A program made the position numbers and the translations under genes. A model generated the notes under the pieces. It saw nothing but the letters and a program-made list of their open reading frames with translations. It had not been told where the DNA came from and did no database searches. DNA of 48,454 nt, from assembly GCF_029946185.1 (NCBI RefSeq), contig NZ_JAQSEA010000108.1, positions 2,516 through 50,969 of the forward strand, written 5' to 3'. This DNA comes from Prosthecobacter sp. (GTDB lineage Bacteria; Verrucomicrobiota; Verrucomicrobiia; Verrucomicrobiales; Verrucomicrobiaceae). Below, piece after piece: positions 1 through 48,454 of the stretch; positions within the stretch are counted from its first letter, which is position 1; each line of letters begins with the position of its first letter.

Positions 1-205
1 GTGATCGAGTGCCAAACGGTGATTTGCGGCAGGCGAAGGCAACCGCAGCCCGTCATCTATTTTGCAACCGATGATGGAGTGAGAGAACGGGATCCCGCGC
101 CCATCCATGGCACTTCATGAAGCAAGACTACGCAGGCACATGCGACCCACGGCTGCATTCTGCATGGCGACCTCCATTGGAGGGATCAAGATGATCACTT
201 CCTGT

Positions 206-2473
<2,268 letters not shown>

Positions 2474-2477
<4 letters not shown>

Positions 2478-2701
2478 GCCAGCTGCAGCACAGGGTCCTT
2501 GATGAAGTGCAGGCGCACTTGATGCGGTTTTTCGTCTGGCTCAAAAAAGCCTTGAACAGCATCTGCGACCATCTCCTGGAGTTCGTTGAGCGAATCACCC
2601 TGCGTGGTGATGCCCCCACGTCCGAGTGGATCATCCCAACGGGCCACATAGCCGCCGGTTTCGGGGCAGGGCTCCACAGTGAAGGTGATTTCTGCGTTCA
2701 T
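2474..2701 (-). CDS. hicB: HicB-type antitoxin (short form)
   Basis: A small protein of about 75 residues whose sequence fits the partial RNase-H-like fold of HicB antitoxins: an N-terminal beta strand (EITFTVEP), a GGYVARWDDPL stretch corresponding to the usual GGYVA-x-PDLPG motif, then an amphipathic helix (SLNELQEMVADAV). It lacks an obvious C-terminal helix-turn-helix or ribbon-helix-helix, so it may bind the toxin without strong autoregulation by itself. Alternative in-frame starts exist 3 and 15 codons upstream (positions 2710 and 2746), and the longest would overlap the ABC permease stop. The assignment rests mainly on pairing with hicA, to which it is joined by a 4-bp overlap. Confidence 0.8.
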
Positions 2702-2742
2702 ATGAATCATTAACTCATTCGAGTGCTGCTGACAATCCTTCT

Positions 2743-4404
2743 TCATTCCGGCTGCGGCACCCAGGGGGTATCACGCATGAGGTATTTCATGAGGATGGTG
2801 GCACCGAGCATCAGCGCTGCTTCGACCGCGAGAAAGAGGCCGAAATGGCCAATGTGCCACATATAGCTGGAGAGACCGCCGATGATGCCTGCGGCGGTCA
2901 TGGAGCCGCCCATCATGAGGCACCCAGCGGTGGTATTTTTGACATCCTCAGGCGGTTTGGAAAGAGGAAGCCATTGGCCGATGAGACCGGTCACGAGGGA
3001 AAAGGTGGGCAGAAACATGACGGCGGGCAAACTCAGCGCGAGCGGTGCCCATGAATGCTGCAGGGCGCAGATGAGGGTGGTTTGGAGGATCAGCACCGGG
3101 AAGCTCAGCCAGAAGAGCACCGCCTTGCGCGAGCCATGGAAGAGCGGCGTCCAGTGCCGCAGGGGCGCGACATGGAAGAAGGCGGCGGCACGCCAGTGCT
3201 CGGAGCAGCCGAGAAACATCAGCGCCTGCAAGGAGACCATTCCGAGAAAGCAGGTGGCAAAGCCCTGCATCATCATCGTGCCCTGCTCGCCGCCGCCGCC
3301 GCGCCCGCCGGAGAAGAGCATGACCAGCGGCATGATGAGCATGGGGGCGATGCCAGGATAGAGCCGCAGCTTGATCTCGCGATCACGAAAGAGGTAGGCG
3401 GTGGTGAGCTTGAAGGACTCGCGCTCCACCGGATCACACAGCCACCAGCGAAGCGGGGGCAGTTTGACGATGGCCGCGAGCCACACGCCGCGCGGCTTGG
3501 TGCGTTCTTTGGAGGTGCCGGATGACTCGTTCAAATTCATCAGGCCCTGCCCGTAGGCGTTGCCCAGTTTTTCCAAGGCAAGCCAGCTCGTCAGGGCAGT
3601 CACGACCACCGCGAGGCCCGCCGGCAGCCACAGTGTGGCGGTGTTGAGCGTCGTGCCGCTGAGCAACGCATCCAGCGCGCCAAACCACAGCGGCGGCAGC
3701 GCAAGCATCCAGCCGGTGATGTGGTCGAAGTGCTTGAAGACATCCAGTTGCATGACACGCGGCATGATCTGCCCGCCCATGATCATCACCACGGTGAGGA
3801 GTGACTGCACGGTGGCGAGCAAATTGTCCAGACGCTCGCGGCCAAACCATTTGAGGCAGGCATTGTACACCAGCACGATGCTGGAGGCGGAAAAGAGCAT
3901 GAGCAGCGCGGTGGAAAACAGATGCGCGGGAATGAAGCGCCACGTCGCGCCTTTGCACCCGAGACCGGTGACGAATCCAGCCAGATTCAGCGCCAGAGCG
4001 AGCATGAGGGCAAAACCGGCGAGCACGGCGCACTTCGCACGCAGCATCTGCTGCGGTGTGACGGGACGGTGCAGCAGGATCTCCGCCTCCTCTTTCATGA
4101 AGAGCATGGTGCCCGCGCTGGAGGCCAGCGTGAGCGAAGCAAACATGAAAGTGAAACCGTGCAGCGTGCAGGCAAAAACAAAGAGGTCCACGTTCCGCGC
4201 GAACAACGCGGGCACGAGCCCGACCAGCGCATACATCACCATGGTCATGCTGAGTCCCAGTTTCCGCCGCGCTTTTTGCGCGCCGGCCTGCTGCGCCGCA
4301 CGACCACGAAACAGCAGCTTCCAAAACAGACTGCGCAGCACCTTCGCGGGCGAGGGGGCCCGGCGCGCAGGCGTACGTGTCAGGCTTTCGGCAGCGGAGC
4401 TCAT
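2743..4404 (-). CDS. ABC-2-type exporter permease
   Basis: A 553-residue integral membrane protein with many hydrophobic spans (for example around MYALVGLVPALF, CAVLAGFALMLALALNLAGF and the C-terminal GLFLAVEAALMLGATILM segments). It starts with ATGA overlapping the stop of the ATPase gene at 4401-4404, so the two are translationally coupled and form one exporter. A glycine run (FSGGRGGGGEQG) lies in a predicted loop. The substrate cannot be told from sequence; the large two-gene ABC-2 layout resembles exporters of the EcsAB or NatAB kind. The reading frame is open for 56 more codons upstream, inside the ATPase gene, and that part is read as an overlap artefact. Confidence 0.85.
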   Translation of the reverse strand: MSSAAESLTRTPARRAPSPAKVLRSLFWKLLFRGRAAQQAGAQKARRKLGLSMTMVMYALVGLVPALFARNVDLFVFACTLHGFTFMFASLTLASSAGTMLFMKEEAEILLHRPVTPQQMLRAKCAVLAGFALMLALALNLAGFVTGLGCKGATWRFIPAHLFSTALLMLFSASSIVLVYNACLKWFGRERLDNLLATVQSLLTVVMIMGGQIMPRVMQLDVFKHFDHITGWMLALPPLWFGALDALLSGTTLNTATLWLPAGLAVVVTALTSWLALEKLGNAYGQGLMNLNESSGTSKERTKPRGVWLAAIVKLPPLRWWLCDPVERESFKLTTAYLFRDREIKLRLYPGIAPMLIMPLVMLFSGGRGGGGEQGTMMMQGFATCFLGMVSLQALMFLGCSEHWRAAAFFHVAPLRHWTPLFHGSRKAVLFWLSFPVLILQTTLICALQHSWAPLALSLPAVMFLPTFSLVTGLIGQWLPLSKPPEDVKNTTAGCLMMGGSMTAAGIIGGLSSYMWHIGHFGLFLAVEAALMLGATILMKYLMRDTPWVPQPE

Positions 4405-5171
4405 GCGAGCATGTTTTTGGCAAAGGACTGAGCGCGTGCCTCCAGACCACCGAGGCCGGTGAGCTGGGTGAAGAGCTGCTCCAGAGTATCCGCCCCATGC
4501 TGGTGCTGCAGATCCTGCGGCGAGCCTTCCACCAGCAGCCGGCCCTGCGCCATGATGGCCACGCGATTGCACACTCGCTCGACCACATCCAGCACATGCG
4601 AGCTGTACACGATCGTCTTGCCTTCACGCGCCAAGGTTTCCAGCAGCGCCTTGAAACCGACGGCGGCATTTGCATCCAGGCCGTCCAGCGGTTCATCCAA
4701 CAGCACCACTTTCGGATTGTGCAGCAGCGCAGCGGTGATGACGACCTTGCGCCTCATGCCCTTGGAGTACGCGCCGAGGAGCTTGGTCGTGAGGGTTTGC
4801 TCATCCAGTTCAAAGAAGTCGAGAAACTGGCGGATGCGTGGCCGTGCCTCGTCCTCATGGATGCCATACAACGCGCCGATCATGAGGAGGAATTCGAGGC
4901 CAGTGAGAGATTCGTACACCGCGCCGGAGTCCGGCACAAAGCCGAGCAGGCGCTTGGCCTCCATAGGGTGTGTGGAGACGTTCACCCCGCAGATCAGCGC
5001 CGAGCCTTCGTCGGGTTGCAGCATGCCGGTGACCATTTTCAGTGTGGTGGTCTTCCCTGCCCCATTCGGCCCTAACAGTCCCACGATCTTGCCCGGCGGC
5101 ACCTCCCAGGTCAGATGATCGACGGCGGTTTGTGCACCGAAGCGCTTGGTCAGGCCCTGAATGGAGATCAT
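4401..5171 (-). CDS. ABC transporter ATP-binding protein
   Basis: A 256-residue nucleotide-binding subunit that powers the downstream permease. Visible motifs: Walker A GPNGAGKTTT at about 34-43, a Q-loop-like region, an ABC signature of divergent form (YSKGMRRKV instead of LSGGQ), Walker B VVLLDEPLDGLDA, and a switch histidine in YSSHVLDVVE. The SKGM signature is typical of the CcmA/Nat/ABC-2 exporter group. It is first in a two-gene operon and diverges from the secretin gene at 5311 across a 139-bp AT-rich gap that probably holds both promoters. Substrate unknown. Confidence 0.93.
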   Translation of the reverse strand: MISIQGLTKRFGAQTAVDHLTWEVPPGKIVGLLGPNGAGKTTTLKMVTGMLQPDEGSALICGVNVSTHPMEAKRLLGFVPDSGAVYESLTGLEFLLMIGALYGIHEDEARPRIRQFLDFFELDEQTLTTKLLGAYSKGMRRKVVITAALLHNPKVVLLDEPLDGLDANAAVGFKALLETLAREGKTIVYSSHVLDVVERVCNRVAIMAQGRLLVEGSPQDLQHQHGADTLEQLFTQLTGLGGLEARAQSFAKNMLA

Positions 5172-5264
5172 GGACCCCGATCATCCATGGCCTGCGGGTT
5201 CTTGCAAGGCGGCAGTCAGGGCTGCGCTGGAAGCATGAATTTTAATAGATATTAACTAAAACCC

Positions 5265-5292
5265 TTGCCGCTAGGGCTAAATTAATTATACT
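5265..5292 (+). promoter_or_regulatory. candidate sigma-70-type promoter of the secretin gene
   Basis: TTGCCG at 5265-5270 and TATACT at 5287-5292 are separated by 16 bp and lie in a markedly AT-rich stretch (5236-5310) within otherwise GC-rich DNA. The start codon follows about 18 bp after the -10 element, so the leader would be short. No clear Shine-Dalgarno sequence precedes the ATG. This is a pattern match by eye only. Confidence 0.4.
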
Positions 5293-5310
5293 GAGTCTAA
5301 TTTTAATAAT

Positions 5311-7644
5311 ATGTCACCATTCCCTGCTCACCTGCCCACACGTCTGCGCTTCGCCGTGTTGTTGGTGCTTTTGATTCTCGGCATGCGCCAAGTCACAATG
5401 GCTCAGGCCCCTGCCGTGCCGCTGCCTGCGGCGCAGTCGAACGCGGGAACCTACGTCCCGGTGGGAGAGGGAGCCAGCATCAAGGTCAATTTTCCGAGCG
5501 CACCCATTCAGGCTATCATCCCCTTTTACACCCAGCTCACGGGGAAAAAACTCATCCTCGACTCCGCGCTTCAGGGGGAGATGCTGCACATCTACTCCCC
5601 ACAGCTGCTCACGAAGAAAGACGCCATCGCCTTCATCGAAGCCACCCTGCTGCTCAACAACTACGCCATCATCAATGTCGATGCCACAACCGCGAAACTG
5701 ATCAACCAGTCCGGTGGCAAAAGCCCCACCGCCGACGGCTTGAAAGTGTACAATTCCCTGCGCGACCTGCCGCAGAATGAGGAGATCTGCCACTACGTGC
5801 TGCCCCTGCAGTTTGTCTCGGCGGACGAAGCCTCCAAGGCATTCCAGCAGGTTATCAAACTGCACGGCTACGGTGCCATGACCGGCATCTCCAACGACAC
5901 AGCCCTCATCATCACGGAAAACAGCACCACCATCCGGAGCATCTGCGAGATCGCCCAAATCATCGATGTCCCGCCGACGGAAACTGCGAATGAAATGATC
6001 AAGCTGGAGCGCTCCGATGTGGAGCTGGTGGCCGAAATCGTGAACGAGATCTTCGAACAGGAGGAAAAGGCGAAAAGCTCCACGACCGCGCCTCCGGCCG
6101 CCGTGCCCAATGCAGCAGGCCGTCCTGGAGTTCCTGCCGTGCCGGTCAGTCCGGCAGGCAGCACTACCGCAACCAATCCCGCCGCCGCACGCGTCAAAGT
6201 CTTTCCCTACCGCCGCACGAATGAGCTGCTTGTCATCGGCCGTCCGGTGGACATCACCTACATTAGGGGACTGGTCGAGAAACTCGACAAGCAGGGCGAT
6301 GGCTCCAATTTTCTCAAACGCCGTCTGAAGTATCTCGACGTGATTGATTTCCTGTCCGTGGCCTACAATGCGCTGGCTAAAGACACCGACATTCAAGGCA
6401 ACAACGACGGTGCCATCGCAGGTTCTCCCAGCGGCGGTGGTGGTACACGCCGCAACTCCGGTGCCGCCTCAAGATCCTCCTCAGACGACAGCAACAGTAA
6501 CAATTCCAACGACTTCGGCGGCAACAACAGCTCCGCCTATGGCTCAAACACAAGCCAGGGAGGCAGCTTCGGCAATTCCTCCGGCTCCCAAGGTAGTTCC
6601 AACGCGAACCGCAGTCTGCTCGACAATCCGGAAGACGTGGGAGCTCCAGAATCCATGGTCGTCGGCAAGACGCTGCTCATCGGCGATCCGCAGTCCAACA
6701 GCCTCATCGTTTCGGGTTCACCCGAGCACATTGCGCGCATTGACCAGCTGCTGGAGGAGATGGATATCCGCCCCCAGCAGATTTATATTTCTGCGATCAT
6801 CGGCCAGTTGAGTCTGGGCAAGAATTTCAACTACGGGGTCGATTTCCTCCAGCTACTGAACGATTTCAGCGTCAACCGCAACGGTGCCCAGAACACAGCC
6901 ACCGCGACGGGCGGCACCGCCGCGACAGCGTCCAATATCATCCAGTTCCCGGCTAAATTTGGGCAGCTCAATTTATACGGCCAGATCGGCTCGCTGAGCA
7001 ACTACATCAAGGTCATCGACAGCAACAACAACTTCAAGGTTCTGGCCACGCCAAGCATCTACGCCAAGAACGCTGCCAAGTCCGTCATCTCCTCCGGTCA
7101 GAGCATCGCAGTGCCTGCCAACATTCTGACCAACGGCGCCTTCAGCGGCGGTGTTGCGAGCAACAGCGTAAGCGTGACCTATCGGGATGTCGTCCTCAAG
7201 CTGGAGGTCATCCCCCTCATCAACTCTGACGATGAAGTCACCCTTAAAATCGCCCAGATCAATGACAACATCGTCGGTTCACAGCAAATCGGCGGCAACA
7301 CCGTGCCCACCATCGGCACACAGAAGCTCCTCACGGAAGTGGCGGTGAAAAACGGTGCCACGGTCGTACTCGGTGGACTGATCACGGAAAGAATCACCAA
7401 AGGTAAAAACGGTGTCATCGGTCTCCGCCGCATTCCCATTCTGGGAAATCTCTTTGGCACCACTCAGGATGAAACAACCCGAGAGGAACTGCTCATCTTC
7501 ATCCAGCCGCGCATTGTGCGCTCTGATGACCCGCTCGACACGCCTAACAACATCGAAAGCGGTCGAAGCAAAGTCTATGATGAGGCCATGCAGTTTGGCT
7601 CTCCCGGACTCGAAAATATTCCCCGTGCGCTGCCTGCGCGGTAG
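5311..7644 (+). CDS. GspD/PilQ-family outer-membrane secretin
   Basis: A 777-residue precursor of a multimeric outer-membrane channel used by type II secretion or type IV pili. It has a signal peptide (hydrophobic core at about 13-26, cleavage near AQA), periplasmic N-type repeats at roughly 50-350, an Ala/Pro-rich linker, and a C-terminal secretin domain with the hallmark VPTIGTQKLLTEVAVKNG and GLRRIPILGNLFG stretches near 665-715. A Ser/Gly/Asn-rich low-complexity insert occupies about residues 370-434 inside the third N-type repeat. No other secretion or pilus genes lie nearby, so it is an orphan here and the system it serves cannot be told from context. It is transcribed away from the ABC exporter and converges on mlaA. 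Confidence 0.92.
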   Translation: MSPFPAHLPTRLRFAVLLVLLILGMRQVTMAQAPAVPLPAAQSNAGTYVPVGEGASIKVNFPSAPIQAIIPFYTQLTGKKLILDSALQGEMLHIYSPQLLTKKDAIAFIEATLLLNNYAIINVDATTAKLINQSGGKSPTADGLKVYNSLRDLPQNEEICHYVLPLQFVSADEASKAFQQVIKLHGYGAMTGISNDTALIITENSTTIRSICEIAQIIDVPPTETANEMIKLERSDVELVAEIVNEIFEQEEKAKSSTTAPPAAVPNAAGRPGVPAVPVSPAGSTTATNPAAARVKVFPYRRTNELLVIGRPVDITYIRGLVEKLDKQGDGSNFLKRRLKYLDVIDFLSVAYNALAKDTDIQGNNDGAIAGSPSGGGGTRRNSGAASRSSSDDSNSNNSNDFGGNNSSAYGSNTSQGGSFGNSSGSQGSSNANRSLLDNPEDVGAPESMVVGKTLLIGDPQSNSLIVSGSPEHIARIDQLLEEMDIRPQQIYISAIIGQLSLGKNFNYGVDFLQLLNDFSVNRNGAQNTATATGGTAATASNIIQFPAKFGQLNLYGQIGSLSNYIKVIDSNNNFKVLATPSIYAKNAAKSVISSGQSIAVPANILTNGAFSGGVASNSVSVTYRDVVLKLEVIPLINSDDEVTLKIAQINDNIVGSQQIGGNTVPTIGTQKLLTEVAVKNGATVVLGGLITERITKGKNGVIGLRRIPILGNLFGTTQDETTREELLIFIQPRIVRSDDPLDTPNNIESGRSKVYDEAMQFGSPGLENIPRALPAR

Positions 7645-7873
7645 GTGAAGCTGGCGAATGCGCTAAAGACGCGCTGGCATTTAAAGCGGTCCGCTCACCC
7701 CATGCGCAGGAGTCAGCGTGTCAACTGGACTGGGGTCTGCCCTCTGCGTACCCAACGAGGTACTGCGACCGATGCTAGAGCCGCTTCGGCATTGGGATTA
7801 CTCCGTCATTTCAAGATCCAGAAGGGATCAAGATGATCCCTCCCCTTCACCGCTCTCTCAAACCAACGCCCGC

Positions 7874-8704
7874 TTACTTCTTGATGGCTTCAGCGCGATT
7901 CTGGCTGTAGGCACTGCGTGCGGAGAGATAAGTATCCACTGCATCCTTCGTGATCGTGTCATACAGTTCCATCTGGGCGGGCGTCGAACGCAGCGTGTTG
8001 GCTAAAGGAGGCACGATGACCCAGTCATGATTTGTTCGACTGCCATGCCATCTAAAGTACGGCCAGTTCACAGGATTGAGCACATAGTCCCCGACCAGGC
8101 CCACTCCATCGCGCACGCTGCTGGGTCCCAGAAACGGCAGTACCAGATACGGGCCGTTCGGAATGCCCCACTTCCCAAAGGTCTGCGCTGTGTCTTCTTC
8201 AGGCAGATTCGCCAGCGCCGGAATTCGCTGAGCAGGCCGGAAGATGCCACCGACGCCACCCACGGTGTTGACGACGAACTTGCCTGTCTCCTGACCCGCA
8301 CGCTTGAACTTACCCTGAAGGGTGCAGTTCACGACACGCACCGGGTACTTCACGTTTTCAAACGCATTGTCGATTCCCTTGCGCACGGGCCGTGGCAGGA
8401 TCAGTTGATAGCCCTTCGAGATCGGGCGGAAGATGAAGGTGTACAACTGGTCATTCACCCAAAAGGTGCCGCGATTGAGTTTCTCAAGCGGGTCGGAAAT
8501 ATCCGGCGCCGTGGCATACTCATCCAGTTCGTCATCCTTGACCGCCAGCATTTTGTCTGTGGCTTTGCCCTTGCTGCTTGCAGCCATGGACTTGGCCTTT
8601 GCAGTGGGTTTTACTGCGGTCTTGGCGGCCTGGGTGCTGCAATCGGTCAGCAGCGACGTGGCAGCCAGCAACAACAGGCGAAGTGTGAATGCACGGTATT
8701 TCAT
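7874..8704 (-). CDS. mlaA: MlaA-family outer-membrane phospholipid-removal lipoprotein
   Basis: A 276-residue member of the MlaA/VacJ family, which extracts misplaced phospholipids from the outer leaflet of the outer membrane. The family core is clear: DPLEKLNRGTFWVND, followed by VRKGIDNAFENVKYPV and FVVNTVGGVGGIFRPA. The N-terminus is a lipoprotein-like signal peptide with Cys22, but the preceding residues are LTD, and an aspartate at -1 is unusual for a lipobox. A Lys/Ala-rich spacer follows. It is the last gene of the mla operon and overlaps mlaC by 4 bp. In E. coli this gene is separate from the mla operon, so the arrangement here ties the outer-membrane component directly to the ABC system. 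Confidence 0.93.
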   Translation of the reverse strand: MKYRAFTLRLLLLAATSLLTDCSTQAAKTAVKPTAKAKSMAASSKGKATDKMLAVKDDELDEYATAPDISDPLEKLNRGTFWVNDQLYTFIFRPISKGYQLILPRPVRKGIDNAFENVKYPVRVVNCTLQGKFKRAGQETGKFVVNTVGGVGGIFRPAQRIPALANLPEEDTAQTFGKWGIPNGPYLVLPFLGPSSVRDGVGLVGDYVLNPVNWPYFRWHGSRTNHDWVIVPPLANTLRSTPAQMELYDTITKDAVDTYLSARSAYSQNRAEAIKK

Positions 8705-9270
8705 TGGGCACGGGAGACGGATTGCGTAAGAGAGCTGATGACACCATTTGCGCCACCTTTTTTAAACTGGGCATCTAATTGACTGCGATAGTTGGCAATC
8801 AGGCTGACGCCCTCGATCACCACATCGGTGATGCGCATCTGCTCCATGCGGTAAGTCACACTGTACTGGCTGCCTAGGTAAACCATGCTGGTCGGCACAT
8901 CAACGCGACCAGCCGCTGGAGACACCGCTGTTTGATAGGTGATGGCCGGATGTTCTCCGGGTGTGAATTTACCGCTGTAGCTGCGGATGATCAGGGTGGA
9001 AAAAAGCTGTGTGGCCTGCTGCTGCTGAGCTGGAGTGAACTGCCGCCAGCCGGGCCCCACGGCGCGCTTGGTCATCGTTTCAAAACTCACGTACTTATTC
9101 AGTACCGGGCGCAATTTCTCCGGCAACGAGCTGCGGCTTCCGGCACGATCTGCCACGGTCAGCACTTCCGTCACTGCGGATTTCAGACGGGTCTGAGCCT
9201 CAGCAAGCTGGGCAGATGCGGCCAGCGGTGCAGCGGCCAGGAGAAGAGGGAGCAAAAAACGTAGGGTCAT
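8701..9270 (-). CDS. mlaC: MlaC-family periplasmic phospholipid-binding protein
   Basis: A 189-residue protein of the MlaC/Ttg2D family, which shuttles phospholipid through the periplasm between MlaA and the MlaFED complex. It has a cleavable signal peptide (LLPLLLAAAPLAASA) and family features such as VSFETMTKRAVGPGWRQFT and a beta-rich middle with VPTSMVYLGSQYSVTYRM. It overlaps both neighbours by 4 bp (ATGA junctions), so translation of mlaD, mlaC and mlaA is coupled. Length is close to the family norm. Confidence 0.92.
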   Translation of the reverse strand: MTLRFLLPLLLAAAPLAASAQLAEAQTRLKSAVTEVLTVADRAGSRSSLPEKLRPVLNKYVSFETMTKRAVGPGWRQFTPAQQQQATQLFSTLIIRSYSGKFTPGEHPAITYQTAVSPAAGRVDVPTSMVYLGSQYSVTYRMEQMRITDVVIEGVSLIANYRSQLDAQFKKGGANGVISSLTQSVSRAQ

Positions 9271-9746
9271 GGGGCGGGGGGAGGGGCGTCTTTACCTTTT
9301 TCAACACTGCCAAAAGCCATCTTGCCAATTAACGACTCAAGATCGACCGAAGACTCAGTCATTGTGATTCGGGAACCAGCGGAAAGGTAGGTATCATCCG
9401 CTCCAGGCGCAAGCGCCACGTATTTATCTCCGATGAGTCCGGTGGTTTTGATCGAGGCCATCGTATCGGTTGGCAGTTTGAGACCTGCCTGCACGCGCAG
9501 CGTTACCATCGCGCTGTAGTCGCTGCCATCCACATGGATGCCTTCCACCCGTCCGACCGGTACGCCTGCCACCAACACGCTGCTGCCGGCATTGAGACCG
9601 CCGGCATTGGTAAAGCGAGCCTCCATCAAATAGGTGTCGCCACCGACCATTGAGCCCGCGCCGAGTTTCACCGTCAAATATACGACGGCTGCGATCCCCA
9701 AGAGGACGAAGAGTCCCACGTAAAGTTCGAGCTTGGATTGTTTCAT
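9267..9746 (-). CDS. mlaD: MlaD-family MCE-domain protein
   Basis: A 159-residue single-pass inner-membrane protein with an MCE domain, the hexameric lipid-binding ring of the Mla transporter. A transmembrane helix (VGLFVLLGIAAVVYLTV) at about 10-27 is followed by the MCE fold: FTNAGGLNAGSSVLVAGVPV, then a GLIGDKYVALAPG strand. The short C-terminal tail (SVEKGKDAPPPAP) is proline-rich. It sits between mlaF and mlaC with 4-bp overlaps at both ends. Length and layout match E. coli MlaD well. Confidence 0.94.
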   Translation of the reverse strand: MKQSKLELYVGLFVLLGIAAVVYLTVKLGAGSMVGGDTYLMEARFTNAGGLNAGSSVLVAGVPVGRVEGIHVDGSDYSAMVTLRVQAGLKLPTDTMASIKTTGLIGDKYVALAPGADDTYLSAGSRITMTESSVDLESLIGKMAFGSVEKGKDAPPPAP

Positions 9747-10555
9747 GAGTCTTTAGATTGCAGGGCTTCACCACGTCTCATCGCAGCAAGTGTGCGGCCA
9801 AGAGCGTCCGCGCTGTCACGGAAGTCACCCACCACGGTGGCAGTGGAGGCGGAAAATTCAGCAGGCGTGCCTTCAAAGCACATGCGCCCTTTGTCAAGCA
9901 AGGCCACGCGATCGCTTGCGATCAGCGCCTCGGTGAGGTCATGCGTCACGACGAGGGCGGTGAAGCCGAACTGCCGCTGATATTTCGCGATCATGGCAAA
10001 AACGGCATTGCGGCGCAGCGGATCCAGACCGGCGGTGGGCTCATCAAACAGCACCAGCTCCGGCCGCGTGACGATGGCGCGTGCCAGCGCGAGGCGCTTT
10101 TGCATTCCTCCGGAAAGCTGGCTGGGATAGCGGTCTTGATGGGCATCCAGTTCGAGCTGCCGCAGCGCCTCCAGGCTGCGCCCGCGGATCTCCTTGTCGG
10201 GCAGATCCGTCGTCTGCTCCAGTGGCAGCGCCACGTTTTCCAGGGCGGTTAGCGAATCAAACAGTGCATTGCTTTGAAACAGGAAACTGCAGCGTCGGCG
10301 GAAATCGGCCCGCGCGGAGGCATCGCCCACAGTCAGGGGCTTGCCATCAAAGTAGATGCTACCGGCATCCGGCTGAACGACAGCCGCCATACATTTCAGC
10401 AGCACGGACTTACCAGCACCGCTGCGACCTAGTACGCTCACCAGACTGCCGCGTGGAACACTGAGGCTGGCCCCATCCAACACGACGTTTTCGTCGAAGC
10501 GCTTGAACAAGCCTTCGATGCGCAGCAGCAGTGGTTGATTGATCTCAGCACCCAT
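9743..10555 (-). CDS. mlaF: MlaF-family ABC ATPase
   Basis: A 270-residue nucleotide-binding subunit of the Mla phospholipid transporter. Motifs: Walker A GRSGAGKSVLL at about 43-53, signature LSGGMQKRLALARA, Walker B LVLFDEPTAGLDP, and switch histidine in VVTHDLTEAL. The LSGGM form of the signature is characteristic of MlaF. The start MGAEINQP is chosen because the upstream open frame overlaps mlaE and lacks family similarity. It begins one base after the mlaE stop and overlaps mlaD by 4 bp. No mlaB (STAS) gene is seen in the operon. Confidence 0.94.
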   Translation of the reverse strand: MGAEINQPLLLRIEGLFKRFDENVVLDGASLSVPRGSLVSVLGRSGAGKSVLLKCMAAVVQPDAGSIYFDGKPLTVGDASARADFRRRCSFLFQSNALFDSLTALENVALPLEQTTDLPDKEIRGRSLEALRQLELDAHQDRYPSQLSGGMQKRLALARAIVTRPELVLFDEPTAGLDPLRRNAVFAMIAKYQRQFGFTALVVTHDLTEALIASDRVALLDKGRMCFEGTPAEFSASTATVVGDFRDSADALGRTLAAMRRGEALQSKDS

Positions 10556-10556
10556 G

Positions 10557-11348
10557 TCAGACGAGGAAGGAGGTGATGATGTAATCGGCCGCCAGCACGA
10601 TGATGCTCGACTGCACCACTGCACGCGTGGTCGAGGCACTGACCGCGCGCGCGCCGGTGGCTGAACTGCAACGATGCGCGTTAAATCCATGATAGGCACA
10701 TAGTGAGATCGTCAGCAGGCCAAAAGTGGCCGCCTTGATAAAACACTCCCGCACATCCGGCGCTGAAATCGCGCGCTCCACGGAGGACCAGTAAACTCCC
10801 GGTTCGAGTCCGAGCAGCAGCGAGCCCGACAAGCTGCCGCCCCACAACCCCACTGTGACAAAGAGGGCCGTCTGTATTGGATACACCACCAACGCTGCAA
10901 GCAGTCGCGGTGTGACCAGATAGGCATGAGTGCTCACGCCCATGGTCTCGAGAGCGGCGATTTGCTCGGTGTTGCGCTGAATGCCCAGCTCGGCGGCAAG
11001 GGCGGAACCCGCCTGCCCTACCAACATCAGTGCTGCCAGAACCGGCCCCAGTTCACGGATCAGGCTGAGTGAAACCAATGTGCCGAGCAGGCCCTCCGAG
11101 CCAAAGCGGTTCAATACATAGTAGCCCTGCAGGCCGAGCACCAGCCCGGTGAACATACCTACAATCAAGATCACAGGCAGGCAGCGCACGCCTTGCTCAA
11201 ACCCAGCACGCACCACACGCCTGCCCAGCCGTCGCGCGCCCAGCGCAGAACGGAAAGACTGGCCCGTAAAAAGAGCGAAATCGCCCAGTTCATGAACGAT
11301 GGAAAGTGAGTAACGTCCTACGGTGCGCAGCATGCGGTGTCCGGACAT
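10557..11348 (-). CDS. mlaE: MlaE-family permease
   Basis: A 263-residue integral inner-membrane permease of the MlaE family. Diagnostic stretches include the first membrane segment CLPVILIVGMFTGLVLGLQG, then LSLIRELGPVLAALMLVGQAGSA with the conserved Glu-Leu-Gly, and AALETMGVSTHAYLVTPRLLA. It is the first gene of the mlaE-F-D-C-A operon, so the promoter should lie in or upstream of the 69-bp gap before the Gfo/Idh/MocA gene. An internal Met six residues in (11333) is an equally plausible start. Confidence 0.94.
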   Translation of the reverse strand: MSGHRMLRTVGRYSLSIVHELGDFALFTGQSFRSALGARRLGRRVVRAGFEQGVRCLPVILIVGMFTGLVLGLQGYYVLNRFGSEGLLGTLVSLSLIRELGPVLAALMLVGQAGSALAAELGIQRNTEQIAALETMGVSTHAYLVTPRLLAALVVYPIQTALFVTVGLWGGSLSGSLLLGLEPGVYWSSVERAISAPDVRECFIKAATFGLLTISLCAYHGFNAHRCSSATGARAVSASTTRAVVQSSIIVLAADYIITSFLV

Positions 11349-11417
11349 TCACCCACGCAGCAGAGAAGCGCAACGCCACAGCGCGCGCTCCCCCCAATTA
11401 TTCTTGGTGGCCCAGAC

Positions 11418-12569
11418 TCACAGCTCGCCAACCGGCAGCCACTTGCGCTGCTCCCAGCTTTGCAGGCCCAGCTCGGCCAGTTGCACGCCCTTGGCACCTT
11501 CACGCAGGGTCCAGGGAAATGGCGTATCCAGCGCGACGTGTTTGAGGAACTCCTCCCACTGGATCTTGAATGCGTTGTCGTAGGTCGTCGTGTCCGGCAC
11601 TTCCTGCCAGCCGCCGAAGAAATCAATCGGCTGGTCAATGTCCGGATTCCACGTAGGCCGTGGCGTGGTGCCGATGCTCTGCACCCAGCACTTGCGCAGG
11701 CCCACGACGGCGCTGCCTTGCGTGCCATCCACCTGCATGGTCAGCAGGTCATCGCGCCGCACGCGCACCGTCCAGGAACTATTGAACTGGCAGATGACGC
11801 CGTCCTCGCACTCAAAGGTGGCATAGCATGCGTCATCGCTGGTGCAGGCATACGCCTTGCCACGTTCGTCGAGGCGCTTCGGCAGGTGCGTGGCACCGAT
11901 GCAGCTCACGGCCTTGATCTTGCCGAACAGATTGTCCACCACATAACGCCAGTGGCACAACATATCGACAATGATGCCGCCGCCATCTTCCTTGCGGTAG
12001 TTCCAGGACGGTCGCTGCGCAGGCTGGTCCCCTTCCTCTCCGGTGAAGACCCAGTAGCCAAACTCGCCGCGCACGCTGAGAATGCGACCAAAGTAACCCT
12101 GATCCCGTAAGGTGCGGAACTTGCGAATGCCGCTGAGCCAGAGCTTGTCCTGCACCACACCGTTTTTCACGCCGGCGTCTTCACAGAGCCTGGCCAAACG
12201 TAAAGCCTCACTCGTCTCAACGGCCGTCGGCTTTTCGCAGTAGATCGCCTTCCCTGCCTGAACGGCCTTTTCCACAAAACCCGCACGCTGCAAGGTGCCC
12301 GACGCATCAAAGAAGATCTCGTCCTCCTTGTTCGCCAGCGCCGCATCGATGTCTGTGGTGTAGCGCGTGATTCCCGTGCGTTCCGCCAGCGCCTTCAGTT
12401 TGTCATGATTGCGTCCCGTGAGAATGGGGTCTGGCATCAGCGTGAGATTATCGCTCACTTTGATTCCGCCTTGATCGCGGATGGCCTTGATCGAGCGGAT
12501 CAGGTGCTGGTTCGTACCCATGCGTCCCGTGACGCCGTTCATGATGATGCCGATTCGCTTGGTTTCCAT
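11418..12569 (-). CDS. Gfo/Idh/MocA-family oxidoreductase
   Basis: A 383-residue NAD(P)-dependent dehydrogenase of the Gfo/Idh/MocA family, which oxidises or reduces sugars, inositols and related compounds. The N-terminal Rossmann motif is of the unusual form GVTGRMGTNQH, the family EKP motif appears as YCEKPTAVETSEALRL near residues 110-125, and the C-terminal part contains the alpha/beta substrate domain. It lies 13 bp downstream of a sugar isomerase/epimerase gene on the same strand, and the pair is probably one catabolic operon. The start METKRIGI is chosen over a longer open frame that runs back into the isomerase gene. The substrate is not known. Confidence 0.88.
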   Translation of the reverse strand: METKRIGIIMNGVTGRMGTNQHLIRSIKAIRDQGGIKVSDNLTLMPDPILTGRNHDKLKALAERTGITRYTTDIDAALANKEDEIFFDASGTLQRAGFVEKAVQAGKAIYCEKPTAVETSEALRLARLCEDAGVKNGVVQDKLWLSGIRKFRTLRDQGYFGRILSVRGEFGYWVFTGEEGDQPAQRPSWNYRKEDGGGIIVDMLCHWRYVVDNLFGKIKAVSCIGATHLPKRLDERGKAYACTSDDACYATFECEDGVICQFNSSWTVRVRRDDLLTMQVDGTQGSAVVGLRKCWVQSIGTTPRPTWNPDIDQPIDFFGGWQEVPDTTTYDNAFKIQWEEFLKHVALDTPFPWTLREGAKGVQLAELGLQSWEQRKWLPVGEL

Positions 12570-12582
12570 GCAGGTTGGTTGG

Positions 12583-13398
12583 TTAAGAGTAAAGCCGCGC
12601 GTAAGTGGAGGCGATTTGATCAAGGAACTCGTTCTGGTCCACGCTCCACCACTTGTTTGAAAAGATTTCCACCTCGCGATGTCCGGTGAAGCCGGTGGCA
12701 TCGACCCAATCGCTGATTTGCTTGATGTTGATGCAGCCTTCGCCCATGAGACCACGGTCGTTGAGGAAGTCGGTGGTGGGCGTTTTCCAGTCACAGATGT
12801 GGAAAGCATGCAGGCGTCCGGTCTGACCGGCGAGATCAATCTGCGCCTTCAGCTCTGGGTCCCACCACACATGGTAGACATCCACCGCGATGCCGACCGC
12901 TATTGGCGAGCCCAGCGCATCGCAAATCTCATGTGCCTGCCGCATCGTGTTCACTGCGCTGCGATCGTCCGCATACATCGGATGCAATGGCTCGATGGCC
13001 AGTTTCACGCCCGCCTGTTCCGCCGCAGGCAGCACCGCAGCGATGCCCTCGGCGATCTGCTTGCGTGACTCGACCAACGACTGCCCGGGGACGGCGCCGC
13101 AGACCAAAACGATGAGCGGAGCGCCAATGGCGTGCGCCTGCTCGATGGCCTTCAAATTGTCATCTATGGCCGTCTGCCTCCCTGCCGGTGTCGTCGCCGG
13201 AAAAAAACCACCACGGCACAGGCTCACCACCTCCAGACCCGCGTCCCGCACCTGCCGCGCCACGGTCCCCAGATTCCGCCCCTCCAACGCCTGGCGCCAG
13301 ATCGTGATTCCACTAACTCCCCGCTGTGGAAACTGCACGAGGCAGTCTTCCAGGCTCAACGGTTTGGTGGTGATGGTATGGACACAAAGTCGGCGCAT
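12583..13398 (-). CDS. sugar phosphate isomerase/epimerase (xylose-isomerase-like TIM barrel)
   Basis: A 271-residue protein of the AP-endonuclease-2/xylose-isomerase-like TIM-barrel superfamily. Signs are a GVSGITIWRQALE strand-helix near the start, the metal-ligand glutamate in KLAIEPLHPMYADD, AVGIAVDVYHVWWDP, and a terminal GHREVEIFSNKWW with another conserved glutamate. Such enzymes isomerise or epimerise free or phosphorylated sugars and often pair with Gfo/Idh/MocA dehydrogenases, as here (13-bp gap). It diverges from the LysR gene across 80 bp, which suggests control by that regulator. The start MRRLCVHT is preferred; another Met lies four codons upstream. Confidence 0.83.
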   Translation of the reverse strand: MRRLCVHTITTKPLSLEDCLVQFPQRGVSGITIWRQALEGRNLGTVARQVRDAGLEVVSLCRGGFFPATTPAGRQTAIDDNLKAIEQAHAIGAPLIVLVCGAVPGQSLVESRKQIAEGIAAVLPAAEQAGVKLAIEPLHPMYADDRSAVNTMRQAHEICDALGSPIAVGIAVDVYHVWWDPELKAQIDLAGQTGRLHAFHICDWKTPTTDFLNDRGLMGEGCINIKQISDWVDATGFTGHREVEIFSNKWWSVDQNEFLDQIASTYARLYS

Positions 13399-13478
13399 AA
13401 GAAAGATCATGGCAGTACCTGCTCATAAGAAAAAGATGATTTTACGATAACCTAGATCGGAAATATCAATGACAGGTC

Positions 13479-14378
13479 ATGGAACTCTACCAACTCGGCT
13501 ACTTCATCGAGATCGCCCGCCAACGCAGTTTCACGCGAGCGGCCGGGCGGTTGAACATGGCACAGCCAGCGCTGAGCCAGCAGATGAAAAACCTCGAAGC
13601 TGAGCTGGGCACGCCCCTGTTCAATCGTGGTCGCAAAGAAATGCAACTCACCGCCGCAGGGAAAGCCTTCCTGCCGCGTGCCGAAGGACTCCTAATTCAG
13701 GCGGAAGCAGCTAAGGCTATCGTCTCCGATGTGGCACAACTGCGGGGCGGCAAGCTGAGCATCGCCGCCATTCCAAGTGTGAGCGCCTGCCTGCTGCCGC
13801 AGGTGATTCAGCGTTTCAGCAAGCAGCATTCCCAAGTGGCATTGCAGTTGATCGAGGAGAGCTCTGAGCGTGTGGCCGACTGCGTGGAGTCCGGCCTGGC
13901 CGACATCGGCTTTCTCCAGCTCCCCGCCAGCAAGTCAGCCTTCAAGGCACAGCCCCTCATTACCGAGCCTTTCGTTCTCCTCGTTGCTAAAACGCATGGG
14001 CTTGCCAGACAGAAAACCGTGCAGTTGCAGCAGTTGTCCGGCGAATCCTTCATCTTCTACAAAGGCCGCGCCCGCGACACCGCTTTGGAAGCATGCCGCA
14101 AAGCAGGGTTTGAACCTCATATCGTCTGCGAGAGCGGCGAGTTGGGAACCGTGCGCGCTCTCGTCGCTGCAGGTCTCGGTCTGGCCATTGTACCCCGGCT
14201 TGCAGCTGGGAATCTGCCCGCGAGCATCCTCACCGTGGCTATTCGCGAACCGAAAATGCAGCGCCAGATCGCCGCCGTCTGGCAGAAAGGCAGCGTTCTT
14301 TCTCATGCGGCAGCCACGCTTCTACAACTGGCAACCGAGCTGCTTTCACAGGAAAACACTGCACCTGACGCATTTTAG
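13479..14378 (+). CDS. LysR-family transcriptional regulator
   Basis: A 299-residue LysR-type regulator. The N-terminal winged helix-turn-helix covers about residues 1-60 (MELYQLGYFIEIARQRSFTR, then AQPALSQQMKNLE and LGTPLFNR), and the rest is a periplasmic-binding-protein-like effector domain (IAAIPSVSACLLPQV; ALVAAGLGLAIVPRLAA). It is divergent from the isomerase/dehydrogenase operon, the classic arrangement for a LysR activator of a neighbouring catabolic operon. The 80-bp gap contains the short palindrome TGACAGGTCA at 13470-13479, too close to the start codon to call an operator. The effector is unknown. Confidence 0.95.
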   Translation: MELYQLGYFIEIARQRSFTRAAGRLNMAQPALSQQMKNLEAELGTPLFNRGRKEMQLTAAGKAFLPRAEGLLIQAEAAKAIVSDVAQLRGGKLSIAAIPSVSACLLPQVIQRFSKQHSQVALQLIEESSERVADCVESGLADIGFLQLPASKSAFKAQPLITEPFVLLVAKTHGLARQKTVQLQQLSGESFIFYKGRARDTALEACRKAGFEPHIVCESGELGTVRALVAAGLGLAIVPRLAAGNLPASILTVAIREPKMQRQIAAVWQKGSVLSHAAATLLQLATELLSQENTAPDAF

Positions 14379-14465
14379 TCTTGCTTGGCGACATAAGCCA
14401 ATCAGGAGCTTTTGATCAAGCTCCCGCCACAGCAGCCCGGGAGAGGGGGAAGAGGGGAATTCAAA

Positions 14466-16670
14466 TCAGGATTTCGCTGCCGCAGGTTCAGCATCCTGCT
14501 GTGGATTGGACTTGGCAGGCGCGTAGTAGTAGCTGGCGTAGTTGTAGTAGGTGTACTCTTTCAGGTTTGAGCTGGAGCGATTGAGAATGACACCACCGAT
14601 GTTCACCTGACGCTCGTAGAGCAGATCCAACGCCTTGCCGGAAAGGCGGGCCATGGTCGAGGACATGCGTACCACGAAGAGCACCGAGTCAAGTTTCGGC
14701 GCGAAGCTGGCCGTGTCATCCGCCACTAGGACAGGAGCACTGTCGAAGATGACGTAATCGTATTCCTCACTCATCTCGCGCAGCATCTCTTCGGCTGTTT
14801 TGGAAAGCAGCATTTCCGAGGTTTGATCGAATACATCACCACGGGCCAGCAGGTCCAGATTTCGGGTGCTTGTTTCCTGAACGGCATCACGCCAATGCAG
14901 TTTGCCACGCAGCGCTTCACTCAGCCCCGGGGTCGAGGGCAGCTTGAACAACTCGCTCACACCTCCACGACGCAAGTCGCAGTCCGCCAGCAGCACGCGC
15001 GCTCCGGCCAGGGCCATGGTAACAGCCAAGTTGGATGTGACGGTGGTCTTGCCTTCGTTGGGAACCGCGCTGGTGATGAGGATCGTCTTCGGCGGCTTGC
15101 CCTGCCAGTTTTTGAAGAGAATGGAGGAACGGATATTTCGAAACGCCTCTGCATAGAGATGGCGGTCATCATTCGGACGCAGCAGGGCCACATCACCACG
15201 ATTTCGCTGTTCGGGCACCTGGCCCAGAACCGCTTCTCCGGGGAACAAGGTCTGGAACTCACTGTAGGAATTCATTCGGTCATCCAAGCGATCAAACAGC
15301 AGCAGGATCACAATGCCAACGCCCATGCCAGCGACGAGACCAATTACGATGGGAAGAACTGCATCCTCCACGTTTTCATAGGCTGGTATGGCGCGCTCTT
15401 GAATGGCCACAAAATCCGCCTGGGAGTTAAAGACGCTTTGGATCCCCTCTACTTTTTCAAACAGCTTGTCATAAGTCATCTTGGCCGATTCAGCAGCCTT
15501 TTCCAGTTTGTCATGCTCAGCAATTTTACCGCCGAGATCGAGAGCATCCTTTTGCTTGTCAAGAATCTGCGCGTCCAAGACCTGCACGCGACGCTGAATA
15601 TCCGCCATCTGGGTATGCATCTCCTGCTCGATCTGCTCAGCATAGGACGCGAGCAGCGCTTTCTGTGCTGCCAGTTCCTCCGTTACATCCTGCACGTTTG
15701 GGTGCTGTTGTTTAAACTGAATGAGGAGAGAATCCAGTTTGGTTTTCAAACCAGTAATTCTCGACTTGGTACGCAAATAATCCTGCTCAGCCATGGTTAT
15801 GCCATTACGCCCAGGCGAGGTTTCGCTTGTCTTGACCGTACCTGTAGGCTGCATGTTCTCCCCACCTTTGGAGTCGGTGGCCCCAGCCGTAGCACCTGCT
15901 CCGGCTGCGCTCAGCATCCGTTCACGCGTCTCCATGGCTGCATTCACGTTGGCGATAGCCAGCCGGAGATCTTCGAGTGTCGTGCGTTGACTTTCCCGCT
16001 GTGCTTCCAAGTTCCCGAGAAACTGCGCGGCAAGGTTGTTGCCATTAGTGATCGTAAGAATATTGTTGGCCGCCTTAAACTTGGTGAGGCGCTCCAAGCT
16101 GTCCTCCATGAGTTTCTGCTTGGTCACCACCTCCTGAAGAAATTGCTGGAGCACTTTACCTTGGGCCTGCTCACGAATGCTCTGGCGGAATGCGATGAAT
16201 TCGTCCAAGAGAGCGTCCAAAAAGATCTTCGTGTATTTAGGCTCTGAGCCCGTCGCAAGGATGTTAAAAATGGCAGAGCCCTTGGTCTGCGCCACCCGGA
16301 TTTCGACTTCTGCATCCTTCACGTCCGGGTTCAGCGCTCTCACACGCTCCAGAGCGCGTCGTTTCATTTCGGCGCTCTCGATCGTTTCAATAATCGTGCC
16401 ATAGAAGTCTGCCTGCTGCTCACGCCACGTCACATTGTCATTGAATGCCAACTGACCGCCGGCTACGAGTTTAGCCAAGGAACGAAACTCCTGAGGACGC
16501 CCGGCGATGCGCAAGGCCTGCACGCAAACCCCGATGCTCGCAGTCAGAAGTAGGAACCACCAGCGACGGCGCAGGAGGATCTTATAACGCTGAAACTTGG
16601 CGGAGGCCTCGTGAATGCGACTCAGCGTACTTGACTGCGCCGGGCCTGGGAGGGTGAGGTTTTGTTCCAT
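14466..16670 (-). CDS. polysaccharide co-polymerase / BY-kinase (Wzc-like)
   Basis: A 734-residue inner-membrane protein that combines a Wzz-type chain-length domain with a cytoplasmic bacterial tyrosine kinase. N-terminal membrane helix near WWFLLLTASIGVCVQAL, a long periplasmic coiled-coil region (about 170-420), a second helix (VLPIVIGLVAGMGVGIVILLLF), then the kinase: Walker A SAVPNEGKTTVTSN, Walker A' VLLADCDLRRGG and Walker B YDYVIFDSAPVLVADD. The C-terminus is a tyrosine cluster (EYTYYNYASYYYAP), the usual autophosphorylation site. Fusion of both parts in one chain is the proteobacterial layout. It is the third of three co-directional EPS genes, with 189 bp before it. Confidence 0.93.
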   Translation of the reverse strand: MEQNLTLPGPAQSSTLSRIHEASAKFQRYKILLRRRWWFLLLTASIGVCVQALRIAGRPQEFRSLAKLVAGGQLAFNDNVTWREQQADFYGTIIETIESAEMKRRALERVRALNPDVKDAEVEIRVAQTKGSAIFNILATGSEPKYTKIFLDALLDEFIAFRQSIREQAQGKVLQQFLQEVVTKQKLMEDSLERLTKFKAANNILTITNGNNLAAQFLGNLEAQRESQRTTLEDLRLAIANVNAAMETRERMLSAAGAGATAGATDSKGGENMQPTGTVKTSETSPGRNGITMAEQDYLRTKSRITGLKTKLDSLLIQFKQQHPNVQDVTEELAAQKALLASYAEQIEQEMHTQMADIQRRVQVLDAQILDKQKDALDLGGKIAEHDKLEKAAESAKMTYDKLFEKVEGIQSVFNSQADFVAIQERAIPAYENVEDAVLPIVIGLVAGMGVGIVILLLFDRLDDRMNSYSEFQTLFPGEAVLGQVPEQRNRGDVALLRPNDDRHLYAEAFRNIRSSILFKNWQGKPPKTILITSAVPNEGKTTVTSNLAVTMALAGARVLLADCDLRRGGVSELFKLPSTPGLSEALRGKLHWRDAVQETSTRNLDLLARGDVFDQTSEMLLSKTAEEMLREMSEEYDYVIFDSAPVLVADDTASFAPKLDSVLFVVRMSSTMARLSGKALDLLYERQVNIGGVILNRSSSNLKEYTYYNYASYYYAPAKSNPQQDAEPAAAKS

Positions 16671-16859
16671 GATTTCGAAAAAAATCCAAATTTATTTTAT
16701 TGAGCTGCCATGAGCACTATCACCCGTTTTTTTGGGCAGACTAGGTCACTCAAAAAAACAACTTAAGCCATTGGATTTATATGGCGGCCCGTTTGTTCGA
16801 TTTTAACTCAGAATTCACTTTCCATGGGTTCGAAATACCTATGGGAAACGCCTGAATTT

Positions 16860-17579
16860 TTAGAAATTGACGGTCTTTTCCTCGACGATGATGACGTCAT
16901 CCTTGCGAAGGAATACGTCCCGTTCGAGATCGCCCTGTCGCATAATGCCGTCCACATTGACCATGATGGTTTTGTTACCCTGGGGAGTCTTGCGAATGAT
17001 TTTCACCTTTTCCTTGTTGGCGAACTGTGCAAACCCACCCGCACGCAGGATTGCCTGACTGATGGAAATATCTTCATTGGCTGGCAGGTCGTACTTCCCC
17101 TGTTTGGCAACAATACCAAACATCACGTAAAACTCGAGATCGACCTCCCGCATTCTCATTGCGTCCTCAACATTGATCTTGTCGATCGCGATCACCACGG
17201 TGGCGTTCTGAAAGAAATTTTTCTCCAGCTCTCTTTTGATCGTAAAGGCCAGATCTCGACAAGTTTTACCTCTGGCGCTAACCAAGCCCACGTAGGGAGC
17301 CTGCACTTCCCCAGTTACAGCCACGACTTGCTGCAATGCATCACGCCGATCTTCCAGAATTCGAATACTGATCGTGTCACCCGCCGCAATGGTCTGGTTG
17401 TTGTCCAGCACGTCCATGGAGGACAGGACAGCCGCCCCAGCATTGGGAGAACCGGTTGTGGATGTTGCGGCCTGTCGGGTTGAGCGTGACGACTCAGGGA
17501 TCCGAAATCCAGGATCTTGCGCTTTCAAAGCTGGGATGGCAATGGCAAGCAGAAGCAACGACAATGAGAGCTTTTTCAT
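16860..17579 (-). CDS. Wza-like polysaccharide export protein
   Basis: A 239-residue secreted protein with a signal peptide (LSLSLLLLAIAIPALKA) and a polysaccharide biosynthesis/export (PES) domain at about 60-140 (IAAGDTISIRILEDRRDA; VTGEVQAPYVGLVSARGKT), followed by an SLBB-like half (GIVAKQGKYDLPANEDISIS, ILRAGGFAQFANKEKVKI). It lacks a lipobox cysteine and is shorter than E. coli Wza, so it probably works with a separate outer-membrane barrel. The gene lies between the barrel gene upstream and the BY-kinase gene downstream. Confidence 0.88.
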   Translation of the reverse strand: MKKLSLSLLLLAIAIPALKAQDPGFRIPESSRSTRQAATSTTGSPNAGAAVLSSMDVLDNNQTIAAGDTISIRILEDRRDALQQVVAVTGEVQAPYVGLVSARGKTCRDLAFTIKRELEKNFFQNATVVIAIDKINVEDAMRMREVDLEFYVMFGIVAKQGKYDLPANEDISISQAILRAGGFAQFANKEKVKIIRKTPQGNKTIMVNVDGIMRQGDLERDVFLRKDDVIIVEEKTVNF

Positions 17580-17673
17580 GATGATAGTGAATGATATTTG
17601 ACGTCCTCAAACACCAAGACTGATGGAGGCCCAGCTGAGGTCAAAAGTCATAGACCTGTTTCGTTCTGATTCG

Positions 17674-19374
17674 TTAGAAATTGTAATTGAGGCCCAAAAT
17701 CAGACGAGTCTGAGTGGAATCAGCATTGACCTGATTAGTATCGGTAACGAAATAGCGATAGCCCAGGTTAACACCAGCTTTGGCGGTCAGGGTATAATTC
17801 AGGTCAAATGAGAACCCGTTCTGGTCCGCATCCCGTCCAGCCACCCCGTAGTAGTCGGCACGTCCGAAATGGTAGCCGGCTCCAGCCCGAAGCTTGGATG
17901 TAAGCTGGTGCGTGTAGTAGAAATCCACACCGAACTGAGTCAACTTGTACCCAGAGCCGGGGAAAAGGGGGTCGGTTAAGGATGGTTTTGCGTTTTCGTA
18001 GTAGCCAGAAACTGAGAAGCGACCGCCCTTCCAAGCAACCATCGAGACACCATAGTTGACGAAGTCGGCAGTGATGAAGTTCGAGGCCAAGTTGATCGAG
18101 GACTCATGTCCAACGGTCAAGGTGTGGCTGAAACGTGCATTGAGCTGGTTTGTGATGCTGAAATTGTAGTAATAGCTGTTCAAGTCTGAACTGTCTCCAG
18201 GGCCAACCGGGGCGAACACCGTCGGTGATTCGAAGTTGAATGACTGCAAACCGCCCGAAAGCTTGATGATGGTTGACTTCCCAAGCGGCACGCTGACAAA
18301 CGCGCCCCAATTGAGGAGAAGACCGTCGTTCAAAGTGGGATTCACGTAATTGAGGAATGTGACACCGCCTTCAGTACCCAAAACCCAAGTTGCCGTGGGG
18401 CTGTATGTGAGGGAGCCATGCACCGTGTTCATGCTGCGGCTGAACTGGCTGTTATTGCTGCCCAGCGCTTCGGAAATTGTGTTGGTATAATTGACAGCAA
18501 GAGCCCAAGCCGAATTGATCTGCCAGTTGGCGGCCACACCGAAATCATTCTGGAACACGCCGAAGCTCGAATTAGCGCCCGCTCCAACGAAGGCATTATT
18601 CAAGGCGGGACGCATGGACATGCGGTCGTAAATGGTGAAGTTGACCGGACCTGCCTTGATATCAAAAGCAAGCGTCGTTCCCGGTAAAACGTTGATCAGG
18701 TAATTGCCATCACCATACGCCGCCAGTTCTGGATGATTGAAATAATGATCCACACCAATGCCCCCGGTGAAGCTCAACACATTATTCTGTGAAACCCGGT
18801 AGTTGGCACTGATGTTTAAAAGTGTGCTGCTGATCACATCTGACACTGGGACAGTGGTACGACCGACATTGCTGTTGTACTCAAAACCTTGATACAGACC
18901 CAAGCCGACGTTCACAGGGCCGAGCATCAGATTGCGTTTTCCAGAGAGGAAAGGATCCGACGTGTAGGTGGGAGCGAAATAACTCAATGCCTGTGAATAC
19001 TGGCCTGAGTAGGTGGTATAATCACCCACAGCACGGGCGGCGAACGCGGAACTGCCGCTGCGCACAGAAGGCTGCGAAATCTGACGATCAGAACGCAGCA
19101 ACTGTTGAAGGCTTTGATACCCCTCCTGATCTTCCTGGCTGACGTAAGCCCCCTTCTCATAGTCATACACCACATCTCCACTGCGCGCCGATGACTGCGT
19201 CGTCTTTTTCATCTGACCGGTACGAGACCGAAGGTCATTGAAAAAGTTGCTGGTTTGTGACGGTGAAACTCCAAATTGAGCGTTAGAACTAAGCGGCAAC
19301 AGACAGCCTGCCGTGAGGGTAATCACCATCAGAAGGGCATTGATGGGGATGGGTCGAGAGTGGTTAATCAGCAT
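17674..19374 (-). CDS. putative outer-membrane beta-barrel protein of the EPS cluster
   Basis: A 566-residue protein with a signal peptide (ALLMVITLTAGCLLPLSSNA) and many alternating hydrophobic/aromatic strands ending in RLILGLNYNF, with the C-terminal phenylalanine that marks barrels folded by BamA. It gives no recognisable enzyme motif. The position upstream of the Wza-like and BY-kinase genes suggests an outer-membrane pore or anchor for the exopolysaccharide. The frame stays open about 100 codons upstream of the chosen start, but that part shows no signal peptide or family features. MLINHSRPIPINALL places a signal peptide at the N-terminus and is preferred. Confidence 0.75.
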   Translation of the reverse strand: MLINHSRPIPINALLMVITLTAGCLLPLSSNAQFGVSPSQTSNFFNDLRSRTGQMKKTTQSSARSGDVVYDYEKGAYVSQEDQEGYQSLQQLLRSDRQISQPSVRSGSSAFAARAVGDYTTYSGQYSQALSYFAPTYTSDPFLSGKRNLMLGPVNVGLGLYQGFEYNSNVGRTTVPVSDVISSTLLNISANYRVSQNNVLSFTGGIGVDHYFNHPELAAYGDGNYLINVLPGTTLAFDIKAGPVNFTIYDRMSMRPALNNAFVGAGANSSFGVFQNDFGVAANWQINSAWALAVNYTNTISEALGSNNSQFSRSMNTVHGSLTYSPTATWVLGTEGGVTFLNYVNPTLNDGLLLNWGAFVSVPLGKSTIIKLSGGLQSFNFESPTVFAPVGPGDSSDLNSYYYNFSITNQLNARFSHTLTVGHESSINLASNFITADFVNYGVSMVAWKGGRFSVSGYYENAKPSLTDPLFPGSGYKLTQFGVDFYYTHQLTSKLRAGAGYHFGRADYYGVAGRDADQNGFSFDLNYTLTAKAGVNLGYRYFVTDTNQVNADSTQTRLILGLNYNF

Positions 19375-19882
19375 AACGGGAATGATGGGGTCGGGAATTA
19401 ACACTGATAGAAGCAATTTTACCCGCTTTTGTCCATACCAAATTTCTCTCGATTTCGCCACATTCTCGTCATTGATATTCAATAATCTGGCTCCACGAGC
19501 AAGGGCATGGCCGATGGCTCTACCTTCAACCCTTGGAAGCAACCACTGAAACCACCCCTCTCGTTTCACGAACGCGCCTCCTGAGTTCGAAATCGAACTC
19601 AAGCTGAATTTCTCGCGAAGACGCCCTGTCCCACGACCTGTGGGGGGTGTTTGCTTGAGGGGCCACGGCAATCAAACTGCGCAGTTTACCGAACAATTTT
19701 CCGATTGGAAGACGCCTGGAATTAAAGGAATTCATGGGGTTTGGTAATGGTAGGTAATATAACTTTCCGGTCGCTATGTAGTGTTCATTATAACATGTTC
19801 AAATGAATTTTTCAGACTCTTGAAAATAGCATGGGCCATCGCTCTCGATTGACGTCGTAGCTTTAAAAGTTCATGTGCGTTC
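19375..19882. other. 508-bp intergenic region between divergent genes
   Basis: Divergent spacer between the outer-membrane barrel gene (leftward) and the deaminase gene (rightward). The part from about 19735 to 19880 is AT-rich (TAATATAACTTTCC, TTCATTATAACATG) and probably carries promoters. The left half keeps an open frame on the minus strand continuous with the barrel gene, with no supporting features. No RNA gene is recognised. Confidence 0.5.
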
Positions 19883-20362
19883 ATGTCCATTGAAGTCCAT
19901 CCTGCCCCTGCAACGCGGTTGACCATCCCAGAATACGCCATGGCGCTAGCTCACGTCGCAAGCCTGCGTTCCGAGGACCCCTTTCGGAAGGTGGGGGCGG
20001 TAGCAATCGACTTTGACAATCGGGTGATCGGAACCGCCTACAATGGTCTTGCCCCCGGTTACGAAGCTGAGGCTGATTTTTGGGCAGATCGTGATGCACG
20101 GCGTAAATACATGCTGCACGCCGAGGTGAACCTATGCAGCCTTTTCACCCGTGGCAACGTCAGGCTGGTGGCCTGTACTACCAAGCCGTGCACCAGCTGC
20201 ATGCAGATGCTCTGCGCATATGGAGTGAAAGAAGTCTATTTCCGCGATGATTACCCCGAGTCAGAGGCGGATGCCATTGCCGGGCGGTATGGGATCCCAT
20301 TGGTCCAACTTGCCGACTACCCGCAGATCGTTATGGCGGGTGAAAAGTTGAAAAGCGCCTAG
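19883..20362 (+). CDS. deoxycytidylate-deaminase-like zinc enzyme
   Basis: A 159-residue member of the cytidine/dCMP deaminase superfamily. The zinc site is complete: HAE at residues 79-81 (His ligand and catalytic Glu) and PCTSC at 102-106 (two Cys ligands). The GTAYNGLAPGY stretch at 50-60 matches the substrate loop of ComEB/dCMP deaminases. A role in dCMP to dUMP conversion for thymidylate supply is likely by family; a modified-nucleotide substrate cannot be excluded. It lies between the EPS genes and gmd, probably by chance. It converges on gmd with a shared hairpin between them. Confidence 0.85.
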   Translation: MSIEVHPAPATRLTIPEYAMALAHVASLRSEDPFRKVGAVAIDFDNRVIGTAYNGLAPGYEAEADFWADRDARRKYMLHAEVNLCSLFTRGNVRLVACTTKPCTSCMQMLCAYGVKEVYFRDDYPESEADAIAGRYGIPLVQLADYPQIVMAGEKLKSA

Positions 20363-20405
20363 AGATTCGCTGACGCAGTATCCACGGCGCTTACCCTTTC
20401 AAGGC

Positions 20406-20440
20406 GCATCAGGCCATCGCCAAAGAGCCTGATGCCGACC
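20406..20440. terminator. candidate bidirectional terminator hairpin
   Basis: GCATCAGGC (20406-20414) pairs with GCCTGATGC (20427-20435), a 9-bp perfect stem with a 12-nt loop, followed by CGACCTTTTC. It sits between two convergent genes (deaminase and gmd). The plus-strand T tract is short, so efficiency is uncertain. Confidence 0.5.
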
Positions 20441-20475
20441 TTTTCATAGCTCTTACAAACGGGATATCCGCGGAA

Positions 20476-21495
<1,020 letters not shown>

Positions 21496-21626
21496 GAGTC
21501 AAATCGAGCGCCGATGAGACAATACCGGCTCCTATTTCGCAAGGGGAAAAGCAGGAACATAACAGTTGCACCCCACAAGACTCCCCTTATTCTCTGCCCC
21601 CCCAATCCCAGCCCCAATTTCAATTT

Positions 21627-21839
21627 ATGAGAGCTGACCTCGTCGAACAAGCCGCGCTAATCGTCAAAGACCACCCTATCCTGATCAACATGGTCTCCAA
21701 GCGAGTCCGCCAGATCGTTGCAGGCCATGCCGTCCTCGTCGAGCGCCGTCCTGGCCTCCGTGAAGCCGACCTTGCCCTCCTTGAAATCATTCAGGGCAAG
21801 ATCACTATCGCGACCCCCGAACAGATGCAGCAGCACTAG
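21627..21839 (+). CDS. rpoZ: RNA polymerase omega-subunit-like protein
   Basis: A 70-residue protein whose LINMVSKRVRQIVAGHAVLV stretch matches the conserved core of RNA polymerase omega subunits, with an LREADLALLEIIQGKI helix following. Omega helps RNA polymerase assembly. It is short but within the family range, and lies 66 bp upstream of smpB on the same strand. Identification rests on the core motif and size, so it is fairly but not fully certain. Confidence 0.75.
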   Translation: MRADLVEQAALIVKDHPILINMVSKRVRQIVAGHAVLVERRPGLREADLALLEIIQGKITIATPEQMQQH

Positions 21840-21905
21840 GCCAGCTGCCCTTCCCGGCAGAACCGCCAGTTCTTCGTCAACTATCAGCGGTTCAGCGCGC
21901 GACCC

Positions 21906-22367
21906 ATGTCCGAGATCGCCACGAACCGCAAAGCCGCACGCGACTACCATATCCTCGAAAAATACGAGGCTGGCATCGAACTCCGCGGCACCGAGGTGAA
22001 ATCCATTCGCCTCGGTAAACTCAACATTTCCGACGCATTCGCCCGGGTGGATCGTGGTCAGGTCTGGCTCTACGGCTGTGACATCCAGACCTACGAAAAG
22101 GCCAGCCACACCACTCACGAGCCGCGCCGCAGCCGCAGACTCCTGCTGCACAAAAACGAGATCATGAAGCTGCTGGCCCAGACCATGCAGAAGGGTCTCG
22201 CTCTCCCAGTCCTACGCATTTACTGGAAAGGTCACCACATCAAGGTCGAGATCGGTGTCGGCAAAGGGAAGAACCACGGGGATCAGCGGCAGGATTTGAA
22301 GGAGAAGGCGGAGAATCGTGAAGCGGCGAGGACCGTGGCGAATTTTAATAACAAGAACAAGCGGTAG
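21906..22367 (+). CDS. smpB: SsrA-binding protein SmpB
   Basis: A 153-residue protein that binds tmRNA and delivers it to stalled ribosomes in trans-translation. The family pattern is complete: RKAARDYHILEKYEAGIELR, GTEVKSIRLGKLNISDAFAR, the HEPRRSRRLLLHKNEI segment, and a basic GVGKGKNHGDQRQDLKEK tail. No tmRNA gene is seen nearby. It follows the omega-subunit gene and probably shares its transcript. Confidence 0.97.
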   Translation: MSEIATNRKAARDYHILEKYEAGIELRGTEVKSIRLGKLNISDAFARVDRGQVWLYGCDIQTYEKASHTTHEPRRSRRLLLHKNEIMKLLAQTMQKGLALPVLRIYWKGHHIKVEIGVGKGKNHGDQRQDLKEKAENREAARTVANFNNKNKR

Positions 22368-22538
22368 AGGTCAGAGCAGCGCAGGCGCGCTTACGCCACC
22401 CTTCGGCGTTCGGTAGAGATTTGCTTACCATCCATCAAGCGCACAGCCAACCTCTGCGTCCGTGTTACGTACTGGGCTAAAGTCCCTCTTGCGCTGTACG
22501 ATGCGTTGACTGAGCTTGAGTCGGGTAACCCATCCACC

Positions 22539-23294
22539 ATGCGACTTCCTGTCATCCACGGTTTAATTCGTCGCAGATTGCTCGTCAATTTCCGCGTGGA
22601 TGCGGAGGTGTTGGGGCGCTTTCTGCCGCCGCCTTTCCGCCCCAAGCTGCACCGTGGCTACGCGATTGCTGGGATCTGTCTGATCCGATTGGAGCAGGTT
22701 CGCCCCGGATGGCTTCCTCGCTTCTGCGGCATCTCCAGCGAGAACGCGGCCCATCGCATCGCCGTCCTGTGGGACGATCCTTCCGGTGAGCCGCGCGAAG
22801 GTGTGTTCATCCCGCGCCGTGACACTGGATCCTGGCTCAACCATTTCGCGGGCGGACGGATTTTCCCCGGTGAGCATCACCTGGCTGATTTCGCCGTGAC
22901 TGACGAGGACTCCCACATTTCCATGTCGATTCGCGCTCGTGACGGGCAGATGGCGGTTCAGCTTCGCGCGCATGAGTGCGATTCGTTTCCAGAGTCTTCG
23001 TGCTTTGAGACGTTGGCCGAGTCGTCCGCTTTCTTTGAGAGTGGCAGCGTGGGTTACTCCGTCACTCGTGATTGCTGCCGGCTTGATGGCATTCGGCTGC
23101 AGACTGACTGTTGGCAGGTGCGTCCACTCGCCGTCGAGCAAGTCGAGTCCTCCTTCTTCGCCGACGAGTCGGCTTTTCCCGCTGGCAGTGTCACTTTTGA
23201 CCACGCACTCCTCATGCGCGACCTCACCCATCAATGGCACGGAGAAGACGATATGATTACCGAACGAACGCCCCCAAGCTCTGCGATCGCTTAG
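22539..23294 (+). CDS. DUF2071-family protein
   Basis: A 251-residue protein resembling the DUF2071 family, whose fold is related to acetoacetate decarboxylase-like barrels; the biochemical role is unknown. Supporting stretches: RRRLLVNFRVDAEVLGRFLP near the N-terminus, GYAIAGICLIRLEQVRP, and the GVFIPRRDTGSWLNHFAGGR segment. The start MRLPVIHGL is chosen; a start 11 codons upstream (22506) is possible. No operon partner is evident. Confidence 0.72.
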   Translation: MRLPVIHGLIRRRLLVNFRVDAEVLGRFLPPPFRPKLHRGYAIAGICLIRLEQVRPGWLPRFCGISSENAAHRIAVLWDDPSGEPREGVFIPRRDTGSWLNHFAGGRIFPGEHHLADFAVTDEDSHISMSIRARDGQMAVQLRAHECDSFPESSCFETLAESSAFFESGSVGYSVTRDCCRLDGIRLQTDCWQVRPLAVEQVESSFFADESAFPAGSVTFDHALLMRDLTHQWHGEDDMITERTPPSSAIA

Positions 23295-23359
23295 CTGGAC
23301 GTCATTCAGTGGCGCTTTGGCCTTGGCTCTCCGGCCATTGCTGCTAGCATCCGCGCCTT

Positions 23360-24400
23360 ATGAAACGCAACCGCCTTGGCCGCACCGGCATCGTCGTCAC
23401 GGACATCTGCATGGGAACCATGACCTTTGGCCTGCAGGCGGATGAGAGGGCCTCCTTTGAGATCATGGATCGTGCGCTGGAGGCGGGGATTGATTTTTTT
23501 GACACGGCAGAGCTGTATCCGGTGCCGCCGAGTGCGGAGCTGTTTGGGGTGACGGAGCAGATTGTGGGCAAGTGGCTCAAGGGGCAGAAGCGTGGCGAGA
23601 TCATCATTGCATCGAAGGTTACCGGCCCCGGCCATGGCTGGTTCAGGCCGCCGGTGCGCAATGGGTTCACGGCGCTGGATCGCCGGCAGATTTTCCAGGC
23701 GTGTGAAGACAGCCTGCGGCGTCTGCAAACGGATTACATCGACCTGTATCAGACGCATTGGCCAGACCACGGGATGCAGCAGGAGGAGACGCTCGGGGCG
23801 TTGACTGATCTCATTGATCAGGGAAAAATCCGCGCGTGGGGTTCGAGCAATGAGACGTGCTGGGGTGTGATGAAGAACCTTTGGGAAGCAGAGAAACACG
23901 GCCTCGCACGCATGGCCACGGTACAGAACAATTTCTCCCTGATCAATCGCCGCTGCGAGAGCGAGCTGGCGCAGGTCTGCCGGAAGGAAGGCGTGAGCCT
24001 GCTGCCCTATTCGCCGCTAGGTGGCGGTGTGCTTTGCGGCAAGTACAATGGTGGTGCTCTGCCGAAGGGTGCGCGCTTCACTGACTACATTCAGAATGGC
24101 GGCCCGCGTCAGAAGAAGATGGCCGCGCGCTTCGTCAATGAGCGCAGCCTTGAGACGACCGCGCGACTGCAGGTCATCGCCGCTGATCTCGGCGTCAGTG
24201 TCACCGCACTCGCCCTGGCCTGGAGCAAGCAGCACGACTGCGTGGCCTCCACCATCGTCGGTGCCACCACGGTGGCGCAGTTGAATGACAGCCTTGCTGC
24301 TGCCGATCTTGTGCTGAGTGATGAGACTCTGGGCCGCATCAATGAGATTGATGAAGCGATCCCGTGCGCGATGACGGAGGATGGGTTGCGGAGGTTGTAG
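23360..24400 (+). CDS. aldo/keto reductase
   Basis: A 346-residue NADPH-dependent oxidoreductase of the aldo/keto reductase superfamily (Tas/YajO-like group). The catalytic tetrad is visible as Asp48 and Tyr53 (FFDTAELYP), Lys86 (IIIASKVT) and His133 (DLYQTHWPD). The C-terminal cofactor region is present ([16 protein letters not shown]). The physiological carbonyl substrate cannot be predicted. It stands alone between the DUF2071 gene and the MFS genes. Confidence 0.92.
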
Positions 24401-24654
24401 GCTGAGCTTGCCCTCAGGAGACAGAAAGCAGCCGGAAACTTTAGTGCGCTCTGGAAGAGGCGGCGTTTCCCGGAACGAGCTGAAGCTCGGGAGTACTTTC
24501 TTCATGCTCACGGCGTGCGGGGCGCTGCGATGTAAACCTGTGTTATTTCATCAAGAACTTTGACGGGTTATTTTCCAAGCCGTGAAAAAGACGTTGCGCT
24601 GTGAGGCTGCTTTTGCTGGAATCGCGAACTCCCTGACCGATCCCACCTCACGCC

Positions 24655-26196
24655 ATGACTCAGACCATCTCCGGCAAAGCCGACATGAAACTCTTCTGGG
24701 CGTGCTTCATCGCCCTCGTGGCCACCTCATTTGTTTTTGGCGTGCGAGCCAACACGATTGGCGAACTGCAAAACAGCTTCAATCTGTCCGAATCACAGAA
24801 GGGGGCCATCAATGGGGCGAGCATGTGGCCGTTCGCACTGAGCATCATCTTCTTCAGCCTGATCATTGACCGCATCGGCTACAAAACTGTCGCACTGTTT
24901 GCTGCTGGCTGCCATGTCGTTTCACTTGTGCTCACGCTGCGCGCCTCAGGCTATGAGGACTTTTACTGGAGCTCGCTGCTCGTCGCTGTGGCGAATGGCA
25001 CGGTGGAGTCGTTCATCAACCCGGTCGTCGCCACGGTCTTCAGCAAGAACAAATCGAAGTGGCTGAACATCCTGCACGCGGGTTGGCCCGCAGGGCTGGC
25101 GCTGGGTGCGCTGTTTTGCGCATTGCTGCCGGAAACGAAACTTTTCTTCAATGCCGTGTGGCAGTTCCGCTTCGCGCTGTGCTTCATCCCTGTGGTGCTC
25201 TATACCCTGCTCATCATGCCGCGCACCTTCCCGGTAAACGAGCGTGTGGCCGCCGGTGTAAGCTACCGCGACATGCTCAAAGAAGTGGGCGCAGTCGGCA
25301 CGTTTATCATCGGCTCGCTCGCCTACTGCGCAGTCATGCAGATGATGGGGCATGAAGCCTCCTTGCAGGACTCGCTCATCGCCGGCGTGGTGATTGGCGT
25401 AGGCACAGGACTTTACACACGGTCACTGGGCAACTGGCTCTTCATCGTGGTTCTCATCACCATCGGGCCGCTCGCGACCACCGAACTCGGCACCGATGGG
25501 TGGATGCCGGAGTTGCTCAAGCTCAGCGGCCCGGATTTCCCGAACTTCGCCACGTGGATCTTTGTGTATGTTTCCGTCATCATGACGGTGCTACGCTTTT
25601 ATGCCGGACCCATCGTACACAGGTTCTCCCCCATCGGCCTGCTGGTCATCAGCGCCGCCATTGCCATCACCGGTCTCATTTGCCTCTCCCATGCCACCGG
25701 CTGGGTCATTCTGGGTGCAGCGACCGTGTACGCCCTTGGCAAGACCTTCCTGTGGAGCACCACACTGGGCCTCACCGCCGAGCAGTTCCCGAAAGGCGGC
25801 GCACTCACTCTCAATGGCGTCTCCGCCGTGGGCGTGCTTTTCCTGGGCGTCCTCGGCAGCCCTTACATTGGCCACAAGCAGGACCTCGACATGGCTGAGC
25901 GCCTCTCTGCCACCGAGCACAGCGCGCTGTACTCCGAGATCAAAGGCGAGCCCAAGCCCGGCATCTTTGGCAGTGCACCGACGCTAAACCAGGAAAAAAT
26001 CAAGGTACTCCCTGCCCCGCAGCAGCAGGAACTCGAAACCGTACAGGCTGCCAGCAAGCGCAGTGTCTTCACCACCATCGCCATCCTCCCCAGCTTCATG
26101 CTGGTCTGCTATCTCGGCATGTTCTTCTGGTTCAAATCACGCGGTGGCTACAAACCGGTCGTCATTTCCGAGGGAGAAGCAGGTCAGGCCCATTGA
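24655..26196 (+). CDS. MFS transporter (first of two paralogues)
   Basis: A 513-residue carrier with about 12 hydrophobic spans, beginning with MKLFWACFIALVATSFVFGV and ending in a last helix (LPSFMLVCYLGMFFWF) and the tail SRGGYKPVV. An MFS-like loop motif DRIGYKT follows helix 2. It carries an insert of about 70 residues with mixed charge before the last helix (about 415-480). The sequence LNILHAGWPAGLALG is shared with the next gene, so the two are paralogues. Substrate unknown; sugars are plausible from general resemblance. Confidence 0.87.
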   Translation: MTQTISGKADMKLFWACFIALVATSFVFGVRANTIGELQNSFNLSESQKGAINGASMWPFALSIIFFSLIIDRIGYKTVALFAAGCHVVSLVLTLRASGYEDFYWSSLLVAVANGTVESFINPVVATVFSKNKSKWLNILHAGWPAGLALGALFCALLPETKLFFNAVWQFRFALCFIPVVLYTLLIMPRTFPVNERVAAGVSYRDMLKEVGAVGTFIIGSLAYCAVMQMMGHEASLQDSLIAGVVIGVGTGLYTRSLGNWLFIVVLITIGPLATTELGTDGWMPELLKLSGPDFPNFATWIFVYVSVIMTVLRFYAGPIVHRFSPIGLLVISAAIAITGLICLSHATGWVILGAATVYALGKTFLWSTTLGLTAEQFPKGGALTLNGVSAVGVLFLGVLGSPYIGHKQDLDMAERLSATEHSALYSEIKGEPKPGIFGSAPTLNQEKIKVLPAPQQQELETVQAASKRSVFTTIAILPSFMLVCYLGMFFWFKSRGGYKPVVISEGEAGQAH

Positions 26197-26457
26197 GCCT
26201 TTGATCAGAATGGAAAGGACTCCTGGATTCACTGTAAGATCCTCCAACTTCGCAGCGATAACAGGTCCGCCCGCCCGAAAGCTCACAGCAAAGGTCTTTT
26301 TCTGGACGCACTCTGCGGTCCTTTCCGCTGAGCGCCCTGACGACTTCTCAACCATGAGAACACTTTTTCCTTGTCGCCAGAAGGCGTGGCACCTAAAACA
26401 CGCCCGTTCCCGAAACCATCACTCCAACCAATACACACACACTCCACTCCCTCCTCT

Positions 26458-28035
26458 ATGAGCGAAAACAATCGAATGAGACTTCTCTGGGCCGGCTTCA
26501 TGGCCATTCTCGCGGCCGGCGTCGGCTTCGCCATCCGTGGCGGCATCTTTGACAACTGGGCGAAGGAGTTCGGGTTCACCGGAGCGCAGCTTGGTGCCAT
26601 TGGCGGTATGGGCTTCAACGGCTTCTGCTTTGGCATCATCCTCGGCGGTGTCGTGGTGGACAAGATCGGCTACGGCAAGCTCGTCGTGGTGGCCTTCCTC
26701 CTGCACATCATCTCCGCGCTCGTCACCTTCACCGCCAGCGGCAGCAGCGCCTTCATGGTGCTCTCGCTCGGCATGTTCATCTTCGCCTTCGCGAATGGCA
26801 CTCTGGAAGCCGTGGCCAATCCGCTCGTCGCCACGCTGTTCCCAGAAAACCGCACGCACTACCTCAACATCCTTCACGCCTCATGGCCTGCCGGGATGGT
26901 GATCGGTGTGATCATCGGCTGGTTCCTTGACGACAAATTGGAGATCAACTGGCGCATCCAGCTCGCGCTCTATCTTATTCCGACCGTCATTTACGGTCTC
27001 ATGTTCATGGGCCAGAAGTTCCCGCAATCCGCAGCGGCGGCCAAGGGCGTCAGCTTCGGCAACATGCTCAAAGACGTCGGCATCCTCGGCGGTGCCGTGG
27101 CCTGCTTCCTCCTTTCCTTCTTTGCGGAAGGCTTCTTCAAAGACGTGCTCAGCGTTGAGCCTGCTCTGGCCAAGAACCTCGGTTACGCCACTGGCGGTGT
27201 TGTGCTGATCGCCGTGGGTGTGCTCACCAAGTTCTCGCTCGGCTCGCTGGTGCTTTTCGTCCTGTTCGTCACGCACGCCCTCGTCGGTGCTGTGGAGCTC
27301 GGCACGGACGGCTGGATCCAGAACATCACCGGCAACCTGTTCACTCCTGAGCAGGGCAAGGCGCTCTTCCTCTGGACCTCCGCCATCATGTTCGGCCTGC
27401 GCTTCTGCGCCCACTGGATTGAGAAAACACTCAAGCTCTCCCCCATCGGCCTGCTCTGTGTTTGCTCAGCCCTCGCCTGCGGCGGCCTCACTCTCGCTGC
27501 CGGGATGAACTCCTTCACCACCGCGCTCATCGCCCTCGGTGTCTATGCTTTCGGCAAGACCTTCTTCTGGCCAACGATGCTAGCCGTCGCCTCTGACCGC
27601 TTCCCGCGCACGGGCGCTGTCGCCATTTCCATCATGGGTGGCATCGGCATGCTCTCCGCTGGCATCATCGGTGGTCCTGGCCTCGGTTATACCAAGGACC
27701 GTTTCGCTGGAGAATCCCTGAAGGCCTCCAACCCTGCCCTGTATGAAACCTACAAGGCCGAGGCACCGAGCAAGTTCCTCAACCTCGAAGCAACAGCCGC
27801 TGTCGGCCTCGATGGCAAGAAGCTCTCCGCAGCCAAGGAAGCCAAGGAGAAGACTCCTGATCAGCAAGCTGTGGTGCTGGCCGACCAACAGGGCGACCGC
27901 AAGACGCTGAAGTTTGACGCCTACATCCCCGGAACCATGGCGGTGATCTACCTGCTCCTTCTGCTCTACTTCAAGTCCATCGGCGGCTACAAGCCCCTGA
28001 CCATCGACGAAGAGGAAGCGGCCGCGAAAGCCTGA
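26458..28035 (+). CDS. MFS transporter (second of two paralogues)
   Basis: A 525-residue carrier with about 12 membrane spans, starting at [18 protein letters not shown]. It shares with its upstream neighbour the block [18 protein letters not shown] followed by [15 protein letters not shown], the DKIGYGK loop, a charged insert before the last helix (about 425-490), and the terminal [11 protein letters not shown] tandem duplication followed by divergence is inferred. A strong terminator follows 24 bp after the stop. The longer open frame from 26371 lacks membrane character and is not used. Confidence 0.88.
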
Positions 28036-28058
28036 TCCACAGCCCCAACACTCCCACG

Positions 28059-28088
28059 CGGCGTCCCCTTACCGGGACGCCGTTTTTA
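28059..28088 (+). terminator. rho-independent terminator after the MFS pair
   Basis: CGGCGTCCC (28059-28067) pairs with GGGACGCCG (28074-28082), a 9-bp GC-rich stem with a 6-nt loop, followed by TTTTTATTT. It ends the rightward MFS transcript just before the FmdB-like gene. Confidence 0.88.
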
Positions 28089-28152
28089 TTTCCCGCCTTG
28101 CGCAGCGTCATTCATTCGGCATTCGTACTTCGAACATTCGTCATTTCCGATC

Positions 28153-28380
28153 ATGCCCACCTACGTTTACGAAACCATCCCCCAGTTTGAAGGCGAACCC
28201 ACCAAGCGCTTTGAAGTACGCCAGAGCATGAAGGATGCCGCGTTCACGCAGCATCCAGACAGCGGCCAACCTGTGCGCCGCGTGCCGATTGGCGGCACGG
28301 GAATGATGGGCGGCAGCAGCGGGGGATCGCAGGCCTCAGGTGGCGGCGGGTCCTGTGGGACTGGGTGTGGGTGCCATTGA
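28153..28380 (+). CDS. FmdB-like small protein lacking the zinc-ribbon cysteines
   Basis: A 75-residue protein whose frame follows the FmdB zinc-ribbon family: MPTYVYET at the start, RFEVRQSMKDAAFT in the middle, then PVRRVPIGGTG. The CxxC pairs that normally hold zinc are absent (YETIPQFEGEP and HPDSGQPV stand in their place), while the C-terminus gains a Gly/Ser-rich tail ending in CGTGCGCH with Cys68, Cys72 and Cys74. Metal binding may therefore have moved to the tail. The function of the family is poorly known. It stands alone after a terminator. Confidence 0.72.
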   Translation: MPTYVYETIPQFEGEPTKRFEVRQSMKDAAFTQHPDSGQPVRRVPIGGTGMMGGSSGGSQASGGGGSCGTGCGCH

Positions 28381-28388
28381 CAGTGGCT

Positions 28389-28457
28389 TACGGAACACAC
28401 CGAAGACACGGAAACCGAAACTCCGGTCACTCTGTTTCCTTATGTTCGGTGCCTTCC
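28389..28457. repeat. left copy of a 69-bp direct repeat flanking the PIN module
   Basis: Begins TACGGAACACACCGAAGACA and ends GCCTTCC. By eye it matches the copy at 29318-29386 at 63 of 69 positions without gaps. Weaker similarity continues beyond both copies (GGGACTTTC, TCATTCGG). Confidence 0.85.
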
Positions 28458-28589
28458 TTCGGCAATGCTGGATCGGGACTTTCCGCGTCATTTACCAAGC
28501 AGGCTTCGTCATTCGGTGCAGCAATCTCAGCAAACGCGCCGGTTTCCGCGCACTTGATGCGCCATGGTCTGCATGGTATGCTTATCGGC

Positions 28590-28835
28590 ATGAGTACCGG
28601 TGTCAAACTCCCGCCCCAGCAAATCCGTGCGAATTTGCATCAGCAAATCGACAAGCTCTCTGACGCAGACTTGGAGATGGCAGGGAAACAGTTGGAAGTT
28701 TTCGAACTGAAGCAGCGGCTCGATGAACTCTGCGAAGATTACGCAACTGACTGGCGCGCAGGACGTGCGACGCAGGAAATGGTGAACGAGGCCATTCAAG
28801 AGTACCGGGCCAGTCATCCCAGCCGCCAGCCTTGA
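28590..28835 (+). CDS. putative antitoxin of the PIN-domain toxin
   Basis: An 81-residue, charged, mostly helical protein (MSTGVKLPPQQIRANLHQQI; KQLEVFELKQRLDEL). It has no recognised DNA-binding motif. The role is inferred from its size, acidity and position: it ends 5 bp before the best start of a PIN-domain gene on the same strand. An alternative start lies four codons upstream (28578). It is bracketed, with the toxin gene, by direct repeats. Confidence 0.62.
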   Translation: MSTGVKLPPQQIRANLHQQIDKLSDADLEMAGKQLEVFELKQRLDELCEDYATDWRAGRATQEMVNEAIQEYRASHPSRQP

Positions 28836-28840
28836 CGGTC

Positions 28841-29272
28841 ATGATCGTCGTCATCGACACCAATGTGATGAACGGAATGTTCGTGGCGCAACATCCCCAC
28901 GCGTCCATTCGTCATGCCTGGCACGCAGGGACGTTCAAGTGGGCGTTGAGCACCGACATCCTCCAGGAATACGAAGAGGTGCTCGGAAGAATGCGAGGAC
29001 CAGCGAAGGCGGAAGAGATTCTCAGCATTGTCATGAGTTTGGGCCTGCGGCTGGGAACGCTGCTGGAAATTTCACCCTCATTCTTTTTCCGCACGATCTC
29101 AGCGGATCGTGATGACGACAAATTTGCCGACTGCGCCATTGCAGCTCACGCTGACTACATCATCACAAGCGACCGGCATTTCGCCCCGCTGATCGGCAGC
29201 GGCTTCAAACCTCAGCCCATCACACCAGAGGGGTTTATCGCTCAGTTTCTGACACCCAGTGACTCACCCTGA
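28841..29272 (+). CDS. PIN-domain ribonuclease toxin (COG1569-like)
   Basis: A 143-residue PIN-domain protein. The acidic metal-binding residues are in place: Asp6 in VVIDTNVMNG, the Glu in TDILQEYEEVL, Asp residues in ADRDDDKFADCAIAA, and IITSDRHF near the C-terminus. Such proteins cleave RNA and are usually toxins restrained by a small upstream antitoxin, as here. The ATG at 28841 is chosen because it places the first strand at the N-terminus; a TTG at 28832 overlapping the antitoxin stop is the alternative. Confidence 0.82.
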   Translation: MIVVIDTNVMNGMFVAQHPHASIRHAWHAGTFKWALSTDILQEYEEVLGRMRGPAKAEEILSIVMSLGLRLGTLLEISPSFFFRTISADRDDDKFADCAIAAHADYIITSDRHFAPLIGSGFKPQPITPEGFIAQFLTPSDSP

Positions 29273-29317
29273 ATGGCCCAACGCAGACAGCCGAAGTGGC
29301 TGTCATTGAGGGTGGGC

Positions 29318-29386
29318 TACGGAACACACCGAAGACATGGAAACCGAAACTCCGATCACTCTATTTCCGTATGTTCCTTGCCTTCC
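29318..29386. repeat. right copy of the 69-bp direct repeat flanking the PIN module
   Basis: Matches 28389-28457 at 63 of 69 positions. It overlaps the 3' end of the rsmB-like gene on the opposite strand (stop at 29356-29358), so roughly the last ten residues of that protein are encoded inside the repeat. Confidence 0.85.
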
Positions 29387-30699
29387 GTGGACACTGACTG
29401 ATGGGGACTTTCTTCATCATTCGGCGTTTTGACCTCGTCAGTCACGGGGCTGGTTGCGTCAGTTGTCGCAGCCGCAGCTTTTCTCACCAAGCGCGCTGCG
29501 TAAAAGCCATCGAACGCGCCGGTCTCGGGCGTGCGGTGGAGTTCTTCTTCGAGGGTCCATTCCTCGCCGTGTTTGGCCAGGAAGGCTTGGACCTGCCGTT
29601 CGTTTTCGCTGGGCAGGATGCTGCAGGTGGCATAGACGAGCTTGCCGCCGGGAGCGACCATGCGGCTGTAGCTTTCGAGAATCTCAGCCTGGAGGGCGAT
29701 GAGCCGGTCGATCTCCACGTCGCTGAGTTTCCACTTCGCATCTGGATTGCGGCGCAGCACGCCCATGCCGGAGCACGGCACGTCAAGCAGCACGCGGTCA
29801 GCTTTTTGCGCCAGGCGTTTCACGGTCTTGGAACCTTCGATTTCGCGCGCTTCAATGATGTCCACGCCGGCGCGTGAGGCGCGCTTGCGGAGTTCAGCAA
29901 GTTTCCAGGCATGGATGTCCAGCGCCAGCAGGCGGCCTTTGTTGCGCATGATCGCCGCCATGTGGAGAGCCTTGCCGCCGCCACCGGCGCAGGCATCGAT
30001 GACCCGCATGCCGGGTTCTGGCTGCAAAAACGGCGCGATGAGCTGCGAGGCTGCGTCCTGGACTTCAAACAAGCCGGCTTTATAGGAGTCGGTGCCGAAC
30101 AGATTTGCGCGTTGCTTCAGGCGCAGCGCGCTGGGCACCTGATCCACGGCCTCGGTTTCATAGCCTTCCTGTCCCAGCTTCTCACGCAGTGAGCGGCGGT
30201 CATTTTTGAGCGTGTTCACGCGCATGAACACATCTGCAGGGAGGTTCAGCGATTCACGCAGCGCTGGCCAGGCAGCACCCAGCTCAAGGCTGCCGCGTGC
30301 TTCCAGCCAATCGGGAATCGCGGCACGGATGGCAGGTGATGCGCCTTCTTTGGCACGCTTCAAAACATCCTCGGGCTTCACCTCGGGTGCAGTTTCGTCC
30401 TGGGGCAGAGCACGACCGTTGGAAATCCAGTAAGCAGCCCACACGCGCCACAAACGTTCCGGGGTGATGTTCTCCGGCTGGGTGTGCTCCTCGTCCGGCA
30501 GACCGGCCAGATACCAGAACCAGCGCCACCAGCGCACGCATTCATAAATGGACTCCGCGAAAATGCGGCGGTCACGACTGCCCCACTTGCGGTGCCGTTT
30601 GAAGGTGAACTCGATGACCTTGTCCGCATACCGTTTGCCCACAAAGACCTCTCCGAGTGAGAGGATGATTTCGTCGAGCAGGTGGGGCGGGAGCTTCAT
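29356..30699 (-). CDS. RsmB/NSUN-type RNA (cytosine-5) methyltransferase
   Basis: A 447-residue SAM-dependent methyltransferase that places m5C on RNA, probably 16S rRNA. It has an N-terminal helical region, then the Rossmann motif VIDACAGGGGKALHMAAI (about 233-250), motif IV LLDVPCSGMGVLRRNP with the Cys at 309, and motif VI YATCSILPSENE with the catalytic Cys at 359, the two-cysteine pattern of RsmB/RsmF enzymes. A Thr/Glu-rich tail of about 45 residues follows and ends within a 69-bp repeat, which suggests that the natural C-terminus was altered by the repeat. Confidence 0.92.
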   Translation of the reverse strand: MKLPPHLLDEIILSLGEVFVGKRYADKVIEFTFKRHRKWGSRDRRIFAESIYECVRWWRWFWYLAGLPDEEHTQPENITPERLWRVWAAYWISNGRALPQDETAPEVKPEDVLKRAKEGASPAIRAAIPDWLEARGSLELGAAWPALRESLNLPADVFMRVNTLKNDRRSLREKLGQEGYETEAVDQVPSALRLKQRANLFGTDSYKAGLFEVQDAASQLIAPFLQPEPGMRVIDACAGGGGKALHMAAIMRNKGRLLALDIHAWKLAELRKRASRAGVDIIEAREIEGSKTVKRLAQKADRVLLDVPCSGMGVLRRNPDAKWKLSDVEIDRLIALQAEILESYSRMVAPGGKLVYATCSILPSENERQVQAFLAKHGEEWTLEEELHRTPETGAFDGFYAARLVRKAAAATTDATSPVTDEVKTPNDEESPHQSVSTEGKEHTEIE

Positions 30700-30763
30700 C
30701 CTGCGTCGATAGTCCGCCCACCGTCACGTTGCAAGCTGACAAGCCACGGCGGCACGAATCAAG

Positions 30764-33700
30764 TCACCGCCACCGGCGCAGCCCCAAACCCAGCAGACCG
30801 AGGAGGAGCAGGCAGGTGCGCCCGGGCTCAGGGACCACGACGATGATGCCGTAGGTTTGAAACGCGCTCACATCCCAGCTAAAACCAGCACCGAGCAGTG
30901 CCAGATCGAGATCTCCCGCAATGGCGTTGCCGCTGGCATCCACGAAGGTCAGACCGCCCACGTCAAAGTTGCCACTGATCGCGGCACCGTTCCAGTCGAT
31001 CAAATTGAAGACTTGGCCGACGGCCACTGAGCCCAGGCTGGAATTCACCACCACCGATCCCTGGCCCCACGCACCCCCGGCCCGGTCGCCGATGCTCAGA
31101 GTGCCCGCGGCATCTGTGAGTTTAATAAAGTCGTGATTACTGACGTTTGACGGGCTGGTGTTCCAGATGCTGAGCGCACCCGACTCATTGCTGAACAAGG
31201 CGAGGGCGCTGCCATAGTCTTGCCCGTTGTATTGATACATTCCCGCTGAGAAGGAGATCACATTGGACGGCAGCGTCGGGCTGGAGATGCCGAGACGAAT
31301 CTGTGCCCCGTTATTGACGGTGAGCGCGGTGTTGGCTGCGGTGAAAGTGAGCGTGCTGTTGTTGGTCACCAGGGTGCTCGCGTTGCCGGAGGCTGTGACA
31401 TCGCCGGGCTGGAGGACTGAGCCGGAGTTCATCACCGTCGCGCCTTGCACGCTTCCCGAGCCAGCGAGGGTGGCACCGCTGGCCACTGTGACGGCACCCG
31501 TGCCAGAAGTGCCGATGCCATTGCTGCCGACCTGCAAAGTACTACCATTTACCTGGGTGGGGCCGGTGTAGGTGCTGGTGCCGGACAGGACGACTGCACC
31601 AAGACCGCTGCCTGCGATGGTGAGGCCGAGGTTGTTGCCGGCATCGCTGATGGTGCCGGAAAAGATGGTGTTGGCACCGGAACTGTGGGTGATGGTTCGG
31701 GAGGCACCGGAGAGGGTCACATTTCCGGTGAAAGTGAGCACTTTGTCGAGGGAAGGAGTGCCGCTGCTGACCACGGTGGTGTCGGCATTAAACTGCACAT
31801 TATTGTCGACTATGATGTCATTTGAAGTCGTGGCACGGATGGCGGAGCCATTGAAGATGACGGTGCCCTGGCCAAAGGGGCCGCTGGTCGGTGCGCCAGC
31901 CGGGCCGGTGGAACTGGACTGGGGAATCACCAGAGCGACCTGAAGCAACGTATTGCCACCATACGTGTTCTGCTGCGTGGCCAGCACCAAGGTGCCAGTG
32001 CCTGAGTAGGTGACACCGGCCGAACCCGTGATCACGGAACTGATGATGGTATTGCTCAGGGAATTGATCGTGACAAGACCCTCCCGGGTGCCGAAGTCGA
32101 GGGTGCCGCCGCTGATGCCGATGCCGCTGCCCGTGGTGAAGAGGATGGCGCCGCTGGTCACAGTGAGAGTCCTTCCACTGCCGATCGTCACACTGGCACC
32201 GTCGAGGATGAGCGAATTGATCGCGTCCGAGACGCTGACACTTGTGCCAGTGGTGACGCGGGTGTTGTTGCCGGTGGAGATCGCGTTCTGCGTGAACTCG
32301 TCGATGGGATTGAGCGGGCGCAGGCCGGTCGTGGCATTGTAGGTGAGGAAGGTGTTCGGCGTGCCGGTGGCGGTTCCCGTACCGCCAGTTGCCAGCGTGA
32401 CCTCGCCGAGCAGGAATGGGACGATCTGGGTGTCCTTCGAGGCGAGATTGATGCCCGTGGAGAGCGCCGCAGTGGCACCCACCAGTTCCGGTGCCGTGGT
32501 GAAAAGCACCCTTGCCACGCTGGCGGTGCTGGTGGAGTCCATGCCGAGGTTCGTGCCATTCACCAGCAGGAGGCCACCCTGCGCGGGGCGGGTGATCTGA
32601 TTGGCGTTCAGCGTCGCCACATTGGTGCCGCCAAAAATCACGCTGAGGGTCTTCAATCCCGAGTTCACCGTGAGATTGTGAAGGGTCTCGCTGGAGTTCG
32701 TCGCCGCCTGATTGGAGCCTTTGTAGATAAAGGAACCGCCTTGGAAGGCGAAGTCCGCCGCGTCCGCCAGACGATTGGCGTTATTGTTGCTGGCACCGGT
32801 GTTGTCGAGGGTGAGGAAGCCACCGTTGAAGAGGAAACGGGTGGAAGCCAGTGAACCGCTGGCACCATACGTGGACACCGCGCCGCCCACCTGCAAGGTG
32901 CCTGAATTGATGGTCGTGGAGCCGGTATATGTATTGGCACCAATGAGCACCTGCGTGTTGTTGCCGCTCTTCACCAGAGAGAGACCGCCAGCACCGCTGG
33001 TGCCATCCTTCAGAGTGCCGGTGAAGTAGGTCGTGTTGGCAGCGGGATCAGAAATCGTGAGCACTGAGGCCGTGGCGGCCGCATTGTTGGCCACGGACAA
33101 GACGGCTCCGGATTCATGATAGGCGGAGGTGTCGAGACCGCGCAGCGTGAGCACGTGGCTGTTGAGATCCAGCGTGATGGGCTTCGTGGCGGGGGCGTTG
33201 CTGATGACGGACAAACGACTGGCGGCATTGATCGCATTGTCCACGCCGATGATGAGATACGAGCCCGTGGCCGAGCCGTTGCTGAACAACTGCGTGTCAC
33301 CCGTGTAGGTGTTCACGGCATTCAAAATCGTGGTGGAGTTATCCGCACGACTGAACAGGATCGGTGCGCTGCCGCTGATGACGCCGGACACCGTCAGCGT
33401 GCCGCCGACGCCGCCGCCTATGCGGGCATCCGACCCTGTGACGATGATATTTCCAGCCCACTCGGCCGAGGCACCGGAGGCGGTTTGCAGCGCACCGTTG
33501 TTGTTCCCGCCCGTGCTGGTGATGGTGATGGTTTCACCTGTGACGGTCACACCATTGGCCAGCACCACGCGCGAACCGCTTCCAACATTTGTTCCGCCTG
33601 ACGTTCCGCCCAGCGCGGTATTGCTACCCACGACGAGTGCGCTGTTCGCGCCCGACAAGGTTGTGAGTCCCGTGTAAGTGTTGTCACCCGAGAGGGTCAG

Positions 33701-35986
33701 GCTGCCACCGCCGCTCAGCGTCAGATTCACCACTCCTGCACCATTCTGAATGACGCCGCTGTAACTCGTGGTGCTGGTGGACGAAACGGTGAGCGTTGCA
33801 CCCGTGGTGCTGCTGTTGGTGATGTAGCTGTTTCCTGTGCCAAAACTCGTGCCGGTGCGCTGCAGGGCGGCGACCGTTTGATTGAAGCCATTCAGATCAA
33901 AAGTCGCGTCATCGTTCACGCCGATAGAGCCGAGAGAGTCCACATCTAGTACGGTGGTGGTCGGCAGGGCATTGGTGCTGCCCAGTTTCAGAATGCCGCG
34001 AATGATCTGAGTCGCTCCCGTGTAGGTGTTGCCCGTGCCACTGATGAGCACCGTGCCCGTACCAGCCTCCCCGGAGATGAACAGACTGTTTGATGCTCCA
34101 TTTTGAATGCCCCCGCTCACGGTCAGCACGCCACCCGCCAGTGCCCCCAACCGCGTGCCGCCAGCCTCGATCGTCACCACCCCCGCCCATTCAGCGGCAC
34201 CACCGGCCACCGTCTGCAGCGCCCCCATGCTGTTGCCACCGCTGCCGGAGATGCCCACGGTTTCACCCGTTACTTTGATACCGTTTGCCAGCACCAGCGT
34301 GGCACCATTGGCCACACTCGTTCCACCTGCGGTGCCGCCCAGCGCTGTGTTGCTGGCCACAGTGAGAACCCCCGCGCTAACCGTGGTGAGACCGGTGTAG
34401 GTGTTCGCACCCGACAGTGTGAGGGTGCCCGTGCCCGTCTTGATCAAAGTTCCGCCCACGCCGCTGATGATGCCCGCAAACGTCGTGCTGGCATTGCTCC
34501 CGCCCAGCGTCAGCACAGCACTTCCTAGGGTCACCTGCCCGCCGGTGCTGCCACCACCGGCCAGAGAACCCACCGTCTGGCTGAAGCCGTTCAAGTCGAG
34601 CACGACACCCGCGGCATCCGCGAGCGTGATGGCGGAGTTCACGCCAAACACCGTCCCCCCGCCCGCCGCTCCTGCCTGCAGGGTGCCAGCCAAGATGTTC
34701 GTCGCTCCGGAGTAAGTGTTGATGCCGGAAAGCGTCAGCACACCTGCTCCCGTCTTCGTCAGACCGAAGTTGTTTTCATTGGTGCCAGCTCCGCCCAACA
34801 CACCGCCAAACAGGTTCGACACATTGATGCTGAGCGTCAGCGTGGCGGCGGTGGCGGTGGCGTTACCGTTAATCACGCTGTTGCCCGTCCCCGTGCCTGC
34901 CGTCAGCAGTCCGGCGAGCGTCTGGCTGCGCGAGTCGAGTTTCAGCACGCCGCTGTCATTGCTGCTGCCATCGCCCAGTGTGAGAACTGTCCCCGTTGGC
35001 AGCCGGTCATTGCCAGTGCTCAGGATCAGCATGCCGTTTTTGATGAAGGTGCCTCCGGTGTAGGTGCTGGCTCCGGCCAGCGTCAGCGCTCCCGCGCCCA
35101 CTTTCGTCAGTCCGCCATCCGCCGTGCCACCAAGCGCCACATCATGCACCAGCGGCGCGGCAATGGTGATATTGAAGGCCTGTGTGTCGATCAGCGCACC
35201 GCCAGCCTGCACATTCGCGGTGAACTGGCCGAGGTTTGCCAGGAAGGTGGTGCTGTCCTGACGTGCCTGGAGGGTGCCGCCATTGAAGTTCAGCACTGCA
35301 TCGATGCCTGCCGAAGTGTTAGTGCGGATGATGGTACCGACGGACAAGGTGCCACCGTCGAGATTGACCAGCGACTCAGGGGTGCCGTCAGTCTGGGTGG
35401 AAGTGGCTCCATTGTTCTGCAGATCGAGCGTGGTCACTTCAAAGGAGCCGCTGTTGATGTCGAGCGTCGCATGGGCCAGACCGGCGCCTCCGTAAAACAC
35501 GGCAAAGGTGGACGCGCCTCCGTTGCCGGTGGTCTTGCGGTAGGTGCCGCCGTCAATGCTGAGCAATCCCGCTGCATTGGTGGAATTGGTCATGCCATCC
35601 AATGCCGAGCTGGTACTTTCAAAAATGCCGCCGGTGATCGACATCGAACCATTGGTGCCATTCGCGATGAAGAGCGCACGGTCGCTGCTGCCACCGCTCA
35701 GCACGGTGTGCCCTTGAGCCGCAGAATAAACCAGGGTGTTAGTCGTGCCCCCCACACTGATCCGCCAAGGTACGGGAGACGCTACACCGCCTCCGGTCGG
35801 AGAAGGCGCTGTATTTCCACTCCAGTTCGTGCCCACGGTAAAATCAGAACTGGTCGTACCCGTCCAATTGAAATCCACCGCATTTAGAGGGCATGCCAGT
35901 AGAACGAAGGCCAGCAGACCGAGCGAAAAGCTGCGGAGATCACGCTGACGAGCGCTGGGGGATGGCGCTGAGTCGCTAGTCATCAT
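30764..35986 (-). CDS. giant autotransporter-type beta-strand-repeat protein with PEP-CTERM tail
   Basis: A 1740-residue secreted protein. After a signal peptide (FSLGLLAFVLLACPLNA) come many copies of the PATR motif (variants of GAGTLTLSGANTYTGLTTV), which form a right-handed beta helix as in autotransporter passengers. There is no C-terminal barrel. Instead it ends in VVPEPGRTCLLLLGLLGLGL plus an RRWR basic tail, the PEP-CTERM sorting signal recognised by exosortase. It is probably anchored or released at the cell surface and may interact with exopolysaccharide. Composition is rich in Gly, Ser, Thr and Asn, with almost no Cys. A second Met one codon later is an equivalent start. Confidence 0.93.
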   Translation of the reverse strand: MMTSDSAPSPSARQRDLRSFSLGLLAFVLLACPLNAVDFNWTGTTSSDFTVGTNWSGNTAPSPTGGGVASPVPWRISVGGTTNTLVYSAAQGHTVLSGGSSDRALFIANGTNGSMSITGGIFESTSSALDGMTNSTNAAGLLSIDGGTYRKTTGNGGASTFAVFYGGAGLAHATLDINSGSFEVTTLDLQNNGATSTQTDGTPESLVNLDGGTLSVGTIIRTNTSAGIDAVLNFNGGTLQARQDSTTFLANLGQFTANVQAGGALIDTQAFNITIAAPLVHDVALGGTADGGLTKVGAGALTLAGASTYTGGTFIKNGMLILSTGNDRLPTGTVLTLGDGSSNDSGVLKLDSRSQTLAGLLTAGTGTGNSVINGNATATAATLTLSINVSNLFGGVLGGAGTNENNFGLTKTGAGVLTLSGINTYSGATNILAGTLQAGAAGGGTVFGVNSAITLADAAGVVLDLNGFSQTVGSLAGGGSTGGQVTLGSAVLTLGGSNASTTFAGIISGVGGTLIKTGTGTLTLSGANTYTGLTTVSAGVLTVASNTALGGTAGGTSVANGATLVLANGIKVTGETVGISGSGGNSMGALQTVAGGAAEWAGVVTIEAGGTRLGALAGGVLTVSGGIQNGASNSLFISGEAGTGTVLISGTGNTYTGATQIIRGILKLGSTNALPTTTVLDVDSLGSIGVNDDATFDLNGFNQTVAALQRTGTSFGTGNSYITNSSTTGATLTVSSTSTTSYSGVIQNGAGVVNLTLSGGGSLTLSGDNTYTGLTTLSGANSALVVGSNTALGGTSGGTNVGSGSRVVLANGVTVTGETITITSTGGNNNGALQTASGASAEWAGNIIVTGSDARIGGGVGGTLTVSGVISGSAPILFSRADNSTTILNAVNTYTGDTQLFSNGSATGSYLIIGVDNAINAASRLSVISNAPATKPITLDLNSHVLTLRGLDTSAYHESGAVLSVANNAAATASVLTISDPAANTTYFTGTLKDGTSGAGGLSLVKSGNNTQVLIGANTYTGSTTINSGTLQVGGAVSTYGASGSLASTRFLFNGGFLTLDNTGASNNNANRLADAADFAFQGGSFIYKGSNQAATNSSETLHNLTVNSGLKTLSVIFGGTNVATLNANQITRPAQGGLLLVNGTNLGMDSTSTASVARVLFTTAPELVGATAALSTGINLASKDTQIVPFLLGEVTLATGGTGTATGTPNTFLTYNATTGLRPLNPIDEFTQNAISTGNNTRVTTGTSVSVSDAINSLILDGASVTIGSGRTLTVTSGAILFTTGSGIGISGGTLDFGTREGLVTINSLSNTIISSVITGSAGVTYSGTGTLVLATQQNTYGGNTLLQVALVIPQSSSTGPAGAPTSGPFGQGTVIFNGSAIRATTSNDIIVDNNVQFNADTTVVSSGTPSLDKVLTFTGNVTLSGASRTITHSSGANTIFSGTISDAGNNLGLTIAGSGLGAVVLSGTSTYTGPTQVNGSTLQVGSNGIGTSGTGAVTVASGATLAGSGSVQGATVMNSGSVLQPGDVTASGNASTLVTNNSTLTFTAANTALTVNNGAQIRLGISSPTLPSNVISFSAGMYQYNGQDYGSALALFSNESGALSIWNTSPSNVSNHDFIKLTDAAGTLSIGDRAGGAWGQGSVVVNSSLGSVAVGQVFNLIDWNGAAISGNFDVGGLTFVDASGNAIAGDLDLALLGAGFSWDVSAFQTYGIIVVVPEPGRTCLLLLGLLGLGLRRWR

Positions 35987-36276
35987 GGACCATTTTTAAT
36001 GCCTTTGCAGGAGCGTTACAACCTGCATGCCTTTTCGCCCGCTGAATTTATTTGAGCCGAATTTGTGTCAAACATGCCCAGCGTGACAGCATGGTCCCGT
36101 GTCCATTTAAGCAACTCTCTGAGAACCATCCACAGATGACAAACGTATTTCAAATGTCATAACACGGAATCCGCAAGAACCGCCCGTTTTCCTGCTGCTG
36201 ACCACCTCCGGCGGAGAACCCAAGAAATCACTGGCCCCAGCGTGGAAGCAGCTTAGTCTCAGTCACCCCCCAAGAC

Positions 36277-36804
36277 ATGCCCACCGAGTTCGATATTCAA
36301 TACGCCCTGGAAAATACCCAGGTGCTCCATGAGCCGGACCGCCGCATTGACACCTTTGGCAGCACCCATTTCGAGTTTCAGATCGTCACCGAACTCATGG
36401 ATACCGTCGGTGCCGTGCGCGTGCGCGAAGGCCGCATTGAGGCCGAAAAGCCCCTCATCCTGCGCCCGGAATTGCCCGGCCAGTTTGACTTTGAAGGTTT
36501 CGGTCCCGAAGTGGCCGGATTTGGCGAATTCCTTCGGGACAATCTGCATAAGCTGGCCATCCTCAAATACGGCTTCAAATTCCGTAAAGGTGACATCAGC
36601 GAGCAAATCATCCATGAATCCATGGAAGAAGTCACCGGCAAGCTGCTCAGTGATATCCGTACCTCCGGCAATCCGATGCGTGCCGTCATTCAAGGCGTGG
36701 ACGACACCTGGGAAATCTGCCTGCTGAAGTTCACCGTCGAGATGATCGAGAAGTCCCAGAACATCAACCTCTTCGATTTCAAACGCCGCGGCCTGCTGGG
36801 CTGA
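36277..36804 (+). CDS. hypothetical protein, unknown function
   Basis: A 175-residue soluble-looking protein without signal peptide or membrane helix. The sequence is mixed alpha/beta and acidic (FDIQYALENTQVLHEPDRRI; VREGRIEAEKPLILRPELPG; WEICLLKFTVEMIEKSQNIN). I do not recognise the family. Codon use looks normal for the window, and it lies 22 bp before the LysM gene on the same strand, so the two are probably cotranscribed with accA further on. Confidence 0.75.
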   Translation: MPTEFDIQYALENTQVLHEPDRRIDTFGSTHFEFQIVTELMDTVGAVRVREGRIEAEKPLILRPELPGQFDFEGFGPEVAGFGEFLRDNLHKLAILKYGFKFRKGDISEQIIHESMEEVTGKLLSDIRTSGNPMRAVIQGVDDTWEICLLKFTVEMIEKSQNINLFDFKRRGLLG

Positions 36805-36826
36805 GTGGATGTTTGTCGTTAACGCG

Positions 36827-37765
36827 ATGGCCAAGACCCAGATCAAACTGCTCATATTCCTCATCACCGTGGGCCTGGTGGCGGGCACCTTGGCGATGGG
36901 GTACTGGGTTTACATGAACATCCTGCTCAAGGAAAGCCAGGTGGAGCATGACATCGCCTCCATGAAGGGCAAGGACCGCCCTCGTATCGACCCCGGTGTG
37001 CGGCGGTTCGACGCGGCGGTGGAACTCATCAAGACTGGCAAAATCGAGGAAGGGCGTGATGCGCTGTACAAACTGCGGCAGCAGTTCCCCGAATCCGCGA
37101 CCTGCCCCGAGGCCATGCGCATCATTGGTGAGATCAACATGGATCAGCTCTACTCCGCGAACTCCACCGCAGGGAAGAAGGACTACATCGTGCAGCCGGG
37201 CAATTCGCTCAATTCCATCGCCAACAAGTACGAAACCACCGTGGACTCCATCATCCGCTCCAGCGGCTTGATGAGCTTCAATCTTCACCCCGGTGATCAC
37301 CTCACCATCATCCCGATGGATTTCCATCTTGGCGTCAGCGTCGCCAAGAAGCAGGTGATGCTCCTGCGCAAAGTCGGCGACAAAGAATACCTCTTCAAAG
37401 TCTATAATGCGAAAGACATCCGCCTCATGCCCGGCATGCGCCTGCCGGTGGAGATGACCATCGCAAGCAAAAACTCCGTGCACGATGGCAAGGCGGTGCT
37501 CTCCACCGACCCCAACTACGTCGATGCTGAAAAATGGTTTGCGGGCACCAAATCCGGAATCAGCATTCGCACACCACCAGTCGCCCGCGCCCTGCCCGTG
37601 GAGGAGCCAAAGTCTGCCACCTCAAAAAAATCCACCTCTCCAGCCCCGCCGCTCGCTCTTGCCCCCCCACCCACGGCAGAAACAGGCATCTTCCTCGCTC
37701 GTGAAGACATCGAAGAACTCTTTGCGCTCGTTCGCAAAGGGTCAAAGTTGAGCCTTGTGAGATAA
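36827..37765 (+). CDS. membrane-anchored LysM-domain protein
   Basis: A 312-residue protein with an N-terminal membrane anchor (LLIFLITVGLVAGTLAMGYWVY), a region resembling a tetratricopeptide (about 60-105, AAVELIKTGKIEEGRDALYKL), and a LysM peptidoglycan-binding domain at about 119-163 (YIVQPGNSLNSIANKYETTV ending LHPGDHLTIIP). A Pro/Ala-rich segment and an acidic helix close the protein. LysM targeting implies a location at the cell wall; no catalytic motif is seen. The start MAKTQIK is preferred to one six codons upstream (36809). Confidence 0.82.
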   Translation: MAKTQIKLLIFLITVGLVAGTLAMGYWVYMNILLKESQVEHDIASMKGKDRPRIDPGVRRFDAAVELIKTGKIEEGRDALYKLRQQFPESATCPEAMRIIGEINMDQLYSANSTAGKKDYIVQPGNSLNSIANKYETTVDSIIRSSGLMSFNLHPGDHLTIIPMDFHLGVSVAKKQVMLLRKVGDKEYLFKVYNAKDIRLMPGMRLPVEMTIASKNSVHDGKAVLSTDPNYVDAEKWFAGTKSGISIRTPPVARALPVEEPKSATSKKSTSPAPPLALAPPPTAETGIFLAREDIEELFALVRKGSKLSLVR

Positions 37766-37795
37766 TCCCTCCCATCCCTTTCCCCACCGACCGCC

Positions 37796-38755
37796 ATGAA
37801 ACCCGTTTTGGAATTCGAAAAGCCCATCGTCAAAATCCGCGAAGAGATTGAGGAGGCCAAAAAAAAGCTCGCCGCCAAACCCAGTGACAAGCTGGCCCAG
37901 CAGGTTGCTGATCTTGAGGTGAAGGCCGAGAACCTGCAGCGCGACATTCATGCCAATCTCTCCCCCTGGCAGCGCGTGCAGATCTCCCGGCACATTGGCC
38001 GGCCCTTCATGCTCGATTATGTGAAGCACATCACGGATGAGTTCGTCGAACTGCACGGCGACCGCCACATTGGCGATGACAACGCCATGCCCGCCGGCTT
38101 TGCCACCATCGGCGGTCAGCGCGTGGCCATCCTCGGCCATCAGAAAGGCCGCGACACCAAGGAAAACCTCCTGCGCAATTTCGGCAGCGCCCATCCCGAA
38201 GGCTACCGCAAGGCCCTCCGCCTCATGCGCATGGCCGAAAAGTTCAGCCTGCCCATCATCACTCTAATCGACACCCCCGGAGCCTTCCCCGGCATCGGTG
38301 CGGAAGAGCGCAACATCGCCGAGGCCATCGCCTTCAATCTGCGCGAGATGATGACCCTGCGCACGCCGGTCATCGCCGTCGTCATCGGCGAAGGTGGCAG
38401 CGGCGGCGCGCTCGGCATCGGCATCGCGGACCGCGTGCTCATGATGGAGAACGCGTATTACTCCGTTATCAGTCCTGAAGGCTGCGCTGCCATTCTCTGG
38501 AAGCACCGCGAGCACGCCCCGGAGGCGGCCTCCGCGCTCAAGCTCAGCGCACAGGATCTCTCCAAGCTCGGTGTCATCGACGGCATCATCCCTGAGCCTC
38601 TCGGTGGCGCGCACAACGACCACTTCGCCGCAGCCAACGCGCTCAAGGAAGCGGTGCTTGCGACACTTACGGAACTCAAAGCTCTGCCGACGGCGCAGTT
38701 GCTGGAAGGGCGCTACCAGAAATTCCGTGCGCTGGGTCAGTTCACGGAAGGGTAA
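37796..38755 (+). CDS. accA: acetyl-CoA carboxylase carboxyltransferase subunit alpha
   Basis: A 319-residue alpha subunit that, with AccD, transfers the carboxyl group from biotin carboxyl carrier protein to acetyl-CoA, the first step of fatty acid synthesis. Family signatures: N-terminal coiled helix (LEFEKPIVKIREEIEEAKKK), FVELHGDRHIGDDNAMPAGF, the ITLIDTPGAFPGIGAEERNI crotonase loop, and VIGEGGSGGALGIGIADRVL. Length is standard. It follows the LysM gene by 30 bp. Confidence 0.97.
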   Translation: MKPVLEFEKPIVKIREEIEEAKKKLAAKPSDKLAQQVADLEVKAENLQRDIHANLSPWQRVQISRHIGRPFMLDYVKHITDEFVELHGDRHIGDDNAMPAGFATIGGQRVAILGHQKGRDTKENLLRNFGSAHPEGYRKALRLMRMAEKFSLPIITLIDTPGAFPGIGAEERNIAEAIAFNLREMMTLRTPVIAVVIGEGGSGGALGIGIADRVLMMENAYYSVISPEGCAAILWKHREHAPEAASALKLSAQDLSKLGVIDGIIPEPLGGAHNDHFAAANALKEAVLATLTELKALPTAQLLEGRYQKFRALGQFTEG

Positions 38756-39086
38756 GGCGAAAGCCGCCAGTGCATCAGCTTGACCAACCGCCTTGCGGCT
38801 AAAGCCGCCCTAGCCGGCGCGCTGAGTTCCGCCGTCGTGAACGCATGCCCAAGCGGAGCAGGTGTGCGCTGTGGACTGAAAAGGCCGCGCGCCATCGAAT
38901 CGTTCACCTTTGGCGGTGAATTTTAAGATGACGCCGCTTACTCAAGCGCCATTCGTTCATGGTCGTTTTTTACCCGCTTCCCACGTCGCAGGGAGCAATA
39001 ACGACCCATTCGGTGACTTCTCCGCCACCTGTCTGTGACAACGGCAGCGGAGGCTGCTTGAGTCCGATTTTCCATCGAAGTCAACC
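38756..39086. other. 331-bp intergenic region before the TonB receptor gene
   Basis: Spacer between accA and the TonB-dependent receptor gene. It contains a GC-rich stretch with repeated GCGGC/GCCGC words (about 38760-38830) that can pair with itself, and a less GC-rich part around 38910-38980 that may hold the receptor promoter. A riboswitch was considered for the last 100 bp but the conserved boxes could not be found. No coding sequence is supported. Confidence 0.5.
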
Positions 39087-41174
39087 ATGCGCGCCCTCTC
39101 ATTCCTCATCATCTTTTCAGCCGCAGGCATTGCTGCTGAACCACCGGCAGACAAGAAAAACAAACCCCGGAAGACCAGTCAAATACCCGAGGTGGTGATC
39201 ACGGCGACCCGCAGCGCGAATCCGATTTCAAAGGTGCCCGCCGCTCTCAAGACGCTGGACAAACAGCAGATGGAAGAGCGCCTCACACGCACCTTTCCCG
39301 AAGCGCTGCGTGAAACCCCCGGCGTGTCGATTCAGAAGACCTCCAACGGTCAGGGATCGCCCTTCATCCGAGGATTCACCGGATTCCGCAATCTAATGAT
39401 GATCGACGGCATCCGATTCAACAACTCCACCTTTCGCGATGGACCGAACCAGTACTGGAACACCATCGACCAGTATGGTCTCGACCGGGTCGAAGTTCTG
39501 CCCTCCCAAGGTGCCGTGTTGTATGGCAGCGACGCGATCGGTGGCACGGTAAACGCCTTCACCAAGGGCTCTGGGTTTCTCAGTGAGGCGGCAGGCGGGT
39601 TCTTTTCCCACAGCCGGACGGACTACCGCTATTCCACCGCAGAACACAGCCACGTGGAGCATTTGGAAACCAGCATCGGCGAAGGCCAGAAGTGGGGGCT
39701 GCATGCAGGCGTCACTTTGAGTCAGTTCGGAGATGTCACGGACGGCAGCGGACGGCGGCAACGCAACACCGGATACGACCAATGGGCCTTCAATGTGCGA
39801 CTGGATGTGGCCCTCGATGACCAGTGGACTTTTACCGCCGCGCATCAGCAGGTGCGCCAGAATGATGTGTGGCGCACGCATTCCACCACCTCCGGCGTTT
39901 CGTTTGAGGGCACCACCATCGGCACGGACCGTGTGCGCCTGTTTGACCAGGAGCGCAGCCTTTCGTATGTCCGACTTGCAGGAGAAGACCTGAACAGCTT
40001 CATCGACAACGCCAGCCTCACCATCTCCCTGCAAACTGCCAGCGAGGACCAGTTCCGCGTCACCGGTGGCGGCACCCGTTCCAACAATAAAGTCGATCTC
40101 TCCACACTCGGTGCCGATCTCCAGTTCGAAAGCGATACGCCAATCGGCAATCTGGTCTATGGCATCGACTTCTATGAGGACTTCGTGCAGTCCAACGCCA
40201 GCAACAATCCCTTCCAAGGAGCCGTGGCGGACAACTCCACCTACAGTCTGCTGGGAGTCTATATTCAGGACGAAATCGAAATCGGCGACCGGGTGCACCT
40301 GTTCCTCGGAGAGCGCTACACGCATGCCACGGCAAGACTTGGCAGCTTCCAGGACCCGACCACGCTGACGCAGCGGTCATTCGCCAACAGTTGGAATAAT
40401 TTTTCCGGCAGCGCGCGCTTCGTGATTGACCTCGATGAGCGCGACCGTTTTTCGCTCTATGGTGGTGTTTCGCAGGCCTTCCGTGCGCCCAATCTTTCCG
40501 ACCTTTCCCGTTTCGATGTAGCGCTCTCTGGCCGCACCGAAATACCCGCCCCCAACCTCTCGCCGGAAAAATATCTGACCTATGAAGTCGGCCTCAAGAC
40601 CCATACCGAGACTCTCACTGCCAGCCTGGGCTACTTTTACACGCGGTTGAACAATCTAATCATCCGTCGTTCCACCACCGTGCCGCTGCAAGACACCAAA
40701 ACCAACGGAGGAGACGGCTACATGCAGGGCTTCGAATTCGCAGCGCGCTGGCAGATCGACAAACACTGGAGTGTCTTCGGGCATCTCGCCTGGGTCGAGG
40801 GCGAAGTGGATCAGTTCATCGGCACCACGAACCAGAAACACCGCGAGCCCTTCGGTAAAATTTCCCCACTCGTCGGTTACGGCGGCGTTCGTTGGCAGGC
40901 CACGGACAATCGTTTCTGGACGGAGTTTGTCTGTCTAACGTATGGCGAGGCGGGACGCCTAAGCACGTCCGATCAGCTCGATACGCAAAGGATTCCGCCC
41001 AACGGCACACCGTCATTCTGGCTGCTGACATTACGCGGCGGCTACACCGTCAACGCGCACCTCATCCTCACCGCGTCTCTCGACAACATGCTGAACCAAA
41101 CCTACCGCTACCATGGCTCCGGCTCCAACGAGCCCGGCTTCGGAGCTAATCTTGGTGTCACGGTGAAGTTTTAA
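39087..41174 (+). CDS. TonB-dependent outer-membrane receptor
   Basis: A 695-residue outer-membrane receptor powered by TonB. It has a short signal peptide (LSFLIIFSAAGIAAEP), a TonB box (VVITATRS, about 33-40), a plug domain (FPEALRETPGVSIQ; GSPFIRGFTGFRNLMMIDGI; YGLDRVEVLPSQGAVLYGSD) and a 22-strand barrel ending in GVTVKF with the terminal Phe. The sequence resembles siderophore, heme or vitamin B12 receptors; the substrate is not determined and no transport partner genes adjoin it. It converges with the next gene, with stop codons 6 bp apart. Confidence 0.94.
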   Translation: MRALSFLIIFSAAGIAAEPPADKKNKPRKTSQIPEVVITATRSANPISKVPAALKTLDKQQMEERLTRTFPEALRETPGVSIQKTSNGQGSPFIRGFTGFRNLMMIDGIRFNNSTFRDGPNQYWNTIDQYGLDRVEVLPSQGAVLYGSDAIGGTVNAFTKGSGFLSEAAGGFFSHSRTDYRYSTAEHSHVEHLETSIGEGQKWGLHAGVTLSQFGDVTDGSGRRQRNTGYDQWAFNVRLDVALDDQWTFTAAHQQVRQNDVWRTHSTTSGVSFEGTTIGTDRVRLFDQERSLSYVRLAGEDLNSFIDNASLTISLQTASEDQFRVTGGGTRSNNKVDLSTLGADLQFESDTPIGNLVYGIDFYEDFVQSNASNNPFQGAVADNSTYSLLGVYIQDEIEIGDRVHLFLGERYTHATARLGSFQDPTTLTQRSFANSWNNFSGSARFVIDLDERDRFSLYGGVSQAFRAPNLSDLSRFDVALSGRTEIPAPNLSPEKYLTYEVGLKTHTETLTASLGYFYTRLNNLIIRRSTTVPLQDTKTNGGDGYMQGFEFAARWQIDKHWSVFGHLAWVEGEVDQFIGTTNQKHREPFGKISPLVGYGGVRWQATDNRFWTEFVCLTYGEAGRLSTSDQLDTQRIPPNGTPSFWLLTLRGGYTVNAHLILTASLDNMLNQTYRYHGSGSNEPGFGANLGVTVKF

Positions 41175-41180
41175 CGCACC

Positions 41181-41816
41181 TCAAGCGTCCACCACACGGA
41201 GAGCCGACTCGGCGGCGGAATCATGCATGGTCTGGCTGGTGAGTCCGGCGATGCTGAACTTCCCGGCAGGCGGTGCCTGCGCGGGCATGTCACGCGCAGC
41301 GATGTCCCACTCCAGGCGGATGTATTCAGCGATCACGTTGGTGAGACTGAGCTGAAAAAAATGCCCCACCGCCGCCCACACGATGGCGATGTGGCTATCA
41401 CAGCTCCCCTGCTCCACCGCCTCACGCAGCCGACCCAGCACGCCCTGATAACGGGCATGCTTTGTCGATTTGAGCAGCACCGCACCCGCCTGCATACTGC
41501 GCTGGCAGGCATCGGGCGGGAGCTGGGATGACAAGGTGGTGGCAGCCGCGAGGAGGCCAGCCAGGTCGTTGGCATGGGCGCAGCGCCAGGCGGACTTGAG
41601 GGCGGGGCCGACGGCTTCACGCAGCAGGCCCTCGGCAAAATCATTCCAGCAGGCGAGGTCTGCCACTGAAAGGACGTCCATACGCGCGCGCACGCTGCCA
41701 AGCAGCCACTTGACCCAGTCCAGTCCACGGGACCAGTCTTCGATGATCTGCGCATCGTCCGCCGTGTCATGCGGCGTTGGCAACAGGATGATAGGTGGCA
41801 GCAGGTGCAGTTTCAT
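41181..41816 (-). CDS. hypothetical helical protein
   Basis: A 211-residue, largely alpha-helical protein (LKSAWRCAHANDLAGLLAAA; HIAIVWAAVGHFFQLSLTNV) without signal peptide. I do not recognise it with confidence. The spacing of helices and the QRSMQAGAVLL segment recall UreF urease chaperones, but the family's C-terminal motifs and any urease genes are absent, so this is a weak suggestion only. The start MKLHLLPP is chosen; an upstream Met lies four codons earlier. Confidence 0.6.
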   Translation of the reverse strand: MKLHLLPPIILLPTPHDTADDAQIIEDWSRGLDWVKWLLGSVRARMDVLSVADLACWNDFAEGLLREAVGPALKSAWRCAHANDLAGLLAAATTLSSQLPPDACQRSMQAGAVLLKSTKHARYQGVLGRLREAVEQGSCDSHIAIVWAAVGHFFQLSLTNVIAEYIRLEWDIAARDMPAQAPPAGKFSIAGLTSQTMHDSAAESALRVVDA

Positions 41817-41933
41817 CACGACAACCACTCGCGCCGCAGCAGGGTGCGGCGATGTTCAAACCTTCGTTGCATGAGCCCGTTCATCGCACGAACTATGCCC
41901 CCAGCGCGGCAATGCGCGAACAGAATACTTTTC

Positions 41934-42317
41934 ATGAGCGAAGCCTCCCCACTTGACACCGCCACGCCTTGGTATGCCTGCCAGCGCTGTGGCAACTGCT
42001 GCCGCTGGCCGGGAGATGTGCGTGTGACGGACGACGAGATCACAAACATCGCCACCTTCCTCGACATGCCCCGCATCGAGTTCATCGAACAATGCACGCG
42101 GCTGAATGCGAACCGCACCGGCTTGAGCATCATCGACAAGCCCAACGGCGAATGCCTCTTTCTAGAAGGCGTGAACGTCTGCCGCATCCAACCCGTGAAG
42201 CCGGTGCAGTGCGAAGGCTTTCCGAATGTGTGGAATTTCCCTGGGTGGCGGGAGAAGTGTGAGGCGGTGGAAGCTCCGCGACCTACGGACGCTGAGACAT
42301 TGCGCGCCAAACGGTGA
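41934..42317 (+). CDS. YkgJ-family cysteine-cluster protein
   Basis: A 127-residue protein of the YkgJ/CxxCxxCC family, thought to bind a metal or iron-sulfur cluster. The N-terminal cluster is CQRCGNCCRWPGD (Cys16, 19, 22, 23), with later cysteines in NGECLFL, VNVCRIQ and VQCEGFP, the usual eight-cysteine layout of the family. Function is unknown. The start MSEASPLDT is chosen because the upstream open frame runs through the divergent neighbour's start region. Confidence 0.85.
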   Translation: MSEASPLDTATPWYACQRCGNCCRWPGDVRVTDDEITNIATFLDMPRIEFIEQCTRLNANRTGLSIIDKPNGECLFLEGVNVCRIQPVKPVQCEGFPNVWNFPGWREKCEAVEAPRPTDAETLRAKR

Positions 42318-42416
42318 GCGGCGGCAAAGGGGGGGGGGATGAATCGGGAGCGGATAGTCGTGTGAGGCGGTTGGGAATCTGAGTGTTGCGGGCAGCGTCT
42401 GCGGCCTGCGACTGAA

Positions 42417-42435
42417 CCGCACTCGGAGAGTGCGG
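42417..42435. repeat. perfect short hairpin in the gap between convergent genes
   Basis: CCGCACTC and GAGTGCGG form an 8-bp perfect stem with a 3-nt loop (GGA), followed by CCCCCTTCTC. It lies between the convergent YkgJ-like and PPOX-fold genes. It could act as a terminator or be a dispersed palindromic element; the lack of a T tract favours the second. Confidence 0.45.
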
Positions 42436-42521
42436 CCCCCTTCTCGCTGGGCTGGCGGTGAGCTTGCCGAAAACGGAGCCGATAGGCCTGCAAGCGACAC
42501 GCGGAGGGTGGAAAAGGCAGG

Positions 42522-42995
42522 CTAGGAGGGTGAGGTGATGGCCGGAGCCGATTTGTCAAAGAGGACGAACTTGGTGTAGGCGTAGGGTTTGCACAGCACG
42601 ACCTTGCTCACCTCTGTGCGGATGACGGCAAATTGGTGATAGTCCTCGGTCTCGCAGTACTTGCGGTAGTAGGCCTTGGCTTTGCCGGGCATCTGATCCC
42701 AGTAGCGCTTCGCTGCGTCACCCTCGATCAAGCGTGTGTGGCCGGAGAGATAGACGATGGTCTCCATTGATGAAGAGGCGAACATCCACTCCCCCTGCGG
42801 ATTGGCACGCAGGATGGCGGCCTTCTGTGAGGTCGGGGCGGTGATGGAAATGATCTCCTCCAGATCGGCGGTGACCTGCGTGGTCATCCAAGCCGAATGC
42901 GGGCGGCCGTCAGCATCGGATGTGGCCAGCACGGCATTCCGGCATTTAGCCACCAGTTGGGCGGCATCTCGGGAGACTTCATTTTCGATCTTCAT
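42522..42995 (-). CDS. pyridoxamine 5'-phosphate oxidase-fold flavoprotein
   Basis: A 157-residue protein of the FMN-binding split-barrel (PPOX) superfamily. Typical elements are NAVLATSDADGRPHSAWMTT with the SAWM strand, ITAPTSQKAAILRANPQ, and a TRLIEGDAAKRYWDQMPGK helix. Such proteins reduce or bind flavins, heme or F420; pyridoxal synthesis itself is unlikely at this length. The start MKIENEV fits the family; the longer frame overlaps the thrH gene region. Confidence 0.82.
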   Translation of the reverse strand: MKIENEVSRDAAQLVAKCRNAVLATSDADGRPHSAWMTTQVTADLEEIISITAPTSQKAAILRANPQGEWMFASSSMETIVYLSGHTRLIEGDAAKRYWDQMPGKAKAYYRKYCETEDYHQFAVIRTEVSKVVLCKPYAYTKFVLFDKSAPAITSPS

Positions 42996-43118
42996 GATGT
43001 AGCAGACGCCACGTTGCCCAAAGCGTCTCCGCGTGGCTTGCCGGTCTGTGCGCCTTTTTTGGAGATTGAAGATCGCCGCTTTACTGGACAAGCGGGCGGA
43101 TGCATGACATCTGCCAGT

Positions 43119-43727
43119 ATGAAGCAGCAGACCATTGTCACACTCGACCTCGAAGGCGTTCTCGTCCCCGAAATCTGGATCGCCTTTGCCGAGAAGACCG
43201 GCATCCCCGAGCTACGCCGCACCACGCGCGATGAGCCAGACTACGATGTACTCATGAAGGGCCGCCTCAAAATTCTCGATGAGCACGGCTTGAAGTTGCC
43301 GGACATCCAGCAGGTCATTGGCACACTTTCACCAATGGAAGGCGCGAACGCCTTCCTTGATGAGCTGCGCTCCATCACGCAGGTCATCATCTTGAGCGAC
43401 ACCTTCGCGGAGTTCGCCCAGCCGCTGATGCGCCAGCTCGCGTGGCCGACGATCTTCTGCCACCAGCTCGATGTCGCTGAGGATGGCCGCATCGTGGACT
43501 ACAAGTTACGCCAGCCGAACCAGAAGCAGAAGTCCGTGGCCGCCTTCAAGGCGCTGAACTATCGCGTCATCGCCGCTGGTGATTCCTTCAACGACACCAC
43601 CATGCTCGGCGAAGCCGACGTCGGTTTCTTTTTCCACTCCCCCGCCAGCATCCAGGCGCAGTTCCCGCAGTTCAAGCCCTTCGACGATTACGGCGAACTG
43701 CTTGCGGCGATGCGCGCTGTGCTTTGA
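43119..43727 (+). CDS. thrH: ThrH phosphoserine phosphatase / homoserine phosphotransferase
   Basis: A 202-residue HAD-superfamily enzyme. It closely follows the ThrH family of Pseudomonas, which dephosphorylates phosphoserine and can transfer the phosphate to homoserine. The nucleophile Asp10 lies in TLDLEGVLVPEIWIAF, then PDYDVLM, ILSDTFAEFAQPLMRQL, and the metal-binding AAGDSFNDTTMLGEA. The start MKQQTIV gives the family N-terminus; another Met lies five codons earlier (43104). It lies 58 bp before trpE, so a joint role in serine/tryptophan supply is possible. Confidence 0.93.
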   Translation: MKQQTIVTLDLEGVLVPEIWIAFAEKTGIPELRRTTRDEPDYDVLMKGRLKILDEHGLKLPDIQQVIGTLSPMEGANAFLDELRSITQVIILSDTFAEFAQPLMRQLAWPTIFCHQLDVAEDGRIVDYKLRQPNQKQKSVAAFKALNYRVIAAGDSFNDTTMLGEADVGFFFHSPASIQAQFPQFKPFDDYGELLAAMRAVL

Positions 43728-43785
43728 AGCATCATTGCCACAACGCGATTTCGCGTCCAGAATGCTGACTCGTTTCACGCCACGC

Positions 43786-45294
43786 ATGCCTCAGCTCCAT
43801 CTTCAGCCCGACTTCGCCACTTTTCAGACGCTCGCGCAGCAGGGCAATCTCGTACCGGTCATGGCGGAACTCGCCGCCGATTACGAAACCCCGCTCTCCG
43901 CTTTCCAAAAGATCCACGATGGCCGCTGCGCCTTCCTGCTGGAATCTGCGGAACTCACGCAGCACTCCGGTCGCTACTCCCTGCTCGGCAGTTCGCCACG
44001 CATTATCTTCACCGCGCGCGGCCGTGAGATTGAAATCGAAGAGCGCGGGAAGAAGCGGAGCTACACCACCACGGGCGATCCACTGACGGAACTGCAGGAG
44101 CTCATGAAGCCCTTCACCCCACTGGAAACGCAGCCTCTGCCAGTCTTCCACGGCGGCGCCGTCGGCTACCTGGCCTATGACATGGTCCGCTTCTTTGAGC
44201 CGTCGCTCCCACCGCCGAACAAGGATGAACTAGGCCTGCCAGACATGGTCTTCATGGTCACAGACACCGTACTGGTGTTTGACCATCGCACGCGTCGCCT
44301 CTCCATCGTGGCCAATGTCCACACCGATGAGCATGCCACTCTGGAGGCGGCCTACGAATGGGCGCGTCAGCAAATTGCGGATGTCATTGCCAAACTGGAG
44401 AAGCCGCTGACGGCCAAGCCACTGCAGACCTTTGCCCCCGTCGGTCAATTACCGCCGCCCGAGAGCAACACCACGCAGGAGGAATACGAGGCGATGGTGC
44501 TCAAGATGAAGGAGTACATCGGCGCAGGTGACATCTTCCAGGGCGTGCCCTCCCAGCGCTTCGAGACTGACTACACCGGCACCACGCTGGATCTCTTCCG
44601 CGCTCTGCGCCACGTGAACCCCAGCCCGTACATGTTCTGCCTCGATTTCCCGCAGGGCTTTGCGCTGGTCGGCAGTTCGCCGGAGGTTCATGTGAAGTGC
44701 ATGAACGGCCGCATCGACATCCGTCCCATTGCCGGCACTCGCTGGAGGGGCAAGACTGCGGCGGAAGATGATTCACTGGCCGAGGAACTGCTCAACGATC
44801 CCAAGGAGCGCGCCGAGCACATCATGCTCGTCGATCTCGCACGCAATGATGTCGGACGTGTGGCCGACTATGGAACCGTGCGCGTAAGCGACTTGATGAT
44901 CATCGAGCGCTACTCGCACGTCATGCACATCGTTTCGAATGTTGATGGTCATCTGCGAGAAGACAAGACCGCCTATGACGTCATGCGCGCCACCTTCCCT
45001 GCCGGCACCGTCAGCGGCTCACCCAAAGTGCGCGCCATGGAGATCATCAACGAGTGCGAGAAGAGCAAACGCTGCGCCTATGCCGGCGCGGTGGGTTACT
45101 TCGGCTTTGATGGCAACCTCGACTCCTGCATCGCTCTGCGCACCTGCGTGGTGAAGGATGGCAAAGCCTATGTGCAGGCAGGTGCAGGCATTGTGGCAGA
45201 CTCCGTTCCTGCCGCTGAGTATCAGGAAACAATCAACAAGGCCACCGGCATGCTGCGTGCGATTCAATGGGCACGTCAATTGAGTGCACCGTGA
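43786..45294 (+). CDS. trpE: anthranilate synthase component I
   Basis: A 502-residue large subunit that makes anthranilate from chorismate with ammonia supplied by TrpG, opening tryptophan synthesis. The feedback-binding LLES motif is present (AFLLESAELTQHSGRYSLLG). The chorismate-binding domain shows RPIAGTRWRGK (the family usually has Pro rather than Trp), then HIMLVDLARNDVGRVA, FPAGTVSGSPKVRAMEII and VQAGAGIVADSVP. No trpG or other trp gene adjoins it. The start MPQLHLQPDF is preferred to one eight codons upstream (43762). A terminator follows at about 45385. Confidence 0.95.
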   Translation: MPQLHLQPDFATFQTLAQQGNLVPVMAELAADYETPLSAFQKIHDGRCAFLLESAELTQHSGRYSLLGSSPRIIFTARGREIEIEERGKKRSYTTTGDPLTELQELMKPFTPLETQPLPVFHGGAVGYLAYDMVRFFEPSLPPPNKDELGLPDMVFMVTDTVLVFDHRTRRLSIVANVHTDEHATLEAAYEWARQQIADVIAKLEKPLTAKPLQTFAPVGQLPPPESNTTQEEYEAMVLKMKEYIGAGDIFQGVPSQRFETDYTGTTLDLFRALRHVNPSPYMFCLDFPQGFALVGSSPEVHVKCMNGRIDIRPIAGTRWRGKTAAEDDSLAEELLNDPKERAEHIMLVDLARNDVGRVADYGTVRVSDLMIIERYSHVMHIVSNVDGHLREDKTAYDVMRATFPAGTVSGSPKVRAMEIINECEKSKRCAYAGAVGYFGFDGNLDSCIALRTCVVKDGKAYVQAGAGIVADSVPAAEYQETINKATGMLRAIQWARQLSAP

Positions 45295-45702
45295 CTCGTT
45301 GAGTTGCTCACATGCTAATCACATCGTGCTAACAAACTAATCACACAGTTGCTCACAATGCTCGGACGCATCACTCAGAAACAGAGAACCCCCCGGCATG
45401 CGGAGCCGGAGGGTTCTGTTTGGCGATCCAGCAACCAACAACGATGGAGGACCGATTGGCACGAAATGCTTTAGCTGAGGAAGCTTGCAAACGTGGCCTG
45501 CGAGTTACCTCACAGACATGACCATGTTAAAAAGTTTTGCCCCTCTCGTCAACCTGCCCACCCTACTTTTGCAAAAAGAAACCACTGAGTCGCACAAGTG
45601 AGAGTCTAAAACGCTCAGTTGTTCTCAGAATTTTAGTAAAACGATTGTTGACACCCCTGAACCGCTTTCATTCGACCACTAATCAGCTGAACACTCCTCA
45701 CC
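45295..45702. other. 408-bp intergenic region between trpE and the GH3 gene
   Basis: Contains the terminator described at 45385. Before it, GTTGCTCACA and CTAATCACA each occur twice within about 65 bp (45300-45362). A perfect TTGACA lies at 45648-45653, about 50 bp before the GH3 start codon, but a convincing -10 element at the right distance was not found. No gene is supported here. Confidence 0.5.
45385..45424 (+). terminator. rho-independent-like terminator after trpE
   Basis: AGAACCC, one unpaired C, then CCGGC forms an imperfect stem with GCCGG, one A and GGGTTCT around an ATGCGGA loop. GTTTGG follows. It is a strong stem with a short T tract, about 90 bp after the trpE stop. Confidence 0.75.
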
Positions 45703-46812
45703 ATGCCTTCCTCAAAAGACCTCGGCCAGCTCCTCCTCATGGGCGTCCCCGGCGCCGAACTCACTCCTGAAACAGCGGCCCGTCTCAAAAAACTCCAGCC
45801 CGGCGGCTTCATTTTATTCGGCCGCAACATCCAGACCCCTGAGCAGGTCCGCAAACTCATCGATGACCTGCGCGACATCTCAGATGCCGAGCCGTTCATC
45901 ACGATTGATCAGGAAGGCGGTCGCGTCTCGCGTCTCCGCCTCATCGGCGAAGAACCACCGAATGCTCAGTCGCTGCGTGACAAGGGAGATCCCGCACTGA
46001 TCAAACGCCATGGCAAAATCACCGGCCAGCTTTTGCGACTGTTCGGTTTCAATCTCGATCTCTGCCCGGTGCTGGACATCTCGTATGATGATGCCGCAGA
46101 CAATTCTCTCAAAGGCCGCACCTATGGTCGCGATCCACAGCAGGTGATCGACAATGCGGGCGTCTTTAATCGTGCGATGCGAGCAGAGGGCATACTGAGC
46201 TGTGGCAAACACTTCCCCGGCTACGGCCCGGCAGAGTGTGATCCGCATGAGTTCCTGCCAGTCATCACCAAAAGCCGCGAAGAAATGGAACGCAGCGAAC
46301 TGCTGCCGTACTCCGCCCTGCTGCCGGAACTCGACAGCGTCATGACCTGTCACAGCAACTACACTGCTTACGATCCGGATCGTGGCCGCTGGCCGGCAAG
46401 CCTGAGCCACAACATCGTGACGAAGCTGCTGCGCCATCAATACGCCTTCGACGGACTCGCCATGACCGACGATCTCGACATGGGAGCGATCTTGAATGAA
46501 GTCACCTTTGAGCAGGCCATCCAGGAAGCGGTGCGCGCGGGCAATGATCTCGTCATGATTTGCCACCGCGTCGAAATGGTGGAGCTCGCCCGCCAGCACC
46601 TCGAAGGCGTCGAAGCCCCCGCGCTGCATGATGCTCTGATGCGGATCGAGAAAACCAAGAAGCGCCTTGTGCAGCCCGATCAGTTCAATCTTGACCGTTT
46701 CGCCGCGATCAACCGTGACATCTGGCAGCTTCGCGTCGATACCCTCGGCGAGGAAGCCGCTAAAGATCTCAGCGTCGAAGACGGCAAACGCTCCCCTGTG
46801 GAGCTGTATTGA
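45703..46812 (+). CDS. glycoside hydrolase family 3 beta-N-acetylhexosaminidase (NagZ-like)
   Basis: A 369-residue GH3 enzyme resembling NagZ, which removes N-acetylglucosamine from muropeptides during cell-wall recycling. Visible are FILFGRNIQTPEQVRKLI, ITIDQEGGRVSRL, LCPVLDI, the signature KHFPGYGPAECDPHEFLP (canonical KHFPGHG...DSH) and the nucleophile region MTDDLDMGAI. The His of the Asp-His acid/base dyad is kept, but Tyr replaces the first His and Pro the Ser. No signal peptide, so cytoplasmic as in NagZ. An extra C-terminal part of about 40 residues is present. Confidence 0.87.
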   Translation: MPSSKDLGQLLLMGVPGAELTPETAARLKKLQPGGFILFGRNIQTPEQVRKLIDDLRDISDAEPFITIDQEGGRVSRLRLIGEEPPNAQSLRDKGDPALIKRHGKITGQLLRLFGFNLDLCPVLDISYDDAADNSLKGRTYGRDPQQVIDNAGVFNRAMRAEGILSCGKHFPGYGPAECDPHEFLPVITKSREEMERSELLPYSALLPELDSVMTCHSNYTAYDPDRGRWPASLSHNIVTKLLRHQYAFDGLAMTDDLDMGAILNEVTFEQAIQEAVRAGNDLVMICHRVEMVELARQHLEGVEAPALHDALMRIEKTKKRLVQPDQFNLDRFAAINRDIWQLRVDTLGEEAAKDLSVEDGKRSPVELY

Positions 46813-46883
46813 GGGAGGTCAAGGAATCGTCAAGTGTGGTCAGGGCTCGCCTCTTGACCAGCTTGACCGTTGACCGCTCGCTC

Positions 46884-47654
46884 CTACAAACTCTTGTCGA
46901 TCAGCAGCGCAGCAGAACGACGCGGATTCGGATGGTAGCCATTCATGGTGGCACGGATGCGCTTGGCACGATCCACACAGGCCTCCGCCTTTTGGAAATC
47001 TCCTGAAGCCTTGTACACCGCCCCCAGGTTGATAAAAGTCTGCGACAGATCCGCCGGATCCATCTGCCCATCGTTCAGGTTCTGCCGGATGGCGAGCGCC
47101 CGCTCATGCATGGCCTGGGCACGGTCCACATCCATGCAGCTATAATAAAGCACACCGAGATTGTTATAAACGGAAGCCACGCGTGAACTTTGTTCGCCAT
47201 CGATTCGCTGAAAGGCTTCAAGTGCGTTGCAGTAATAGCCCTCGGCTTTTTCAAACTTCCGCAGCTGTTTGAAAATCATGGCCAGATTGTTTTTGATCGT
47301 GGCAACCTTATCACTGTCTTCCAAGACATTGTCAGCACCGATGCTCAGCGCCATCTCATAGAACTCAGCCGCCTGGTCCATGCGCCCCCAGCGATCATAC
47401 AAATGGGCGAGAAGCGAGTAGATGCCGATCAGCAGGTCAGGGTCCTGCTTGCGCAATTCCTGCGCACGGAAGAGCGCCTCACGGTAGAGTGACTCGGCCT
47501 TGCGGAAATCCCCCTCCTGCTGCCGTAGGTCAGCTAGCACACTGATCTGCTCGACCAGCGTACCCACGCGAATCGGATCGTGGTAAGCAAGCCTCCGCGC
47601 CTCCTCGACGCTGCGGGAAGCGGTGGCTAGTTGACGTTCTAAAACAGTATCCAC
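46884..47654 (-). CDS. bklc: kinesin-light-chain-like TPR protein (Bklc candidate)
   Basis: A 256-residue protein made almost wholly of about five tetratricopeptide repeats of the kinesin light chain type (QEGDFRKAESLYREALFRA; TIKNNLAMIFKQLRKFEKAE; ASVYNNLGVLYYSCMDVDRA; TFINLGAVYKASGDFQKAEA). No signal peptide. In Prosthecobacter the btubA and btubB genes are followed by such a gene, bklc, reported to link bacterial microtubules to membranes. Here it starts 18 bp after the end of a btubB relic on the same strand, the expected operon place. The frame is intact, so it may have kept or gained a role without tubulin. The gene symbol rests on synteny plus repeat type. Confidence 0.78.
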   Translation of the reverse strand: MDTVLERQLATASRSVEEARRLAYHDPIRVGTLVEQISVLADLRQQEGDFRKAESLYREALFRAQELRKQDPDLLIGIYSLLAHLYDRWGRMDQAAEFYEMALSIGADNVLEDSDKVATIKNNLAMIFKQLRKFEKAEGYYCNALEAFQRIDGEQSSRVASVYNNLGVLYYSCMDVDRAQAMHERALAIRQNLNDGQMDPADLSQTFINLGAVYKASGDFQKAEACVDRAKRIRATMNGYHPNPRRSAALLIDKSL

Positions 47655-47672
47655 TTTGGATTGAAGAATGGT

Positions 47673-48163
47673 TCACGAGGCCGCTCGGACGAAAAGTCGG
47701 CCCAATTTCGACCCGCTGGCGTCGTTGTTCTCATACCCGTGTGTGTCGGTGTGCTTGTCGAACATGATGTCGAAATCGGTGATAAGACTCTCAAACACTG
47801 CGGCAATGCCAATGTGGTTGACCAGCGCCAGCGCGCAGGGCGATGATTTGGTTGAAGTCCATTGAGTTCGGGCTGCGATGCAGCTTCGACTTCTCAAGCG
47901 GAAGAGCGCCTCGTTGTCAAGCAACACGGCGGCACCCGCATTGTCCAGGATGCGCTGCAGAGTGATGACGGCGTTGTAGGGCTCGACCGAAGAGTCGGAA
48001 ATCAGCAGGGAGGGAACGACGGAGAACGTGAATGGCCGCTTCTCGGGTTAAGCCTCGTGCAGGCGCTTCAGAATGAGCTAAACCATGCACCACAGAGGGA
48101 GTGGATCATCGTGAACCCTTGGAGAGACTTGGTCTTTTCGACAGCCGCATCGATCCCATTCAT
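47673..48163 (-). pseudogene. btubB: decayed bacterial tubulin gene (btubB relic)
   Basis: Translated pieces match bacterial tubulin B from memory of the family. Frame 1 from 48163: MNGIDAAVEKTKSLQGF then MIHSL. Frame 2 from 48077: LILKRLHEA, a TAA stop at 48050-48048, PEKRPFTFSVVPSLLISD, VEPYNAVITLQRILDNAG and LLDNEALFRL. Frame 3 from 47895: EKSKLHRSPNSMDFNQIIAL. Back in frame 2 from 47831: LALVNHIGIAAVFESL and FDIMFDKHTDTHGYEN. The glycine-rich GTPase signature that should follow MIHS is destroyed, about 130-150 residues are missing between IIAL and LALV, and the N-terminal third is absent. Several lesions rule out a single sequencing error. It cannot make a tubulin. Confidence 0.9.
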
Positions 48164-48169
48164 GAGGGA

Positions 48170-48454
48170 TTACGGTGCTGCATCAAGTTTCGGCGGCAGA
48201 GTCGAGGCCGTGGATATGGCTGGCATCTGTCCGGTTTGGTTTTCAACCTGCCCCTGCTTCATACGGTCGATCTCCTCCTTGGACGGAACGATGGCACGGC
48301 GAATGATGATGGCATCCTTTGCTGGCTGTTTGTCAGCAGTCGCTGGCGGGAGTCGCGCAGCCACAGGCTGAGGACTGGTGAAGACAGGCGTTACCGCTGC
48401 AGCTCTCGTCTCTGAATCTATTGACTTTACAGCCTCAGGCTTTGTCACCGGTTT
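48170..48454 (-). CDS. 3' part of an unidentified gene, cut by the window edge
   Basis: An open frame of at least 94 codons that runs off the right edge and ends at a TAA at 48172-48170, 6 bp before the first recognisable tubulin codon. The product is Pro/Ala-rich and charged (IIIRRAIVPSKEEIDRMKQG near the end) with no recognised domain. A GTG at 48448 is not a trusted start because the frame continues upstream. It occupies the place where the N-terminal part of btubB would be, so it was either brought in by the deletion or is an unrelated neighbour. Reality as a gene is uncertain. Confidence 0.4.
   Translation of the reverse strand, partial: KPVTKPEAVKSIDSETRAAAVTPVFTSPQPVAARLPPATADKQPAKDAIIIRRAIVPSKEEIDRMKQGQVENQTGQMPAISTASTLPPKLDAAP

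Follow-up and report, generated by a model that had tools for sequence, protein, structure and literature searches.

A bacterial tubulin B relic adjoining an intact and constrained bklc gene in a Prosthecobacter genome

We describe the remnant of a bacterial tubulin operon in a Prosthecobacter genome (G000), which we are confident arose by operon loss: btubA was deleted, btubB decayed, and the adjoining bklc gene was spared under somewhat relaxed purifying selection. The window, that is, the whole stretch of DNA analysed, comprises 48,454 nucleotides (G000:C108:2516-50969) and runs to the contig end; the assembly from which it derives holds 6,187,319 bases in 317 contigs, with a completeness of 95.86% and a contamination of 0.54%. 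The relic by itself is a pseudogene, and the interest lies in the recurrent loss of bacterial tubulins within the genus and in the survival of a constrained partner gene. All comparisons are based on assemblies, with one genome per species and a single assembly for the species of G000, and the presence of btubB was scored across a genus sample of 48 genomes.

The original prediction, which placed a btubB relic on the minus strand, was borne out by profile, protein and nucleotide searches alike. The Pfam tubulin profile PF00091 matched at 47895-48080 (E 4.9e-7), and the BtubB protein of a relative (P0002) matched the locus in three collinear pieces (E 3.2e-24, 8.4e-13 and 7.9e-5), with zero matches in seven btub-less genomes under the same search. 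P0002 is the intact homologue from G001; it carries both tubulin Pfam domains, and its best PDB match is 2btq_B, which it matches over the full length (E 3.1e-254), identifying it with structurally characterized BtubB (PDB 2btq_B, 5o09). By blastn, the block at 48165-47837 shares 83% DNA identity with btubB of G001, and the corresponding E value of 6e-87 excludes a chance resemblance. Compared with BtubB, the locus retains homology and the place in the operon, with flanks as in relatives and btubA missing, but it has no open frame (two stops, frameshifts and three larger deletions), no start, no intact glycine loop and no BtubA partner in the assembly. Inactivating lesions relative to intact orthologues, together with lost constraint, identify it as a pseudogene.

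Aligned by blastn with the btub loci of relatives, the minus strand resolves into three collinear blocks. The final 289 bases of the window (48454-48166) are the 3′ end of a kinase-like gene, located ahead of btubA in relatives (feature bounds 48170-48454, TAA stop at 48172-48170). The following 329 bases (48165-47837) correspond to btubB starting at nucleotide 353, or codon 118 of the intact gene. At the junction between the two (48166/48165), ~2.08 kb are gone (2076 to 2080 bp, by relative compared), comprising the whole of btubA and the first 352 nucleotides of btubB. A second junction at 47837-47831 marks the loss of about 390 bp of central btubB sequence. Starting at about 47836, the terminal part of btubB, bklc and NagZ follow one another with no other large gap. 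This last portion of btubB, near its 3′ end (47715-47830, minus strand), carries a 66-bp deletion at 47725/47724 and has lost the native stop codon.

The lesions were read from a base-level alignment with G039, G012 and G001. Within the 48165-47837 block, a 13-bp deletion at about 48089/48088 shifts the frame and cuts the GGGSGSG glycine loop, a TAG stop at 48080-48078 and a TAA stop at 48050-48048 interrupt the ancestral frame (TCG and TAT in relatives, respectively), and a 1-bp deletion at 47898/47897 causes a further frameshift. The TAA stop, frameshifts near 48080 and 47897, and a junction near 47833 with a missing middle part had all been anticipated in the original prediction, and each corresponds to a real lesion. 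That prediction had also located the locus correctly, although its bounds of 47673-48163 are better given as 47715-48165, and it had overlooked the TAG stop, the 66-bp deletion, the lost stop codon, the total absence of btubA and the intact bklc gene adjoining the relic.

These features suggest a history in which the ancestor carried an operon of kinase-like gene, btubA, btubB and bklc. The ~2.08-kb deletion would have brought the 3′ end of the kinase-like gene up against mid-btubB and removed btubA, so that bacterial microtubules could no longer form. What remained of btubB would then have decayed through deletions of various sizes, stop codons and amino-acid substitutions irrespective of codon position, and the downstream bklc would have been spared, staying under somewhat relaxed purifying selection. 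In this order of events, the large deletion probably preceded the other lesions.

Searches with PF00091 and with BtubB across all 317 contigs of the 95.86% complete assembly found no intact btubA or btubB, which rejects an intact copy elsewhere in the assembly and carries out a check proposed with the original prediction. Two PF00091 matches were present in G000, namely the relic and a gene on C176 with a 567-aa open frame; the latter is probably ftsZ, because the BtubB query does not find it. This query also recovers BtubA in genomes possessing it (36-37% identity) and found no BtubA in G000. We infer that intact btubAB genes are likewise missing from the unassembled part of the genome. Were the relic instead a decayed duplicate, with intact btubAB in the unassembled part still being served by Bklc, the constraint on bklc would have a ready explanation, and both the two btub operons of G018 and the assembly completeness of 95.86% leave some room for this scenario. 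We consider it improbable, given that zero other btubA or btubB fragments occur on any of the 317 contigs, that the relic occupies the orthologous operon site, which is the sole site seen in the closest relatives, and that G013 independently has bklc without btub genes. As an observation in its own right, the two operons of G018 (btubA-btubB-bklc; L043 and L044) are both complete, diverged from each other and 220 kb apart.

It is more improbable still that an assembly or sequencing artefact, or a strain chimera, conceals an intact operon at this position. The assembly is a draft of 317 contigs, its contig end lies only 289 bases upstream of the junction, and single btub lesions occur in other drafts from the genus, one of them an N-filled gap (G015). 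Set against this, two large and three smaller deletions, two stops and 25 altered invariant residues within one short stretch form no error pattern, and the flanking bklc and NagZ genes are clean; the number and kind of the lesions led us to reject an artefact. The contig end is also accounted for: the first 724 residues of the kinase-like gene are found at C55:8-2179, reaching the end of contig C55, so that the contig break falls in the linker of this gene, outside the btub region. The name of the gene is tentative, as its PF00069 match (E 1.9e-6) lies under the curated cut-off.

We then compared gene order across the genus. The G001 locus runs from up515, which encodes 513 aa, through the kinase-like gene, btubA, btubB and bklc to NagZ. 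The 369-aa gene that we take to be NagZ (45703-46812, plus strand) is a conserved neighbour of the operon in this clade, on its downstream side. Scanning the genome contigs with a bklc alignment yielded 35 loci, to which the record of the window itself does not belong, from Prosthecobacter sp., Brevifollis gellanilyticus and one Phragmitibacter sp.; btubB adjoins bklc at 34 of them, the exception being L232 in G013 (isolate AM-lipid-02-D2_bin-0333). The kinase-like gene precedes btubA at 22/35 loci, which suggests that it is part of the btub system. At L255 and L260, a 346-aa gene (presumably aldo/keto reductase-like), the kinase-like gene, btubA, btubB and bklc stand in one row, and the survival of this ancestral cluster order in two genomes speaks for inheritance followed by repeated losses rather than for late insertions at scattered sites. 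Complete btub operons were also observed outside named Prosthecobacter, at L253 and L259 (Brevifollis gellanilyticus NBRC 108608 and a Phragmitibacter sp. MAG).

In this genus, btub genes have been suggested to move by transfer, and PMC3232192 describes the operon in different places in three species, which it interprets in this way. A btub operon fragment gained by transfer and never functional in the lineage nevertheless has a close to negligible probability here, as gene order and chromosomal place are those of relatives with the full operon, and the background omega of the relic sequence in relatives is 0.006. Shared gene order likewise identifies the events in G000, G013 and G003 as losses, not gains. 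The orthologous operon site, together with the nesting of G000 among tubulin-bearing relatives, supports the earlier suggestion that this lineage formerly had microtubule proteins.

We counted the changes assigned to the G000 branch at first, second and third codon positions. In the relic these were distributed across all three positions, at 16/12/12 of 134/144/96 sites, where the first few bases of the 47715-47830 piece sit at the junction and could add one or two counts. The corresponding values were 3/0/11 of 173/173/103 sites for NagZ and 9/2/13 of 246/249/154 sites for bklc, which lies between the relic and NagZ. Branch codon models were fitted with our own script, using F3x4 frequencies, in place of a published program and with G015 and G040 excluded. 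For the relic (12 taxa, 139 relic codons), omega was 0.27 on the G000 branch vs 0.006 elsewhere (2dlnL 78.7), and the range of values with 2dlnL under 3.84 had its lower limit between 0.12 and 0.16 and its upper limit between 0.45 and 0.60. NagZ exhibited no shift (0.022 vs 0.025). As omega = 1 was rejected for the relic branch as a whole (2dlnL 14.2), we read this branch as functional first and neutral later. If selection was normal before the loss and neutral thereafter, the post-loss share would amount to roughly a quarter of the G000 branch. The loss had been predicted to be recent, and the small neutral-looking portion of the lineage's own branch supports this.

The gene directly downstream of the relic, bklc (46884-47654, minus strand), is an intact open frame of 256 codons for a bacterial kinesin light chain, a TPR protein, and TPR repeats were found in its product. 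Its counterpart of known structure is Bklc/BtubC (PDB 5o01, 5o09), with P0001 matching 5o01_A over 256 residues (E 2.2e-151). In the excerpted account of PMC5372463, Bklc of other species binds Btub filaments as well as lipid vesicles, tethering filaments to membranes; the protein is described there as a filament partner as well as a tether, whereas here it persists without filaments. A whole bklc beside a broken btubB hints at another job for Bklc.

The relic serves as an internal neutral clock against which this persistence can be gauged. At sites fixed in the other sequences (30 or more per site, to a maximum of 35 for bklc and 34 for btubB), 25/109 invariant residues were altered in the relic, a few of them adjoining indels where the alignment is uncertain, vs 1/117 in Bklc (Fisher p 4.6e-8). 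Changes at codon positions 1 and 2 affected 28/278 sites in the relic and 11/495 in bklc (Fisher 3.7e-6). A neutral bklc with 0.10 changes per site would have been expected to acquire ~2.6 stops, but it has none, and omega = 1 was rejected for bklc on the G000 branch (2dlnL 26.7). We conclude that bklc has been under selection for most of the time since the death of btubB.

The same branch provides evidence of relaxation, with a bklc omega of 0.125 vs 0.023 (p 6.9e-5), and because this is an increase of about five-fold, part of the argument could be mere lag. Taken to its full extent, this would mean that bklc is idle and headed for decay, as in G003, where a bklc relic stands in the place of the operon of relatives; the five private residues of G000 Bklc, exceeding the 0 to 3 found in each of 11 other sequences checked, point in the same direction as the raised omega. 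This alternative deserves serious weight, yet appears the less probable one, since over the same timespan the relic and bklc diverged so sharply in altered invariant residues and in changes at positions 1 and 2, and since neither the missing stops nor the rejection of omega = 1 fits an idle gene. On our main reading, Bklc would work without tubulin. More specifically, Bklc may be more than a microtubule accessory, having outlived the tubulins under selection at least twice, in G000 and independently in G013, with a tubulin-independent function in the cell, perhaps at the membrane; we regard this proposal as evenly poised.

In G013, up515 is followed by bklc after 172 bp (L081:8247-8420), with no trace of the kinase-like gene, btubA or btubB. 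A 19-base element that G001 carries ~133 bp ahead of the kinase-like gene, and that recurs with at most three differences in 16/18 sequences scanned, in G013 stands 25 bp ahead of bklc. The loss in G013 may have joined bklc to sequence that in intact operons precedes the kinase-like gene, a proposal that we hold jointly with the tubulin-independent reading of Bklc and with the same balanced confidence. The omega of G013 bklc was 0.013, with no difference from background (2dlnL 2.3) and with omega = 1 rejected (2dlnL 69.0); because the loss in G013 is undated, this constraint is weaker evidence than that from G000. In G003, a relic of the bklc 3′ end with a frameshift and stops (L082:8870-9105) lies between a 346-aa and a 204-aa gene, which are the flanks of btubA-btubB-bklc in G048, G050 and G051. 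Judged by this arrangement, G003 represents an independent loss with a footprint.

Across the genus, btubB was present in 34/48 genomes (16 among G001-G023 and 18/24 among G037-G060) and missing from 14, nine of which are at least 90% complete; in G006 (74%), G022 (52%), G045 (81%), G053 (88%) and G057 (78%), low completeness may mimic absence. A bklc orthologue (at least 64% identity) was found in 36/48 genomes, namely the 34 with btubB together with G000 and G013. At this search level the other btub-less genomes contained only TPR paralogues and no bklc orthologue, G003 excepted. A terminal PF00091 match on C120 hinted at a second btub fragment in G021, but this sequence has no match to BtubA or BtubB and was dismissed.

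An rpoB tree was built from 39 genomes, 10 of them without btub. It excludes G056, whose row is only 52% identical to G000 and forms a very long branch, and a further eight of the 48 genomes that had no rpoB match. Presence and absence require nine changes on this tree, eight of them forced by well-supported branches (six in an earlier tree including G056), and these counts do not tell gain from loss. At least eight forced gains or losses imply that tubulins come and go repeatedly in the genus. A single clade of all btub-less rows was rejected (p-AU 0.0006), and presence and absence exhibited no clustering on the tree, with 325 and 332 of 500 label shuffles as low. G000 itself is nested with the btub-bearing G039, G012 and G001 (support 100/99). 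The original prediction was right in its reading but understated the case, with neither the survival of bklc nor the recurrent losses in the genus having been seen.

A 2023 survey, as excerpted (PMC9871819), describes bacterial tubulins as restricted to Prosthecobacter. A tubulin-free congener of G000 is also on record: PCR and Western blot reportedly showed btubA and btubB to be absent from Prosthecobacter fluviatilis (PMC3232192). It differs from G000 in that the excerpted account mentions no relic and no fate of bklc. Searches of titles and abstracts in the open-licence literature turned up neither a btub relic nor a bklc gene lacking its btub partners. With recurrent losses, dated relics and tubulin-keeping sister species, microtubule function becomes a matter of comparison between close relatives, and Bklc, described only as a filament partner, is seen to be still selected after the filaments are gone.

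Several minor observations concern the other genomes. In G012 (isolate Tobar12.5m-G46), among the closest relatives of G000, a 5-bp tandem duplication (CTGAG) at about 5150 of L039 shifts the btubA frame, which is either decay in progress or an error. In G060 (isolate RE-9nov16-393), a TAC to TAG change places an in-frame stop at codon 107 of an otherwise complete btubB (L209, minus strand), which is counted among the 34. An apparent btubA lesion in G015 proved to be the N-filled gap, and we did not treat it as decay. In the subset of genomes with a completeness of 90% or more, the median size is 4.9 Mb for the nine without btubB vs 6.9 Mb for the 27 with btubB (p 3e-4, ignoring kinship and using rounded sizes); neither G000 nor G013 is small.
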